From positions 1,107,400 to 1,171,399 of the forward strand of contig DS995299.1 of assembly GCA_000156155.1 (NCBI GenBank): 64,000 nt of DNA, written 5' to 3'. Below are positions 1-64,000 of the stretch, one piece after another. This DNA is from a beta proteobacterium KB13. Lineage in GTDB: Bacteria > Pseudomonadota > Gammaproteobacteria > Burkholderiales > Methylophilaceae. The notes under the pieces are model-generated. The model saw only the letters and a list, made by a program, of their open reading frames with translations. It was not told the DNA's origin and ran no database searches. The first letter of the stretch is position 1. Every line of letters begins with the position of its first letter. The translations under genes and the position numbers were made by a program.

Positions 1-762
1 GGTAACGGATGCTTTTTGGGCAATTCTATCCAGTGGGTATGAATTAAAACTATTTTTTATTCTTATTAATCCATCAATTAAAGTTGTATCCCCAATTGCA
101 TAACCAACTCTTAATCCTGCCAGAGATCTGGATTTTGACATGGACCTAGTTACCACTAAATTTTTATATTTTTTCACCAAATTCACAGAGGAGTCCGTAC
201 CAAAATCAACATAAGCCTCATCCACAATAATAATAGATAATGGATTATCTTGCAGAAAATCTTCTATTTTTTTTCCGGGAATTGGAATACCTGTTGGTGC
301 ATTAGGATTTGGAAAAATGACTGCTGAATCTTCATTATGATACAAAGATAAATCTATTTCAAAATCATTATTTAATGGAATTTGTTGGTAACTGATATCA
401 AATAATTTGGCATATACTGGGTAAAAACTGTAAGTGATATTAGGAAACAGTAAGTTCTTTTTATTTTTAAAAAAACCATAAAAGATAAAAGCCAAAATTT
501 CATCAGAACCATTGCCAACAAATACATTCGATATATCAACATCATGGTATGTTGCAATTGTACTTCTTAAAATATTGGACTCAGGATCTGGATAAAGATT
601 TATTCGATCTGCTCCATGATTTTGGATTTCTTCGATAACTGCCGGTGCTGGTGAGTATGGATTTTCATTTGTGTTTAATTTTAATCTTATCTCACCCTGG
701 GGCTGCTCACCTGGAATATAGGGATCCAAATTTTTAACAAACTGGCTCCAGAATTTACTCAT
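1..762 (-). CDS. hisC: Histidinol-phosphate aminotransferase, 3' end cut by window edge
   Basis: PLP-dependent aminotransferase that converts imidazole-acetol phosphate and glutamate to histidinol phosphate in histidine synthesis. 254 codons are visible, reading from ATG at 762 off the left edge, so the C-terminal third is missing. Visible fold-type I marks are the N-terminal NENP segment, FPNPNAPTG, the VDEAYVDF aspartate region, and the PLP-lysine motif [15 protein letters not shown] with the Schiff-base lysine near residue 210. The start overlaps the end of hisD by 8 bases, so the two are probably translationally coupled. The reading frame is open with no internal stop. Confidence 0.93.
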
Positions 763-2059
763 CAACCTTAACTCTGTAATCAGCTGATCTAGCATGAGCG
801 AATAACCCTTCACCTTCAGCCATCACTGACGCAATTTTCCCAAGTCTTGTTGCCCCTCTCGCAGACAAATTAATAATGCTAGATCTTTTTTGAAAATCAT
901 ACACACCTAATGGAGAAGAGAATCTTGCCGTTCTCGAGGTAGGTAATACATGATTCGGTCCAGCACAATAATCTCCAACAGACTCACACGTATTTATTCC
1001 CATAAAAATAGCACCTGCATGGTTAATATTTGTTAATAATGATTCAGGATCTTGTACAGATAATTCCAGGTGTTCTGGTGAAATGTAGTTAGATACCTCG
1101 GCTGCTTCATGCAAATTATCAACCTGTATAAACAATCCTCTATTTTGTAATGAGGTGAAGATAATCTCTTTTCTTGGCATTGTATCTATCAGTTTATTAA
1201 TACTGAGCATCACTTTTTCAAAGACACTGGGGTCTGATGATACGAGGATTGCTTGAGCTAACTCGTCATGTTCGGCCTGAGAAAATAGATCCATCGCTAA
1301 CCAGTCTGGGTCAGTCTTTCCATCAGTAATGACTAAAATTTCTGAAGGGCCAGCAATCATATCGATACCTACTGTTCCAAAAACTACCCTCTTGGCCTCT
1401 GCAACATAAGCATTCCCAGGCCCAACGATTTTGTCAACTTGGGGGATTGTGTTCGTTCCATAAGCAAGCGAAGCAACAGCTTGAGCGCCACCAATGGTGA
1501 ACACTCGGTCCACATTAGCTACATATGCGGCTGCTAAAACTAATGCATTTCTCTCACCATTAGGTGTTGGTACAACCATGACAAGATTTTTTACGCCTGC
1601 AACCTTTGCCGGAATTGCATTCATTAAAACTGAAGAGGGATACGATGCTTTTCCACCTGGGACATATAATCCAACTGAATCCAAAGCTGTAATTTTCTGA
1701 CCAAGTACAGTTCCATCCTCTTCTTTGTAGCTCCATGAGTCTTGAACTTGTTTTTCGTGATAATTTTTAATTCTTTGTGCAGATTCATTAAGCGCATTTT
1801 GTGTAAAAGTGTCTAATGAATCATAGGCTTCTTTTAGAATACTCCTTGGGAGCTCTAGATCGCTTGGAGTGTCTAAATCCACTTTATCAAATTTTTTTGT
1901 AAACTCTAAAAGTGAGTGATCACCATTAACTTTTACAGCTTGAACGATATCTTTTACCGTTTGTTGTATCTGGCTATTATCTTCTTCATCAAAAGATAGA
2001 GCATTCTTTAACGACTGATAAAAATTATTATCGGATAGCTTTAAGGTTTTAATTTTCAT
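755..2059 (-). CDS. hisD: Histidinol dehydrogenase
   Basis: Zinc enzyme that oxidises histidinol to histidine in two NAD-dependent steps, the last of the pathway. At 434 residues it has the normal family length. Visible marks are [21 protein letters not shown], the metal-site stretch FSQAEHDE, the catalytic SPEHLE, and the closing [10 protein letters not shown]. It is the middle gene of hisG-hisD-hisC: its start overlaps hisG by 11 bases and its end overlaps hisC by 8. Nothing in the sequence suggests damage. Confidence 0.97.
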
Positions 2060-2690
2060 TTACACTATTTTTAATTGCATTAATGATTGGTTGTATTTCA
2101 TCAAATTTTAACTTTAATGATGCTTTGTTAACGATAAGCTGGGATGAAATATCAGAAATTTTTTCATAATCAACCAAATTATTTGCTTTTAGAGTCTGTC
2201 CTGAGCTCACTAAATCAACAATCAAATCACTCATTGAAACGAGAGGAGCCAATTCCATGGACCCGTAAAGTTTAATGATATCAATATGAATTCCCTTTTG
2301 AGCAAAAAATTCTTTAGTAATTTTTGTATATTTAGTTGCTACCTTTAATCTTGACTTTTGCTGCATCGCTTTTTGATAATCATAACTCTTGGGTCCGGCA
2401 ACCATCATTTTGCATTTAGCAATTTTCAGATCACAAATTTGATAGAGATTAGCAGAATCAAACTCATCCAAAACATCTTTTCCAGCAATTCCTATATCTG
2501 CTCCACCACATTCTACATATGTTGGCACGTCTGATGCCCGAACAATTAATAATCGAATGTTCTTATTATTCGTATTTAGGATTAATTTTCTTGATGTTTC
2601 AGGATTCTCTTTACACTCTATTTCGGCCCCTTGAAGCAAGGGAAGTGTCTCTTGAAATATTCTTCCTTTGGATAATGCAATTGTTAACAT
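2049..2690 (-). CDS. hisG: ATP phosphoribosyltransferase, short form
   Basis: Catalyses the first committed step of histidine synthesis, joining ATP and PRPP. At 213 residues it is the short (HisG-S) form, lacking the C-terminal allosteric domain. In known organisms this form works only as a complex with HisZ, a catalytically dead histidyl-tRNA synthetase relative. No hisZ lies in this window, so one is predicted elsewhere. Visible marks are the N-terminal [26 protein letters not shown], and the PRPP-site-like [16 protein letters not shown]. It abuts murA (stop 2691) with no gap and overlaps hisD downstream. Confidence 0.96.
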
Positions 2691-3959
2691 TTAATTCAAT
2701 CTTTCAACTTTAGCGCCAAGCTTATTTAATTTTTCCTCAATTCTCTCATAACCTCGGTCCAAGTGGTAGATCCGCTCAATAATTGTCTCCCCTTTGGCCG
2801 CTAAACCAGCAATCACCAATGAGGCTGATGCTCTTAAGTCAGTCGCCATTACATTAGCTCCATCAATGGCTTGAACACCCTTCACAAAAGAAGTGTTTCC
2901 TTTAACATCGATACTTGCTCCCATTCTTACCAATTCTTGGACATGCATAAATCGATTTTCAAATATTGTTTCAGTAATTTCTGATGGACCATCCGCGAGA
3001 ACATTGATTGCCATGAACTGAGCCTGCATGTCAGTTGGAAAAAGTGGATAAACGCCCGTTCTGATATTCACTGGTTTTATTGGCTGATGTTGTTTTTTAA
3101 TCGTGATCCCTGTCGATGTCTCAATTACATCAGCGCCCGTTTGTTTAATCTTTTCAATAACAGATTCCATTTTACGAGGATCAACATTTTTTAATTTTAC
3201 TTCTCCACCACTGACAACAGCAGCAGCCATATACGTCCCCGCTTCAATTCGATCAAACATTACTTTATACTGGGATCCATTCAATGCAGCGACGCCCTCA
3301 ATCTCAATGACATCAGTTCCTAATCCTTTGATTTTGGCGCCCATGCTGATTAAAAGATTACCCAGATCTTCCACCTCAGGTTCCCTTGCTGCGTTCTCAA
3401 TGAATGTTTTCCCATCTGCCAAGGTTGCTGCCATCATTATATTTTCAGTGCCCGTTACACTCACTTGATCCATAAAAATTTTTGTACCAATAAGTTTTTT
3501 GTTAGACAGATGCTCTGTACTCGCATCAATATATCCATTGTGTATAGAAATATTAGCGCCCATTTTTTCTAACGCTTGAATATGCAAATCTACTGGACGG
3601 GCGCCAATAGAACAACCACCCGGCAAAGAGACATGAGCTCGCCCAAATCTTGACAACAGGGGTCCCAAAACCAGAATAGACGCGCGCATGGTTTTAACTA
3701 AATCATACGGTGCTTCAGTTTTTGAAATATTGTTAGCTATTAACGAAACATTTCCGTCAGAGTGATCAATACTGACTCCCAAGAACTCTAATAATCTAAT
3801 GGTTGTATCTATATCTTTTAGCTTTGGAACATTTGAAATATCAACCTGATCAGAAGACAATATAGAAGCAATTAAAATAGGTAAGGCAGCATTTTTAGCC
3901 CCAGATATTTCTACCTCACCATGGAGTGGAAAGCCTCCCGTTATTTTTAACTTATCCAA
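2691..3959 (-). CDS. murA: UDP-N-acetylglucosamine 1-carboxyvinyltransferase
   Basis: Cytoplasmic enzyme that transfers enolpyruvate from PEP to UDP-GlcNAc, the first committed step of peptidoglycan synthesis. 422 residues, standard length. Lys22 in SGAKNAALP and the reactive loop [13 protein letters not shown] with Cys116 are both present; this is the fosfomycin-sensitive cysteine form. The C-terminal Arg motif [15 protein letters not shown] is also visible. The start overlaps the glutaredoxin gene by 8 bases. The order ibaG-grxD-murA-hisG is common in beta- and gammaproteobacteria. Confidence 0.97.
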
Positions 3960-4263
3960 CTTGTTCTAACAGCTGTTTCAATTCACCAGATTCAAACATT
4001 TCTCTCATAATGTCCGCACCGCCGATAAACTCTCCATTAACATAAAGTTGAGGTATGGTTGGCCAATTAGAGAACACCTTGACGCCCTCCCTAATTTCAT
4101 TGTCATCCAGGACATTATTGGTCGTATACTCCACACCAACATGATCAAGAATCTGACAAGCCATTCCTGAAAAGCCACATTGGGGAAATTTTCTATCCCC
4201 TTTCATAAACAACATCACTTTGTTTTCATCAATCATGCTTTTTATTTTTTCCTGAGCACTCAT
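3952..4263 (-). CDS. grxD: Monothiol CGFS glutaredoxin (Grx4 family)
   Basis: 103-residue monothiol glutaredoxin that carries [2Fe-2S] clusters and forms heterodimers with BolA proteins. The family active site [13 protein letters not shown] has its single cysteine at residue 29. The glutathione-binding [14 protein letters not shown] and GGADI segments are also visible. It lies 4 bases downstream of a BolA-family gene, its classic physical partner, which suggests a functional Fe-S carrier pair. The chain is short, with no extra thioredoxin domain. Confidence 0.95.
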
Positions 4264-4267
4264 TTAC

Positions 4268-4513
4268 TTATTCTCCTTTAATTTGATCCCATTCAGAAAG
4301 ATCGTACAGTTTTAGTGATAACGCATGTATCTTTTCGTTCATTAAATCTCCGAGAGATTGATACACCAACTGATGTCTCTGCACCCGGTTTAAATTTAAA
4401 AACTCATTGCTAATTACTAATGCTTCAAAATGAGCTCCATCATCACCCATAACATCTATATGGTGACAATCAATATCTTTTTCAATTACTTTTTTTATTT
4501 CATCTTTATGCAT
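4268..4513 (-). CDS. ibaG: BolA-family protein, IbaG-like
   Basis: 81-residue BolA-fold protein. It shows the class II KH-like pattern, with HFEALVISNEF and RVQRHQLVYQSLGDLM, ending in the HALSLKLY strand that carries the invariant cluster-ligand histidine. Its placement next to grxD and murA matches IbaG (YrbA) rather than BolA itself, whose genes usually neighbour clpX/tig. Likely role: partner of the CGFS glutaredoxin in Fe-S cluster transfer. IbaG has also been linked to acid stress in enteric bacteria. The assignment to IbaG rather than BolA rests partly on context. Confidence 0.85.
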   Translation of the reverse strand: MHKDEIKKVIEKDIDCHHIDVMGDDGAHFEALVISNEFLNLNRVQRHQLVYQSLGDLMNEKIHALSLKLYDLSEWDQIKGE

Positions 4514-4515
4514 AA

Positions 4516-5292
4516 CTATCCTCTTAATTTATATCCTGTTTTTAAAAGGCGGATTGATAAACTGGCCAGTATGATAAAAAAAGTAAGCACTATCCCCATA
4601 CTTATATAAGGTGAGATGTCGGATTGGCCAAAAAATCCATAGCGAAAACCATCAATCATATAGAAAAATGGATTAAATTTTGAAATGCTTTGCCATACTG
4701 GGGGTAGTGAATGAATCGAGTAAAAAACACCTGATAGAAAAGATAATGGCATAATTACAAAATTCTGAAAGGCTGCCATTTGATCAAATCTGTCAGCCCA
4801 AATCCCAGCCAAAATACCAAATGTCCCAAGCAATGCCCCACCTAAGATTGAAAATGAAACAATAAACCATGGATGCATTAGTGGTAAATCAATGTAAATT
4901 ATCGCTAATAAATAAATGGCAAGGCCAACAAACAACCCCCTAACGATTGACGCAATCAAGAAGGCAATGAAAAATTGGATGTAAGTTAATGGGGTTAATA
5001 AAATGAATACTATATTCCCCATTACTTTTGATTGGACCAAGCTTGAAGAACTATTTGCAAATGCATTTTGCAATAATGACATCATAATTAAACCTGGAAT
5101 CAAAAATGCACTGTATGGAACGCCTTCATATACCTCTGTCCTGCTATCAAGAACATGAGAAAAAATTAGCAAATATAAGATTCCAGTTATGACTGGAGCT
5201 GCGACTGTTTGAAAAACAACTCGCCAAAATCTCAATAACTCTTTTTTCAGAAGAGTCCATGTACCTTTTAATTGTATTTTCCAATTAATCAT
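4516..5292 (-). CDS. ABC-2 type transport permease, YadH-like
   Basis: 258-residue inner-membrane protein with about six hydrophobic helices and an ABC2-membrane fold. FLIPGLIMMSLLQNAFANSSSS and PLSFLSGVFYSIHSLPP are typical of the YadH/NodJ branch. It overlaps its ATPase gene (5285-6196) by 8 bases, making a two-gene exporter. The substrate is not known for the YadGH family. Its position between Fe-S carrier genes and the mla cluster suggests an envelope role, but that is inference only. Confidence 0.88.
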   Translation of the reverse strand: MINWKIQLKGTWTLLKKELLRFWRVVFQTVAAPVITGILYLLIFSHVLDSRTEVYEGVPYSAFLIPGLIMMSLLQNAFANSSSSLVQSKVMGNIVFILLTPLTYIQFFIAFLIASIVRGLFVGLAIYLLAIIYIDLPLMHPWFIVSFSILGGALLGTFGILAGIWADRFDQMAAFQNFVIMPLSFLSGVFYSIHSLPPVWQSISKFNPFFYMIDGFRYGFFGQSDISPYISMGIVLTFFIILASLSIRLLKTGYKLRG

Positions 5293-6196
5293 TTTTTGTA
5301 ATTTGTAAAAACACTTTCTCTAAGTCAGGCTCTGTAGTTTGTATATCAAAAAAATTTACTTTATTTTTTTTCAATAATGTAATTATGCTATTCAGTTCAT
5401 CTATTTTTTCTAATGTAATAGTGAGCATTTCATCCTCAATTAATACATCAAACCCTTTTAGGGTTTTTAAGATTTTTCCTTTATCTTTTTTATCAATTTT
5501 AATATTTAAATTTTTGGATGAATTATTTCGGATTAATTTTTTTGTATTATCTAGAGCAACTAATTTACCATGATTGACCATTGCTATTCGTCCACATAAA
5601 TTTTCTGCTTCCTCTAGATAATGGGTTGTTAATACAATGGTGTGACCTTGCGAATTCAATTCCTTCATAAATTCCCAAAGTCTTTGTCGCAATTCAACAT
5701 CCACCCCCGCAGTAGGTTCGTCTAAAACAATAATTGGGGGACGGTGAGCTAAAGCCTGAGCAATCAGGGCTCTTCTTTTCATTCCACCTGACAACTTTCT
5801 CATATTTGTTGAAGCTTTGTCATGAAGATCTAATTTTTCTAGGACCTCATCAATCCAATCATAATTCTCTTTACCTTTACCAAAATATCCAGCTTGAAAT
5901 CTCAACATTTCACGAACATTAAAAAATGGGTCAAATACTAATTCTTGTGGGACTATGCCAAGAGAATGTCTGGATTCTTGATACTGCTTCTCAACATCAA
6001 AACCCATTGCCTTTATTGTTCCAGATGTTGGCTTGACAATCCCTGCCAACATATTAATCAGGGTTGATTTCCCAGCTCCATTTGGTCCAAGTAGCCCAAA
6101 AAATTCGCCTTGCTCGATTGACAAATTGATTCCCTTAACCGCTTCGAAAGTACCATAGGTTTTTTTTATGTTTTTAAAAACAATTGCTTTTTTCAT
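5285..6196 (-). CDS. ABC transporter ATP-binding protein, YadG-like
   Basis: 303-residue ABC ATPase pairing with the downstream permease. Walker A GPNGAGKS, Q-loop VPQELVFDP, signature LSGGMKRR, Walker B IIVLDEPTAG and switch histidine LTTHYLEEAE are all intact. The last about 80 residues form a lysine-rich extension after the nucleotide-binding domain, as is usual for ABC-2 exporters. The gene lies 14 bases downstream of the STAS gene of the mla cluster, probably in one transcript. Confidence 0.93.
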   Translation of the reverse strand: MKKAIVFKNIKKTYGTFEAVKGINLSIEQGEFFGLLGPNGAGKSTLINMLAGIVKPTSGTIKAMGFDVEKQYQESRHSLGIVPQELVFDPFFNVREMLRFQAGYFGKGKENYDWIDEVLEKLDLHDKASTNMRKLSGGMKRRALIAQALAHRPPIIVLDEPTAGVDVELRQRLWEFMKELNSQGHTIVLTTHYLEEAENLCGRIAMVNHGKLVALDNTKKLIRNNSSKNLNIKIDKKDKGKILKTLKGFDVLIEDEMLTITLEKIDELNSIITLLKKNKVNFFDIQTTEPDLEKVFLQITKND

Positions 6197-6210
6197 TTTT
6201 ATTATGAATG

Positions 6211-6483
6211 TTACTTAAGATATTTCTCAACCCCATACAATGAGGCAAGATTAATCAAGTTTTTTGGGATTTTGCTTAGCTTGACGGATTGATTTGATAA
6301 ATTAGCTTTTCTCTTAATCTCAAAAATAAAACTAAGGAGCGAGGTATCAATATTTTTTAATTTTGTAAAATCTAGAATGATTGGGTTGTCAATTGAGGTC
6401 TGATTGAGCTGTTCAATATGAATAGGGATTTCATTGAAAGTGTAGTCCCCAGAAAAACTCCATTTATCTTGATTAATCTCCAT
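6211..6483 (-). CDS. mlaB: STAS-domain protein, MlaB
   Basis: 90-residue protein with a STAS (anti-sigma antagonist-like) fold: IPIHIEQLNQ, then PIILDFTKLKNIDTSLLSFIFE, the usual aspartate-Thr/Ser switch region. In the Mla system MlaB binds the MlaF ATPase and is needed for complex assembly and activity. Position decides the call: it lies directly after mlaC, overlapping its stop by one base, at the end of mlaF-E-D-C-B. Sequence similarity alone would only say STAS domain. Confidence 0.87.
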   Translation of the reverse strand: MEINQDKWSFSGDYTFNEIPIHIEQLNQTSIDNPIILDFTKLKNIDTSLLSFIFEIKRKANLSNQSVKLSKIPKNLINLASLYGVEKYLK

Positions 6484-7082
6484 CAGTCCCCTTTGTTATT
6501 TTTTTCAACTAATTTACTAATAAGAGAATCAATGCCATTATTTTTTATTTCGCTAGCAAATTGAGACCGGTAGTTAGTAACTAAACTTACTCCCTCAATC
6601 ACAATGTCAAATACCTTCCATGCATTATCTTTTTTAGCGAGGGTATAATCTACAGATATTGGTTGGGCTCCATCTTGAATAATTTGTGATTTAACCGTTG
6701 CTTTATTATCTGTTGGTTCCATACGGAGGGGCTTGAAATCAATCTCTTGATCTTTATATTTACCTAGGGCGACTGCATAAGTTCTGAGTAGCATGGTTTT
6801 AAACTCAGTTTTAAACTTTTGCTGCTGATCTTCATTGATCTTTCTCCAAGCCTTTCCTAAAACAAGCATTGAAATACGATCTAAATCAAAATTTGGTAGG
6901 ATTTTCTCTTCAGCTAGCTGATATATTTTTTCTTTATCTTCTTGTAAGGACTGATCTGATTTTAGAACAGATAACACATCATCAGCAGTTTTTTGCACCA
7001 ACTCCAAAGGTCCATCCTCTGCAATTGATGTGAATGATAACGAAAGAAAAAAACTTAATAAAAGATTCTTAAAGAAATTCAT
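6483..7082 (-). CDS. mlaC: Periplasmic phospholipid shuttle MlaC
   Basis: 199-residue secreted protein (MlaC / ABC_transp_aux, also called Ttg2D). An N-terminal signal peptide of about 21 residues ends near TSIA. The mature part holds the family pattern LGKAWRKINEDQQQKFKTEF and the VDYTLAKKDNAWKVFDIVIEGVS segment, with LVTNYRSQFA following. It carries phospholipid between the outer-membrane MlaA side and the inner-membrane MlaFEDB complex. One base separates it from mlaD. Confidence 0.94.
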   Translation of the reverse strand: MNFFKNLLLSFFLSLSFTSIAEDGPLELVQKTADDVLSVLKSDQSLQEDKEKIYQLAEEKILPNFDLDRISMLVLGKAWRKINEDQQQKFKTEFKTMLLRTYAVALGKYKDQEIDFKPLRMEPTDNKATVKSQIIQDGAQPISVDYTLAKKDNAWKVFDIVIEGVSLVTNYRSQFASEIKNNGIDSLISKLVEKNNKGD

Positions 7083-7083
7083 T

Positions 7084-7548
7084 TTACTCCTCCTCCTTGG
7101 ATGCCTGACTGTATAAGAATTGACTAATGAGCTTCTCTAGAACAACGGCGTCTTGAGTTTGGGTAATTTTATCATTGGCTTCAAGATTGTCCGGATCTCC
7201 TCCAGCTTCAAGTCCTATGTACTGCTCACCCAAAAGACCTGCTGTGTAAATATTAGCAAAAGTATCTTTCGGAAAAACATACCTCTCGTCAATACTCATG
7301 GTAACGATCGCCTCATACATCTTCGTGTCAAACACAATTGAATCCACACGACCGACCACTACTCCGGCAGATTTTACTGGAGCCCGTGGTTTTAAGCCTC
7401 CAATGTTTTCAAAATTTGCTGTGACAAAGTATGTGGTTTTAATGTCATTAGATGTTAAGTTGCCAACTTTCATTGCCAGGCCCATTAAAGCAATTAATCC
7501 AAGTGCAACAAATATTCCGACCCATGCATCTAATTTAATTCTGTCCAT
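7084..7548 (-). CDS. mlaD: MCE-domain protein MlaD
   Basis: 154-residue inner-membrane-anchored MCE protein. One N-terminal transmembrane helix (about residues 9-28, rich in Ala/Leu/Gly) is followed by a single MCE domain: TANFENIGGLKPRAPVKSAG, then VGRVDSI, and YTAGLLGEQYIGLEAGG. MlaD forms the hexameric periplasmic ring through which lipid passes to or from MlaE. Length is close to the E. coli protein. The mla gene order here is the conserved one. Confidence 0.96.
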   Translation of the reverse strand: MDRIKLDAWVGIFVALGLIALMGLAMKVGNLTSNDIKTTYFVTANFENIGGLKPRAPVKSAGVVVGRVDSIVFDTKMYEAIVTMSIDERYVFPKDTFANIYTAGLLGEQYIGLEAGGDPDNLEANDKITQTQDAVVLEKLISQFLYSQASKEEE

Positions 7549-7561
7549 AAAATTTCCCTAC

Positions 7562-8341
7562 CTATACTGTTAGCATAAATGAAGTTAACACAAAATCCAA
7601 TCCAAGAACGGCTAATGATGATGTCACAACCGTTCTAGTTGTTGCACGACTCACGCCTTCAGCAGTGGGCGGTGCATCATAACCCTCAAAAAGAGCAATA
7701 ATGGTACATGCAATTCCGAAAACCACACTCTTAATAAAACCGTTCACAATATCATAATTAAAGTCGACATTGGCTTGCATTTGTGACCAAAAAGCTCCCT
7801 CGTCCACGCCAATCATCGGCACCGCAACAACATATCCTCCTAAAATACCGACCATCGAAAAAATTGAAGCCAGGAGTGGCATTGTGATGATGCCTGCCCA
7901 GAAACGAGGCGCTACAATTCTAGCTATCGGACTGACCGCCATCATTTCCATTGCCGATAATTGTTCGGTCGCTTTCATTAGTCCAATTTCTGCAGTAATG
8001 GCAGTTCCGGCCCGACCTGCGAACAATAGTGCTGTCACGACAGGGCCTAATTCTCTCACAAGCGCTAAAGCCACCAAAACTCCAATGGCTTCAGAAGATC
8101 CGTATTTTTGTAATGTGTAATACCCTTGAAGGCCTAATACCATGCCAACAAAAAATGCGGACACAACAATAATAACCAAGGATAAAACACCGGTGAAATA
8201 AATTTCTCTAATCGTAAGATTAAATCTTTTAAAACTATCTGATGAATAACTAATAATGCTAAAAAATAATCGTGTCGCTGCGCCCAAGCGAGTTATTTTT
8301 GATCTAATGGCGCCGCCAATTTTTTCAAAAAAATTTAACAT
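7562..8341 (-). CDS. mlaE: Phospholipid transport permease MlaE
   Basis: 259-residue permease of the MlaFEDB complex, in the MlaE/DUF140 family. Visible marks are an N-terminal amphipathic segment, GMVLGLQGYYTLQKYG, the EQ loop ALVRELGPVVTALLFAGRAG, the coupling-helix region AEIGLMKATEQLSAM, and five hydrophobic segments. It works in the inner membrane as a dimer under the MlaD ring. The start lies one base from the mlaF stop and the end is 13 bases from mlaD. Confidence 0.97.
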   Translation of the reverse strand: MLNFFEKIGGAIRSKITRLGAATRLFFSIISYSSDSFKRFNLTIREIYFTGVLSLVIIVVSAFFVGMVLGLQGYYTLQKYGSSEAIGVLVALALVRELGPVVTALLFAGRAGTAITAEIGLMKATEQLSAMEMMAVSPIARIVAPRFWAGIITMPLLASIFSMVGILGGYVVAVPMIGVDEGAFWSQMQANVDFNYDIVNGFIKSVVFGIACTIIALFEGYDAPPTAEGVSRATTRTVVTSSLAVLGLDFVLTSFMLTV

Positions 8342-8342
8342 C

Positions 8343-9140
8343 TTATAACCTTAAATCCTGTGAATAATCATTAGCCTGATAATGGAATGGAACTGGACCA
8401 TCTTTTTGCGAATGGACAAATTGTTTTACAAAAGGAAGTTGAGATTTTTTAAGATCACTTGGTGATCCTTCAGCAGCGACAATTCCGTCAGCAATAAAAT
8501 AGATATAATCCGCAAATGCAAAAGTTTCTGTGACATCATGAGTCACAATAATTGATGTTGCTCCCAAGGCATCATTCAGAGTTCTGATTAAATCGCAGAT
8601 AACTCCCATTGATATTGGATCGAGTCCAGCAAAGGGTTCGTCGTACATAATGATATCTGGGTCTAATGCCACAGCTCTGGCAAGAGCAACTCTTCTCGCC
8701 ATTCCTCCAGAAAGTTCTGTTGGCATTAATTGATTTGCTCCGCGAAGTCCAACCGCATTTAGCTTCATCAGGACCAAATCTTTGATAATCTCTTCACTTA
8801 AGTTTGTGTGCTCCCTAATCGGAAAAGCCACATTTTCAAAAACACTTAAATCACTAAAAAGGGCTCCGTGTTGAAATAACATTCCCATTTTTCGTCTCAG
8901 CTCATAAATACCCTTTCGACCTTGTTCATGAACTATTTGCCCATCCACTTCAACATGTCCTGAGGTTGGTTTGATTTGACCTCCAATCAACCTCAGTATT
9001 GTAGTTTTACCACAGCCACTTCCACCCATAATGGCAACGACTTTGCCACGATGGAAATTCATATTTATTTTCTTATGGATTTGTCTTTCGGCATACCCGA
9101 AGGCAAGATCTTTGATTGAAACGATTAAATCCTTTTGCAT
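8343..9140 (-). CDS. mlaF: Phospholipid transport ATPase MlaF
   Basis: 265-residue ABC ATPase driving MlaFEDB. Walker A GGSGCGKTT, Q-loop LFQHGALF, signature LSGGMARR, Walker B IIMYDEPFAG and the switch IIVTHDV are all present. It is the first gene of the mla cluster. The 44 bases before it hold no clear promoter, so transcription may come from the cytochrome c genes upstream or from an unseen site. Confidence 0.97.
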   Translation of the reverse strand: MQKDLIVSIKDLAFGYAERQIHKKINMNFHRGKVVAIMGGSGCGKTTILRLIGGQIKPTSGHVEVDGQIVHEQGRKGIYELRRKMGMLFQHGALFSDLSVFENVAFPIREHTNLSEEIIKDLVLMKLNAVGLRGANQLMPTELSGGMARRVALARAVALDPDIIMYDEPFAGLDPISMGVICDLIRTLNDALGATSIIVTHDVTETFAFADYIYFIADGIVAAEGSPSDLKKSQLPFVKQFVHSQKDGPVPFHYQANDYSQDLRL

Positions 9141-9184
9141 AGTAAGGATATTTTACATGATTTTATAGTTGAAAACTTATGAGC

Positions 9185-10279
9185 TTAAAGCTCTCCATAG
9201 GAGTGAAGTCCTGATAGGAAAAGATTGACCCCGATGAAGGCAAACGTTGTTATGAGCAGTCCAATCACAGACCACCATGCTAATACGTCGCCTCGCAAAC
9301 CTTTGACCAACCTTAGGTGAAGCCATGCGGCATAGTTAAGCCAAACAATGAGTGCCCAAGTTTCTTTTGGATCCCAAGACCAATAACCGCCCCAGGCTTC
9401 TGCCGCCCAGATGGCGCCCAAAATGGTTGCAATCGTAAAAAAGATAAACCCGATCGCAATCGATTTGTACATCAAGTCTTCCATCACATACTCACTCGGT
9501 AAAATATTTTTTACTAGAGATTGATTTCTTAATAGATAGGCTACCGCTATCATTGCGGAAATTGAAAAAGCTCCATAGCCAATGAAATTTGACGGGACAT
9601 GAATTTTCATCCAATAAGATTGTAGTGCAGGCACAAGAGGCTGAATCGCATCTGCATTTTTAGCAAAGGTATACCAAAGGATGAAAGCAACAGCTGCATT
9701 AATGATGATTAAGACAAAGCTGCCTAACTTTTTAGTTTGTGACTTTTGCTCATAATAGAGGTACATTGCTCCAGTGATCAAACAGAATAGAACAAATACC
9801 TCGTATAGGTTGCTAATTGGAATATGCCCAACATCCAAACTAATCAGGTATGACTCATACCACCTTACCATCAGGCCAGTAAAGCCTGCTGTCAGAGCTA
9901 TCCATGAAAAATTAGATCCTAAGTTTGCACTAAATTGATTTGATTTAATTGAAGAATATACATAGGATGCGAGACTCAACGGGAAAAAAAATGTCATCCA
10001 CATGATCAGCGATTGGCTAGACAAAAAATATTTCAAGAAAAAGTTTGTCTCCTGCATTTGGAGATCATTTTGAAAGATGAATACAGAAAGAATAGTGAGA
10101 ACGAATATAGCTAGAAATAATTTTCTAAAAGAACTCCAGAAATAACCAAGCCAAATAAAAACTGGCACCGAGAAAACAAGAATTGCTATCTCATACACAT
10201 CCATAAATTCTCTGAAATTAATAAAGCTATAAATTCCTGAAAACAAAATACATAAAATAAATAGTATATTTAGGATCAT
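9185..10279 (-). CDS. ccsA: Cytochrome c biogenesis protein CcsA/ResC, system II
   Basis: 364-residue polytopic membrane protein of the CcsA/CcsB heme-handling family. The WWD-type heme motif WGGYWSWDPKETWALIVWL lies near the C-terminus, with flanking histidines in AAWLHLRLVKG and FLSGLHSYGEL. With ResB it forms the cytochrome c synthetase that moves heme outward and ligates it to CXXCH motifs. It sits 2 bases downstream of resB; cytochrome c4, a likely client, is the next gene upstream. System II is usual in betaproteobacteria. Confidence 0.94.
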   Translation of the reverse strand: MILNILFILCILFSGIYSFINFREFMDVYEIAILVFSVPVFIWLGYFWSSFRKLFLAIFVLTILSVFIFQNDLQMQETNFFLKYFLSSQSLIMWMTFFFPLSLASYVYSSIKSNQFSANLGSNFSWIALTAGFTGLMVRWYESYLISLDVGHIPISNLYEVFVLFCLITGAMYLYYEQKSQTKKLGSFVLIIINAAVAFILWYTFAKNADAIQPLVPALQSYWMKIHVPSNFIGYGAFSISAMIAVAYLLRNQSLVKNILPSEYVMEDLMYKSIAIGFIFFTIATILGAIWAAEAWGGYWSWDPKETWALIVWLNYAAWLHLRLVKGLRGDVLAWWSVIGLLITTFAFIGVNLFLSGLHSYGEL

Positions 10280-10281
10280 TT

Positions 10282-12171
10282 CTATTCCTTAACCTTAAAT
10301 TTTTCCGTCAACTGCTTACAATAATTATCAAAGTCGATGTGCTCACGATTAGAAGTCATCGCTACAGCAAACTTCCTCGGTGATTTTTTTATCAGCCACA
10401 AACGAATTTCTTGGACATAAATCATACAAAAAATTCCAATCACTAGAAATAAAGACCCAATATACACCCATATTTTCCCTGGATCTTTGGTCAATTGCAT
10501 TCCACTAGCATAAATTTTTTGATACTCATTCAAAATGAGGAATGGACTGTCGCCATAGAAAAAACTGTCACTATAAGCATTTAAAGCATCCTGGAAAAAA
10601 TCATTTTCCACTAAGTTATTCGTGATTAGTTCTTGATTCATCGACTCAGCAAGAAAGTAAATGATTTTAATATAAGAGTCAGCAACTGACTCTTGATTCT
10701 CAACTGCAACTGAATCTTCAATCATGTTTGCAAGACCAGAATACCCACTTTTTAGGTAAACATTAAATATATCTTGGGTATTTTTTTTAAAGTTATCTTT
10801 TGCCTCAACACTATTGAGTGAGCTTGCTTGATCAGCTAGTTTGTTTATATTTTTAAGTAATAATTCTTCTGATCGAATATTTTTTAAAAACGTTTGATAA
10901 CCCTGAAGCGAAAGATCATTATCTGCAGGGATACGTAAAAACTTAAGTTCACTTTGTAAATCCTCTCGCACCCCACTCATAAAAAAGAATTTTTCATTTT
11001 CAGGAATCGGATTTTGATATGTTTGATACTCCACAGCCTGCCCGGAAGAGTTTCTGAATTTATACACTACACTCGGGCCTATATTCTGTGTTTTTAATTT
11101 GCCGTCTTTTTCGATCTGAAAAATATTAAATTCTCTAAAATCATCAAACTCAAAAACATATTCTTGTTGATCCGAATTAAATGAATTTTGTTTATACACT
11201 TCAGAGGATAAGCTCATGGGTTGATAGCGATTAAATAGATCCAACAACGTTAAATCTAGTTTAGAGCCACCATCTTGAAAGTCAGATTGATAAATCGTTA
11301 TGCCATCCATAGTAAATGGTTTATTAACAGAAATGGTTTCTGTGAACTCCTGTCCGTCTTTACGAATTTTAATATCGCTCAAAAAGGCTTTTGGTTGGCC
11401 AGTGGAGTAGTGCTCAATATGAAACTTATCCAATTTAATTTCAAAAGGAAGATGTTGAACAAGATAACCGTCTTTTACCCTTAACAGGGCCTTGTCATTT
11501 TTTTCTTGCTCATTTAATAATAATGTTGCACGGTAGGAAAAATTATTGATATCCAACTGACTCTCACCTGGGACCTCACTAAACTTGAGATTTCTTGATT
11601 CAATTTTTTTGAACCCAAATGATTCCTGAAGCTTGAAGTATAGATTTCCATCTAAAATACCACCAATACTTATTACAATGATGGCCAGATGAGTAAATAT
11701 GTATCCAAGTTTTTGTAGGTCGCCTTTTTTTGCTACAAGAATATCCTTATCATTGCTAGCTTTGATTCGAAAACCCTCTTTGTTAAGTATTTCTGATATG
11801 GAATTTAAAGAATGACTTGAAGAAAATTCATAATAATTTTTAAATTTTTTAAAAGAATCGTAACTTAAAGCACCCTGAAATCGACGAATATCTTTAATTA
11901 TTTTCGGAGAGTTTCTCGACACACAAAGTGAAGTTGAGACCACTAGGAATAATAAAATTATTAAGAACCAAAAAGCTTGGTAAATATTATAAACATCAAA
12001 AGCTTCAAAAATTGGAAACCAAAATTGTCCAAATTGAATCAGGTAATTATTGTAAGGCTCGCTTTGCTTAACAACTGTACCAATGATGGAAGCAATTGCT
12101 ACAACACTTAGCATTGTGATAGCGAAGCGCATCGTACTTAAAAGATGTAAAAATGATCTTGTTTTAGTCAC
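10282..12171 (-). CDS. resB: Cytochrome c biogenesis protein ResB/Ccs1
   Basis: 629-residue partner of CcsA. The N-terminus has three hydrophobic helices (roughly residues 15-35, 70-90 and 150-170), then a long periplasmic domain with FKLQESFGFKKIESRNLKF and FLSDIKIRKDGQEF. A fourth helix near residues 560-580 precedes a cytoplasmic tail. This topology is standard for ResB. About 64 bases separate it from cytochrome c4, with no visible terminator, so the three genes may be co-transcribed. Confidence 0.93.
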   Translation of the reverse strand: MTKTRSFLHLLSTMRFAITMLSVVAIASIIGTVVKQSEPYNNYLIQFGQFWFPIFEAFDVYNIYQAFWFLIILLFLVVSTSLCVSRNSPKIIKDIRRFQGALSYDSFKKFKNYYEFSSSHSLNSISEILNKEGFRIKASNDKDILVAKKGDLQKLGYIFTHLAIIVISIGGILDGNLYFKLQESFGFKKIESRNLKFSEVPGESQLDINNFSYRATLLLNEQEKNDKALLRVKDGYLVQHLPFEIKLDKFHIEHYSTGQPKAFLSDIKIRKDGQEFTETISVNKPFTMDGITIYQSDFQDGGSKLDLTLLDLFNRYQPMSLSSEVYKQNSFNSDQQEYVFEFDDFREFNIFQIEKDGKLKTQNIGPSVVYKFRNSSGQAVEYQTYQNPIPENEKFFFMSGVREDLQSELKFLRIPADNDLSLQGYQTFLKNIRSEELLLKNINKLADQASSLNSVEAKDNFKKNTQDIFNVYLKSGYSGLANMIEDSVAVENQESVADSYIKIIYFLAESMNQELITNNLVENDFFQDALNAYSDSFFYGDSPFLILNEYQKIYASGMQLTKDPGKIWVYIGSLFLVIGIFCMIYVQEIRLWLIKKSPRKFAVAMTSNREHIDFDNYCKQLTEKFKVKE

Positions 12172-12235
12172 TACAGATTTAAATAGGATTGTTCAAAAAA
12201 TTAATGACAAAAGATATTCACAAATGTTCGAATGA

Positions 12236-12835
12236 TTATCGTAAACCTTGAATGTAATCAGATACTGCATCCATTTCTTTTTCTGATAATTTTTCTGCAA
12301 TCATTCTCATGACTTTCTCAGAGTCATTTGCTCGCAACCCAGCTGAAAAGTTTTGTAATTGAGTTTTTATATAATCAGCATGCTGCGCATTCAGTCTCGG
12401 AAATTTTGAGGGAATACCGTGTCCAGAGGGTCCATGGCAACCTGCACAAGCTGGAACTTTCTTTTCCTTAATGCCTGCTCTAAAGATTTTTTCTCCAAGA
12501 CTTCCCTTACCATTTGAAGTTGCTTTAGATAACTTTAGATCTTGTTTAGAAAAATATTCTGCCAAACCTTTCATCTGATCTTCTGACAAATTAGCGACTA
12601 TCCCAGCCATCACTGCATTATCTCGCTCACCAGATTTATAATTCATCAATTGTTTATATAAATAGGACTCGTGTTGGGCTGATAATTTTGGGTTTGCAGT
12701 AACAACACTGTTACCATCCATTGCATGACAAGCCACACAGACATTTTGAACAATCTTTTCAACATTAATAGGTTCTGCTGATGCCATGTTCAGAAAAATT
12801 AAAGTAATAATAAAAATTAAATGTTTTTGAAACAT
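12236..12835 (-). CDS. Di-heme cytochrome c4
   Basis: 199-residue secreted cytochrome with two c-type heme sites, CVACHAMDG and CAGCHGPSG, one in each of two similar halves; this is the c4 (c553-like) arrangement. A signal peptide covers about residues 1-20, ending near MASA. The methionine-bearing regions NAVMAGIVANLS and EKVMRMIAEKLS supply the likely sixth heme ligands. It carries electrons to a terminal oxidase in the periplasm. Its gene is the head of the minus-strand block and faces engB across an 83-base gap. Confidence 0.94.
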   Translation of the reverse strand: MFQKHLIFIITLIFLNMASAEPINVEKIVQNVCVACHAMDGNSVVTANPKLSAQHESYLYKQLMNYKSGERDNAVMAGIVANLSEDQMKGLAEYFSKQDLKLSKATSNGKGSLGEKIFRAGIKEKKVPACAGCHGPSGHGIPSKFPRLNAQHADYIKTQLQNFSAGLRANDSEKVMRMIAEKLSEKEMDAVSDYIQGLR

Positions 12836-12906
12836 AATGTACCTAGAACTGTAATTAATTTAAGAAACATAATATTAAACCAAAAGCTTTCCCAATTGTA
12901 GTTTGA

Positions 12907-12912
12907 TATCAT
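12907..12912 (+). promoter_or_regulatory. Candidate -10 element for a leaderless engB transcript
   Basis: TATCAT lies exactly 6 bases before the engB ATG, and no Shine-Dalgarno is visible. If it is a sigma-70 -10 box, transcription would start at or next to the start codon. No good -35 hexamer is present, so this is only a candidate. Confidence 0.28.
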
Positions 12913-12918
12913 GTCGAT

Positions 12919-13530
12919 ATGTCAATAATTCATAATCTTAAATATATCCACTCCGCTCATTTCATCGATGATCTGCCTGAGGATACCGGATTTGAAATCG
13001 CTTTTGCTGGTCGCTCGAATGCCGGCAAATCAAGTGCTATTAACGCATTGGCGAACCATAACCGATTAGCCTATGTGAGTAAACAGCCGGGTCGGACACA
13101 ATTAATAAACTTTTTTCAATTACATCATAGTGATAATTTTAAGATTGTAGATCTTCCGGGGTATGGTTTTGCAAAAGTAAATATAGACATGAAGAAACAT
13201 TGGGACATTGTGTTGCCTCATTATTTACAAAAAAGACAAGCATTAGTCGGTCTAATTATTGTTATGGATATAAGGCATTCGTTAACCCCGCTTGATGATC
13301 AAATGATTCGATGGTTTATTCCAACAGGCAAGCCAATCCATATTTTATTAACAAAAGCGGATAAATTATCTAGAAACCAGACAAATCAAGAATTACAAAA
13401 ATTTAAGCAAAAATTAAAAAATTGTAATTTTGAAGCACCTATTTCCTTCCAAAGTTTTTCTAGTCTCAAAAAAGATGGGCTTGAGGGCGTAGAGGATATT
13501 TTTCTGAAGTGGCTACCCTTTAGTGGCTAA
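12919..13530 (+). CDS. engB: Ribosome biogenesis GTPase EngB/YsxC
   Basis: 203-residue small GTPase needed for assembly of the large ribosomal subunit. G1 GRSNAGKSS, G2 region PGRTQLINFF, G3 DLPGYGFAK, G4 LLTKADKLS and a G5-like SFSSLKKDG are all visible. Length is typical. The gene is divergent from cytochrome c4, a conserved arrangement in betaproteobacteria. Its end overlaps trmB on the other strand by 18 bases. No clear ribosome site precedes the ATG; see the candidate -10 at 12907. Confidence 0.96.
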   Translation: MSIIHNLKYIHSAHFIDDLPEDTGFEIAFAGRSNAGKSSAINALANHNRLAYVSKQPGRTQLINFFQLHHSDNFKIVDLPGYGFAKVNIDMKKHWDIVLPHYLQKRQALVGLIIVMDIRHSLTPLDDQMIRWFIPTGKPIHILLTKADKLSRNQTNQELQKFKQKLKNCNFEAPISFQSFSSLKKDGLEGVEDIFLKWLPFSG

Positions 13531-14184
13531 GATATCCCAGACCGCATGACCAAGACGCATCCCTCTTGATTCATACTTCGTTTCTGGTCTAAAATCCGGT
13601 CTTTCGAGAAAGTTATTGGTAGTTAATGTTAGGTTATTACTGGTTTTTATGACTTCAATAATTTCTAGGGCATAAGGCTCCCAGTCCGTTGCAATATGAA
13701 GAACCCCTCCATCTTTTAACTTTTTGATAATTAAATTTAAATTATCTTTATTCACTAACCTTCTCTTGTTGTGTCTTTTTTTATGCCATGGATCAGGGAA
13801 GAAGATATTAATTTTTGATAAAAAATTATCTTTGATCATGAACTGCAATACCTCAAGTGCGTCATGGGGAATAATTTTTATATTCGTAAGGTTATCCGCG
13901 CTTGATAATTTAATTAGATTTCCAATGCCAGGTTGGTGCACATCCGTCACAATATAATTGATATCAGAATTAGTATGAGCAATCGTAAAAGTTGCATCTC
14001 CCATACCAAAACCAATCTCAAAACAAAGAGGTTGTTCTGTTAAAAATAATTGCTCTACTTTTAGCAGCTCCTCTTTAAATTCTATTAAGAATGAGGGGCC
14101 ATGAACTTCTATTGCATTTTTTTGCGCTTTAGTCAGCCTACCCTGCCTCTTAACATAAGTTCTAATCGGTTTTTTTTGTTCCAT
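13513..14184 (-). CDS. trmB: tRNA (guanine-N7-)-methyltransferase
   Basis: 223-residue class I SAM methyltransferase that makes m7G46 in tRNA. The SAM motif is FEIGFGMGD, the family signature FPDPWHKKRHNKRRL, and the C-terminal motif ETKYESRGMRLGH. Length is standard. Three bases upstream ends the MidA-like gene, which suggests one transcript. The 3' end overlaps engB on the opposite strand. Confidence 0.96.
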   Translation of the reverse strand: MEQKKPIRTYVKRQGRLTKAQKNAIEVHGPSFLIEFKEELLKVEQLFLTEQPLCFEIGFGMGDATFTIAHTNSDINYIVTDVHQPGIGNLIKLSSADNLTNIKIIPHDALEVLQFMIKDNFLSKINIFFPDPWHKKRHNKRRLVNKDNLNLIIKKLKDGGVLHIATDWEPYALEIIEVIKTSNNLTLTTNNFLERPDFRPETKYESRGMRLGHAVWDILATKG

Positions 14185-14187
14185 ACA

Positions 14188-15279
14188 TTATAGAAGATGA
14201 GTTTTGTCGAAATTTATAAAGCCATTTAATGACGCTTGGCAACTTTTTGAAATGGCCATCACTTTTATCAACTCTCCCATTTCGGCTGGGCTAGTCAATA
14301 AATTAATGTCGCTTAATAACTTCAAATGGTCCTTCATTTCATTAGTATCTTCAATCTCTAAACCAAGGTTATTAAGGAAATGACTTTGGTGAGTATACCC
14401 TAAAATATTAAGGTTAAATTTTTGAGTTAAAAAGGCTAGGTGAGTAAAATTCACGTGGTATGTGATATCTTGCTCTCCTATATTTTCAAATATTTCTGTT
14501 AAAAGATTTTTCTTAAAGCCTCTTACTGTGCCATGTGGTCGACTTGAATTGAATAATTGTCTTTCATCCATGCCGTAATCAAAAATAAAGCACACCATTT
14601 GTTCTGCCCTAGCAAATTTTGTAAATATTTTTTGATAGCCTGGTGAATATTCAAAGTCAAAAGTTCCATCTCCAAGAGATAATTGGTAATCAAATTGTTT
14701 CTTATTTTCAGACAGCGCCCAAGAAAAGTTTTGGTTATCTACCCTAACCTTTTTTTCCATTATCTCGTTTTCAAATGAAGAAAATACATCTGTAGGAATT
14801 GCGTCAAATAATTCATTGGCAATAATGACACCGTTAAATTGATCGATAAAATCCTCAACCCATGTTATTTTTTTAAATAACTCGATTGGTAATTTGTCTT
14901 GTAATGCTTGAAGTTGGTATTGTTTTAATTCATGGCTTTTCTCAAGAATATAGTAATTATCTAAATAAATATTTCTTTCATATAAGTTAAGAATCACATC
15001 TACTGCCAGCTGCGCATTTCCCGCACCAATCTCTAAAATATTTCCCCGCACCTCTGAAAAGCATTGTTCAATTTGCTTTGTTAATGTGATGGCAAACGTT
15101 TGGCCTAACATTGGGGCTGTATAAAAGTCACCATGTTCCCCAAACTGATTAAACTGAGAAGAATAATAACCATAGTCTGGATCATATAGGCACATGTCCA
15201 TAAATTTTGAGAATGAAATAGATCCATCCATTTCATTTTGTATTGTTTCACAAATTTTATTTTTAAGAGCTGACTTCAT
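14188..15279 (-). CDS. SAM-dependent methyltransferase, MidA/NDUFAF7-like (DUF185)
   Basis: 363-residue protein of the MidA family. The N-terminal signature FSKFMDMCLYDPDYGYY and GDFYTAPMLGQTFA are followed by the SAM-binding LEIGAGNAQLAVDVI and IIANELFDAIPTDVF. Mitochondrial NDUFAF7 methylates an arginine in complex I; the substrate of bacterial members is mostly unknown. It is divergent from the pteridine-reductase-like gene across 52 bases and is likely co-transcribed with trmB. Confidence 0.9.
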   Translation of the reverse strand: MKSALKNKICETIQNEMDGSISFSKFMDMCLYDPDYGYYSSQFNQFGEHGDFYTAPMLGQTFAITLTKQIEQCFSEVRGNILEIGAGNAQLAVDVILNLYERNIYLDNYYILEKSHELKQYQLQALQDKLPIELFKKITWVEDFIDQFNGVIIANELFDAIPTDVFSSFENEIMEKKVRVDNQNFSWALSENKKQFDYQLSLGDGTFDFEYSPGYQKIFTKFARAEQMVCFIFDYGMDERQLFNSSRPHGTVRGFKKNLLTEIFENIGEQDITYHVNFTHLAFLTQKFNLNILGYTHQSHFLNNLGLEIEDTNEMKDHLKLLSDINLLTSPAEMGELIKVMAISKSCQASLNGFINFDKTHLL

Positions 15280-15319
15280 TTTTGATCAATAAAACCATCG
15301 TATAGACATTTGCATCATT

Positions 15320-15325
15320 TATAAT
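15320..15325 (+). promoter_or_regulatory. Candidate -10 element for a leaderless SDR transcript
   Basis: A perfect TATAAT lies 6 bases before the ATG at 15332, and the bases between (ATGTGA) offer no ribosome site. Transcription would begin on the start codon. The hexamer at the usual -35 distance is poor. Confidence 0.35.
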
Positions 15326-15331
15326 ATGTGA

Positions 15332-16084
15332 ATGACAGAGAATATCACAAATAAAACTGCACTCATTACTGGTGGGGCTAGAAGAATTGGCGCTCACATT
15401 TCTGAATATCTGCATGGGAAAGGGATGAATGTTCTGATTCACTATCGGCAGTCAGAAACCGAGGCAAAAAAATTAAAGGCAAAACTCAATAAAAGAAGAA
15501 AAAATTCAGCAGAAATTTTTCAAGCTAACTTAAATGATGAAAATGTCTATAAAGATCTCATCGACTTTACAACTAAACATTTTAAGAGGCTTGATTTTTT
15601 AATTAATAACGCATCATCTTATTATCCAACCCCGTTAAATAAATTAAACATCGCTGACTGGAACGATCTTTTGGGAAGTAATTTAAAGGCTCCTTTATTT
15701 CTAGCCAAACATGCTGCACCTTACCTAGAAATAACCAAAGGGTCGATAGTGAATATTACCGACACTCATATCAAGAGTCCTAAAAAAAGTTATATCATCT
15801 ACTCAATAGCCAAAGCTGGGTTGGTGACCTTAACTCATTCTCTGGCTCAGGAATTATCTCCAAATATTAGAGTAAACGCTGTAGCTCCAGGTCCTATTCT
15901 ATGGCCTGAAGATAAGAATGAATTTTCAAAAACTTATCGAGAAAAAGTTGTTAAAGAAACATTATTAAAAAAAATAGGTGATCCATCTGATATATCAGAA
16001 GCCATTTTTTATTTGTTAACTAGCGCTTCTTACACCACCGGTCATGTTCTAGAGGTAGACGGTGGCAGATCATTTTCATTATGA
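15332..16084 (+). CDS. Short-chain dehydrogenase, FolM/pteridine reductase type
   Basis: 250-residue NADPH-type SDR. The cofactor motif [11 protein letters not shown] carries the Arg pair typical of FolM and pteridine reductases. INNASSY, and the catalytic serine, tyrosine and lysine ([11 protein letters not shown]) follow; the end is [12 protein letters not shown]. Likely reduces dihydromonapterin or dihydrofolate. That substrate call is from family resemblance and is not certain. It overlaps ttcA by 4 bases, so the two are coupled. Confidence 0.82.
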
Positions 16085-16914
16085 GCAAAGACCCTTTTTT
16101 ACCCAATAATGTCAGTGGAAATTTTATTAAATTAAGAAATAAATTAATCTCTGCAACCGGAAAAGCAATCGCAGACTTTAATATGATCGAAGATAAAGAT
16201 GTTGTGATGGTGTGTCTGAGTGGAGGTAAAGATTCTTATACACTACTCTCACTTCTATCAGCTCTAAGGAAAAGGGCTCCGATTGATTTTTCAATCGTTG
16301 CTATGAACCTGGACCAAAAACAGCCAGGGTTTCCAGAAAATGTCCTACCCGATTATTTAAATAGCCATGGTGTGGATTACAAAATTATTACTGAAGACAC
16401 CTACTCTATCGTGAAAGAAAAAATACCTGAGGGTAAAACAACTTGTTCATTATGCTCAAGACTAAGAAGAGGAATTATTTATAGAGTTGCCAGAGAAATT
16501 GGTGCCAATAAGATTGCATTGGGGCACCATAAAAATGATATTGTTGAAACATTTTTTATGAATATGTTTTTTGGTTCTAAATTAAAGTCGATGCCACCAA
16601 AATTATTATCTGATGATCAGACTAATATTGTTATTCGACCCCTAGCTTACATTGAGGAAAAAGATATCATCTCTTTTTCCAAAACCATGAATTATCCAAT
16701 CATTCCATGTAATTTATGTGGATCTCAAGAAAACTTACAAAGAAATAAGATAAAGTCCATGCTTAATTCTTGGGAAAAAGAACAACCTGGGCGCATAAAT
16801 AATATTTTCCAATCACTCACGAATGTAGAACCCTCTCACCTTGCAGATACAAATCTCTATGATTTTAAAAATCTAAAAAAATTAAAAAAAATTTTCGATA
16901 TCTCTAATCATTAA
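16081..16914 (+). CDS. ttcA: tRNA cytidine(32) 2-thiolation enzyme TtcA
   Basis: 277-residue PP-loop ATPase that installs s2C at position 32 of some tRNAs, using a [4Fe-4S] cluster. The PP loop is [12 protein letters not shown]. Two CxxC motifs, [12 protein letters not shown] and [10 protein letters not shown], hold the cluster cysteines. Another family mark is [19 protein letters not shown]. Its start is embedded in the end of the SDR gene. About 65 bases follow before topA. Confidence 0.95.
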
Positions 16915-16925
16915 TTTTTACAAAC

Positions 16926-16954
16926 TTGTCATTTTAATTTTTTCTATTTATGAT
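16926..16954 (+). promoter_or_regulatory. Sigma-70-type promoter for topA
   Basis: TTGTCA at 16926-16931 and TATGAT at 16949-16954 are separated by 17 bases, each one or two mismatches from consensus. The predicted start near 16961 gives a leader of about 19 bases before the topA ATG. It is the best promoter match noticed in the window. Confidence 0.6.
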
Positions 16955-16979
16955 GCTCTTTCGATTTGAAAGATAAACT

Positions 16980-19451
16980 ATGAGCAAATTATTAATTGTT
17001 GAATCACCATCCAAAGCCAAAACTATTAATAAATACCTTGGAGGTGACTTTAATGTTCTCGCATCTTATGGGCACGTCAGAGACCTTTTACCAAAATCAG
17101 GTGCAATTAATACAGATTCTTTCGAAATGGAATACGCGCTCATTGATCGAAATAAAAAATATCTTGATGCCATCATTACTGCCGCCAAGAAGTCTGATGA
17201 AATATATCTCGCCACCGATCCTGACCGCGAAGGCGAAGCTATTTCATGGCATATTGTAGAAATTCTTAAATCGAAAAAAATTTCTGCAGAACAAAAAATC
17301 ATTAAAAGAGTGATCTTTGAAGAGATTACCAAAGATGCAATTCAGCAGGCAATCACAAAACCAAGAGATGTTTCTATGTCTCTAGTCAATGCTCAACAAG
17401 CTCGAAGAGCGCTTGATTATCTCGTTGGCTTTAACTTATCTCCGTTGCTATGGAAAAAGATACGACGTGGCCTCTCAGCCGGGAGAGTTCAGAGCCCTGC
17501 CCTCAGATTAATTTGTGAGAGGGAAGCTGAAATTCAGAAGTTTGAATCAAAAGAATATTGGAGCATTCATCTAGAAGCTACAAAAAAGAGTTCGCAATTT
17601 TCTTCAAAATTGATTCAACTAAATAATGAAAAAGTTGAACAATTTACTATCACATCAGAAAAAGATCAGGAACAAATTGTTGGTGATTTGCTTTTGAAAT
17701 CATCTGGCAAATGTCGTGTTGGGCGAGTGGATAAAAAGAAGAGAACCCGGAATCCAGCACCACCTTTCACAACATCCACATTACAACAAGAGGCAGTGAG
17801 AAAGTTGGGATTCACCACCAGCAGAACGATGCGAATTGCACAGCAGTTGTATGAAGGAATTTCTTTAGCGGAGGGAACTGTTGGGCTGATCACCTATATG
17901 CGAACAGACTCTTTCAGCTTATCCAACGAGGCACTCGGTCAGATTAGAAATTACATCAAAACAACCTATGATGAAAATTACCTTCCATCAAATTCAATTG
18001 GTTATAAGACAAAATCTAAGAATGCCCAAGAAGCCCACGAGGCAATTCGTCCTACAGACATTCAGAGAGTACCAGCAAAAATCAAACAATTCCTCACGCC
18101 AGAACAATTTAAACTGTATGAGATTATCTGGAAAAGGGCCATCGCTTGTCAGATGACTCCGGCTCAGTTTGATGCGGTAAGCATTGATCTTGAGGTTGGC
18201 AAAGGTGAATCAATTTTTAGAGCAAATGGACAAACGCTGCGCTTCCCTGGATTTATGGCACTCTATATTGAGGGTGATGATGATAAAGAGAATGATGATG
18301 CCGATGATAAAAAAATACCTGATCTAGAGATTGGTGAGGAGTTATCCGTAAAAAAAATCTATGGTTCACAGCACTTTACTGAACCTCCACCCCGATATAG
18401 TGAGGCAAGCCTAGTAAAGACCTTGGAAGAGTATGGAATCGGACGTCCATCAACTTATGCTTCAATTATATCTACCCTTCAAGATCGTGAATATGTCTTA
18501 CTTGATAAAAAAAGATTTACTCCCACGGATGTTGGAATCGTAGTAAATAAATTCTTGACCGAACATTTTGATAAGTACGTAGATTATGAATTTACGGCGA
18601 ACCTTGAATCAGATCTCGATGAGATTGCTGCCGACACAAAAGAATGGGTTCCTATTCTGAAAAATTTTTGGCAGGACTTCAATCAACAAATATCTGATAA
18701 AGAGAATATTGATCGAGCAGCCATTACTCAAGAAGACATTAATGAATCTTGTCCAAAATGTGGTCAGGCATTATTTTCAAGATTAGGTCGTAGAGGAAAA
18801 TTTATTGGTTGTTCTGGCTATCCAGATTGTGATTACACACGTAATGTTAACGAAGAAGATGGTGCCAATGAACCACAGGTCATCTTTCATGATCAAGAAA
18901 CTGACAAGGATGTATTGTTATTAAGGGGTCCCTATGGACCCTATCTTCAAATCGGAGTGCCCGAGGAAGATAGTAAAACTAAACCCAAACGAGTTTCAAT
19001 ACCCCCTAATATTCCTATCAGCAGCGTCAATGAGCAGGTTGCTAAACAATTAATGAGCCTCCCTTTGGCGTTAGGAGATTACCCAGAAACAGGCAAACCC
19101 ATTGTTGCAAATATTGGTCGCTTTGGACCCTATGTGAGCCATGACGGAAAATTTAAATCCATACCCAAGGCTGATAACATCTTCGACATTACTTTCGATA
19201 GAGCCGTTGAGCTGGTTGCAGAGCTGATTGAAAAAAATAAACCCCTAAGAGTAATTGGAGCAGACACCAATACATCTGAGGATATAGAGGTACTCAAAGG
19301 AAGATGGGGTCCATATTTGCAAAGGGGTAAAGCTAAGGCGCCACTAAGCCAGAAGTATGATTATGAAAAAATCACTCTTGAAGAAGCGATGCAAATTATT
19401 GAAGCTAAGTTGGAACGAGAAAAAGCTTCTAAAAAGAAAAAAAAGAAATAA
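16980..19451 (+). CDS. topA: DNA topoisomerase I
   Basis: 823-residue type IA topoisomerase that relaxes negative supercoils. The N-terminal Toprim domain starts LLIVESPSKAKTINKYLG and has the acidic DPDREGEAISWH. The catalytic tyrosine lies in VGLITYMRTDSF. One four-cysteine zinc motif (CPKCGQ...CSGYPDCDY) near residue 590 is followed by C-terminal repeats such as LRGPYGPYLQIG, IGRFGPYVSHDG and LKGRWGPYLQRG. The tail is lysine-rich. In many betaproteobacteria topA follows smg; here it follows ttcA. It converges on pbpG with one base between stops. Confidence 0.97.
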   Translation: MSKLLIVESPSKAKTINKYLGGDFNVLASYGHVRDLLPKSGAINTDSFEMEYALIDRNKKYLDAIITAAKKSDEIYLATDPDREGEAISWHIVEILKSKKISAEQKIIKRVIFEEITKDAIQQAITKPRDVSMSLVNAQQARRALDYLVGFNLSPLLWKKIRRGLSAGRVQSPALRLICEREAEIQKFESKEYWSIHLEATKKSSQFSSKLIQLNNEKVEQFTITSEKDQEQIVGDLLLKSSGKCRVGRVDKKKRTRNPAPPFTTSTLQQEAVRKLGFTTSRTMRIAQQLYEGISLAEGTVGLITYMRTDSFSLSNEALGQIRNYIKTTYDENYLPSNSIGYKTKSKNAQEAHEAIRPTDIQRVPAKIKQFLTPEQFKLYEIIWKRAIACQMTPAQFDAVSIDLEVGKGESIFRANGQTLRFPGFMALYIEGDDDKENDDADDKKIPDLEIGEELSVKKIYGSQHFTEPPPRYSEASLVKTLEEYGIGRPSTYASIISTLQDREYVLLDKKRFTPTDVGIVVNKFLTEHFDKYVDYEFTANLESDLDEIAADTKEWVPILKNFWQDFNQQISDKENIDRAAITQEDINESCPKCGQALFSRLGRRGKFIGCSGYPDCDYTRNVNEEDGANEPQVIFHDQETDKDVLLLRGPYGPYLQIGVPEEDSKTKPKRVSIPPNIPISSVNEQVAKQLMSLPLALGDYPETGKPIVANIGRFGPYVSHDGKFKSIPKADNIFDITFDRAVELVAELIEKNKPLRVIGADTNTSEDIEVLKGRWGPYLQRGKAKAPLSQKYDYEKITLEEAMQIIEAKLEREKASKKKKKK

Positions 19452-19452
19452 A

Positions 19453-20310
19453 TTACTTTGAAGCTAAGTTGGCTTGCATATGCACGTTCTCAAGCCATTT
19501 TTTTACTCTTTTTGCGTCTGCAGTCCTGGTGTACTTTCCGTAAGACTTTAAAAATACCATAATGATCGGCTTGTCCATGACCTTGGTTTGCATTATCAGA
19601 CATTTTCCAGCCTCCCGGATATAACCTGTCTTAGAGATATCAATATCCCACAATCCTTGCCTCACCAATAAATTTGTATTGTTATAATTCAATCGAATTT
19701 TTTTATTCTTAATGTAAGCTTCATAGTATGAGGAAGTGGAAAGCTCCCTGATGATTGGATATTGCTGAGCCGCCTGCGTCATCTTTACCAAATCAATGGC
19801 GGTGGAAATATTATTTTTATCAAGACCAGTTGGGTCTGCAAATGAGGTATCATCCATCCCCAGCTGTTTGGCTTTAACATTCATCGCCTGCACAAAGGCT
19901 TTTTTTCCTCCTGGGTATGAATTGGATAGTGCGGATGCTGCTCGATTGTCAGATGCAATCAAAGCAATAGATAATAATTCTTTTCGTGTCAATTCTGATC
20001 CAAGCCATAAACGTGACTTAGTGCCTTTGATTCTATCTTGATCTTTTTTTGTAATTTTTACTTTTTCATTTAAATCTAAATTTGAATCGATCAACACCAT
20101 CGCGGTCATTAATTTGGTTAATGAAGCAATCGCACTTTTTTCGTTGGCCTTTTTTTGAAAAATAATATCTCCTGAATCAGCGTCATATATGATTGCTTTT
20201 GGAGACTTAATGGTTAGTTGATTGTAGTATTTGGAGTAGTCAAAGTATTCTGCAAATGCAAAATTGTTAATCAATAGAATGAATAATGTAGCTACTAATC
20301 TTTTAAACAT
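19453..20310 (-). CDS. pbpG: D-alanyl-D-alanine endopeptidase, PBP7-like
   Basis: 285-residue secreted serine peptidase of the S11 family, which cleaves peptidoglycan cross-links. A signal peptide occupies about residues 1-20 (ending NNFAFA). The three penicillin-binding motifs are present: SxxK as SLTK in AIASLTKLMTAM, SxN as SDN in IASDNRAASAL, and KTG in ISKTGYIREAG. No C-terminal anchor domain is seen, which favours PBP7 over PBP5. It is divergent from gcvH. Confidence 0.91.
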   Translation of the reverse strand: MFKRLVATLFILLINNFAFAEYFDYSKYYNQLTIKSPKAIIYDADSGDIIFQKKANEKSAIASLTKLMTAMVLIDSNLDLNEKVKITKKDQDRIKGTKSRLWLGSELTRKELLSIALIASDNRAASALSNSYPGGKKAFVQAMNVKAKQLGMDDTSFADPTGLDKNNISTAIDLVKMTQAAQQYPIIRELSTSSYYEAYIKNKKIRLNYNNTNLLVRQGLWDIDISKTGYIREAGKCLIMQTKVMDKPIIMVFLKSYGKYTRTADAKRVKKWLENVHMQANLASK

Positions 20311-20376
20311 ACTTTTAAAAGTTTATTTATTTTGCTAATCATATACAATTATTTTTTCTTTGTCACACAATTGCGT

Positions 20377-20739
20377 ATGAATAACGATAAATTGCTACTA
20401 ACTAAGGATCACATTTGGATAAAACCTTTAGAAGGTAATCGCATTCAGGTCGGTGTTTCTGACTACGCTCAAGATTTACTAGGGGATATTGTATTCATAG
20501 AACTGAAAGAAAATGAGCAAATTTCATCTGGTGACCCCTTTGGTGTCATCGAGTCAGTCAAGACAGCATCTGACCTTGTTAGCCCCTGTGACTTAAAAAT
20601 TACTAGGATTAACTCAGAATTATTAGATAACTTAACGGATGTTAATGACCGTCCATATGAATCATGGATTTGTGAAGTTGAAGCTCTGAGCAGCTATGAG
20701 ACGATGAGTATCGATGAGTATGAAAAGTTGGTTGGTTAA
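20377..20739 (+). CDS. gcvH: Glycine cleavage H protein, orphan
   Basis: 120-residue lipoyl-carrier protein. The fold marks are LTKDHIWIKP, VGVSDYAQDLLGDIVFIEL, and the lipoylation site ESVKTASDLVSP with the target lysine. ATG at 20377 was chosen because an earlier in-frame ATG (20332) would add a hydrophobic stretch not seen in the family. No gcvT or gcvP is nearby, so it is either unlinked from the rest of the complex or works in another lipoyl role. Its stop codon overlaps the holC stop on the opposite strand. Confidence 0.9.
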   Translation: MNNDKLLLTKDHIWIKPLEGNRIQVGVSDYAQDLLGDIVFIELKENEQISSGDPFGVIESVKTASDLVSPCDLKITRINSELLDNLTDVNDRPYESWICEVEALSSYETMSIDEYEKLVG

Positions 20740-21155
20740 TTAGCTGCATCAGTTAATTTAACCTCATACCCACATTCTCTGATTTTTTTTAGGCGTTCCC
20801 GTGCACTTGCTTTTTCATTATCCGACTTTAATACCAACTCAATACTCTTTTCATAACGGCTAAAAAAAGAGCATTCCTGACCTGACACGTTTATCACAAG
20901 CTCATCAAAATATTTATTGAATTGGCTGCCGATTAAAAAGTTTTCACTCGGCTGGACGTCCGATGAGAGCTTTTCACTCCATATAATATTGGGAAAAAAA
21001 CCAGGGTTCATCCACAAAGAATCAGATAGCTCATGACTTGTTTCTGTGTTATCACAAAAAATTATTGTCCTCTGATTCTTGTATCGCTTATCTAAAATTA
21101 GCGCCAAACCTTCTTTGTATGAATCTAAGTTATAGATAAATTCTATTTGGGTCAT
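20736..21155 (-). CDS. holC: DNA polymerase III chi subunit
   Basis: 139-residue HolC-family protein linking the clamp loader to single-strand-binding protein. The N-terminus [28 protein letters not shown], and [17 protein letters not shown] match the family course. It is directly downstream of pepA (overlap 4 bases), the usual pepA-holC pair. The C-terminal tail is somewhat longer and charged. Confidence 0.86.
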
Positions 21156-22630
21156 TTGCTCTTTAAGCGACTCAGCAGAAATTCTGATAAAAGATTCACA
21201 GGCCTACCAGTTGAGCCTTTTGCTTTACCTCCAGAAATCCATGCAGTTCCTGCAATATCTAAGTGTGCCCAGTTGTATTTCGTTGCAAAACGAGACAAAA
21301 AGCATGCTGCTGTGATACTACCTGCAGCGCGTCCACCAATATTCGCCATATCAGCAAAATTACTGTCCAGTAATGGCTGGTATTCATCCCAAAGCGGCAT
21401 ATGCCATGCGCGGTCATTTGCTTTTTCACCTGCGTTGATTAACTCACTTGCCAAAGAGTCTATATTTGAATATACCGCACTTGCTTCATGACCTAAAGCA
21501 ATAACGCAGGCCCCTGTTAATGTTGCAACATCAATCACTGCATCGGGTTTATACCTTTCAGCGTAGGTTAGAGCATCGCATAGGATCAATCTTCCCTCAG
21601 CATCAGTGTTCAAAATCTCTATCGTTTGTCCAGACATGCTGGTCACGACATCCCCTGGTTTAACAGCCAAGCCGTCAGGTAAATTCTCACAACTGGGTAC
21701 CAGGGCCACAATATTTAATGGAAGGTTTAATTTCCCAACTGTATGCATCACGCCCAGCACTGTAGCAGCGCCACCCATGTCCCATTTCATTTCATCCATA
21801 TTTAATCCAGGTTTTAAGGATATTCCACCTGCATCAAATGTGATTCCCTTGCCAACTAATACTATAGGTTTTTGACTCTTATTACCCTTCATGTGCTCAA
21901 GAACAATAAACTTTGGCTCTTCACGACTTCCTCTTGCAACTGATAAAAATGATCCCATTTTTAACTTGTTAATTTCAGCTTTGCCAAGCACTTTAACCTT
22001 CATCTTATTGTCTTTGGCTATTTTTTTTGCCACTGACCCGAGGTAAGTTGGGGTGCAATAATTTGGTGGTAAATTACCGAGGTCTTTAGTTAGGTTTGAC
22101 CCCTCACCGATAGCTTGCCCAAGCTTGAGGCCCTGTTTTGCTTCTTTTAGATACTTGGAATTTAGATGAATGATATTCTTTACGACAGCCTGGGTAGCTT
22201 TCTTGCTTTTGACTGCATTGATTTTGTAGAAATTATGCAAAGAGGCTCTGACATACAACTTAACAACCTCCTCCACTGCAACTTCAGTTCCAGCAAACTT
22301 ACACAAACACATCTGAACCGTCTTAAAGGACAGTTTTGATAAATGTGTAAACGTCTTATTAAAAATCTTACCCAATCTTTTGATATTCACACTTTTAAGA
22401 TCACTGACACGGACCAAAAGATATTGCCTTGAACCAGTCGAATCATTAAGAATATTAGTATCGCCTTCAGAATTACCCAGAACATCTTTTTTCAAAGATT
22501 TTTTAACAAGAGACTCGTCTACCTCATTGATACCATTTCCGTTGATAAGGTTATTTTTATCATCAATTGCTAATATGATAATATCCGATGAATGGGTAAT
22601 TTTTTCGGTTGAGGTAATATCAAATTTCAT
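21152..22630 (-). CDS. pepA: Leucyl aminopeptidase (cytosol aminopeptidase)
   Basis: 492-residue M17 metallo-aminopeptidase. The catalytic C-terminal half carries [30 protein letters not shown] and the signature [14 protein letters not shown], which supply the two-metal ligands, Lys and Arg. The N-terminal half is the usual variable domain. A Shine-Dalgarno AAGGA precedes the ATG at 22630. Only 16 bases separate this start from the divergent lptF start, so promoters must lie in coding sequence. Confidence 0.96.
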
Positions 22631-22634
22631 ACAG

Positions 22635-22640
22635 TATCCT
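22635..22640 (+). promoter_or_regulatory. Candidate -10 element for a leaderless lptF transcript
   Basis: TATCCT lies 6 bases before the lptF ATG in a 16-base divergent gap with no ribosome site on this strand. The same bases read on the minus strand form the pepA ribosome site, which weakens the case. Confidence 0.2.
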
Positions 22641-22646
22641 TAATAA

Positions 22647-23753
22647 ATGTTATATCAAAATAAATTAAAAAATGAGTTGTTTTACAACTCTCTCTCAACA
22701 ATACTTATCCTTTCCGGTATCGTTGTGGCTCAACGTGGTGTTGTTGTTTTCAGGCTAGCGTCGAAAGGTATTATACCCAATGATTCAATACTGACTATAT
22801 TGGTTTTTAGTCTAATTAAATATCTACCCATCTTACTCACTCTCACACTCTTTCTAACAATTTTATTAACGTTGAGTCGATGGTTTAGAGACAGCGAGAT
22901 GATGATCTGGTTCAGTTCAGGTTTAGGCTTAACCAGTTTCATCAGGCCTATTCTTTTCTTTTCACTACCAATAATTTTATTGATAGGTTTTCTTAGCCTT
23001 TATCTAAGCCCATGGGCAACTCAAAAATCTGAGGAATATAAGGCTGGTCTAAAAAATCGGGATGAACTGGCAACCATTTCACCAGGCTCATTCAAAGAAT
23101 CAAAAAGCAAGGACAGAGTTTTCTACGTTGAGGGTTTTGGTGACTTAGGTTCAAAAGTAAAAAATGTTTTTGTTCAATCCGAACAGAATGGAAAACTAGG
23201 GATCATTGTCTCCAATGAGGGAAGTCGAGTATCAACAAGTACTGATAAAGATGAATATATTGTCCTTAAAAAAGGAAAGCGTTATGAAGTCAATCATGAA
23301 AATAATAATTTCACAGAAATAAAGTTTAATGATTACGGTTTTTTAGTCGAAAGAAAATTACCTCCCATCATTGATGTGAATCAGGTCGAGGCGATGCCAA
23401 CAGCACTTCTTCTTTTAACAAATACAAATCGTGAGATTGCAGAATTTGTCTGGAGAGTATCTCTACCTTTATCCGGAATAGTCTTAATAATTTTAGCAAT
23501 ACCATTGAGTTTTATAAACCCAAGGTCAGGAAGGTCGGCCAATATAATCATCGCAATTATGATTTTTGCCATCTATAACAACCTTATGGGAGTCACTCAG
23601 AGTTATATCAATCTAGGCAAATTAAATCCTTATGTTGGCGGGGCAATTGTTCACGTGCTTATTATTAGCATTGCAAGCTATTTGATGTTAAGAAGAAATT
23701 TAAATCTTCCACTACTCCCTTCAAAAGTGAGAAACCTTAGACTCAAGAAATGA
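22647..23753 (+). CDS. lptF: LPS export permease LptF
   Basis: 368-residue inner-membrane permease (YjgP/YjgQ family) of the LptB2FG lipopolysaccharide extractor. Three helices precede and three follow a periplasmic beta-jellyroll, here about residues 130-260. Visible marks are IKYLPILLTLTLFLTILLTLSRW, LYLSPWATQKSEEYK and, after the domain, the membrane stretch IVLIILAIPLSFINPRSGRS. Its end overlaps lptG by 4 bases. Confidence 0.95.
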   Translation: MLYQNKLKNELFYNSLSTILILSGIVVAQRGVVVFRLASKGIIPNDSILTILVFSLIKYLPILLTLTLFLTILLTLSRWFRDSEMMIWFSSGLGLTSFIRPILFFSLPIILLIGFLSLYLSPWATQKSEEYKAGLKNRDELATISPGSFKESKSKDRVFYVEGFGDLGSKVKNVFVQSEQNGKLGIIVSNEGSRVSTSTDKDEYIVLKKGKRYEVNHENNNFTEIKFNDYGFLVERKLPPIIDVNQVEAMPTALLLLTNTNREIAEFVWRVSLPLSGIVLIILAIPLSFINPRSGRSANIIIAIMIFAIYNNLMGVTQSYINLGKLNPYVGGAIVHVLIISIASYLMLRRNLNLPLLPSKVRNLRLKK

Positions 23754-24817
23754 AACTCGCAAAATATATTAATTTTGAATTTTTTATCAATATTAGCCTT
23801 GTGGCAATTGGCTTAGTATTTTTATTTGCTTTTTTTGACTTTTTGCAAGAAATCGGAAATCTTAATTCTGGCAAATATGACCTCTCAAAAATTATTGTAT
23901 TCATTACCCTCAGTATGCCTGGTCATTTATATGAAATTATTCCTCTATCTTGCCTAATAGGGGCGATGTTTACGGTAGGCCAATTATCAGGAAATTCAGA
24001 GCTAGTGGTTATGCGAACCAGTGGGATGTCTATTTTACAAATTGCATCATCACTTATTATCGTTTCATTATTCTTTGGTGTTTTGACTTTTATGGTAGGC
24101 AATTTGATTACCCCCGTCAGTGAAAAAAATGCCCAACAAATTAAAATAAGCTCTACCGATGGATCAGTTACTACAGATTTTAAATCTGGAGTTTGGATGA
24201 AGGATGGCAATAATTTTGTGAACATTGAGAATGTTCTTCCAGATGCATCATTGAGAAATATTCATATTTATGAATTCGATAATGACTTTTCTTTACGATC
24301 GATTGTTGATGCTGAGAAAGGAAGATATGAAAATGGTATCTGGGAGCTCGAGAAAATTAAACAATCATTTATTCTTGATGAAGGCTTTGATGTTAAAACG
24401 CTTCCATCAGGCACATGGAAATCGATGATAAAACCAGAAATGATGAATGTATTACTCATCTCACCTGATCGAATGTCAATTTTTGACCTGAATGATTTTA
24501 TTAATTACCTGAAAAAAAATAATCAAAAAACATCAAGGTATGAAGTGTCATTCTGGGAAAAAATTATTCAACCCGTGATGCCCATCATTATGATTTTATT
24601 TGCTGTGCCATTTGGTTTTTTCCAGGAGCGATCTGGAGGTAAATATTTAAAAATGTTTCTAGGGATAATTTTTGGGATTATTTATCAGATCATGAATTCA
24701 ATGATGAGACACATTGGAGTGCTCAACGACTGGGAGCCCATCATTACTGCCATCATTCCATCAATTGTCATCTTGGGAATTGCTATTTATTTAATGTTTT
24801 ATTTTGAACGACAGTAA
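23750..24817 (+). CDS. lptG: LPS export permease LptG
   Basis: 355-residue partner of LptF with the same layout: N-terminal helices, SMPGHLYEIIPLSCLIGAMF, SELVVMRTSGMS, a periplasmic domain (about residues 115-265), then the C-terminal helices with PFGFFQERSGG. It works with LptF and the ATPase LptB, encoded at 44293, to pull LPS from the inner membrane toward LptC and LptA, both also in this window. Its 3' end overlaps the RDD gene on the other strand by 35 bases. Confidence 0.95.
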   Translation: MKLAKYINFEFFINISLVAIGLVFLFAFFDFLQEIGNLNSGKYDLSKIIVFITLSMPGHLYEIIPLSCLIGAMFTVGQLSGNSELVVMRTSGMSILQIASSLIIVSLFFGVLTFMVGNLITPVSEKNAQQIKISSTDGSVTTDFKSGVWMKDGNNFVNIENVLPDASLRNIHIYEFDNDFSLRSIVDAEKGRYENGIWELEKIKQSFILDEGFDVKTLPSGTWKSMIKPEMMNVLLISPDRMSIFDLNDFINYLKKNNQKTSRYEVSFWEKIIQPVMPIIMILFAVPFGFFQERSGGKYLKMFLGIIFGIIYQIMNSMMRHIGVLNDWEPIITAIIPSIVILGIAIYLMFYFERQ

Positions 24818-25187
24818 TCAAATTTTTTGTCCTAAAGTCATGCAAGAATCTATCTTTTAAAAAAAATATTGCTAAAAAATTTAATGGGAAAAAAAACCAA
24901 AAAAAAGTTACTTTAATGTATCTAAGAATTAAAAATTTGTAGGATTTGTGTTCAAAATTTAATCTTAAACTCCACGCTCTCATAGGGAGTGTCTGGCCAA
25001 ACCTCTTCCAGCTATAAATAAAATAGAATCCCCAAGCAATCCAAATAAGAAACTGATGTAAAAATCTTAGGATATTATTTTCCAACCTATCAAAAAATAT
25101 CAAAAATACAAATCCAGCAATAAAAGCAATGGCTAGGAGGATTAATAATTCGTAAATTAAGACAATAAAAATTTTTAAATAAAACAT
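24783..25187 (-). CDS. RDD-family small membrane protein
   Basis: 134-residue protein with two N-terminal hydrophobic helices, a third near residue 100, and the RDD-domain stretch FGQTLPMRAWSLRL, followed by LILRYIKVTFFW. The family is named for Arg-Asp-Asp; this member keeps the arginine and has later Asp residues (FLKDRFLHDF). Function is unknown for most members. ATG at 25187 is preferred over an upstream TTG. It lies 11 bases after the small membrane gene and antisense to the lptG end. Confidence 0.75.
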   Translation of the reverse strand: MFYLKIFIVLIYELLILLAIAFIAGFVFLIFFDRLENNILRFLHQFLIWIAWGFYFIYSWKRFGQTLPMRAWSLRLNFEHKSYKFLILRYIKVTFFWFFFPLNFLAIFFLKDRFLHDFRTKNLITVVQNKTLNK

Positions 25188-25198
25188 TATCAAAAAAA

Positions 25199-25474
25199 TT
25201 ATTTGGATTTAATTTTTTTTATCTCAACAAAGATGGGAATAAAAATTAGTGTTGCTAAGCAGCCGATAAATGTTCCCCAGGCAAAATCGATTGCAATGGG
25301 TGTTCCTCCTAAAAAATCACTTACCGCATTACCTATACCTGCACCAAACACAGTTCCAATTCCTTTATGAAAATACTTTGGTAGATATTTTTCTATACTC
25401 AGTCCAAATAGTGCGCCCATAATTAAAACTCCGTTATCGATGATCCCAAATATAATTCCATCAAAAAAGTGCAT
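25199..25474 (-). CDS. Small glycine-rich membrane protein of unknown function
   Basis: 91 residues that I do not recognise as a named family. There are two hydrophobic segments: about residues 5-25, then a glycine-rich GIGTVFGAGIGNAVSDFLGG linker, and 63-83. The end is lysine-rich (KKIKSK), probably cytoplasmic. A clear ribosome site, AAGGA, sits about 7 bases before the ATG, so it is likely a real gene. It is co-oriented with the RDD gene downstream. The role is unknown. Confidence 0.72.
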   Translation of the reverse strand: MHFFDGIIFGIIDNGVLIMGALFGLSIEKYLPKYFHKGIGTVFGAGIGNAVSDFLGGTPIAIDFAWGTFIGCLATLIFIPIFVEIKKIKSK

Positions 25475-25529
25475 ATTTTTTCCTTGTAAGTAAATTAAGA
25501 AATGCTAATCAATTATAATTACTATTACT

Positions 25530-26065
25530 ATGAAGCAAAACAATTTTTTTAGTGCTAACGGCTGGTATTCGGGGTGTAAACATCTGGCCTCTCCAAATTT
25601 TAATTCTAGACCTGTAAACACTCTAGTACATATTATTGTGATTCACTCTATTAGCTTGCCTCCAGGTATCTACAACAATAATTACATCGAAGATTTTTTT
25701 CAAAATCAGTTAGATATTGATGCACATCCATATTTTAAGGAAATTAAAGATTTAAAAGTCTCCGCTCATTTCCTGATAAAAAGAAATGGGGAGCTAATTC
25801 AATTTGTCTCATGTAATGATCGTGCATGGCATGCTGGCGAATCAAGTTATCAAGGAAAAGAAAACTGCAATGATTTTTCAATCGGCATTGAACTTGAAGG
25901 TGACGACGAAACCCCCTTTGAAGATGATCAATATATTAAACTAATAGAGTTACTCGGATGTCTGAAAAAGAATACAATATCAAAGATATTGTTGGTCATT
26001 CAGATATTGCTCCCAGCAGAAAAACTGACCCAGGACCTTTGTTTGATTGGAAAAAAATAAAATAA
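25530..26065 (+). pseudogene. ampD: N-acetylmuramyl-L-alanine amidase AmpD, frameshifted
   Basis: Zinc amidase that recycles anhydro-muropeptides in the cytoplasm. The open frame from 25530 gives a good AmpD N-terminus: VIHSISLPPG (first zinc histidine), HFLIKRNGELIQFVS, AWHAGESSY and FSIGIELEG. After LGCLKK near 25970 the frame drifts into unrelated sequence and stops at 26060. The true C-terminus, IVGHSDIAPSRKTDPGP with the other zinc His and Asp, continues in the -1 frame and ends at 26065, its TAA sharing a base with the next ATG. One A missing from a five-A run (25965-25969) would explain it. As written, the protein lacks two of three zinc ligands. Confidence 0.85.
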
Positions 26066-27138
26066 TGAAACTTAATATACTTGCCATATTTTTAATCTGC
26101 CTGCTGGTGTCGTGCAGCAAAACTGATGAGGCTGAAAACAAAGACAGCACATCAAAAGACATATACGTCACCACCACTAAATCAAAGATAATGGAATTTA
26201 GGTATCAAGAGTCTGCCATCGGAAGTATCGAAGGAATTATTGACCCCACTGTGGCCTCTGAAGTAGCTGGAAAAATTACCAAGATTTTTGTACGTCCAGG
26301 AACAACCGTTGAAAAAGGACAGATCATGGCTGAAGTTGATGGCACAGACACAAGCTATCAACTTTCACTGTCGGAAGCAGAAGTAAAAAAATTACAGGCG
26401 AGGCTAAATAATCAAAAAATTACATATGAAAGAAATTTGAAATTAGTGGATGAAAATTTTATTTCCCCAAATGCTCTCGAAACTATTGAGGTGCAAATAG
26501 AGGAGACGAAAGAGGAGCTCAAATCTGCAGAGGCTCGATTGGGATTAGCAAGACTGAATGACAGTCGCACTAAAATATTTGCGCCAATTCCTGGTAAAGT
26601 GGAAAAGCAAATAATATCAATTGGAGACTATGTAAAAATTGGTGATCCGCTCTATCAAATTATCAATAATAAAAAACTCAGGGCGCATGTTATGTTTCCT
26701 GAAAAGTTAGCCCATATTTTGAAGCCTGGAATTGAGATTACTCTTGAAACACCGACTACTGAATTATCTTACACAACAACAATCCAGGAACTCAAACCTC
26801 AGATTATTGCAGACAGCCGATCTATTGATGTAATTGCTGATATTGAAAAACAAGATGACTGGCAGGCCGGTGCTAGCGTCAAAGGGACCATCGTCTTTGA
26901 TAAGAAGGATTCAGTTTCTGTTCTGGAGCCGTCAGTTGTGTTGAGGCCATCAGGTAGCGTCGTTTACGAAGCAGTTAATGGCAAAGCTATTGCGAGGAAT
27001 GTAAAGACGGGCATCACACAAGATGGATGGATTGAGATAATTGATGGTCTAGAGGCCAATAAAGACATCATTGTCGATGGTGCGGGATACCTAACCAATG
27101 ATGCAAAAATTATAATAAAAGAAAATGACCCTGCCTGA
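26065..27138 (+). CDS. RND efflux periplasmic adaptor lipoprotein
   Basis: 357-residue membrane fusion protein of the HlyD/MdtA-AcrA type. ATG at 26065 gives a lipoprotein signal with lipobox LLVSC, so Cys18 is the likely acylated residue. Lipoyl/barrel-sandwich halves flank a coiled-coil hairpin (about residues 90-150, many Lys/Glu/Leu), with the return strand FAPIPGKVEKQIISIGDYV. It links the RND pump to an outer-membrane channel. It overlaps the pump gene by 14 bases. No channel gene is adjacent. Confidence 0.92.
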   Translation: MKLNILAIFLICLLVSCSKTDEAENKDSTSKDIYVTTTKSKIMEFRYQESAIGSIEGIIDPTVASEVAGKITKIFVRPGTTVEKGQIMAEVDGTDTSYQLSLSEAEVKKLQARLNNQKITYERNLKLVDENFISPNALETIEVQIEETKEELKSAEARLGLARLNDSRTKIFAPIPGKVEKQIISIGDYVKIGDPLYQIINNKKLRAHVMFPEKLAHILKPGIEITLETPTTELSYTTTIQELKPQIIADSRSIDVIADIEKQDDWQAGASVKGTIVFDKKDSVSVLEPSVVLRPSGSVVYEAVNGKAIARNVKTGITQDGWIEIIDGLEANKDIIVDGAGYLTNDAKIIIKENDPA

Positions 27139-30100
27139 AATTTCAATTAGAAGGCATGTCTTTGCCTGGATGATTTCATTTATCTTCATCCTTTTCGGCT
27201 ACATAGGTTACCAAAAGATTGGTGTTGATCGTTTTCCGATGATCGAATTTCCAGTTCTCTCAGTCACAACAACACTGGAGGGAGCCAACCCTGAAATTAT
27301 TGATTCCTCTATTACCAACCTGATTGAAACTGCGGTAAATACGGTAACCGGAATCGAATCGATCAAGTCTCAATCCTCCCCCGGTGTCTCAGTGGTCACA
27401 ATTACCTTTGAATTGGATAAAGATATTGAAGTTGCCTTTAATGAAGTCCAATCCAAGGTTAGTCAGTTAAGTCGAAGGTTGCCTGATGATATTGTCCCGC
27501 CCGTGGTGAGGAAAGTAGAGACAAATGCTAGCCCCATTATGTGGCTCGGTCTAACGGGGGATAGGACCACACAACAACTTAACTTATATGCTAATAATAT
27601 TTTAAAAAAGAAAATTGAGACCATTGATGGTGTCGGAGAGGTTCGGTTAGGGGGGCGACGCGATCGAACCATTCGTGTCAATCTCGACCTGGAAAAGATG
27701 GCATCCCTTAATGTCACTGCTGATGACCTCAAGTCTGCTTTTAGAAAAGAGCATATTCAATTGCCGGGTGGCTATCTAGTTAGAAACCAGTCAGAAAAAA
27801 TGTTCAAGCTTGATCTTGAATTTCATAAGGTAAAAGACCTAGAAAATTTAGTTGTGAGCTATCGTGATAAAACGAGTATCAAATTAAAAGACATATCTGA
27901 TATTGAGGATGGCCTAACCGATTACCGCCAGATAGCGCGCTACAATTTTAACCCCTCCATTGGTCTTGGAATTATTAAGGTGGCAAATTCTAATACAGTG
28001 CAGATCATTGATAAAGTGAAAGAAAAGATTGATACAGAAATTCGTCCCAACCTACCTCCGGGACTCAACCTTGACATATCTACAGATGATTCAATATTTA
28101 TCAAAGAAATGATCAAGTCGCTCATCGATCATATTATTGAGGGAACCCTGTTAGCAGCCCTGGTTGTATTTATATTTCTGCAATCAATTCGTTCAACTTT
28201 CATTATTTCTGCCGCGATCCCTATTTCACTATTTGGCGCAATAGCAGTGATGTATTTCTTTGGGTACACATTTAATAGCATGACCTTACTTGCGCTAATA
28301 CTCTTAATTGGAGTTGTTGTCGATGATGCGATTGTCGTTCTAGAAAATATTTTTAGACATCAAAGAATGGAAAAAAATAATATCGAGGCTGCTATCAAAG
28401 GGAGTCGCGAGGTGGTATTTGCCGTTCTTGCTTCATCCCTTGCCCTAATAAGTATCTTTGCCCCAGTAATATATATGGACGGGATCATCGGTAAGTTCTT
28501 TGAATCTTTTGCAGTTGTTGTCACGGTCGGAATCATTGTATCTCTCTTGGTGTCACTCACTCTCACTCCCATGCTCTGCTCCAGATATCTCAACAAACAA
28601 GATGCTAAAAAAAATTATTTTAATTTTCTAAATTCTTTTTTTGAAAAACTGGAACAAAACTATAAACATTCTCTTCAATATGTATTGAAGCATCGTTTAA
28701 AAATCTTACTGATTACATTACTAATTGTTTTAACGTCTGGATACTTTTTTAAAGCAGCGAAGAAAGAATTTGTCCCAGAGACAGACGAGAGTCGCTTCAC
28801 TGTGACCTTCAAAACTCCACTTGGGTCAAACATGGATTATACCGTCAGCAAATTAATTGAAGTCGAATCCATTATCCAAAAATATGATTCTGATATCGCC
28901 AGCGTCTTTTCATCTGTTGGGCTGGGAAGTCGAGGTCAGGTCAATAGAGGGTATATCAGTATTCGTTTAAAAGAAAAAGGTGAGCGAGAAAGAAGTCAAA
29001 CGGTAATTATGGGGCTGCTTAAAAAAGATTTGGCTTCACTATCTGGGGTGAGGGCCTTCCCCGCAGGCGTATCAATTGCCAGAGGAAATCGTTCGGAAAA
29101 ATTACAATTTTCCCTCATTGGTCCTGGAATTGAAAACGTCTCTAGCTTGGCAGATCAGTTAAATGAAAAATTATCACTTATCGATGGTATGGGTAATATC
29201 GATCTAGATCTCCAGCTTAACTTACCACAAATGATTCTCGATATTGATCGTGATAAAGCAGCCACATTTGGGATATCAGCCGAACAGATTGCAGACAGTA
29301 TATCTATTCTCAGCAATGGCTATGACATTGCAAAATATAATGACGACCCTGGAGATGGGCAACGATATGAGATAAGAGTTAAAGCCAAGGAAGGGTCATT
29401 TGAAAATATTCAGGATCTCAACAAAATTTACGTAAGATCAAAATCGGGTGAGCTGGTCAGGATTGATAATTTTACGAAGTTTAAGGAAGAATTAGGTCCA
29501 GCAATTATAGGTCGAGAAGAATTACAGTATGCAGCCAACTTTTATACCAATCCTAGCATTCCACTTGGAGAGGCTATCGACAATATTGAAAATATTAGTA
29601 ACCAGATCATACCTAGCGAATACTCAATCAAATATTCTGGCCAGGCAAAAGAGTTTAGTAAGACATTTTCAAATATTATCTTTATCTTTTCTCTAGCCAC
29701 AGTTCTTCTGTACATGGTTCTCTCCAGTTTATTTAATTCTTTCTTCCAGCCATTTATTGTGATGCTTGCACAGCCACTGGCGATTATTGGTGGAGTTTTT
29801 CTCTTGTGGCTTTCAGGAAATAGTTTGAACATTTATTCGATGATTGGTCTCGTCTTGCTTGTTGGCCTTGTAGCTAAAAATTCAATCTTATTAGTGGATC
29901 TGACTAACCATCATATCCAAGAGGGTAAAAAAGTAGATGAAGCGTTGATACTCGCATGCCCAGTTCGACTCAGACCTGTATTGATGACATCTTTGACTTT
30001 AATACTTGCTCTCCTGCCGGCAGCATTTGGAGTTGGGGCAGGATCTGAAGAGAACGGACCCCTCTCTGTAGCAATCATAGGAGGCATGATTTCCTCAACG

Positions 30101-30172
30101 CTGCTTACTTTAATTGTGATTCCAGCAGCCTACTCACTATCCTCACAGCTAATTAAAAAAATTAAGACTTAA
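27125..30172 (+). CDS. RND-family efflux transporter permease
   Basis: 1015-residue AcrB/MdtB-like inner-membrane pump, twelve helices with two large periplasmic loops. The N-terminus is EISIRRHVFAWM. The TM4 proton-relay pair is in GVVVDDAIVVLENIFRH, and the matching TM10 region is LVGLVAKNSILLVDLTN. GSEENGPLSVAIIGG marks the end of TM11. It is in the group of shorter pumps often linked to varied drugs or metabolites; the substrate cannot be told. The 3' end overlaps the symporter gene on the other strand by 11 bases. Confidence 0.95.
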   Translation: MTLPEISIRRHVFAWMISFIFILFGYIGYQKIGVDRFPMIEFPVLSVTTTLEGANPEIIDSSITNLIETAVNTVTGIESIKSQSSPGVSVVTITFELDKDIEVAFNEVQSKVSQLSRRLPDDIVPPVVRKVETNASPIMWLGLTGDRTTQQLNLYANNILKKKIETIDGVGEVRLGGRRDRTIRVNLDLEKMASLNVTADDLKSAFRKEHIQLPGGYLVRNQSEKMFKLDLEFHKVKDLENLVVSYRDKTSIKLKDISDIEDGLTDYRQIARYNFNPSIGLGIIKVANSNTVQIIDKVKEKIDTEIRPNLPPGLNLDISTDDSIFIKEMIKSLIDHIIEGTLLAALVVFIFLQSIRSTFIISAAIPISLFGAIAVMYFFGYTFNSMTLLALILLIGVVVDDAIVVLENIFRHQRMEKNNIEAAIKGSREVVFAVLASSLALISIFAPVIYMDGIIGKFFESFAVVVTVGIIVSLLVSLTLTPMLCSRYLNKQDAKKNYFNFLNSFFEKLEQNYKHSLQYVLKHRLKILLITLLIVLTSGYFFKAAKKEFVPETDESRFTVTFKTPLGSNMDYTVSKLIEVESIIQKYDSDIASVFSSVGLGSRGQVNRGYISIRLKEKGERERSQTVIMGLLKKDLASLSGVRAFPAGVSIARGNRSEKLQFSLIGPGIENVSSLADQLNEKLSLIDGMGNIDLDLQLNLPQMILDIDRDKAATFGISAEQIADSISILSNGYDIAKYNDDPGDGQRYEIRVKAKEGSFENIQDLNKIYVRSKSGELVRIDNFTKFKEELGPAIIGREELQYAANFYTNPSIPLGEAIDNIENISNQIIPSEYSIKYSGQAKEFSKTFSNIIFIFSLATVLLYMVLSSLFNSFFQPFIVMLAQPLAIIGGVFLLWLSGNSLNIYSMIGLVLLVGLVAKNSILLVDLTNHHIQEGKKVDEALILACPVRLRPVLMTSLTLILALLPAAFGVGAGSEENGPLSVAIIGGMISSTLLTLIVIPAAYSLSSQLIKKIKT

Positions 30173-31382
30173 AGTACTTATCTATAATTAGGGCGCCAAT
30201 AACATCGCCCTCCACATTCACAGTGGTACGAAACGTATCAATCAGACGGTCTATTGGGATAAAGATTGCCACATACTCAACAGGAAGATTCAGGGCACTA
30301 AGCACGATGGCCAAGGTTACCATCCCTGCACTCGGAATAGCCGGAGCTCCAATAGAAGCTGCCATTGCTAAAAAGACTAAGAAAATTTGGTCATATAAGC
30401 CGAGGTTTACCCCAACCATACTGGCTACAAACAACGCCACAGCCGCTTCATAAAGTGCAGTCCCGTCCATATTTATGGTCGCCCCCAATGGAAGCATAAA
30501 TCGAGAGACCTTTTTATTGACTCTGAAATCATTTTCTAGGGTATTCATGGTCACGGGTAAGGTTGCTGCGGATGAACTTGTGGCGAAAGCTGTTATAAGC
30601 ACATTTTTGATACCCTGCCAAAAACTTTTTATGCTCTCATTTGAAAAAACTTTTAAAAGTAGTGGTAAAAATACTACTCCATGGAATATGATGACCCCAA
30701 TAACAAGGGCAATAAAATAACCAATCTGATAAAACATACTTAATTCTTGTTGAATAATCAGAAGACTCAGTAAAGCAAATACTCCCACTGGGGCGATCTT
30801 CATAATGCTATTGACTATATTCATTACCACTTCAAAAATCCCATCCACCCATATTTTTACTTTCTTGATATGTTCATTATCTGACCTCAACGCTATACCA
30901 AAAAAAATCGCAAAAATAACGACAGCCATTATATTTCCCTGTGATAAGGCCTCAAATGGATTCTTTATGAGTGATTTCATGGAGTCTTTAACTGAGTGTG
31001 GTTCTTCAGAATTGAATATCGACTGCGACTCATTGCCCTCTAACACAACTTGACTTCCACCCAGGTTGTCTTGAAATAAATTCATTACAACCATCATCAA
31101 GATGATTGCAATAACCATCGTCGACAAATAATAAAATATAGCTCCCTTCCACAACAGCTGAGAGCTCTTATTTTTTTTCAAAGAAGAAATACTACTTGTT
31201 AATGAAAAGAAGATTAAAGGGACCATGATCATCTTGAGCAGCAGAATAAACACTTCACCAATTAATTCTAAGATTGGAGTAACAAATTCAATCAACTGGA
31301 ATGATTGATATTGACGAAAAATAAGGCCTAATAGAATGGCTGAAATAACTGCTATACCAATCTTTTGATTAAGCGTCTTCAT
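30162..31382 (-). CDS. Dicarboxylate/amino acid:cation symporter (DAACS family)
   Basis: 406-residue GltP/DctA-type secondary transporter. HP1 serine-rich loop ITAFATSSSAATLPVTM, TM7 NMDGT motif in LGATINMDGTALY, and HP2 region AAIGAPAIPSAG-like stretch ASIGAPAIPSAGMV are all present, followed by PIDRLIDTFRTTVNVEGD. Takes up dicarboxylates, glutamate or aspartate with cations. The residue pattern does not settle which. Its ATG shares a base with the stop of the RNA methyltransferase gene upstream. Confidence 0.94.
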   Translation of the reverse strand: MKTLNQKIGIAVISAILLGLIFRQYQSFQLIEFVTPILELIGEVFILLLKMIMVPLIFFSLTSSISSLKKNKSSQLLWKGAIFYYLSTMVIAIILMMVVMNLFQDNLGGSQVVLEGNESQSIFNSEEPHSVKDSMKSLIKNPFEALSQGNIMAVVIFAIFFGIALRSDNEHIKKVKIWVDGIFEVVMNIVNSIMKIAPVGVFALLSLLIIQQELSMFYQIGYFIALVIGVIIFHGVVFLPLLLKVFSNESIKSFWQGIKNVLITAFATSSSAATLPVTMNTLENDFRVNKKVSRFMLPLGATINMDGTALYEAAVALFVASMVGVNLGLYDQIFLVFLAMAASIGAPAIPSAGMVTLAIVLSALNLPVEYVAIFIPIDRLIDTFRTTVNVEGDVIGALIIDKYFKS

Positions 31383-32644
31383 TAGTTCACCCTCTCTAAT
31401 ACAGCTGCAAAAAACCCATCCATATCATGCTCGTCAAATTTAGTTTTAAAAAAGTCGCTCGAAGTTACTGCAATATCATACTTATCGAGTATGGGCTGAA
31501 TGCTCACAACCTTAAAACCAGAGTTATCTTTTAAAAAACTATTTACAACATCTTCGTTTTCCTCTGGCATAAAGCTACAGGTAGCATAAATAAGTCGACC
31601 GCCTAACTTAGTTAATTTGGAAGCCGCTGTGAGGATATTTAATTGTTTTTTTTGCATCTCAAAAATAGTATCTAGGTCATGTTTCCATTTGAGATCTGGA
31701 TTTCTTCTAATCGTTCCAAGCCCAGAACAAGGAGCATCAACCAGAACTCGATCAAACTTTCCCCTCAATCTCTTAATACGGATATCATTTTCATTGTTGA
31801 TATGATGGCACACAGTATTAGAGAGTCCAGATCGTTTTAATCTTTTTCTCAAATTCGTTAACCTTTTATCATTCACGTCAAATGCGTAAAGACGGCCTGA
31901 ACCAGACATCATCGCTCCGAGAGCAAGAGTTTTTCCACCGGCTCCTGCACAAAAATCTGCCACCATATGTTTTCTATTAGCATCAACAATAAAGGACAAT
32001 ATTTGACTTCCCTCGTCCTGTACCTCGATTAAACCATCTTTAAAAATGGGTAAGTTTTGTATTTGCGATCCCCTAGGGAGACGAACTCCAATCGGGCTAA
32101 GATTTGACGCGGCTATTTTTTTTGGATTGATTGATAAATTATCTTGAAGGTTCTTAATTATAACTTCTCTAGATTTTTCTTTTATTGTGTTAACCCTGAC
32201 GTCAAGATAAGAGGGTGAGGTTAATTTATTAAGCACTAGTTTTATTTTTTTTTCATCATATGATTCTGCTAACTTACGAAAGATCCATTCAGGTAGGCTG
32301 TAGCGGATCCATAGATCGCTTATTTTCTTTAATCTATCTTTTATGGCTTGTATTGATATAGTAAAGTCTGGGGATAGAACCTTAATCTCTTCATCGGAAT
32401 AGCTTTTCTCAATGACCAAGTGCGCAACGACTAAATTCTCTGGCTGGCTTGATTGCATTAGGTTCTCGTATAAGAGTTTATTTCGAATGATCCCGTAGTA
32501 TGTCTCTGCAACCTCGCCTCTTTCTTTGACACCCAAATTAGTATTATATTTAAAAAAATAACTGAGATTGGAATCCGCTGGATGTTCTGAGTTTAGGTGA
32601 TCCTGAAGTGCGGATGAAATCTTTTTAAATAAAAATATATTCAC
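31382..32644 (-). CDS. RsmB/NOP-family RNA (cytosine-5) methyltransferase
   Basis: 420-residue m5C RNA methyltransferase. SAM motif VADFCAGAGGKTLALG, catalytic cysteines in DAPCSGLGTIRRNPD and ATCSFMPEENE. The N-terminal part is only loosely NusB-like. This is the purM-linked paralogue found in many betaproteobacteria, distinct from the rsmB at 56414. Its RNA target is not known from sequence. It is 10 bases after the DUF3108 gene. Confidence 0.88.
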   Translation of the reverse strand: MNIFLFKKISSALQDHLNSEHPADSNLSYFFKYNTNLGVKERGEVAETYYGIIRNKLLYENLMQSSQPENLVVAHLVIEKSYSDEEIKVLSPDFTISIQAIKDRLKKISDLWIRYSLPEWIFRKLAESYDEKKIKLVLNKLTSPSYLDVRVNTIKEKSREVIIKNLQDNLSINPKKIAASNLSPIGVRLPRGSQIQNLPIFKDGLIEVQDEGSQILSFIVDANRKHMVADFCAGAGGKTLALGAMMSGSGRLYAFDVNDKRLTNLRKRLKRSGLSNTVCHHINNENDIRIKRLRGKFDRVLVDAPCSGLGTIRRNPDLKWKHDLDTIFEMQKKQLNILTAASKLTKLGGRLIYATCSFMPEENEDVVNSFLKDNSGFKVVSIQPILDKYDIAVTSSDFFKTKFDEHDMDGFFAAVLERVN

Positions 32645-32654
32645 AGTAACAGAC

Positions 32655-33365
32655 TCACAATAAGTTAAAGATATTCCCTTTTGATATTACCTGATCAACC
32701 ACCAGCCCAATAGGCGTGGGCGTGATTATTCTCACTGGGATATGATTTTTTTTTGAAAGCCAAATATCATGGGTTAATTCTTCATCATTCACCCTGCCCT
32801 GATATTTGATACATTCTATAAATCGATCATTTATTTTAAGATTTTCTTCTTTAATTTTTCGGTAAGTATATTTTTTATATTCATGGGAGTCTAAGATAAA
32901 AAAAGAATGATTTTCTTCTAACTTCACAAGACCATTAAATTCAAAAAAATAACTCAATACGTCTTGGGTTCCTTTTTTTAATTGATATTCCTTTGATTTT
33001 TTTTCACTTTGTATTTGAATTAGTTCTTTTTTGTAATCAATAGTCGTTATTGTTTGTTTATCCTTTTTTAAATTTTTTCGTACAATCGAATCCGGGAAAT
33101 AATGATTGCCTTTGATGTGACCGCTGCTAATCAATTGATAGTTTCCTATAAGGTTCATGGCACCAAGGAAATTTGATGATGCAATTATCTTATATCGACT
33201 CTTATCTTTCCTGTATTTAACATCAATAGAGCCCAGAGGTTTCTTTTCAAAACTTAAGTCATATGTGATGTTAATTGAATTGGGTAAATCCTTGGCAAGG
33301 ATAGATTGGCTTAGCAGTAGGCTAAATATAAGTGACCAAATTCTCAATCGGCTCTCGCTTTTCAA
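32655..33365 (-). CDS. DUF3108 secreted protein
   Basis: 236-residue protein with a signal peptide (about residues 1-24, ending SILAKD) and the beta-rich DUF3108 pattern: [45 protein letters not shown] and a final [12 protein letters not shown]. Members are periplasmic and of unknown function; lipid or LPS-related roles are only guesses. Its start lies 44 bases inside the end of purM. A TTG at 33347 is an alternative start and would still overlap. Confidence 0.82.
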
Positions 33366-34371
33366 TTTGTCCCAGTTGAGTTACTTCTTCGCCATTAGCT
33401 TCAAGTATTTCTCTAGCCATAGGTACATCTGATGAGTCGACTATAACAACAAATCCGATACCACAATTGAAAGTTCGATACATTTCTTCAATATTTAGAT
33501 TTGCTTTTTCCATAACCCATTCAAATATCGAAGGCATCTTCCAGCTTTTAGGATCGATCTGTGCTTTAAAAGAATTAGGATAGCTTCTGGGAAGATTTTC
33601 AGTTAATCCACCTCCTGTGATATGAGACATTGCCTTAATTTTTACTTCTTTTTTCAAGTTTAAAATTGATTTGACATACAGACGAGTCGGCTCCATCAAT
33701 AGGGTGGCGATAGTTTGTTCGCCAATTTGATCATGAATATTAATGTCATGACTTTCAATAATTTTTCTTATCAATGAATACCCGTTGGAATGTGGTCCTG
33801 ATGATTTCAGGCCTAGTAACACATCGCCATCTTTTATATCTCTTCCATCAATAATTTCATTCTTTTCAACTATCCCGACAGCAAAGCCAGCCAAATCATA
33901 ATCGCCCTCATTGTACATTCCAGGCATCTCAGCTGTCTCACCCCCAGCTAATGAACATCCTGATAACTGGCAGCCTCTTGCAATTCCCTCAATTACACTC
34001 GCGGCCTGGTCAACCTCAAGCTTTCCACAAGCATAATAATCCAAGAAGAATAAAGGCTCTGCCCCCTGCACTAAAATATCATTAACACACATTCCAACCA
34101 GGTCCTGTCCGATTGTATTGTGCTGACCTAATTCAATTGCAAGTTTTAGTTTTGTTCCAACGCCATCTGTTCCAGATACCATGACAGGGTTTTTATATCC
34201 GGTTGGAATTTCAAAAAGTGATCCGAACCCCCCAATCGAACCAAGGAGTTCCGGTCTAGAAGTCTTTTTGGCAAACGGCTTGATTCTTTCAACCAAACTC
34301 TCCCCCGCATCAATGTCGACACCGGAAGATTTATAGTCAATTTTATTGGGAATAGTTTTTTTTTCAGACAA
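33322..34371 (-). CDS. purM: Phosphoribosylformylglycinamidine cyclo-ligase
   Basis: 349-residue AIR synthetase, step five of purine synthesis. Visible marks are [61 protein letters not shown] and [13 protein letters not shown]. Translation seems to start at TTG (34371), 7 bases after an AGGA ribosome site. purN, often next to purM, is absent here. The downstream DUF3108 gene overlaps by 44 bases. The gene is divergent from hda. Confidence 0.97.
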
Positions 34372-34444
34372 TTGATTTCCTGGCTTGTAGTAGAATTATT
34401 TATTACTGAATTTTAACTCATTTTTATTTACCAAGATATATTTC

Positions 34445-35050
34445 ATGGATCAATTATTGCTAAACATTCTTCCCGTGCCCCAAAAAAATTTTGCAAATTT
34501 TGTTGCTGGAAAAAATATTGAAATAGTTACATCACTTCAGGCATTTAATAATGATTCAGATTCAACACAACTAGTTTTTTTATGGGGTCCTGAAGGATCA
34601 GGAAAAAGTCATTTATTAGAGTCCTTAACTAATACGAATATCGAGAAAATTGAAGATATACAACAATTCAGCCATGATCAGAACAGGGAGCTCTTCATGT
34701 TAATAAATGACATCAAATCGCAAGGCAAGAAACTCATTATTACCTGTGATCGATCGCCAGACGAGCTCAATGGAATTGATGATGATTTACATAGCCGATT
34801 AAAATGGGGTTTGGTTCTTAATTTATCCCCGCTCACAGATGAAGATAAATTTCAAATCATAAAAATTAAGTCACAAGAGAACGGTTACCACATTGAGGAA
34901 AAGGTGATCAATTACTGTCTTCGTCACCTAAGACGAGATCTTCACACCCTGATTAACACATTTCAAGCTTTGGATGAGTGGTCGCTCAAATCCAAAAGAG
35001 CCATCACAATCAATCTCATAAAAGACTTACAAAGAGAAAATATAATCTGA
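34445..35050 (+). CDS. hda: DnaA regulatory inactivator Hda
   Basis: 201-residue DnaA-like AAA+ protein that, with the sliding clamp, promotes hydrolysis of DnaA-bound ATP. A near-N-terminal QLLLNI is a likely clamp-binding stretch. Walker A is GPEGSGKSHLLES. LRRDLHTLINTFQALDEWS is the sensor-2/lid region. There is no DNA-binding domain IV, which separates it from DnaA. Divergent position to purM is conserved in betaproteobacteria, where a permease gene often lies between; it is missing here. It abuts ahpF end to end. Confidence 0.92.
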   Translation: MDQLLLNILPVPQKNFANFVAGKNIEIVTSLQAFNNDSDSTQLVFLWGPEGSGKSHLLESLTNTNIEKIEDIQQFSHDQNRELFMLINDIKSQGKKLIITCDRSPDELNGIDDDLHSRLKWGLVLNLSPLTDEDKFQIIKIKSQENGYHIEEKVINYCLRHLRRDLHTLINTFQALDEWSLKSKRAITINLIKDLQRENII

Positions 35051-36607
35051 TTAGTTTCTTATCAGATAGTCAAATGCACCAAGGGCAGCTTTTGACCCCT
35101 CACCCATAGCAATGATAATTTGTTTATATGGAACAGTCGTCACATCACCCGCAGCAAAAACTCCTGGAACAGAAGTTTCACCATGATCGTTGACCTCTAT
35201 TTCTCCATACTGGCTTAATTTAATGTCATCCTTCAACCAATCCGTATTTGGGATCAAGCCAATTTGAATAAATACCCCTTCAAGGGCAAGCTCTTTCTCT
35301 TCCTGAGTATCTCTATCCATGTATTTAATTGCTGTGACTTTTGTGTCACCTAGGATTTCCTTAGTCTGGGCATTTAAGATCACATCAACATTTTTCAATG
35401 AATACAATCGATCTTGTAGCACCTGATCTGCTTTTAAATCAGGCATAAATTCAAATAAGGTGACGTGACCAACAATACCAGCTAAATCAATGGCTGCTTC
35501 AACGCCTGAATTTCCACCCCCTATAACCGCAACATGTTTACCTTTAAATAAAGGGCCGTCACAGTGTGGGCAGTAAGCTACTCCTTTTCCTTTAAATTCT
35601 GTTTCTCCGGGAACTCCAAGCTCTCTCCATCTTGCACCAGTAGATAAGATTAATGTCTTAGATTTCAGTTTAGCCCCATTTTCTAACTCTAGCTGAAACT
35701 TTTCCTCTTTATTTTTTGGGATATGAATTTTCTTCGCTCGCTGGTGATTCATTACATCAACCTCATAATCGAGCACATGCTCCTCAAGCGCCTTCACAAG
35801 TTTAGGGCCTTCTGTTGCTTTGACTGAAATAAAATTTTCGATACCAAGCGTATCCATGACTTGCCCGCCAAATCTCTCAGCCACAATACCTGTTTTAATT
35901 CCCTTCCTTGCGGAATAAACAGCTGAAGAAGCTCCGGCTGGGCCACCACCGACAATCAGCACATCAAAATCTTCTTTATTGTTTAATTTTTCTGATTCAA
36001 TAGAATCACTTCGAGAATCAATTTTGGCAACAATCTCCTCTAACTCCATTCGACCTTGATAAAACTCTTCATTGTTTAAAAAAATGGTCGGCACAGACAT
36101 GATTTTTTTATTTTTGACTTCGTCTTGATAGACATCGCCATCAATCATCGTGTGGGTGATATTTGGATTAAGAAGGGACATCACATTAAGTGCCTGAACA
36201 ACGTCAGGGCAGTTATGACAACTCAAAGAGATATAAGTCTCAAATTTATATGAGCCACTTATTGATTTAATTTGCTCAATTAAGTCTTTTTCAATTTTTA
36301 AAGGGTATCCTCCTACCTGCAAGATAGCTAAGATGAATGAGGTAAATTCATGTCCCATAGGCACGCCAGCGAAAACTATTCCGGTTACATAATCAGGCTG
36401 ATTAACTTGGAATGAGGGGCTTCTGTGGGTTGAGTCTTCTCCCTTTTTGATCGAAATCATTGATGACATCGCATCTACTTCTGTCAATAGATCGACCATT
36501 TCAGCAGACTTATCGCTTTCATTTTCAAAATATACAATCTCAATGGGATTTTCAATCTTAGCCATGTAAGTTGATAATTGATTTTTAATATTTTGATCTA
36601 AAGCCAT
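35051..36607 (-). CDS. ahpF: Alkyl hydroperoxide reductase flavoprotein subunit
   Basis: 518-residue NADH-dependent reductase of AhpC. Two tandem thioredoxin folds make the N-terminal domain, with CxxC in [11 protein letters not shown]. Then FAD-binding [18 protein letters not shown], the redox CxxC in [14 protein letters not shown]-binding [17 protein letters not shown], and the terminal [16 protein letters not shown]. It lies downstream of ahpC beyond a hairpin with a U-run, so its expression may be reduced relative to ahpC. SD AGAGGA precedes the ATG. Confidence 0.96.
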
Positions 36608-36625
36608 AATTTTCCTCTAAAAATT

Positions 36626-36655
36626 GAAAAAGGGACTCAGTCTAGACTAAGTCCC
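36626..36655 (-). terminator. Intrinsic terminator between ahpC and ahpF
   Basis: On the minus strand an 11-base-pair stem (GGGACTTAGTC with GACTGAGTCCC, one G-U pair, two-base tip) is followed at once by TTTTTC and more T-rich sequence. It lies in the 56-base gap between the ahpC stop and ahpF start. It probably limits read-through so that AhpC is made in excess of AhpF. Confidence 0.72.
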
Positions 36656-36663
36656 AAATTAAA

Positions 36664-37230
36664 TTAAATCTTACCTACAAGATCAAGTGATGGTTCAAGC
36701 GTTTCAGCGCCTGGTTTCCAAGATGCTGGACATACTTGCCCAGGATTTGCAGCAATATGCTGTGCAGCTTGTACTTTTCTAACAAGATCTGCTGCTGATC
36801 GACCGATACCTAGATCATTGACTTCAGCTGTTTTGATAACGCCATCAGGATCGATAATAAAAGTTCCTCTTAATGCAAGGCCTTCTTCTTCGATCATCAC
36901 GTCAAAGTTTCTTGAGATTGCACCTGTTGGATCACCTAGCATTGGGTAGGTAATTTTTTTGATGGTTTCTGAAGCATCATGCCATGCTTTATGAGTAAAG
37001 TGGGTATCTGTTGATACACTGTACACTTCAACACCCATCTTCTGAAGCTCTTCGTAGTGATCAGCCACATCACCCAGCTCAGTTGGGCAAACAAATGTAA
37101 AATCAGCCGGATAGAATACGAAAACGTTCCATTTCCCTTTTAATGTTTCTTCTGTTACTTCAACAAATTTGCCATTGTGAAAAGCTTGTGCTTTAAATGG
37201 TTTTACTTGTGTATTGATTAATGAAGACAT
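36664..37230 (-). CDS. ahpC: Alkyl hydroperoxide reductase peroxiredoxin subunit
   Basis: 188-residue typical 2-Cys peroxiredoxin that reduces hydrogen peroxide and organic peroxides. The peroxidatic cysteine is in [13 protein letters not shown] (about residue 48), the resolving cysteine in [11 protein letters not shown]. It is recycled by AhpF, encoded downstream. A strong ribosome site, CTAGGAGAG, precedes the ATG. The 106 bases upstream are AT-rich and hold its promoter; no clear OxyR site was recognised. Confidence 0.97.
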
Positions 37231-37336
37231 ACAAACTCTCCTAGTAAAAATAAAATGAGGTTGTATTTTAGGCAGTTATTTCATATATGTATAATTAATT
37301 ATAATTATATTTTTGATAAGAAAAACTTATTAATGG

Positions 37337-38764
37337 CTATTTGTTTTTTCTTCCCTCTTCTAACATTAATTGTTCTGATTGCAGTTGTTTTAATCTTGAT
37401 TCGACGCGAGACTTAGAGTAAAAATCATTACTTTGTATATTCTTTGCGATACCAAATTGGACAATCGCATCCTTTAAATTGTATTGATAATAAAAATATT
37501 CACCCATATTTTCATGGTATTCGATATCCTTATTCAGGCCTTTGAAGGCTTTTGCCAATAGCTTATATAGATTTGGGTCCGACCTGTATTTAAAGATGTA
37601 TTGCTCTATCATCTCTTTCACCTCGGAATAATTTCCCAAGGATAGATTTACCTCAGCCAAACGATAAACATATGCTCTATAGAAAGGGTGTTTTATTAAA
37701 AGCTTTTCAAGTTCTTGCTTGGCCTCTGCAAGCTCATTTTTTTGCAGTAGGATATCAATCTTTAGATTATCAATGAGAGGATTTTTTTCTTTTCGTATAT
37801 TAGAGTATATTTTTTCTGCATCATTAATTTTTTTATCTTTTAGGTAAGCAAGAGCTAGAGCATATTGCTCCCCTTCTAAATTAACATAAGTTTTATTTTT
37901 TATATTTTTTTCAAAAGTTTTTATATTGTTTTCATTTGAGTATAAAGCACGAACTTTTCCACGAATAAAATGAAAATAGTTACTGTTGTTGGTATATCTG
38001 TAGGGATAGTCCTTTAAACGATCGCTGATGTCCGAAATACGATCAGAGGTGATTGGATGCGTTCTCAAATATGATGGAGCAGATAAAGAATATCTGCTTC
38101 CCTTCTGAAGGGTATTGAAGAAATCTATAGCCGAACCAACGTTATATCCAGACTTATACAAGATATCGATACCAATACGGTCCGCTTCTTGCTCATGCTC
38201 CCTCGTATAATCTAAAAAATTTTGTACGTTCATTGCCTGTGATGCCATCATTGCACCCGCAGCGGCCTGAGGATTTGATCTTGCAGCTAACAGGCCTAGT
38301 GCAAGTAAAAAGATACTTTTATATTTATCTCTATCTTGTTTGGCAATGACTCTTTGTAGATGTTTTTGAGTCACATGAGCAATTTCGTGCCCGAGGACAC
38401 TTGCTATCTCAGACTCGTTATCTGCGCTAATAAATAGACCCGTATGAACTCCGATTAAGCCCCCCAACATTGCAAAAGCATTTATAGCGTCATCTTTTAA
38501 CACAAAAAAAGTAAAGTCTCTTTGCGGTGCATCGCTGTTTGAAACTAATTTATCTCCAAGGTAATTAAGATAATCATTTATTTCTTCATCCTGAACCACC
38601 TGTGGACTAGAATGAACTTGATATAATATTTCCCTAGCTATCATTTTTTCTTGATATGGGGATATAAATTGATCACTAAACTCGCCAAGATCAGGTAAAT
38701 TATTAGCCCATGATAGGTGGCTAAATATTAGAAAAATTAAAAAAATTTTTTTAGATAAATTCAT
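37337..38764 (-). CDS. bepA: M48 metalloprotease with TPR tail, BepA-like
   Basis: 475-residue periplasmic zinc protease and chaperone for outer-membrane proteins such as LptD. ATG at 38764 gives a signal peptide (residues 1-19, ending LSWA); an earlier in-frame ATG at 38824 would run into the divergent moaC. HExxH is in SVLGHEIAHVTQKHL, and the third zinc ligand in REHEQEADRIGIDIL. TPR-like helices fill about residues 270-470. It fits the LPS and outer-membrane genes in the window. Confidence 0.9.
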   Translation of the reverse strand: MNLSKKIFLIFLIFSHLSWANNLPDLGEFSDQFISPYQEKMIAREILYQVHSSPQVVQDEEINDYLNYLGDKLVSNSDAPQRDFTFFVLKDDAINAFAMLGGLIGVHTGLFISADNESEIASVLGHEIAHVTQKHLQRVIAKQDRDKYKSIFLLALGLLAARSNPQAAAGAMMASQAMNVQNFLDYTREHEQEADRIGIDILYKSGYNVGSAIDFFNTLQKGSRYSLSAPSYLRTHPITSDRISDISDRLKDYPYRYTNNSNYFHFIRGKVRALYSNENNIKTFEKNIKNKTYVNLEGEQYALALAYLKDKKINDAEKIYSNIRKEKNPLIDNLKIDILLQKNELAEAKQELEKLLIKHPFYRAYVYRLAEVNLSLGNYSEVKEMIEQYIFKYRSDPNLYKLLAKAFKGLNKDIEYHENMGEYFYYQYNLKDAIVQFGIAKNIQSNDFYSKSRVESRLKQLQSEQLMLEEGRKNK

Positions 38765-38790
38765 TTGATACTCTATAAGGAGCTTACTGA

Positions 38791-39267
38791 ATGCTAACTC
38801 ATTTAGATAAAAATGGAAATGCAACTATGGTTGATATTTCTGATAAAAAGACAACAACTCGAACTGCATTAGCATCTGGAGTTATTCACATTACACCAGA
38901 AATCTTAGAGTCCATAAAAAAAGATTCAATCAAAAAGGGAAATGTATTTACAGTAGCTAAAATAGCGGGAATAAATTCTGCAAAAATGACTGAGGCTATT
39001 ATTCCCTTATGTCATCAAATTCCCTTAGATTTCATTGATATCAGTTTTGATCTCCAAGAAGAAAATTTAATAATTGAAGTTTTAGCCAGTGTCAAAACTT
39101 CTCATAAAACTGGTGTGGAGATGGAAGCCTTAGTAGCCGTGAATTCATCTTTACTCACGATTTATGATATGTGTAAAGGTATTTCTAAAGATATGTATAT
39201 AACAGATATTAAGCTATTAAAAAAAACTGGAGGCAAATCTGGTGACTGGGAAACATCATCAGAATAA
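38791..39267 (+). CDS. moaC: Cyclic pyranopterin monophosphate synthase
   Basis: 158-residue MoaC, which makes cPMP in molybdenum cofactor synthesis. The start LTHLDKNGNATMVDISDK, LCHQIPLDFIDI, and KTGVEMEALVAV are family signatures including catalytic residues. A good ribosome site, AAGGAG, precedes the ATG. No other moa gene is near. It stands 26 bases from the divergent bepA start and overlaps thiO at the 3' end by 9 bases. Confidence 0.96.
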   Translation: MLTHLDKNGNATMVDISDKKTTTRTALASGVIHITPEILESIKKDSIKKGNVFTVAKIAGINSAKMTEAIIPLCHQIPLDFIDISFDLQEENLIIEVLASVKTSHKTGVEMEALVAVNSSLLTIYDMCKGISKDMYITDIKLLKKTGGKSGDWETSSE

Positions 39268-40248
39268 ACTAATTAGTTTATTTACTGATGCTGGAGCCAT
39301 TGAGATCCCGTATCTGTAATGACCAACGTTATAAAATTTTTCCTTTATTTTTTTATCCTGAACAATGATGGGAATGTTATTTTTTGAGCCAGGCCTAAAT
39401 CCACACCAATGATTTATAACTTCTAGTTCACATAATTCCGGAATAATTTTCTCTGCATTATTCTTAAGCAACTTTAAATCTTGATCGGTTAAATTATCAT
39501 CAAAACCAACATTTTCTAATGTACTCCCTGCAATTAATGCACCATTTTTTCTTTGCAGAAGATAGAAACCATCTTTAAATAAAATATGGTCAAGCTGAAT
39601 ATGATTAGTATTCTTATATTCGATGAGCTGCCCTCTGACTGGGAAAATTTTATCTCGCATATCATTGTCCAAGTCCTGAGTCCAAGCACCCGAAGCTAAA
39701 ATAAACTTATCACCTGATATTTTTTTTCCATTAATATCAATAAAATTATCCTTCAAGTCAGTACTAATTAAATTATTTTCTAGAATCTCAATACCAAGGT
39801 AATCAAGATATTTTTTCAGACCTTGGATTAGTTTTTTTGGATTGATTTGATACACATCATCTATTGTAATTGCATTAAATGATCTAAATTTTCCTGTTGA
39901 AAATGATAATTCATTATCTTCCAACCATAGTTTAATATCTCGCAAATCATCAAGAATAACAGTCATTCCTGATCTTAAGTATTCAATATCGATATCAAAT
40001 TGTGAATTAAGTATTTCACTCAATTCTGAATAATACTTTTTTGATTTATTAATTAGGTCAAACACCTCAGTTGAATAATTATTTGGAAGAAGAGGATATA
40101 AAATACCTGCCCCAAATATAGATGATCCAGAACCTATAGTATTTTTTTCATAAATAGCAACATCATGACCTAATTTTCTCAATTCAATTGCCTGAATACA
40201 GCCAACGACACCACCACCAATAATATTAATTTTAAAATTAGTGGCCAT
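39259..40248 (-). CDS. thiO: FAD-dependent oxidoreductase, ThiO/glycine oxidase-like
   Basis: 329-residue DAO-family flavoprotein. The FAD motif is INIIGGGVVGCIQAIELRKLG; later marks are GAGILYPLLP, ILASGAWTQDL and the C-terminal WCGFRPGSKNNIPII. Such proteins in betaproteobacteria are usually ThiO, oxidising glycine to iminoglycine for thiazole synthesis. No thiG or thiS is adjacent, so another amine substrate cannot be excluded. ATG at 40248 is chosen over an upstream TTG at 40266. Confidence 0.78.
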   Translation of the reverse strand: MATNFKINIIGGGVVGCIQAIELRKLGHDVAIYEKNTIGSGSSIFGAGILYPLLPNNYSTEVFDLINKSKKYYSELSEILNSQFDIDIEYLRSGMTVILDDLRDIKLWLEDNELSFSTGKFRSFNAITIDDVYQINPKKLIQGLKKYLDYLGIEILENNLISTDLKDNFIDINGKKISGDKFILASGAWTQDLDNDMRDKIFPVRGQLIEYKNTNHIQLDHILFKDGFYLLQRKNGALIAGSTLENVGFDDNLTDQDLKLLKNNAEKIIPELCELEVINHWCGFRPGSKNNIPIIVQDKKIKEKFYNVGHYRYGISMAPASVNKLISLF

Positions 40249-42208
40249 TTTGAGCGAAAATTTCAAATAACTTGATTTCTTCTACATAACCAAGCAGCAC
40301 AATGACGTCACCTCGATCCAATGTGATGTCATCTCTTGGTTGAATATCTTCAAGCATATTTGGCCTTCTTAAATGATGTACCTGAACCCCATAAACTTCA
40401 AAAGGGATGTCTTTGAGCATCAAACCTTTTATGTGACTGTTTTTAGATATCTCTACAGAGTATAGTTGTTGTTGGCTGGTTAGGTCTTCTGAAAAATCTG
40501 TAGATCCTTTGAAGTAACCTTTAAAAATTTTATATTTTGATTCGCGAAACTCTCTAATTTTTTTAATAACTCGCCATAGTGGTACATCAAACATGACAAG
40601 GGCATGAGATGCCAGCATCAAACTCCCCTCAAGAACTTCAGGAACAACCTCATCCGCACCAGCCATCCTTATTTTATCAATAGATGTTTCATCTAATGTT
40701 CTAGCAATGATTGGAATATTCTTATTATGGTCTCTTACAGCTGTCAGTAATTTTTGAGACGCACGGTCATCAGAGTAAGTAACCATCAACCCCTTCGCTC
40801 TTTCAATACCAGCTGCTTTTAAAACATCATATCTGCTAGAATCCCCATATACAACGTTTTCACCGGCAATTGTCGCATCACTGACCCTGTTAGAATCAAT
40901 ATCAATTGCAATATATTTGATATTTTCTTCTTTAAGGAATCTAGCAATGTATTGACCACTTCTGCCGAAACCGCACAAAATTACGTGGTCATTAAATTTT
41001 TCGGCTATTTGTTCTAAATTGTCTATATTTTTTTGATCATTTTTAATGTAAGACTTTGATAAAAATCTGGCAATCTTGCCATTTATTTGGATAATAAATG
41101 GGGCTAAAAGCATCGACAGGATGCTAACAGATAAAATAATCTGCAATAAAATATCATTTAGCATATCCTGTTGTTTAGCAAGTGCAAGGATAACAAAACT
41201 AAATTCCCCGGCATGGGCAAGTATTACTCCAGCTCTAATACCCACACCAAGTTCATATTTAAAAATCCTTATCAAAAATGTAATTAATACAGATTTAAAT
41301 ACTATTAAAAAAATTAACAAGCCAATAATTGGAAATAAATATTGAATCAAGATTGTTAGGTTCAACATCATCCCAACCGTAATAAAAAATAGGCCAAGCA
41401 GAATATCTCTAAATGGAGCTATATCTGACTCAACCTGAAATCGATAATGACTTTCTGATATCAACATACCAGCCATGAACGCACCAAGAGCATAAGATAA
41501 ACCTGATAAATATGTTAAGTAGGAAAACGAAAGGGTTACAAGGAGAACATTTAAGACAAATAGTTCGCTTGATTTTTGCCGCGCAATTATACCAAACCAA
41601 TAATTCATGACCGGCTTTCCGACTTTAAAAATAATTGAAAATAACACGGCCGTCTTTACGATAACTAATGAAAATGCATTTAAAAAATTAGCATCAGGAT
41701 TTGAAAGTGATGGAATCAGAACAAGAACAAGAATAACAGCCAAATCTTGGAATAATAAGATCCCAATTGATAGTTTACCGTGTCTGGTATTAAGATCTAA
41801 TCGTTCCATTAATATTTTTGAAACAATAGCTGTAGAAGACATCGTGATGGCTGAGCCGATAATGAAACCCTCGGACAGTGATAATCCAAATAACGACCCG
41901 ATGATTATTGTAAACAACAATGTAATTACTACTTGAGAAAGCCCAATTCCAAAAAGGATTTTTCTCATCGAATTTAATGTGGGCAAACTAAATTCAAGTC
42001 CAATAGTGAACATCAGAAATACAATTCCAAACTCAACTAAATGATGGTTGGCTTCTGAATCGACAATCACTCCTGCCACACTTGGTCCCAAAATTAGACC
42101 AACAACAAAATAAGCAATCATGGGGGGCATTTTAAAATTTCTTAGAATTGCAACCAGGCAAACCGAGCAAGCCAACAGCAATATGATTAATTCAAGTGAT
42201 GAGACCAT
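40238..42208 (-). CDS. Monovalent cation:proton antiporter with TrkA-N domain, KefB-like
   Basis: 656-residue CPA2 protein. About twelve helices (Na_H_Exchanger) with VEFGIVFLMFTIGLEFS, SATAMSSTAIVSK-like segment ITMSSTAIVSKIL, and AHAGEFSFVIL. Then a Rossmann RCK domain VILCGFGRSGQYIARFL with an acidic IAIDIDSNRV site, and a TrkA-C domain at the end. Exports K+ or Na+ in exchange for protons. Which ion, and whether glutathione gates it, cannot be read from sequence. Overlaps thiO by 11 bases. Confidence 0.9.
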   Translation of the reverse strand: MVSSLELIILLLACSVCLVAILRNFKMPPMIAYFVVGLILGPSVAGVIVDSEANHHLVEFGIVFLMFTIGLEFSLPTLNSMRKILFGIGLSQVVITLLFTIIIGSLFGLSLSEGFIIGSAITMSSTAIVSKILMERLDLNTRHGKLSIGILLFQDLAVILVLVLIPSLSNPDANFLNAFSLVIVKTAVLFSIIFKVGKPVMNYWFGIIARQKSSELFVLNVLLVTLSFSYLTYLSGLSYALGAFMAGMLISESHYRFQVESDIAPFRDILLGLFFITVGMMLNLTILIQYLFPIIGLLIFLIVFKSVLITFLIRIFKYELGVGIRAGVILAHAGEFSFVILALAKQQDMLNDILLQIILSVSILSMLLAPFIIQINGKIARFLSKSYIKNDQKNIDNLEQIAEKFNDHVILCGFGRSGQYIARFLKEENIKYIAIDIDSNRVSDATIAGENVVYGDSSRYDVLKAAGIERAKGLMVTYSDDRASQKLLTAVRDHNKNIPIIARTLDETSIDKIRMAGADEVVPEVLEGSLMLASHALVMFDVPLWRVIKKIREFRESKYKIFKGYFKGSTDFSEDLTSQQQLYSVEISKNSHIKGLMLKDIPFEVYGVQVHHLRRPNMLEDIQPRDDITLDRGDVIVLLGYVEEIKLFEIFAQNGH

Positions 42209-42237
42209 AATTTAATTATTTTTTAGATTTAATTAAC

Positions 42238-42243
42238 TATAAT
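42238..42243 (+). promoter_or_regulatory. Candidate -10 element for a leaderless kdsD transcript
   Basis: A perfect TATAAT lies 7 bases before the ATG at 42251. It overlaps an earlier in-frame ATG at 42242, which it would place upstream of the transcript. No ribosome site is seen for either start. No clear -35 is present. Confidence 0.35.
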
Positions 42244-42250
42244 GTTATTT

Positions 42251-43222
42251 ATGAATGATATCAAAAAAACAATAATAGGTTCTGCCAAAAAAGTCCTTGA
42301 TATTGAATCTATAGAAATCAATAATGCTCAAAAATTTATTGATGACAATTTTGCCGACATAATTATTAAGCTTAGTGAATGTAAAGGGCGAATCATCTTA
42401 AGCGGAATGGGTAAGTCTGGTCATATTGCAGGCAAAATTGCCTCAACTTTATCCAGCACTGGATCACCTGCTTTTTTTATGCACCCTGGTGAAGCTAGTC
42501 ATGGCGATCTCGGGATGATAACTCATGATGATATTGTTATCTTTCTGTCAAACTCTGGAGAAAGCGATGAAATCTATAACCTAATTCCAAGTATAAAAAG
42601 AATTGGGGCGTCTATAGTTGCTATCACTAGCAACGAAAAATCTGAGATTGCCAAATATGCTGATCACCATATTTCTTCAAAGGTATCGACCGAGGCATGC
42701 CCCTTAGGTTTAGCTCCTACCGCAAGTTCAGCGCTAATGTTAGCCATTGGAGATGCAATTGCTGTTTCCCTATTCCAATTAAAAGGTTTCACAACCGAAG
42801 ATTTTTTAAAATCTCACCCTGGTGGTGCTTTAGGAAAAAATAAATTTATAAAAATTAAAGAGGTGATGAGAAGTATTAATGAAGTTCCATTAGTAAGCCC
42901 TGATGATAGCTTGAAACAAACTATTAAATTAATCACAGAAAAAAAAGTAGGTTATGCCGTTGTGGCTAATAAATTAAAATATTTAGGTATCTTTACTGAC
43001 GGAGATCTGAGAAGATCAATTTTGAAAGAGGCATCTATTTCAGATGAAATTTCAAAGTGGATGAGTACGAATCCTTTTTTTATTAATGAACATAATTTAG
43101 CAACATCCGCAGCAGAATTAATGGAAAAAAATAAAATATCTAGTTTAGTAGTCGTTGATAACAAAGATGATCTTGTAGGTGTAATTAATTTCCAAGATTT
43201 ATTGATAAATAAAGTCATTTAA
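42251..43222 (+). CDS. kdsD: D-arabinose 5-phosphate isomerase
   Basis: 323-residue enzyme that turns ribulose 5-phosphate into arabinose 5-phosphate for Kdo and LPS. N-terminal SIS domain: LSGMGKSGHIAGKIASTLSS, FLSNSGESDEI, CPLGLAPTASS and HPGGALG. Two C-terminal CBS domains follow (about residues 205-323), with YLGIFTDGDLRR. It heads the plus-strand LPS block (lptC, lptA, lptB). The start could be 42242 instead; the -10-like box favours 42251. Confidence 0.94.
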   Translation: MNDIKKTIIGSAKKVLDIESIEINNAQKFIDDNFADIIIKLSECKGRIILSGMGKSGHIAGKIASTLSSTGSPAFFMHPGEASHGDLGMITHDDIVIFLSNSGESDEIYNLIPSIKRIGASIVAITSNEKSEIAKYADHHISSKVSTEACPLGLAPTASSALMLAIGDAIAVSLFQLKGFTTEDFLKSHPGGALGKNKFIKIKEVMRSINEVPLVSPDDSLKQTIKLITEKKVGYAVVANKLKYLGIFTDGDLRRSILKEASISDEISKWMSTNPFFINEHNLATSAAELMEKNKISSLVVVDNKDDLVGVINFQDLLINKVI

Positions 43223-43225
43223 TTA

Positions 43226-43792
43226 ATGAGTAAATATTCAATTTTTTTTTCAATGATTTTTCTTGTAATAATTTCAATTATTTCATTCTGGCTAAATAAT
43301 GAAGTAAAAAAAGAACTGAATATTGAAGAAAAAAAATTAACTAATAATCCAGATTATTTTTTAAAAAATTTTATTTCCAAACAAACAGATGATCTTGGAA
43401 ACTTAAATTTTTCTCTTGAAGCTAAACAGATGAATTATTTTTCTTACAGTGATGAATCTATTTTAAAGAAACCAGTATTTAAAAAATTTGAAGAAAAGAA
43501 AAAAGTTTTAGATTTGATAAGTAACAAAGGCGTCATTTATGAAAATGGTGAAAAAATAAAAATGCTTGATGATGCACAGATGATCAGGCATGAAACTAAA
43601 TCAAAAAAAGTAATGAAATTATTATCTAATGAAATCACAATCGTGCCTGATAAAGAAATTTTATCCTCTGATCAAAAAATTAAAATTATTCAGGAGCCAA
43701 ATATAGAAATTGACGGAGTAGGTTTTAACTATAATAAAAAAACAGGAATCATAAAAATATATGATTCTGTGAGAGTTCATTATGACAAATAA
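43226..43792 (+). CDS. lptC: LPS export protein LptC
   Basis: 188-residue bitopic inner-membrane protein with one N-terminal helix (about residues 4-23) and a periplasmic beta-jellyroll. Sequence conservation in LptC is low; the call rests on topology, size, the ISNKGVIYENGEKIKMLDDAQMI strand pattern and on lying between kdsD and lptA. It accepts LPS from LptB2FG and passes it to LptA. It overlaps lptA by 11 bases. Confidence 0.87.
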   Translation: MSKYSIFFSMIFLVIISIISFWLNNEVKKELNIEEKKLTNNPDYFLKNFISKQTDDLGNLNFSLEAKQMNYFSYSDESILKKPVFKKFEEKKKVLDLISNKGVIYENGEKIKMLDDAQMIRHETKSKKVMKLLSNEITIVPDKEILSSDQKIKIIQEPNIEIDGVGFNYNKKTGIIKIYDSVRVHYDK

Positions 43793-44291
43793 ATTTATTT
43801 ACCTAATATTATTTATATCTTTCTTCTCTTTTGCTGAAAAAGCTGACAAAGATCAGCCAATTATTATTGATTCAGATGAATTGTTAATTGATGACTCAAA
43901 AAATATTAGCACCTATTCTGGAGACGTCATTTTGCAGCAAGGGACATTAATTATTCGTGGTGATAAATTGATTATCAGAGAAGACAAACAAGGTTTTCAA
44001 CACTCCACCTCAGAAGGAAAACCCACAACCTTCAAACAAAAAATGGAGGGGAGTGATGATTATATAGAAGGACAAGCTTTAAGGATCGAGTATGATGGCA
44101 ATATGGATAAGATACATTTGTATAGCAAGGCACGTGTAAAAAAAGGAAATGATTTAGTCATCGGTGACTACATAATGTACGATGCAAGCTCTGAGTTTGC
44201 GCAGGCAATGTCAGGAAATACTAAAACAAAAGATGGAGAAGAATTAAAAAAGGGAAGAACACGAGCTATTATTCGTCCTGATAAGAAATAA
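43782..44291 (+). CDS. lptA: Periplasmic LPS-binding protein LptA
   Basis: 169-residue OstA-like protein. A signal peptide ends near SFAEKA. The repeated jellyroll strands include [32 protein letters not shown] and [12 protein letters not shown]. It bridges the periplasm between LptC and LptDE. The C-terminus is basic ([12 protein letters not shown]). One base separates its stop from the lptB start. Confidence 0.93.
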
Positions 44292-44292
44292 A

Positions 44293-45015
44293 ATGACGAC
44301 TTTAAGAATACAAAACATAAAGAAAAGTTATAAGAATAAGAATGTAGTTAAGGATATTTCTCTAGAAATATCAAGCGGAGAAATCATTGGTTTATTAGGT
44401 CCTAATGGTGCAGGAAAGACCACATCCTTCTATATGATTGTGGGTTTAATTCAACCTGAACATGGATCAATATTGGTTGATAATACTGATATTACAAAAA
44501 AACCCATTCATGTTCGCTCACAACTAGGTCTTGCCTACCTTCCTCAAGAACCATCCATTTTCAGAAAAATGAATGTTGAAGAAAATATCATCTCCATTTT
44601 GGAGTTAAGAAAATTAAATAAAGATGATATTAAAACAAAGCTTAATCTTCTTCTCAATGAACTTGGCATAGAGCATATCAGAAAAAATTCTGCTATTTCC
44701 CTGTCAGGTGGAGAGAGAAGAAGAGTTGAAATTGCTAGGTGTCTTGCGACGAATCCAAAATTCATTCTGCTTGATGAACCATTTGCTGGAATTGATCCAA
44801 TTGCAGTCTTAGACATACAAAAAATCATTAAATTTTTATCCTCCCGAGGCATTGGTATTCTTATTACTGATCACAGTGTCCGCGAAACACTGGGCATTTG
44901 TAATAGAGCTTACATTGTCAATCAGGGTAAAATTTTTACTTCCGGCACACCCAATGAAATTGTAGAAAATGAAAATGTAAAAAATATTTATTTAGGCCAA
45001 GATTTTTCTCTTTAA
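44293..45015 (+). CDS. lptB: LPS export ATPase LptB
   Basis: 240-residue ABC ATPase of the LptB2FG complex. Walker [15 protein letters not shown]-loop [12 protein letters not shown], signature [13 protein letters not shown], Walker [14 protein letters not shown] and the switch [11 protein letters not shown] are intact. PQEPSIFR and the D-loop region are LptB signatures. Its permeases LptF and LptG are 20 kb away at 22647-24817. Confidence 0.97.
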
Positions 45016-45020
45016 ATACT

Positions 45021-46289
45021 ATGGCATTAAGCGCTCATTTAGCCCTCAAAAATTCACTTAAATTATCACCCAATATTGAACAATCCGTTAATTTACTGAA
45101 ATCTAATGAAATTGAAATTGAGTTATTAATTAATGACTTTTTATCTAAGAACCCTTACTTGCAGCTAGATGATTCAGAAAAAATTAATCTTAATTATTCC
45201 GCTAATGTTATTGAAAATAATGAAGAAAATATTTCAGAAGATAATATTTATGGGCTCAGCCTTAAGGATTATTTATTAAATAATTTATTCGATTTAGGGC
45301 TTGATTATGAAGATGAATTATTAGCACGACTAATTATTGATTATATTGATGACAATGGTTATTTGAAAGAAGGCTATGATTTTTTCATTACAGAATTAGC
45401 TCTTGATTCTGACACAGCTAACAAAAAAATTAAGAATCTTATTTTAAAATTAAATACTATTTCATCTCCAGGTATTGGTGCCAGAAATTTACAAGAATGT
45501 TTGGATTTTCAACTTGATCAATTTATTCAAAATCAAATTGTATTAGACTCAAAAAAAATTATTGAAAATCACTTGGTAGACTTAGCAAATAAGAATTTCA
45601 AAAAAATTGCGACAAATCTTAACCTTCAAACTGATCACATTATTAAATGCAATGAGTTTATTGTTACCCTTAATCCAAAACCTGGGCTCGCTTATCTCTC
45701 ATCAGATACATCTCAATTTATCACCCCGGATATAATTGTAAAAAATAATGGAGATAAATTTAATGTTTCACTAAAAAATAATTATGACTCTCTTAAATTA
45801 TTTAATTTAAAAAAAGATGAGATTAATGATAAGGATGCATACAATCAAGCAAAGTGGTTCATTAAGAATTTAAATTATAGAAAAATTAACATTATTCGGG
45901 TTGTCAATGCTATCTTCTCTCATCATAAAGAATTTTTAAATGAAAATATTTTAAAGTCTCCTTTAAATATTAAAACCATTGCGAATCAACTGGAGATTCA
46001 TGAATCAACGGTTAGTAGAATTGTAAATAATAAATTCATTGAAACACCCCATGGTATTTTTGAACTTAAATATTTTTTCATAAATGAAGTAAATAATACT
46101 TCGAATAAAACCATATTAGATAAAATTAAAGCTATTATTAGAGATGAGAATAAAGTTAAACCATTGTCTGATTCTGAAATTCTCTTAACACTTGGCCAAG
46201 AAAATATTACAATCAGTAGGAGAACGGTTGCCAAATATCGTGAACAACTGGGGATACTATCTGCGTCAAAAAGAAAGAAAGGTGCTTAA
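45021..46289 (+). CDS. rpoN: RNA polymerase sigma-54 factor
   Basis: 422-residue sigma-54. Region I LALKNSLKLSPNIEQSVNLLK, core-binding region with SSPGIGARNLQECLDFQL, the HTH-like region NQLEIHESTVSRIVNNKFI, and the C-terminal RpoN box SRRTVAKYRE. It is shorter than the E. coli protein (477), mostly in the acidic linker. lptB-rpoN-hpf order is conserved. The one enhancer-protein-like gene in the window, ntrX, has no working ATPase, so any sigma-54 activator must lie elsewhere. Confidence 0.95.
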   Translation: MALSAHLALKNSLKLSPNIEQSVNLLKSNEIEIELLINDFLSKNPYLQLDDSEKINLNYSANVIENNEENISEDNIYGLSLKDYLLNNLFDLGLDYEDELLARLIIDYIDDNGYLKEGYDFFITELALDSDTANKKIKNLILKLNTISSPGIGARNLQECLDFQLDQFIQNQIVLDSKKIIENHLVDLANKNFKKIATNLNLQTDHIIKCNEFIVTLNPKPGLAYLSSDTSQFITPDIIVKNNGDKFNVSLKNNYDSLKLFNLKKDEINDKDAYNQAKWFIKNLNYRKINIIRVVNAIFSHHKEFLNENILKSPLNIKTIANQLEIHESTVSRIVNNKFIETPHGIFELKYFFINEVNNTSNKTILDKIKAIIRDENKVKPLSDSEILLTLGQENITISRRTVAKYREQLGILSASKRKKGA

Positions 46290-46293
46290 ATAA

Positions 46294-46617
46294 ATGGATA
46301 TTACAATCACAGGCCAAAACATTGAAATTACTGAAGCTCTTGAATCACTTATTCATGAAAAATTTAATAAAATAACTCGACATTTTGAAAATATTACCGA
46401 TGTTAAGTTTATTTTAAAAACAGAAAATCATAATCACATTGCTGAATGTAAATTACATCTAATGCATAGCGAAATCTTCAGCGATGCATCTGGATCAGAC
46501 ATGTACAAAGTTATTGATGATTTGATTCACAAAATAGATAGGCAAGTTATTAAAATTAAAGAAAAAACAAAAGATCACCACCAGTCTGAGGGGGTTGTAA
46601 GAAAACACAACCAATAA
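46294..46617 (+). CDS. hpf: Ribosome hibernation promoting factor, short form
   Basis: 107-residue HPF/RaiA-family protein that binds the 30S subunit and promotes ribosome dimers in slow growth. N-terminus MDITITGQNIEITEALES, central NHNHIAECKLHL, and ASGSDMYKVIDDLIHKIDRQV are typical. It has only the N-terminal domain, so it is the short form that normally works with RMF. It sits between rpoN and rapZ as in most proteobacteria, but without ptsN and hprK next to it. Confidence 0.93.
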   Translation: MDITITGQNIEITEALESLIHEKFNKITRHFENITDVKFILKTENHNHIAECKLHLMHSEIFSDASGSDMYKVIDDLIHKIDRQVIKIKEKTKDHHQSEGVVRKHNQ

Positions 46618-46620
46618 ATT

Positions 46621-47463
46621 TTGAATTTATTTATCATTACAGGATTGTCTGGTGCAGGTAAAACGAATGCACTAAGGACATTTGAAGATAATAACTACTA
46701 TTGTATTGATAATCTGCCTGCCAAACTTTTACCCAATGCAATTCAAGATCTAGAAAATAACCAAATCAAATCAGTTGCAATAAGTATTGATAGTCGATCT
46801 CTCAATATTGAAATGCTTCCAGAAATATTAGAAGAATTAAAACTTTTAAAAATTTCATTTAAGTTAATTTTTTTAACAGCAAGTATTGAACAAATTATCA
46901 AACGATTTAATGAATCCAGAAGAAAGCATCCATTAAGTAAAAATAAGACAAGCTTACGAGAAGCCATAGTTAAAGATCAAGAAATTTTAAGTATGATAGA
47001 GGACGATTATATTCAAATTGATACCAGCAATCTAAACTTAACGTCACTTAATATAAAAATAAATGATCTTATTGATTCAAAATTAAGTTTTCATATTCAC
47101 ATATCATCTTTCGCTTATAAAAAAGCGATTCCATTAGATATTGATTTTATTTTTGATGTAAGAGAATTACCAAACCCATTCTATAAAGATGATCTTAAAA
47201 AGTTGACCGGATTAGACAAGCCTTTAAAAAAATACTTACTAGAATTCGAAGAAACCAAAGAAATCATTCATGATATATCATCTTTTTTAAGACCACGAAT
47301 AAAAAAATATGTACTCCAAGGAAGAAAATATCTTGCAATTGGATTTGGATGCACTGGAGGAAGACATAGGTCAGTCTTTATAACAGAGGAAATTGCAAAT
47401 GTTATTAAAAATAATAATAATGATCTGCATGTATCCACTTTTCATCGAGAATTAGATGTTTAG
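46621..47463 (+). CDS. rapZ: RNase adapter protein RapZ
   Basis: 280-residue P-loop protein. Walker A GLSGAGKTNALRTFED and the C-terminal signature IGFGCTGGRHRSVFITEEI are present, along with VRELPNPFY. In E. coli RapZ directs RNase E to the GlmZ small RNA to control glucosamine-6-phosphate synthase. Whether that holds here is unknown. Translation seems to start at TTG (46621), 3 bases after the hpf stop. Gene order with PTS genes is kept. Confidence 0.94.
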   Translation: MNLFIITGLSGAGKTNALRTFEDNNYYCIDNLPAKLLPNAIQDLENNQIKSVAISIDSRSLNIEMLPEILEELKLLKISFKLIFLTASIEQIIKRFNESRRKHPLSKNKTSLREAIVKDQEILSMIEDDYIQIDTSNLNLTSLNIKINDLIDSKLSFHIHISSFAYKKAIPLDIDFIFDVRELPNPFYKDDLKKLTGLDKPLKKYLLEFEETKEIIHDISSFLRPRIKKYVLQGRKYLAIGFGCTGGRHRSVFITEEIANVIKNNNNDLHVSTFHRELDV

Positions 47464-47836
47464 ATTTTTATTAATTACTCATGGCAATCTTGGTCAATCA
47501 CTTGTTGAGTGTGTTGAGAATAATTTACAAAAAAAATGTTGCGATATAATTGATATTATTTCTTTAAATTCTTCAGATATTGATTTAACTAGAAAAGAGC
47601 TTGATATATACGTTAATAAAAATAAAGATTGCGAGATAATAATTCTTACAGATCTATATGGGGCCTCTTCTAGCAATATTGTCAAAAAACATACATCACA
47701 AGAAAATATTTATGCCATATCAGGATTGAATTTGCCAATGTTAATGAAAGCCGTTACATTAAAAACAAATGACATACAAATCATGGTGGATGAAATTATT
47801 AAATGTGGAAACAAATCCATCATTAATTTTTTATGA
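47456..47836 (+). CDS. PTS mannose-type EIIA domain protein
   Basis: 126-residue single-domain EIIA of the mannose/fructose class. The active-site histidine is in LLITHGNLGQSLVE (residue 9), and the supporting aspartate in ILTDLYGASSSN. No EIIB, EIIC or EIID is encoded in the window, so with HPr and EI it forms a permease-less, presumably regulatory, PTS branch. It overlaps rapZ by 8 bases and HPr by 4. Confidence 0.9.
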   Translation: MFRFLLITHGNLGQSLVECVENNLQKKCCDIIDIISLNSSDIDLTRKELDIYVNKNKDCEIIILTDLYGASSSNIVKKHTSQENIYAISGLNLPMLMKAVTLKTNDIQIMVDEIIKCGNKSIINFL

Positions 47837-48102
47837 TTAAAAAAAATCTTACTATCAAGAATGAACTAGGCCTTCACGCAAGAGCTTCAAATAAATTATC
47901 TACTGAAGCTGCTAAGTTTAAATCAAAGATTGAAATTATCTTTAATGATCAAATTATTGATTGTAAAAATATGATGGACATTCTTCTCCTATCAATTGGA
48001 ATTCATGATTCTTTTACCATCAGAATAAGTGGTGTCGATGAGAAAAAAGCATTAGAGTCTATAGAAAAGTTAATTAATAATTTATTTGGTGAGGGGAAAT
48101 AA
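47833..48102 (+). CDS. ptsH: Phosphocarrier protein HPr with Asn46
   Basis: 89-residue HPr. The histidine that takes phosphate from enzyme I is intact at His15 in NELGLHARASNKL. The second control site is not: position 46, almost always serine, is asparagine (IIDCKNMMDILLL). Ser46 is the target of HPr kinase, whose gene hprK usually precedes rapZ in betaproteobacteria and is absent here. So only the His15 relay is expected to work. It sits directly before ptsI. Confidence 0.94.
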   Translation: MIKKNLTIKNELGLHARASNKLSTEAAKFKSKIEIIFNDQIIDCKNMMDILLLSIGIHDSFTIRISGVDEKKALESIEKLINNLFGEGK

Positions 48103-49815
48103 TTGTTAATTGTCTCTGGAATCCCTGTCAGTTCAGGTGTGGCGATTGGTAAAGCTTATATTTTAGCGCACGCATTAAATGAAGTCGAACCCTATACTAT
48201 TACTGAAAAAAATATTACAAATGAAATTAAACGTTTTAACCAAGCCATTAAACAACTTAAGAGTGAGCTATTAGGTTTAAAAAAAGAACTAAAAAAAAAT
48301 AAAATGGGTGAATATGGTTCATTTATCGATGTGCAATTAGCCATAATTAATGACCCAAAAATTTCAAAAAATCCATTAGAACTCATAGAAAAATCCAAGC
48401 AAAATGCTGAGTGGGCATTAAAAGTTCAAATGGAAGAAATCATTAATAAATTTAATTCAATTGAAAATAGTTACATTCGTGAAAGAAAAAATGATATATA
48501 TCAAGTCTGTGAAACATTGATTAAATATTTAATTGGTCATGAATCTAAACAATTATCTAGTGATAAAAATAGAATTATTGTTGCACATGATATTTCTCCT
48601 GCAGATGCTCTTAAATTTAAAAATAGTAATAATATTGCGTTTGTTACAGATATTGGAGGAACCACATCTCATACAGCTATTCTAGCTAAAAGTATCAACA
48701 TACCCTCAGTCGTTGGAACACAAAATGCTAAAAACTTGATATCAAACGGTGATAATTTGATTGTTGATGGAGACCATGGCTGCGTAATTATTAATCCGAC
48801 CGATGAAGTCATAAATGAATACAAGTTAAAACAAAACTTATATGAATTAGAAAGTAAAAAATTACTTAATCTACAAAAACTCATATCAAAAACCATTGAT
48901 AAAGTGTCTGTAAATTTATATGTGAATATTGAAGATACTAATAACATTGAACCTGTAATGGAAAATAATACAAAGGGTGTTGGATTATTTAGAACAGAAT
49001 TTATTTTTATGGATAAACATCGTATGCTCGATGAAAATGAGCAATTCACAATTTATAGAAACTTAACAAAAGCGTTACCTAATAAAACAATAACTATTAG
49101 AACACTTGATTCAGGGGGTGATAAAGTTATTGAGCACATGCCTAATACAAATCAAAATCCTGCACTTGGTCTTAGAGCTATAAGATTTTGTTTAGCAGAG
49201 CCTGATGTGTTCATCACACAGATGAAAGCATTACTTAGAGCCTCACATTATGGTGACATTAGAATATTAATACCAATGCTGAGCTCTGATAACGAACTCA
49301 GGCAAGTAAAACTCTTAATTGAGCGAGCAAAAGATATACTTACTTCTGAAAGAAAAAAATTTAATTCTAAAACGCTAATTGGAGGAATGATTGAAGTACC
49401 CGCAGCAGCTATTGATGCGGAAAGTTTTGCTTCTCAATTAGACTTTCTTTCAATTGGTACAAATGACTTAATTCAATATACTTTAGCTGTTGATAGAACA
49501 GATGATGCTGTATCACATTTATACGATTCATCCCATCCTGCACTTCTTAAATTAATAAAAGGGGTAATTGATGCAGGAACTAAAGCAGGTATCGAAGTGT
49601 CTCTATGTGGTGAGATGGCAGGAGATCCAAAATTAACTAAATTACTTATTGGGCTTGGCTTAACAAATTTCTCAATGCATCCGTCAAGCCTACTTAAAGT
49701 AAAAAAAGTAATCTTAGAATCTGAGTTTTCAAAACTAAAATCGAAAGCTAAGAAAATCCTTAATACTCACGATAAAATTGAAATTGAAAATTTAATCAAT
49801 AATCTTAACAATTGA
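48103..49815 (+). CDS. ptsI: PTS enzyme I
   Basis: 570-residue phosphoenolpyruvate-protein phosphotransferase that phosphorylates HPr. The phospho-histidine is in DIGGTTSHTAILAKS, PEP-barrel motifs in LFRTEFIFMD, TLDSGGDKV, and DFLSIGTNDLIQYTLAVDR, and the catalytic cysteine in VSLCGEMAGDP. It starts at TTG right after the HPr stop with GAGGGGA as ribosome site. It has no GAF domain, so it is the sugar-type rather than the nitrogen-type EI. Confidence 0.96.
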   Translation: MLIVSGIPVSSGVAIGKAYILAHALNEVEPYTITEKNITNEIKRFNQAIKQLKSELLGLKKELKKNKMGEYGSFIDVQLAIINDPKISKNPLELIEKSKQNAEWALKVQMEEIINKFNSIENSYIRERKNDIYQVCETLIKYLIGHESKQLSSDKNRIIVAHDISPADALKFKNSNNIAFVTDIGGTTSHTAILAKSINIPSVVGTQNAKNLISNGDNLIVDGDHGCVIINPTDEVINEYKLKQNLYELESKKLLNLQKLISKTIDKVSVNLYVNIEDTNNIEPVMENNTKGVGLFRTEFIFMDKHRMLDENEQFTIYRNLTKALPNKTITIRTLDSGGDKVIEHMPNTNQNPALGLRAIRFCLAEPDVFITQMKALLRASHYGDIRILIPMLSSDNELRQVKLLIERAKDILTSERKKFNSKTLIGGMIEVPAAAIDAESFASQLDFLSIGTNDLIQYTLAVDRTDDAVSHLYDSSHPALLKLIKGVIDAGTKAGIEVSLCGEMAGDPKLTKLLIGLGLTNFSMHPSSLLKVKKVILESEFSKLKSKAKKILNTHDKIEIENLINNLNN

Positions 49816-49820
49816 ATGAT

Positions 49821-51842
49821 ATGAACAATCCTATTCTAGAACAAATAGACTTACCCATTTTTGACGAAATTAAAGCGGAACACATCTATCCAGCTATCAC
49901 AACAATCATCATTGAAAATAAAACTAAAATAAAAGAGATTGAAAACTATGAAATTTCTAAAATTGATTATAAGTTTGTAGACGAATTAAGCCTACTAGAT
50001 TACAAACTTAGTAACGCTTGGTCACAAATTGGTCATCTTAATTCCGTAATGAATTCTGACCTATACCGAGGTGAATATAATAAATGTCGTGAGCTTATCA
50101 CTGACTTTTACTCAAACTTATCGCAAAATACAAAAATCTTTAATTTGTACAAAGAATTAAAAAAATCTACCATTTTTGAATCATTAAGTGCAATGCAGCA
50201 AAAAATAATTAATGATGAAATTAAAGACTTTAAGCTTGGTGGAGTAGATCTAGATGAAGATAAAAAGACTACGTTCAAAGAATTACAATCAAAACTAGCA
50301 AAATTATCATCAAGATTTGAAGAGAATGTATTAGACGAAACCAATAACTACACTTTAAATATTACCGATGAAAGTTTACTAGATGGTATACCTAAAGATA
50401 TTCTTGAATCTGCAAAGGCCTTGGCAAAAGAAAATGATCAAAAAGGTCATACATTCACTCTTCATTTTCCGTGCTACATTCCTGTCCTTCAGTATGCAAA
50501 AAACAGAAACCTAAGAAAAGAAATGTATGAAGCCTATGCCAAAAAGGCTTCAGAGTTTTCTGATAAAAAATTTGATAATACAACCATTATCAAAGATATT
50601 CTTAGTCATCGTGCTAGCATTGCAAGATTATTAGGGTTTAATAATTATGCCGAGTTAAGTATTGACAGGAAAATGGCAAGCAACCCAGATGAAGTTTGTT
50701 CTTTTTTAAGAGACTTATCCAACAAAGCGAAACCATATGGATTAAAAGATTTTGAGGAACTTAAAGAAGCTGCAAAAAAAGATGGAGTTGAAGAACTTGA
50801 AGCCTGGGACGTAGCATTTTATTCTGAAATAATCAAACAAAATAAATACAATATCAATGACCAAGAGATAAAACAATTTTTTCCAGAGAATAAAGTTTTT
50901 GAAGGTTTGTTTAACGTAATTAAAAATTTATATGATATTGATATTATCGAGTCAAAAGCCTCCATTTGGCACACAGATGTTAAGTATTATGAGTTATTAC
51001 AAGACAATAAAATCATAGGATCTTTTTATCTTGATCTATATGCACGTAAAAATAAACGAGGTGGCGCATGGATGGATGAATGTATTTCAAAAACCAAATT
51101 TAATGAAAATATTGATTACCCAGTTGCTTATCTCACTTGTAATTTTTCATCCCCAATAGGAAATAATCCAGCATTATTTACACACGATGAAGTGATCACA
51201 CTATTTCATGAATGTGGTCATGGGCTTCACCATCTTTTAACGGAAATTTCTGAGTTTAATGTTTCTGGAATTAAGGGAGTTGAATGGGATGCCGTTGAAT
51301 TACCCAGCCAATTTATGGAGAATTTTTGTTGGGATTGGAATGTGATAAAGAATATGACTCAACATATTCATACCAAAGAATCCATGCCAAAAGAATTATT
51401 TAACAAACTTATAGCAAGTAAAAACTTTCAATCAGGAATGCAGTCCCTTCGTCAAATCGAATTTGCATTATTTGATATGTTAATTCACATGGAAAGTAAT
51501 CCAGATAATTTAGATGTTATAAGCACCCTTGAATCTGTTCGAGACGAAGTTGCAGTTGTTCGCCCTCCTAACTGGAATCGCTTTCCTCATAGTTTTAGCC
51601 ATATTTTTGCAGGTGGGTATGCTGCCGGATACTATAGTTACAAATGGGCAGAAGTATTATCAGCAGATGTCTTCGAAGAATTTGAAAATAATGGGGTATT
51701 AAGCAAAGATGTTGGTGCCAGATTTAGAAGGGAAATTTTAAGTGTTGGTGGTTCAAGGCCAGCAAAAGAGTCATTTATTAAATTTAAAGGTAGAGAACCT
51801 TCCGTAGACGCTTTATTAAGACATAACGGACTTACTGCATGA
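49821..51842 (+). CDS. prlC: Oligopeptidase A (M3 metallopeptidase)
   Basis: 673-residue zinc oligopeptidase. HExxH is in LFHECGHGLHHLL with the downstream ligand glutamate in GVEWDAVELPSQFMENF. It shows RKMASNPDEVCSFL and the final FSHIFAGGYAAGYYSYKW. Degrades short peptides, including cleaved signal peptides. ATG at 49821 preferred; a TTG at 49812 inside the end of ptsI is possible. It overlaps exodeoxyribonuclease III by 4 bases. Confidence 0.95.
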   Translation: MNNPILEQIDLPIFDEIKAEHIYPAITTIIIENKTKIKEIENYEISKIDYKFVDELSLLDYKLSNAWSQIGHLNSVMNSDLYRGEYNKCRELITDFYSNLSQNTKIFNLYKELKKSTIFESLSAMQQKIINDEIKDFKLGGVDLDEDKKTTFKELQSKLAKLSSRFEENVLDETNNYTLNITDESLLDGIPKDILESAKALAKENDQKGHTFTLHFPCYIPVLQYAKNRNLRKEMYEAYAKKASEFSDKKFDNTTIIKDILSHRASIARLLGFNNYAELSIDRKMASNPDEVCSFLRDLSNKAKPYGLKDFEELKEAAKKDGVEELEAWDVAFYSEIIKQNKYNINDQEIKQFFPENKVFEGLFNVIKNLYDIDIIESKASIWHTDVKYYELLQDNKIIGSFYLDLYARKNKRGGAWMDECISKTKFNENIDYPVAYLTCNFSSPIGNNPALFTHDEVITLFHECGHGLHHLLTEISEFNVSGIKGVEWDAVELPSQFMENFCWDWNVIKNMTQHIHTKESMPKELFNKLIASKNFQSGMQSLRQIEFALFDMLIHMESNPDNLDVISTLESVRDEVAVVRPPNWNRFPHSFSHIFAGGYAAGYYSYKWAEVLSADVFEEFENNGVLSKDVGARFRREILSVGGSRPAKESFIKFKGREPSVDALLRHNGLTA

Positions 51843-52609
51843 AAATCATTTCATGGAATGTCAATTCTCTAAAGATTAGACATAACCAACTTGTAGATAT
51901 AATTAATAAACATAATCCTGATGTCATATCTTTACAAGAAACAAAGTCTCAAGATGAAAACTTTCCAATTGAATCTTTTAATAACCTTGGTTATCAATCT
52001 ATCTTCACTGGACAAAAAACATTCAATGGTGTCGCCATAATAACCAAACTACCATTTGAAAATATTTTGTTAAATATTCCTAATTTTCAAGATGAGCAAA
52101 AAAGGTTTGTTTCTGCTGAGGTAAAGTTTGATGATCGTAAAATTATAATAATGAATGGATATTTCCCAAACGGTCAATCATTAGATAGCGATAAATTCAT
52201 TTATAAACAATCTTGGGTTAATGCTCTTTTAAAATTCATTAAAACAAAAAATTCAGATTCATTATTGATGGGCGATTTTAATATTGCCCCAGATGACATT
52301 GACTGTCATGATCCTGAAAAATGGGTTGGGACTGTTCTTACAAGCGATATTGAAAGAAATTTATTTAAAGAAATCATTGAATGTAATTTCACCGACACTC
52401 ATCGCTATCTAAACAAAAATGAACCAGGATTTACTTGGTGGGACTATAGGATGGCAGCCTTTAGAAGAAACCTCGGATTAAGAATTGACCACATACTTGC
52501 TTCACATGATTTAATCAATTTTTTAAAAGACTTCAGTGTCCTAAGTGATTATAGAAAATTAGAGAGGCCTTCAGACCACGCACCCATAATGCTTACTTTG
52601 AATTTTTAA
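51839..52609 (+). CDS. xthA: Exodeoxyribonuclease III / AP endonuclease
   Basis: 256-residue Mg-dependent EEP-fold nuclease for base-excision repair. SWNVNSLKIRH, LQETKSQDENFP, GDFNIAPDDIDCHDP, FTWWDYRMAAFRRNLGLRIDHIL and the C-terminal ERPSDHAPIMLTL carry the catalytic Asn, Glu, Asp and His. It resembles the XthA/ExoA group. Its last 17 bases overlap ntrX on the other strand. Confidence 0.95.
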   Translation: MKIISWNVNSLKIRHNQLVDIINKHNPDVISLQETKSQDENFPIESFNNLGYQSIFTGQKTFNGVAIITKLPFENILLNIPNFQDEQKRFVSAEVKFDDRKIIIMNGYFPNGQSLDSDKFIYKQSWVNALLKFIKTKNSDSLLMGDFNIAPDDIDCHDPEKWVGTVLTSDIERNLFKEIIECNFTDTHRYLNKNEPGFTWWDYRMAAFRRNLGLRIDHILASHDLINFLKDFSVLSDYRKLERPSDHAPIMLTLNF

Positions 52610-53840
52610 GTCCTAGTTGTTTTAGTTTTCTATAAAGATGAGTTCTTTCAACACCAGAAACAATTGATAAGTCTTTCATACTTACGTTGTTATCTAAATG
52701 ATGTTTCAAGTAAAGTTTATCAAATTCTTCTCTTGCACTTTTTAGCTCCATGCCATAAAGATGCTCAATAGGATTATTTTGCTGCTTTGTAGGCTCATTT
52801 AAATCAACTGGGCTTAATTTAATAGCATTAAGATAGTCTTCCTCATCAATGATTTCTCCATCAGCAAATTTTAAGCAATTTCTGATAATCTGATCAAGAT
52901 ATAAAATATCATAGCAATTTTTGTCCGATCTAATTTTGTTTAAAAAAGTAATATCAAACTCCTTGTATATTTTATTTGAAACAAAATTTAAATGATAAGT
53001 AAGAATATCTTTAGCCGATTTGATAAGCTTATCCTCATCTTGCGAGCCAAAGACTTTGAAGTCAGTAATTGAAAAATCTGAGAAATTAATTTTTTGTTTA
53101 TATTCTTCCGTTAAATCAACATCACTATTAATGGCTATTTTTACGTTATATTTTTTTGTCTTAGATTCAATGATCTTAAATATCGAGATGGCATTTTCAT
53201 TGTAATCAGAAAAATTTTCAAAAATTAATAAAGAATTTTTCTTTTCCTCTAAAAAAGATTCGCAGTTATCAATTTTTTTTATTGATGATTGATCAATCTT
53301 AAATACTTGATCTTTATTTGAAGATAAAAAGTAATAAAGGGCCTCTTTACAATTAGTTTTAAAAAATTGATGGTTTTCTTTATCGTCTAGCTTTTTAAAT
53401 AGATCAAACAATTCTTTATCTTTGTTGTTTTTTAAAAACTCGATGGATATGGTATTAAAATCAATTGACTCATTAATCGCATCATTCAAAACTTTCAAAA
53501 CTTTGTGTAGTGAAATTGGCTTTTCAATAAAATCAAAGGCGCCATTTTTGGTCGCGTCAATTGCTGTATCTATTGTTCCATGGCCTGACATCATAATAAT
53601 GGGTTGTTTTAATTTTTGACTGACCTTTAGCTCTTTAAGCAAGGTAATTCCATCGCAGTCAGGCATCCAGATATCTAACAAAATAATATCTATATTATTT
53701 TCTTGCTTTATTAATTTTCTTGCTTCATTTGCATCTGCCGCCAAATATGTTTCATATCCTTCATCAAGTAATATTTCTGATAAGGACTCTCGGATATCTT
53801 TTTCATCATCAATGATAAGAATTGTTGATTTATTTGCCAT
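52593..53840 (-). CDS. ntrX: NtrX-like response regulator with degenerate AAA+ domain
   Basis: 415 residues. The receiver domain (1-122) is intact: acidic pair D11-D12, phospho-Asp56 in LLDIWMP, Lys107 in IEKPI. The C-terminal Fis-type HTH (about 372-412) is intact, with LSIVSGVERTHLYRKLKQLGL. The middle, which in NtrX is a sigma-54-activating AAA+ ATPase, is eroded: the Walker A place reads FKTNCKEALYY (161-170), the stretch that should hold GAFTGA is missing (about 185-200), Walker B reads LLIFENF (204-210), and sensor-2 NVREL is NCYDI. It likely binds DNA under NtrY control but cannot drive sigma-54. Confidence 0.88.
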   Translation of the reverse strand: MANKSTILIIDDEKDIRESLSEILLDEGYETYLAADANEARKLIKQENNIDIILLDIWMPDCDGITLLKELKVSQKLKQPIIMMSGHGTIDTAIDATKNGAFDFIEKPISLHKVLKVLNDAINESIDFNTISIEFLKNNKDKELFDLFKKLDDKENHQFFKTNCKEALYYFLSSNKDQVFKIDQSSIKKIDNCESFLEEKKNSLLIFENFSDYNENAISIFKIIESKTKKYNVKIAINSDVDLTEEYKQKINFSDFSITDFKVFGSQDEDKLIKSAKDILTYHLNFVSNKIYKEFDITFLNKIRSDKNCYDILYLDQIIRNCLKFADGEIIDEEDYLNAIKLSPVDLNEPTKQQNNPIEHLYGMELKSAREEFDKLYLKHHLDNNVSMKDLSIVSGVERTHLYRKLKQLGLKNSK

Positions 53841-53842
53841 AA

Positions 53843-55933
53843 TTAATAGCTAAAGTGTATTTCTACATTTGCCCCTGATATTTTATTATTTTTAATAGTG
53901 ATAGATCCATCATGCTCATCAATAATTTTTTTCACAACAGCCAGACCTAATCCAGTACCGGTTTTTTTAGTTGTCACATAAGGCTCGAAAATATTTATGT
54001 CATCATTCACGCCAGTACCATTATCAATGAAATTAAGAATCAAAGCATTTCTTGTTTTTCTGAGCCTGATCTCAATTTCACAGGAATTATCTTCTTTTTT
54101 TGCTTCGTATGCGTTGTTGATAAGGTTTACAAAAACTTGTCTAATTTTTATTTCATCACAAGTAAAGTTAATTTTTTTTGACCTGGATGATATCTTTATT
54201 TTGAGATCTTCTTTTTGAAACAAATTCACTAGCTCATTTAATAAATCAACCAAATTTATTTCTGATTTTGTTAATTCAGGTGATCTAGAATACTCAGTAA
54301 ACTCATTTACCATTTTTTTGATCGCATCAACCTGATTAACGATGGTTTTCGTAATGTCGCTCAGGATAGTTTGATCATTTTTTTCTAATTGTTTTGAGAA
54401 TTTATGATCGATTCTTTCCGCAGATAACTGAATCGGAGTTAATGGATTTTTTATTTCGTGTGCGAGTCGTCTCGCTACTTCAGACCAAGCTTCATTTCTT
54501 TGCGCAGCTGTAATTTCAGAGATATCATCAATTAATATAATTTTATTTTTATTTTTTCCAGTGCCCTGTTCTGTTAACTGAATCGATAAAATTCTTCTTT
54601 TAAATTTCAACGTAAGTGCTTTTTCTTTATAGCTATCTTTGCTTTTATTTATCAATGTTACTATTTCTTCAAATTGAGCCCCATATTCTAAAATTTGGTT
54701 AAATCTTTGACCGATTAGTAACTCTAGATTAAATCCTAAAAGTTTTGAGGCTAATTTATTTGTAAGCCTTATATTACTTTTTGGATCTATAACAATGATC
54801 CCCGATGACATATTGTTAATAATGCTTTCTAAGAAGTTTCTTGACGACTCAATTCTTTGCCTATTAAGTTCAAGCGTCTTATTGGCACTTTCAAGTTTAG
54901 TTGTCATTGTATTAAATGACCTCACTAACATTCCCAGCTCATCTTTTCCTTGATCTGGTATTTTTTTCTTGAAATTACCTTTTGCAATACTCTGTGTTGC
55001 TTCAGACAAGATTGATAAAGGCATCGTAAATCTTCTACTGAAATAAAGAGCTAATGATATTGAAAGAAGGATTGCCAAGAAAAGGATAATACTTAATGTT
55101 ATCTGATAAATTACCTTTAATGAGTTCCTGCTAAAAGTTAAGGCTTGATAATCCTCAAAGACAGACTCAACAGATAACGCAGCCTCTGAAATACTTTCAG
55201 GAATTTTTTGTGTAATGATTAAATAAAATTTCTTCTGTATTTTGTCATCAATTAAAATATAAGGCTGGAATGTTTTTAAAAAAATAATATTTTCTTGAGT
55301 AATATCTATCTTTCCATGAAAGCCAGTATTTGCAAGAATCAAATCTTGTTCATCAGGTAACACTGAATCAATTTCGATATTATCTTTTGATGAAATAGCC
55401 ATAATTCGATTTTCTTCATCGATGATCATTGCATCATAAATATCAAATTTTTCAGTTAGATCCGAAAGAACTGGGTTAAATTCTTTAATTTTTGAATTTG
55501 ATAATGAATAACTGATACTTCTTGACTTCAGCTCAACATCTTTTCTTAATATGTCTAGCGTCTTTTGACCAATATTTAATCCACTTTCTAACGCCGACTC
55601 AACTCTAACATTAAACCATGACTCTATTGATTTAGTTAAAAAGTTCACAGAAACAAAATACAGAACCATCAGTGGAACTATAATCATGATGCTGTAGGAA
55701 ATGACCAACCTTAATGTCAATCTGCTGCCGGTGACTTCTTTTTTAACCTCCTTAAATAATCGATAAACTTGTAATGCAATAAATATAAATAGCAGAACCA
55801 CAAATGCTAAATTTATTTTTAAAAGTAACTGAAAAGTTTCGCTGCTGATAAAATCAGAATTTGAAAGCGATCTTATTAAAATCACTAATAGCGATAAACT
55901 TATTACTAATGCTGATGTAAGCAGGTATCTCAT
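53843..55933 (-). CDS. ntrY: Sensor histidine kinase NtrY
   Basis: 696-residue membrane kinase. Two helices at the N-terminus, a third near residue 80-105, a periplasmic sensor part, and a fourth near 275-300 lead into a HAMP domain (RRFTMPLSILSEATQSIAKG), a PAS domain (IINNMSSGIIVIDPKSN), the phospho-accepting HisKA ARRLAHEIKNPLTP and HATPase boxes FIDNGTGVND and KKTGTGLGLAVVKKI. All kinase residues look intact although its partner NtrX is altered. Two bases separate it from ntrX. Confidence 0.94.
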   Translation of the reverse strand: MRYLLTSALVISLSLLVILIRSLSNSDFISSETFQLLLKINLAFVVLLFIFIALQVYRLFKEVKKEVTGSRLTLRLVISYSIMIIVPLMVLYFVSVNFLTKSIESWFNVRVESALESGLNIGQKTLDILRKDVELKSRSISYSLSNSKIKEFNPVLSDLTEKFDIYDAMIIDEENRIMAISSKDNIEIDSVLPDEQDLILANTGFHGKIDITQENIIFLKTFQPYILIDDKIQKKFYLIITQKIPESISEAALSVESVFEDYQALTFSRNSLKVIYQITLSIILFLAILLSISLALYFSRRFTMPLSILSEATQSIAKGNFKKKIPDQGKDELGMLVRSFNTMTTKLESANKTLELNRQRIESSRNFLESIINNMSSGIIVIDPKSNIRLTNKLASKLLGFNLELLIGQRFNQILEYGAQFEEIVTLINKSKDSYKEKALTLKFKRRILSIQLTEQGTGKNKNKIILIDDISEITAAQRNEAWSEVARRLAHEIKNPLTPIQLSAERIDHKFSKQLEKNDQTILSDITKTIVNQVDAIKKMVNEFTEYSRSPELTKSEINLVDLLNELVNLFQKEDLKIKISSRSKKINFTCDEIKIRQVFVNLINNAYEAKKEDNSCEIEIRLRKTRNALILNFIDNGTGVNDDINIFEPYVTTKKTGTGLGLAVVKKIIDEHDGSITIKNNKISGANVEIHFSY

Positions 55934-56451
55934 AAATTATGTTTTAAACTTTTTATTATCATCCATTTCGGTTTTTTTAAACTTAATTGTAAGCTTTTTG
56001 GAAGATTTTTTTGATCAATCTCCCAGGTTACTGTGAGTTCTTTATTTTTCGAATCATTGATATTTTCTAAAGTTAAGTATCGAGGCTTGTTGATATAACT
56101 TACTAGCTCATTGAGTTCTGCAAATGAAAATTTTTCATTCTCTTCAAAAAAGTAGAATTTTTTTATCAAAGGATGGTATTCAATTCGAAAATTTTTAATT
56201 CTTTTGAATACAACATTATCAAAGAAATATTTATTTTCTCTTTTTACAGTGATTTTTTCTAAAATATGAATAGATATACCTTTATCTATAATTTTTTTTA
56301 AATCATTATCTAACTCGTAATCTAAAACAAATTTAATTTTGGTCGAATCTAAATTTTGTTCATCAATAACAATGACTGCATGAGATATATTTAAACAAAA
56401 TATCCAAGCCAGACTAATTTTTACTAAAGATTTTAAAAAATAAACCATCAT
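55930..56451 (-). CDS. DUF4390 secreted protein
   Basis: 173 residues with a signal peptide (about 1-23, ending ISHA) and a beta-rich body: LDYELDNDLKKIIDKGISIHI, RIEYHPLIKKFYFF and YINKPRYLTLEN fit DUF4390. The family sits between rsmB and ntrY in betaproteobacteria, and its function is unknown. ATG at 56451 is preferred over a GTG/ATG further up (56496) because it leaves a normal signal peptide. It overlaps the rsmB end and ntrY start. Confidence 0.8.
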   Translation of the reverse strand: MMVYFLKSLVKISLAWIFCLNISHAVIVIDEQNLDSTKIKFVLDYELDNDLKKIIDKGISIHILEKITVKRENKYFFDNVVFKRIKNFRIEYHPLIKKFYFFEENEKFSFAELNELVSYINKPRYLTLENINDSKNKELTVTWEIDQKNLPKSLQLSLKKPKWMIIKSLKHNL

Positions 56452-57652
56452 GAAATTGATTGGGAATGAGTTGTGTATTTTGATATTTAAAACCATTTGG
56501 GATTATGAGATCTTGACTTGCAGCATCCTTATTTTTTGATAGAAATTTCATTACAACATTTTCATTCTCATGTTTGAAAATTGAACAAGTTACATAAAGT
56601 AATTTTCCACCACTTTTTAAAATTTTCCACCCCTCTTCAAGTAACTGAAGTTGTTGATTGCTAAATTTTTCAATATCTTGTTGTTTACGCATTAATTTTA
56701 TATCAATATTTCTTCTGACTACCCCCGACCCTGAGCATGGAGCATCAATCAATATCCGATCATATCGTTTATTGATGTCTATTTTCTCGATAATATTAGA
56801 TTTTAATTGCAATCTTTTCATATTGCTTCGGATAAGATTAATTCTTTCCTTTGATATATCATAGCAGTCTAGGTCAACATCGAATCTCTCTAGAATATGT
56901 GTGGCTTTGCCACCAGGAGCAGAGCATAAATCTAGAATATTCATACCGTTTTGTATATCAAGAAAATCACATGCTAATTGTGCAGCTGGATCTTGGACGT
57001 AAAAATGACCTCTCTCATATCCAGGCAACATAGTTATATCTTTTACATTGCTTATTTGAATGTATTTGTCTTCCAGAGTTAATTCATAATCAATATTCGC
57101 TTGTTCTAAAAGATCTATATAGTCATTTAGAGAGATTTGTCTTTGATTAATCCTAATAACTGTTTTTGCTCTAGTATTTCCAATTGCTAAGATAGCCTCA
57201 TAGTCATTAGGGTACTCTTTCATAAGATCGCTAACCCACCATTGTGGATATGAATACCTTATATACATTTCTTCTGGTGTAACAAGTTTATCTTTTTCTC
57301 TTAAATAATTTCTAAGGACAGCATTTACCAAATTATAAAAATTATTATTTATTTTTTTTGCCGCTTTGACAGCTTCATTAACAACTGTAAACTCAGCTTT
57401 TGACTGATGGTTAATTTGATAGATTGTATTCATCAGCAGGTACTTAATTAAATGATCGTTGATGTCTTTTTTCACAAATTTTTTCAAAATATAGTCGTTA
57501 AGATAGAAATCTCTAATACCGCCATAAACAATATCTTTGATAAAATTTTTGTTATTTTCTTCTTTTAAAAAACGATTAAATAAAGTGTCAATTTTTCTAC
57601 CACTGATTAACTCAGATAATATTTTTGCTGCTTGGACTAAATCCTTATACAT
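56414..57652 (-). CDS. rsmB: 16S rRNA m5C967 methyltransferase RsmB
   Basis: 412-residue enzyme. NusB-like RNA-binding N-terminus (QAAKILSELISG..., YGGIRDFYLNDYILKKF, about residues 1-130), then the class I methyltransferase: ILDLCSAPGGKATHILE, the cysteines in DAPCSGSGVVRRN and VTCSIFKHENE. It methylates C967 in 16S rRNA in E. coli. The fmt-rsmB link is classic. Overlaps fmt by 8 bases and DUF4390 by about 38. Confidence 0.94.
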   Translation of the reverse strand: MYKDLVQAAKILSELISGRKIDTLFNRFLKEENNKNFIKDIVYGGIRDFYLNDYILKKFVKKDINDHLIKYLLMNTIYQINHQSKAEFTVVNEAVKAAKKINNNFYNLVNAVLRNYLREKDKLVTPEEMYIRYSYPQWWVSDLMKEYPNDYEAILAIGNTRAKTVIRINQRQISLNDYIDLLEQANIDYELTLEDKYIQISNVKDITMLPGYERGHFYVQDPAAQLACDFLDIQNGMNILDLCSAPGGKATHILERFDVDLDCYDISKERINLIRSNMKRLQLKSNIIEKIDINKRYDRILIDAPCSGSGVVRRNIDIKLMRKQQDIEKFSNQQLQLLEEGWKILKSGGKLLYVTCSIFKHENENVVMKFLSKNKDAASQDLIIPNGFKYQNTQLIPNQFHDGLFFKIFSKN

Positions 57653-58580
57653 TAGAGAAATTTTCAGCTGGTTTTAATTGATAATTTTTAATAAAATCCT
57701 TACCAGTTAAAATTTGCCCCCCACTGATCTGAATAGAGTTTATCTTGATATAAAAGTCACCTGTAGCAACTAATAAATCTTCTAACAAATTAATGCTTCC
57801 TGGCTGATTTTCAATTGATGAAATATTGGTTAATTCAGCATGAAAAATTTTTACCTCTCTCTGCCTGAAAGAGATTCTTGATACTGGAAACGGGTTTAGG
57901 GCCATGACTTTATTTACAATATTTTCTGCCTTATTTTCTAAATTCAAATAAGCCTCACTTTTGCTTATTTTTTTAGCATAAGTCACTTCTTCCTCAACTT
58001 GTATTGTTGATTCTAAAGGTAAGCCTAATTGAATATTATTTAGATGCTGCATCATTAAATCAGCACCATCGTTTGCAAGAATTTCAAAATAATTTCCAGA
58101 TGTTTTATTGGGATCTCTATCAAAACTTTTTATTAAGAATATATTTCCGGCATCCAGTTTTTCAACGACCTCCATAATGGTTACGCCAATCTGGTTGTCT
58201 CCATGCATTATTGCCCTTTGGATTGGGGCGGCTCCCCTCCACTTTGGAAGAATAGATGCATGAATGTTATAAGCTTTCCTAGGAAATATATCAATAAAAT
58301 AATTAGGCAGGATTATTCCATAGGCTGCGACAATTAATACATCCGGACTTAACTCTTCAATGGACTTTGTAAATCCCTCATCAATCTTTTCGGGTTGGAA
58401 ATATAATAATTGATTATCTTTTGCATATTTTTTGATGGGACTCTCTTTTATTTTCATCCCCCTTCCTGCTGGTCGATCAGGTTGAGTCAATACAGCAATA
58501 ATTTCCATATCTGAATCATTTATTTTTTTTAGGCATGGAAGTGCGAACTCTGGAGTGCCTGCGTATACTATTTTTAACAT
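57645..58580 (-). CDS. fmt: Methionyl-tRNA formyltransferase
   Basis: 311-residue enzyme that formylates initiator Met-tRNA. IVYAGTPEFALPCL opens the formyl-THF-binding domain. The catalytic stretch is NIHASILPKWRGAAPIQRAI with GVTIMEVVEKLDAGNIF. The C-terminal OB-like domain is AEPFSRIS-like, seen as NPFPVSRISFRQREVKI. The start shares one base with the def stop. def-fmt-rsmB is a conserved operon. Confidence 0.97.
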   Translation of the reverse strand: MLKIVYAGTPEFALPCLKKINDSDMEIIAVLTQPDRPAGRGMKIKESPIKKYAKDNQLLYFQPEKIDEGFTKSIEELSPDVLIVAAYGIILPNYFIDIFPRKAYNIHASILPKWRGAAPIQRAIMHGDNQIGVTIMEVVEKLDAGNIFLIKSFDRDPNKTSGNYFEILANDGADLMMQHLNNIQLGLPLESTIQVEEEVTYAKKISKSEAYLNLENKAENIVNKVMALNPFPVSRISFRQREVKIFHAELTNISSIENQPGSINLLEDLLVATGDFYIKINSIQISGGQILTGKDFIKNYQLKPAENFSNV

Positions 58581-59080
58581 TAGCCAGCTCTACTTAATTT
58601 ACTTATTTTTTTCTTTATTCTTTGCTGCTTTAATTGAGATAAATATTCGATAAAGACTTTACCAACGAGATGGTCCATCTCGTGTTGTATACAAACTGAC
58701 AATAAGCCATCAGCTTCCAATGTTTTTATATTTCCTTTCAGATCTTGATAACTAATTGTGATATTTTCATACCGCTTTACTGTCTCAAAAAAACCTGGAA
58801 CTGACAAACAACCTTCATCATATTCTTGCTGCCCATCAAATTTTATTAACTTGGGATTAATTAATACTAATAAATCTTTTTTGTCATCACTAATATCAAT
58901 CACAATAATTCTTCGATGAACATCAACCTGCGTCGCTGCTAAGCCAATCCCTTTTGACTCATACATGGTTTCAGCCATATCTTGGACTAGCTTCTCTGTT
59001 GATTCGTCAAAAACTTCTACAATCTCAGCAATTTTATGAAGCCTTGGATCAGGGTATTTTAAGATTTTTAATAAAGCCAT
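58580..59080 (-). CDS. def: Peptide deformylase
   Basis: 166-residue metalloenzyme that removes the N-formyl group from new proteins. Motif 1 GIGLAATQVD, motif 2 EGCLSVPGFF (metal cysteine), motif 3 QHEMDHLVGKVFIEYLS with the HExxH. Length is typical. It heads the def-fmt-rsmB-DUF4390-ntrY-ntrX run. Upstream, TTCACT (16-base spacer) TATTAA could serve as its promoter on the minus strand. Confidence 0.97.
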   Translation of the reverse strand: MALLKILKYPDPRLHKIAEIVEVFDESTEKLVQDMAETMYESKGIGLAATQVDVHRRIIVIDISDDKKDLLVLINPKLIKFDGQQEYDEGCLSVPGFFETVKRYENITISYQDLKGNIKTLEADGLLSVCIQHEMDHLVGKVFIEYLSQLKQQRIKKKISKLSRAG

Positions 59081-59230
59081 ATTTTTACTTGCATTTTATT
59101 TTTAATACTGTAAATTAAAAGTTAGTGAATAGTTTTATATCTTATAAGTTTTATTTTCAATATTATACTCTTTTAGAGTCCCACTTTTTTTCACTCTTTA
59201 ATTCAAATAAATTTTATTTAGGAGAAAGAT

Positions 59231-59695
59231 ATGTTTGATTTATTAGTCTACGTATTTGAAAATTACCTTTCATCCCAACATAACGTTTCTGACTTATCAA
59301 AGATGACAACTGAATTAGAAGAGGCTGGATTTGAGTATAAAGAAATAGAATTTGCTATAGATTGGTTTGCAACATTAAAAGTTTTGTCAGAAAAAATTAA
59401 TGACAAGAAGATCAATGAATCAGGGCTTAAGTCAAGAATTTACTCCAAAAGAGAGTATGAAAAAATTAATAATGAAGGGATTGGTTTCCTGATCTTCCTT
59501 GAAAAGGCAACCATCTTATCGCCTGCGGAAAGAGAGATTATTATTGATCGAGCAATGGCTGTTGACCAAACGGACGTTAACTTAGATGAATTAAAATGGA
59601 TCGTCATGATGACCTTATGGCATTTTGGTCGAGAGAACGAATACTTGTTTGTTGAAGACGCGCTATTCAATCCAAAAAATGGTGCAGTACACTAG
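59231..59695 (+). CDS. smg: Smg family protein (DUF494)
   Basis: 154-residue acidic protein of unknown function. MFDLLVYVFENYL, LEEAGFEYKEIEFAIDWF and GIGFLIFLEKATILSPAEREIIIDRAM match the Smg family. A clear TTAGGAGAAAG ribosome site precedes the ATG. In many relatives it lies between dprA and topA; here neither is adjacent, and it converges on metF with stops touching. The 150 bases before it hold TATACT at 59164 as a possible -10. Confidence 0.9.
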   Translation: MFDLLVYVFENYLSSQHNVSDLSKMTTELEEAGFEYKEIEFAIDWFATLKVLSEKINDKKINESGLKSRIYSKREYEKINNEGIGFLIFLEKATILSPAEREIIIDRAMAVDQTDVNLDELKWIVMMTLWHFGRENEYLFVEDALFNPKNGAVH

Positions 59696-60526
59696 TTAAT
59701 CAGAAATATTTTTCAATACTTTTGTAACAATCCCGCACTCATTGAGTGTATAGAAATGAAATGACTCTACCCCAAACTGTTGAAGGGTCTCACATAATTC
59801 AGAAATGAAATCGATACCAAATTCACGCAGCGACTCAATATCATCCTCATAAGATTCTAATTTATATTTAAGCCATCTGGGAATCTCAGCCCCACAAGTT
59901 TGAGCAAATCTTGACAGTTGCTTGATGTTATAAATAGGCATAATTCCAGGAACGATAGGAATACTGATATTTAACTGTTCACACTCTTCAATAAACTTAA
60001 AGTACGAGTCCACATTAAAAAAGAATTGAGTAATCGCTGAATTAGCACCCGCATCAACCTTGGTCTTAAAGTTTTTGAGATCATCAATAGAGTTTACTGA
60101 TTCGGGATGAAATTCAGGATAGGCTGCAACGTCCAAATGAAAATAGTCACCTGTATTGGCTCTAATAAATTCAACCAAATCACTAGCGTAATGGAAGTCA
60201 CCATACCCGGCAATGCCCGATGGGTTATCTCCTCTCAAGGTCACTAAACGATTGATACCTTTATTTTTATAACTTGTAATGAGGTCTAACACTTCATCTT
60301 TCGTTGAAGTGATGCATGAGATATGGGGCACTGCATTGTAACCATCATCTTTAATGGATTGAACAATCCCAATTGTCTTATCTTTAGTGGAGCCGCCCGC
60401 ACCAAAAGTCACAGAAAAAAACTCAGGATTAAATTCTGACAGGTTCTTTAATGTTCTCTTTAATTTTTCCTCCCCCTCTTGCGTTCGAGGAGGAAAAAAT
60501 TCAAAACTAAATGAGCTTGATTTCAT
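59696..60526 (-). CDS. metF: Methylenetetrahydrofolate reductase
   Basis: 276-residue flavoenzyme that makes 5-methyl-THF for methionine synthesis. FSFEFFPPRTQEGEEKL at the N-terminus, SVTFGAGGSTKDKT, VTLRGDNPSG, ITQFFFNVDSYF and VPGIMPIYN are family signatures. It abuts ahcY with no gap, so both are likely under control of the SAH riboswitch upstream of ahcY. The three neighbours metK, ahcY and metF form the SAM cycle. Confidence 0.97.
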   Translation of the reverse strand: MKSSSFSFEFFPPRTQEGEEKLKRTLKNLSEFNPEFFSVTFGAGGSTKDKTIGIVQSIKDDGYNAVPHISCITSTKDEVLDLITSYKNKGINRLVTLRGDNPSGIAGYGDFHYASDLVEFIRANTGDYFHLDVAAYPEFHPESVNSIDDLKNFKTKVDAGANSAITQFFFNVDSYFKFIEECEQLNISIPIVPGIMPIYNIKQLSRFAQTCGAEIPRWLKYKLESYEDDIESLREFGIDFISELCETLQQFGVESFHFYTLNECGIVTKVLKNISD

Positions 60527-61945
60527 TTAGTACCTGTAATGGTCTGGTTTGAAAGGCCCGTCAACATTGACTCCAATATATTTAGCCTGCTCCTCAGTTA
60601 ACTTGCTCAGCTGAACATTTAGAGTTTTTAATTGCAACACAGCAACTTTCTCGTCTAGATGCTTAGGTAATGTATAAACATTAACTGGGTAATCTTGAGT
60701 ATTTTTAAATAATTCAATTTGCGCAATTGTTTGATTGGCGAATGAAGAACTCATCACATAACTAGGATGTCCGGTTGCACAACCCAAGTTAACCAATCTT
60801 CCCTTGGCTAATAAGATTATTTTTTTGCCATCGGGGAAAATGACATGGTCCACTTGAGGCTTAATTTCTTCCCAAGTATACTGTTCCAAACTAGCAACAT
60901 CAATCTCATTATCAAAGTGACCAATATTGCAAACAATCGCCTCATCTTTCATGCGTGACATATGGTCATGATTGATCACATTGTAGTTTCCAGTCGCGGT
61001 CACAAAAATATCAGCATGCTCAGCTGCATAGTCCATTGTCACGACTCTATAACCTTCCATTGCTGCCTGCAATGCACAAATTGGGTCAACTTCAGTTACC
61101 CAGACCTGAGCCGATAAAGCTCTTAGTGCTTGTGCAGAACCTTTACCAACATCGCCATAACCTGCAACAACCGCAATTTTACCAGCAATCATGACGTCGG
61201 TTGCCCTTTTAATAGCATCCACCAAAGATTCACGACAGCCATATAAATTATCAAATTTAGATTTAGTCACAGCGTCATTCACATTGATTGCTGGAAAAGC
61301 AAGTTCTCCATCATTATGCATTTGATAAAGTCTATGAACGCCCGTAGTCGTTTCTTCAGTAACTCCCTTAATATGCTTAATTCTGTCACTGTACCAAGTT
61401 GGATGTTCAGCAAGCTTATTTTTGATTGCTTTAAAAAGCGCTGTTTCTTCTTCACTATGCGGATTATCTAAAACAGATTGATCTTGTTCTGCCTTCACTC
61501 CTAAATGCAGTAATAAAGTAGCATCTCCACCATCATCCAGGATCATGTTTGAGTATTCACCATTAGACCATTCAAAAATTCGATGCGTGAAGTCCCAATA
61601 CTCATCTAGACTTTCCCCTTTAAATGCAAACACAGGGGTACCATTTTTTGCAATGGCTGCAGCAGCATGGTCTTGAGTTGAATAAATATTGCAAGAAGCC
61701 CATCGAACTCTTGCTCCTAGCGCCTCTAATGTTTCAATTAAAACTGCGGTTTGAATCGTCATGTGTAATGAGCCGGTGATTAAAGCGCCCTTTAGAGGCT
61801 GGGATGATTTATATTCTTCACGAATGGCCATAAGACCTGGCATTTCTTTTTCAGCAATTGAAATTTCTTTGCGGCCAAAGTCAGCAAGAGAAATATCTGC
61901 AACAACATGATCCAAATGGATGTTAGATTCTGTCACGTTATTCAT
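60527..61945 (-). CDS. ahcY: Adenosylhomocysteinase
   Basis: 472-residue NAD-bound SAH hydrolase. ATG at 61945 is chosen because AAAGGAT lies 7 bases before it, and an earlier in-frame ATG (61996) falls in riboswitch hairpin sequence. [36 protein letters not shown], and [18 protein letters not shown] (NAD site) are visible; the C-terminal KPDHYRY places the conserved Lys and Tyr. The protein includes the usual insert of the longer proteobacterial form. Removes SAH, the by-product of methylation. Confidence 0.97.
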
Positions 61946-61985
61946 AAATTTATCCTTTAAATTTAAAATTAATAAGTGACCAGCT

Positions 61986-62078
61986 GGCTTCTTCACCTGA
62001 AGCCTTGACTGGCAAGGTTAGGTGAACGCAGTTTAGATTGTCGAGCCTGGGAAAGAATCTCGCAGCGTTCCTCGACGA
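61986..62078 (-). promoter_or_regulatory. S-adenosylhomocysteine (SAH) riboswitch upstream of ahcY
   Basis: On the minus strand, reading toward ahcY, the conserved aptamer elements appear in order: TCGAGGAACGCTGCGAG, then CCCAGGCTCGA, then AACTGCGTTCACC. P1 pairs 62071-62075 with 62041-62045; the pseudoknot-type stem pairs GAACGC (62065-62070) with GCGTTC (62024-62029). Downstream, AGGTGAA (61992-61998) can pair with TTCACCT in the aptamer's 3' strand (62020-62026), or lie in the loop of a GGCTTC/GAAGCC hairpin (61986-62004). SAH riboswitches turn expression on when SAH binds. The ahcY ribosome site is about 35 bases further on. Confidence 0.9.
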
Positions 62079-62120
62079 TAGAAATTATACTTGAAATTAT
62101 TTAAAAAGTTAAGTTGTTGT

Positions 62121-63263
62121 TTATGTTAATTTTTTGTCCGTTTTTTCCCAAGAAAAGGTATCTTCATCACGGCCAAAATGACCATAAGCCGCAGTTTTTC
62201 TATAAATAGGTCTCAACAGGTCTAACATCTGAACAATCCCTTTAGGTCTTAAATCAAAATTTTCTCTTATGATTGCAACCATCTCCTCATTAGAAACTTT
62301 TCCTGTTCCAAAGGTATCAACCATAATGGAGGTGGGTTGTGCGACCCCAATTGCATAAGATAGCTGCACTAAACATCTGGATGCGAGACCATTAGCAACA
62401 ATATTTTTCGCAACGTATCGTGCAGCATATGCAGCAGATCGGTCAACTTTTGACGGATCTTTGCCTGAGAAGGCCCCGCCACCGTGGGGAGCTGCTCCCC
62501 CGTAGGTATCCACAATAATCTTTCTACCTGTCAGACCGCAATCACCTTGAGGGCCACCAATAACAAATTTTCCTGTTGGGTTGATTAAAAATTTAGTAGC
62601 AGTTGTATCAATATCACCAGGAAGTGTTGGTTTGATAATCTCTTCAATGACTGCTTCGTGAATGTCTTTTTGAGAGATATCAGGATCGTGCTGTGTTGAC
62701 AACACAATTGTATCAATCGCCATGGGAGTATTATTCTGATATTTTAAGGTCACCTGCGATTTTGCATCCGGCCTTAACCACGAAAGCTTTCCAGACTTCC
62801 TCACCTCTGACTGTTTTTTGACTAGCTGATGAGATAACCAAATTGGCAGTGGCATCAAAGATGTCGTTTCATCACAAGCATACCCGAACATTAACCCCTG
62901 ATCTCCAGCTCCTTGATCCAAGGGATCATCATTTGCTTGATCTACCCCTTGGGCAATATCAGGTGACTGTTCATCATAGGCAACCAAGACGGAGCAGCCG
63001 TTATAGTCAATTCCTTTTTCAGGATGATCATATCCAATATCTTTAATGACTTCTCTAGCAACCTTAATATAATCAACGCGCGCTTTGGTAGTTATTTCAC
63101 CAGCTAATAACACTAGTCCTGTATTCGTTAATGTTTCGGCAGCTACTCGTGCCATTGGATCTTGTTCCAAAATAGCATCTAAAATGGCATCTGAAATTTG
63201 ATCGGCAACCTTATCAGGATGACCTTCTGAAACCGATTCGGAGGTAAAAAAATAATCACTCAT
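62121..63263 (-). CDS. metK: S-adenosylmethionine synthetase
   Basis: 380-residue enzyme that makes SAM from methionine and [24 protein letters not shown] at the start, [36 protein letters not shown] and [19 protein letters not shown] are the signature loops. Length is typical. It is divergent from the LpxL-family gene across 71 bases. ahcY follows after about 175 bases that hold the SAH riboswitch, so the two are probably separate units. Confidence 0.97.
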
Positions 63264-63334
63264 ACTTTGTAATCAATCTAAATTTTTAAATATTCGCGCT
63301 AGAATAACAGAATTAACGTTATTATTGAATACTG

Positions 63335-64000
63335 ATGGATATTGTTTTAAAAGTCTTTTTCTCTCTCCCTTTGATTACTATTCATCTTCTCGGCTGCTTT
63401 CTTGGTCTTCTGATGTATTTATTGGATGCTAAATTTCGTGAACGGACTGTAAAGCACATCAACCAAAGTCATATCGTCTCCGGAAAAATTGCCACAAAAA
63501 ATTTGATTATCTCGAATGTAATGCATATCGGGATGGCTCTAATGGAGTCATTTAGCATCTGGTTTGCATCTAACAAACGAATCAAAAGATTGGTGGTGAG
63601 AACAAAAAATTGGGATCTCATTAAAAAATTAAAATCCAAGAATAAAGGTATTATTTTTTTAACGCCCCATATCGGCTCCTTTGAGATCACTGCCCAATAT
63701 TATGGGCTTTTTTCACCTATTAAAGTGATGTATAAGCCAACCGCGAGAAAATGGATTAATCAGCTGATATACCAAGGCAGAAATAAAAATCACGTCACTC
63801 CTGTGAATATTGAATTAGGGGGCATGAAACAGATACTTAAAGCACTTAAAAATGGTGAAGCAGTTGGCATACTTCCTGACCAAGTTCCTCCAGAGGGTCA
63901 TGGCGAGTGGTCTAGTTTTTTTAATCAAAAAGTTTACACCATGACATTGGTACAAAAATTACATACACTTACTAAAGCTCCAATAATTTTTGCAATTGGG
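63335..64000 (+). CDS. LpxL/HtrB-family lipid A acyltransferase, 3' end cut by window edge
   Basis: 222 codons visible from ATG at 63335 to the right edge. A hydrophobic helix at about residues 5-28 anchors it in the inner membrane. The catalytic HX4E motif is in FLTPHIGSFEI, followed by KVMYKPTARKWINQ, and GILPDQVPPEGHGEW, all typical of late lipid A acyltransferases. It probably adds a secondary acyl chain to lipid A or Kdo-lipid A. LpxL versus LpxM cannot be told from this part. It lies next to metK in many betaproteobacteria. Confidence 0.9.
   Translation, partial: MDIVLKVFFSLPLITIHLLGCFLGLLMYLLDAKFRERTVKHINQSHIVSGKIATKNLIISNVMHIGMALMESFSIWFASNKRIKRLVVRTKNWDLIKKLKSKNKGIIFLTPHIGSFEITAQYYGLFSPIKVMYKPTARKWINQLIYQGRNKNHVTPVNIELGGMKQILKALKNGEAVGILPDQVPPEGHGEWSSFFNQKVYTMTLVQKLHTLTKAPIIFAIG

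Follow-up and report, generated by a model that had tools for sequence, protein, structure and literature searches.

What becomes of a response regulator once the motor at its centre has lost its catalytic residues is the question raised by the ntrX gene of beta proteobacterium KB13. The gene lies at positions 52593–53840 on the minus strand of the window, that is, the whole 64,000-nucleotide stretch analysed here, which is part of a 1.33-Mb single-contig genome of a lineage that we take to be OM43 (one matching record, L076, carries that name). The open reading frame starts with ATG and encodes a 415-residue response regulator that comprises three regions, all on the minus strand; a receiver domain (residues 1–124; 53469–53840), a centre of AAA+ descent without P-loop, GAFTGA or Walker B, termed here the dead AAA+ centre (residues 126–345; 52806–53465), and a C-terminal region with a Fis-type helix-turn-helix (HTH) block (residues 356–415; 52596–52775). 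The closest named NtrX records are those of Methylophilaceae LSUCC0717 (99% identity), LSUCC0665 (85%) and LSUCC0401 (59%), and the HTCC2181 protein is 38% identical.

Both ends of the protein are preserved, as the preliminary description had proposed. Pfam Response_reg matches the receiver with 99 bits, Asp56 sits within LLDIWMP, and D11, D12, D56, S85 and K107 are identical across 38 aligned sequences. At the other end, ERTHLYRKLKQLG begins at residue 398; E398–K407 and L409 are invariant and Q408 is nearly invariant in the 38 sequences. The Pfam matches of the window protein include no HTH model, even at E ≤ 10, so that the HTH assignment depends on the alignment and on HTH_8, which a short NtrX ortholog with the same C-terminal block matches at 29.6 bits (cut-off 22). 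The NtrX of HTCC2181 scores 16.9 bits with HTH_8, under that cut-off.

The positions equivalent to the catalytic motifs read HQFFKTNCKEALYYF from residue 157, LLIFENF from 204 and NCYDI from 308. Alignment to the NtrC of the same genome shows that NtrX lacks the Walker A glycines and the GAFTGA stretch, that Walker B DE is replaced by EN and that the sensor-2 Arg is replaced by Leu. The sequence motifs of sigma-54 enhancer-binding activators (bEBPs), namely Walker A GxxGxGK, the GAFTGA loop, the DE pair of Walker B and the Arg of sensor-2, are all missing, and three marks of the NtrYX family (a receiver with its Asp, a Fis-type HTH by alignment and the operon setting) are present. Sigma54_activ_2 (PF14532) scores 14 bits against the whole protein and 15.8 bits against the isolated centre, both below the cut-off of 25, and matches 30 of the 38 NtrX centres at E ≤ 1 (best 1.6e-52). 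The best-scoring NCBIfam model is the NtrX equivalog NF051870, with 139.7 bits against a cut-off of 600. Descent from an AAA+ protein is supported in that a profile of the 38 NtrX relatives matches Brucella abortus NtrX (PDB accession number 5m7n) nearly end to end with an E value of 4.6e-67.

The genes rsmB, a DUF4390 gene, ntrY and ntrX follow one another in this order, ntrX being the last. The rsmB gene, a conserved upstream neighbour (56414–57652, minus strand), matches Methyltr_RsmB-F with 155.8 bits (cut-off 27) and carries a NusB domain, and the DUF4390 gene (55930–56496, minus strand; PF14334, 60.7 bits, cut-off 27) is PlrP-like (PMC13001219). It shares 4 bases with ntrY (53843–55933, minus strand), whose end lies two bases ahead of the ntrX start. 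The NtrY sensor kinase contains HAMP, PAS, HisKA and HATPase_c domains above the Pfam cut-offs and retains HEIKNPLTPI, NLINNAYEA, DNGTG and TGTGLGL, consistent with the earlier statement that every kinase motif is kept. Downstream, an endonuclease/exonuclease-family gene (51839–52609, plus strand) overlaps ntrX tail to tail by 17 bases (52593–52609). The operon order groups the window NtrX with the NtrYX/PlrSR systems, and we take the protein for the ortholog, in the OM43 lineage, of the NtrX/PlrR regulator of beta- and gammaproteobacteria. NtrX has been linked to envelope genes and GCA-N9-TGC proposed as its site in the available text of PMC7240162. This pattern occurs four times in the 64-kb window against 10.2 expected and nowhere within the ntrX operon, and was dropped as a guide to the operator; no DNA target or regulon of NtrX was found.

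NtrX proteins were collected from the family with the window protein as query (E ≤ 1e-10; matches in 60 of 60 genomes), from the order with L035 (E ≤ 1e-30; 116 of 120) and from the class with L152 (E ≤ 1e-40; 91 of 140). The order is named Burkholderiales, and the rest of the class is called gammaproteobacterial, following what we understand to be GTDB usage. The class set consists of the best 30 of the 91 matching genomes, 29 of which were analysed (L239 was left out), and therefore favours close relatives; the full-length order proteins, 62 in number, represent part of the order genomes with a match; and the 100 other relatives combine family genomes with records, some titled just Betaproteobacteria or Pseudomonadota. 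L064 and L223 contribute no protein. The window's subclade, which is part of the GTDB genus, comprises seven distinct proteins, namely that of the window and six relatives with 59–99% identity.

GAFTGA is present at the aligned columns in none of the 198 distinct full-length NtrX proteins, and the string is absent from all 246 NtrX proteins searched. The Walker A Lys, scored by alignment columns plus a loose pattern, is kept by 27 of the 29 proteins from the class outside the order, by a single one of the 62 order proteins from outside the family, and by none of the 100 other relatives. The sole order protein with this Lys, L197, has the Walker A-like sequence GEPGVGKS. Walker A Lys together with Walker B DE is found in 9 of the 29 class proteins and in 0 of the remaining 169, which suggests that erosion of Walker B was already under way in the class set. 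These counts suggest that the sigma-54 contact loop was gone before the order arose and that ATP binding was lost close to its base, as far as this sample shows. A recent and local decay, as the preliminary description implied, is thus not what the relatives display. The stepwise loss for which it had proposed a survey was seen instead, with the contact loop lost before ATP binding and with erasure or excision of the centre thereafter.

All seven subclade proteins lack the P-loop, GAFTGA, Walker B and the sensor-2 consensus, so that the motif loss in the window protein is not a matter of chance. The K that falls in the Walker A column in five of the seven is an alignment accident in FKTNCKEALYY, where the P-loop glycine is absent. 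A centre profile was derived from the class set, whose own high scores (median 379.5 bits) follow from that derivation; the medians are 94.6 bits for the order and 89.1 bits for the other relatives, and the seven subclade proteins score 0.6–3.7 bits. Ten of the other relatives, HTCC2181 and UBA4017 among them, lie at the bottom with −0.2 to 14.3 bits, and the next one up scores 59.5; the centre of the freshwater LD28 NtrX scores 80.5 bits. The drop in score indicates that an erased sequence signature characterises the OM43-type lineages.

The alternative outcome, excision, is seen elsewhere in the order. The match is confined to the receiver in 29 of the 116 order genomes with NtrX and extends beyond it in the other 87. 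Sampling of 24 of these 29 genomes yielded 24 proteins of 208–271 residues, all with the centre absent and the same C-terminal block, and Pfam found Response_reg and HTH_8 and nothing else in the one that was scanned. The ntrY gene lies upstream of short ntrX in 23 of the 24 (the exception is L181), and the upstream open reading frames are DUF4390 at 7 of 7 loci scanned. Trees of the receiver and HTH contain five short-form clades, or five changes, of which the well-supported branches force two; a single short-form clade was not rejected by the AU test (p 0.545; 66 of 177 rows used). EsaR of Burkholderia cenocepacia may be another short NtrX ortholog.

Structure prediction, which had been suggested as a search for a hidden intact P-loop, was performed with AlphaFold from 38 aligned relatives (database records and the window protein). 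The whole NtrX model has a pLDDT of 81.3 and a pTM of 0.58; the centre modelled alone reaches 87.1 and 0.80. In the whole model, residues 163–164 alone separate the strand 157–162 from the helix 165–175 at the place of the P-loop, so that the strand leads directly into the helix and a P-loop has no room. Residues ~200–225 and 275–325 contain the Walker-B strand together with the helical lid. Foldseek listed 50 PDB matches for the centre model, all of them AAA+ proteins, with TM scores of 0.44–0.60 by query length; to judge by their entry titles, they comprise clamp loaders, RuvB, sigma-54 activators, ORC, p97 and others of this kind. The centre is thus predicted to retain the AAA+ fold. Brucella abortus NtrX (PDB accession numbers 5m7n, 5m7o and 5m7p) ranks first both by full-length sequence and in the Foldseek comparison with the whole model, where the TM score is only about 0.3–0.4 and the rmsd above 20 because the domain arrangement differs. 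According to their titles, the Brucella entries include complexes with ATP and ADP, whereas the window NtrX has no P-loop.

Selection on the three regions was estimated by the Nei-Gojobori method for L009 against L011, L012 and L013, the three pairs divergent enough for use, with dS near saturation for L013. The respective dN/dS values are 0.17, 0.12 and 0.21 for the centre, 0.07, 0.05 and 0.07 for the receiver, and 0.02, 0.11 and 0.25 for the HTH region. For the most distant pair, the HTH region thus changes at least as fast as the centre (0.25 vs 0.21); the 99% identical pair with L010 (centre dN/dS 0.27) is too close for use. The centre is under purifying selection. It evolves faster than the receiver, and part of it could therefore lack function. 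Among non-independent pairs with a receiver identity of 0.65–0.72, the centre has a median identity of 0.54 for the class set, 0.43 for non-OM43 relatives, 0.32 for the order and 0.29 for all OM43 taken together. For pairs with a receiver identity of 0.72–0.80, the medians are 0.50 (the window's subclade), 0.45 (non-OM43 relatives) and 0.35 (other OM43), the 10 OM43 loci compared having been chosen by their low centre-profile scores. These medians suggest that the centre drifts no faster in the window's subclade but faster in other OM43 lines. To judge from these comparisons, constraint on the centre is relaxed after the loss of the ATPase and not abolished. Of the earlier portrayal of the centre as decayed, the loss of Walker A, GAFTGA, Walker B and sensor-2 stands, as seen by alignment to the genome's own NtrC and to relatives; the word itself is too strong for a domain with a predicted AAA+ fold under purifying selection.

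The window also carries an apparently intact rpoN gene for sigma-54 (45021–46289, plus strand), which matches TIGR02395 with 317.5 bits (cut-off 277.35) and has AID, CBD and DBD above the Pfam cut-offs. The NtrC of this genome, whose gene adjoins that of a PAS-HisKA-HATPase kinase, has an intact GAFTGA and is the single clear sigma-54 activator among the strongest PF00158 matches. The next seven matches correspond to six distinct proteins, namely two Clp-type, a MoxR-, a ClpX- and an MgsA/RarA-type AAA+ protein and one ABC transporter, two of the seven places falling in or beside one Clp-type frame. The Sigma54_DBD score of RpoN is 158–165 bits in the window's subclade, 183–213 bits in other near-full matches of the genus and mostly 214–230 bits in the family; RpoN of the subclade may itself be under relaxed constraint.

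Sigma54_DBD matches were found in 118 of the 121 family genomes that are at least 90% complete and in 24 of the 31 genus genomes, and no match was found in the genomes of HTCC2181 and UBA4017. The ABC-transporter gene found ahead of rpoN in the window lies only 43 bases from hpf in HTCC2181, with rpoN absent between the two, and the corresponding open reading frames of UBA4017 (assembly 85% complete) are equally close. Nor was rapZ seen in these two genomes in the interval from hpf to the PTS EIIA gene. Both retain ntrY and ntrX as intact open reading frames, and a domain scan showed that HTCC2181 also keeps the DUF4390 gene. Judged from gene content, ntrX is thus retained in two genomes, representing one lineage, in which sigma-54 appears not to exist, which makes independence of NtrX from sigma-54 likely. 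NtrC was read in 8 of the 24 genus genomes with a match. GAFTGA and the sensor-2 Arg are lost and Walker A is kept in HTCC2181 and UBA4017 (the latter copy is cut by a contig end), and HTCC2181 NtrC has lost the Walker B Asp too; the other six keep GAFTGA (GSFTGA in L270). One of those six genomes, G322 (91% complete), has neither an rpoN nor an ntrX match, and an assembly gap is suspected because ntrX is missing too. The further genomes with no Sigma54_DBD match, G320, G328, G333, G337 and G371, are incomplete or 90% complete.

The window NtrX is, with high probability, a phosphorylation-controlled, sigma-54-independent DNA-binding regulator that acts with sigma-70 through its Fis-type HTH and carries a dead AAA+ scaffold. 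NtrY would set the phosphorylation state of Asp56, and the periplasmic PlrP-like DUF4390 protein probably modulates NtrY. The phosphorylated receiver would alter the NtrX dimer or its DNA affinity, and the HTH would bind target promoters to activate or repress with sigma-70 RNA polymerase. The centre would neither hydrolyse ATP nor contact sigma-54 and may persist as a folded scaffold that joins receiver and HTH, either as a spacer or for dimerisation. Continued activation of sigma-54 promoters by NtrX, with the help of unusual motifs or as an inactive subunit of an NtrC ring, finds some footing in the presence of rpoN and a GAFTGA-bearing NtrC in the same genome, and is very improbable given the absence of the P-loop and L1 loop, the absence of GAFTGA throughout the full-length NtrX set and the retention of ntrX in two genomes that gave no rpoN match.

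A gene decaying into a pseudogene might be expected from the G+C content of the centre (24.5%, against 32.5% for the receiver and 34.5% for the window) and from its sequence, which for a given receiver identity diverges more than that of the class-set centres; yet dN/dS is far under 1 in all three domains, the 26 ntrX matches listed for the 31 genus genomes, some of them partial, contain no internal stop codons, and the receiver residues and HTH block are invariant, so that we give this reading hardly any credence. A centre that gained a new positive role, such as ligand sensing or partner binding, instead of serving as a passive scaffold is an unlikely but more serious alternative. Residues ~200–225 and 275–325 are 0.72–0.80 identical between L009 and L013, against 0.16–0.48 in the adjoining centre blocks, and the fold of the centre is predicted with confidence. 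These conserved stretches, however, include the Walker-B strand and helical lid that a folded core requires, and orthologs without the entire domain are kept. The dead-scaffold regulator is therefore the preferred reading.

In the available text on Bordetella PlrR and betaproteobacterial NtrX (PMC13001219, Wolber et al. 2026), rsmB and plrP are located before ntrYX, and genetic evidence is given that PlrP restrains the phosphatase activity of the kinase. The window shares with the Bordetella system the receiver and C-terminal DNA-binding domain, the adjacent NtrY-type kinase, rsmB and a DUF4390 gene upstream, and the 4-base overlap of the DUF4390 and kinase genes. Betaproteobacterial NtrX is described there, citing Bonato 2016, as lacking the AAA+ domain, whereas the window NtrX retains an AAA+-derived centre of ~220 residues that is predicted to be folded. 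The parallel drawn earlier with alphaproteobacterial NtrC and NtrX proteins lacking GAFTGA also holds; PMC10274813 discusses the NtrC proteins of Caulobacter and Rhodobacter capsulatus, which are NtrC-family regulators devoid of the sigma-54 contact loop and are reported to act at sigma-70 promoters. The paper also implies a Caulobacter NtrX with no GAFTGA. That case concerns NtrC, and the present one NtrX.

The window protein is thus mostly explained as an extreme yet recognisable member of a family in which the motor was lost long ago. We put forward as new the series, the fold kept by the centre, and the case of HTCC2181 and UBA4017, in which NtrC has lost GAFTGA as well; the titles and abstract openings listed describe neither a stepwise NtrX series nor the HTCC2181 case, which is slight evidence of novelty. 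A broader scheme is offered tentatively, as one that we doubt more than we believe. The motor would have been retired stepwise, the contact loop before ATP binding, and then either excised or, in marine OM43, rebuilt under purifying selection as a nucleotide-free AAA+ scaffold with a new mechanical or partner-binding role, and one OM43 branch would be retiring NtrC likewise after deletion of rpoN.

One odd protein becomes part of a readable series that leads from sigma-54 activator architecture to a plain DNA-binding regulator, and such ntrX genes should not be annotated as sigma-54 activators. The published view of a betaproteobacterial NtrX without an AAA+ domain is qualified, in that the domain looks dead, not missing, in the 62 distinct full-length order proteins examined. 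OM43 strains that lack rpoN provide a natural test of the roles of NtrX and NtrC in the absence of sigma-54.
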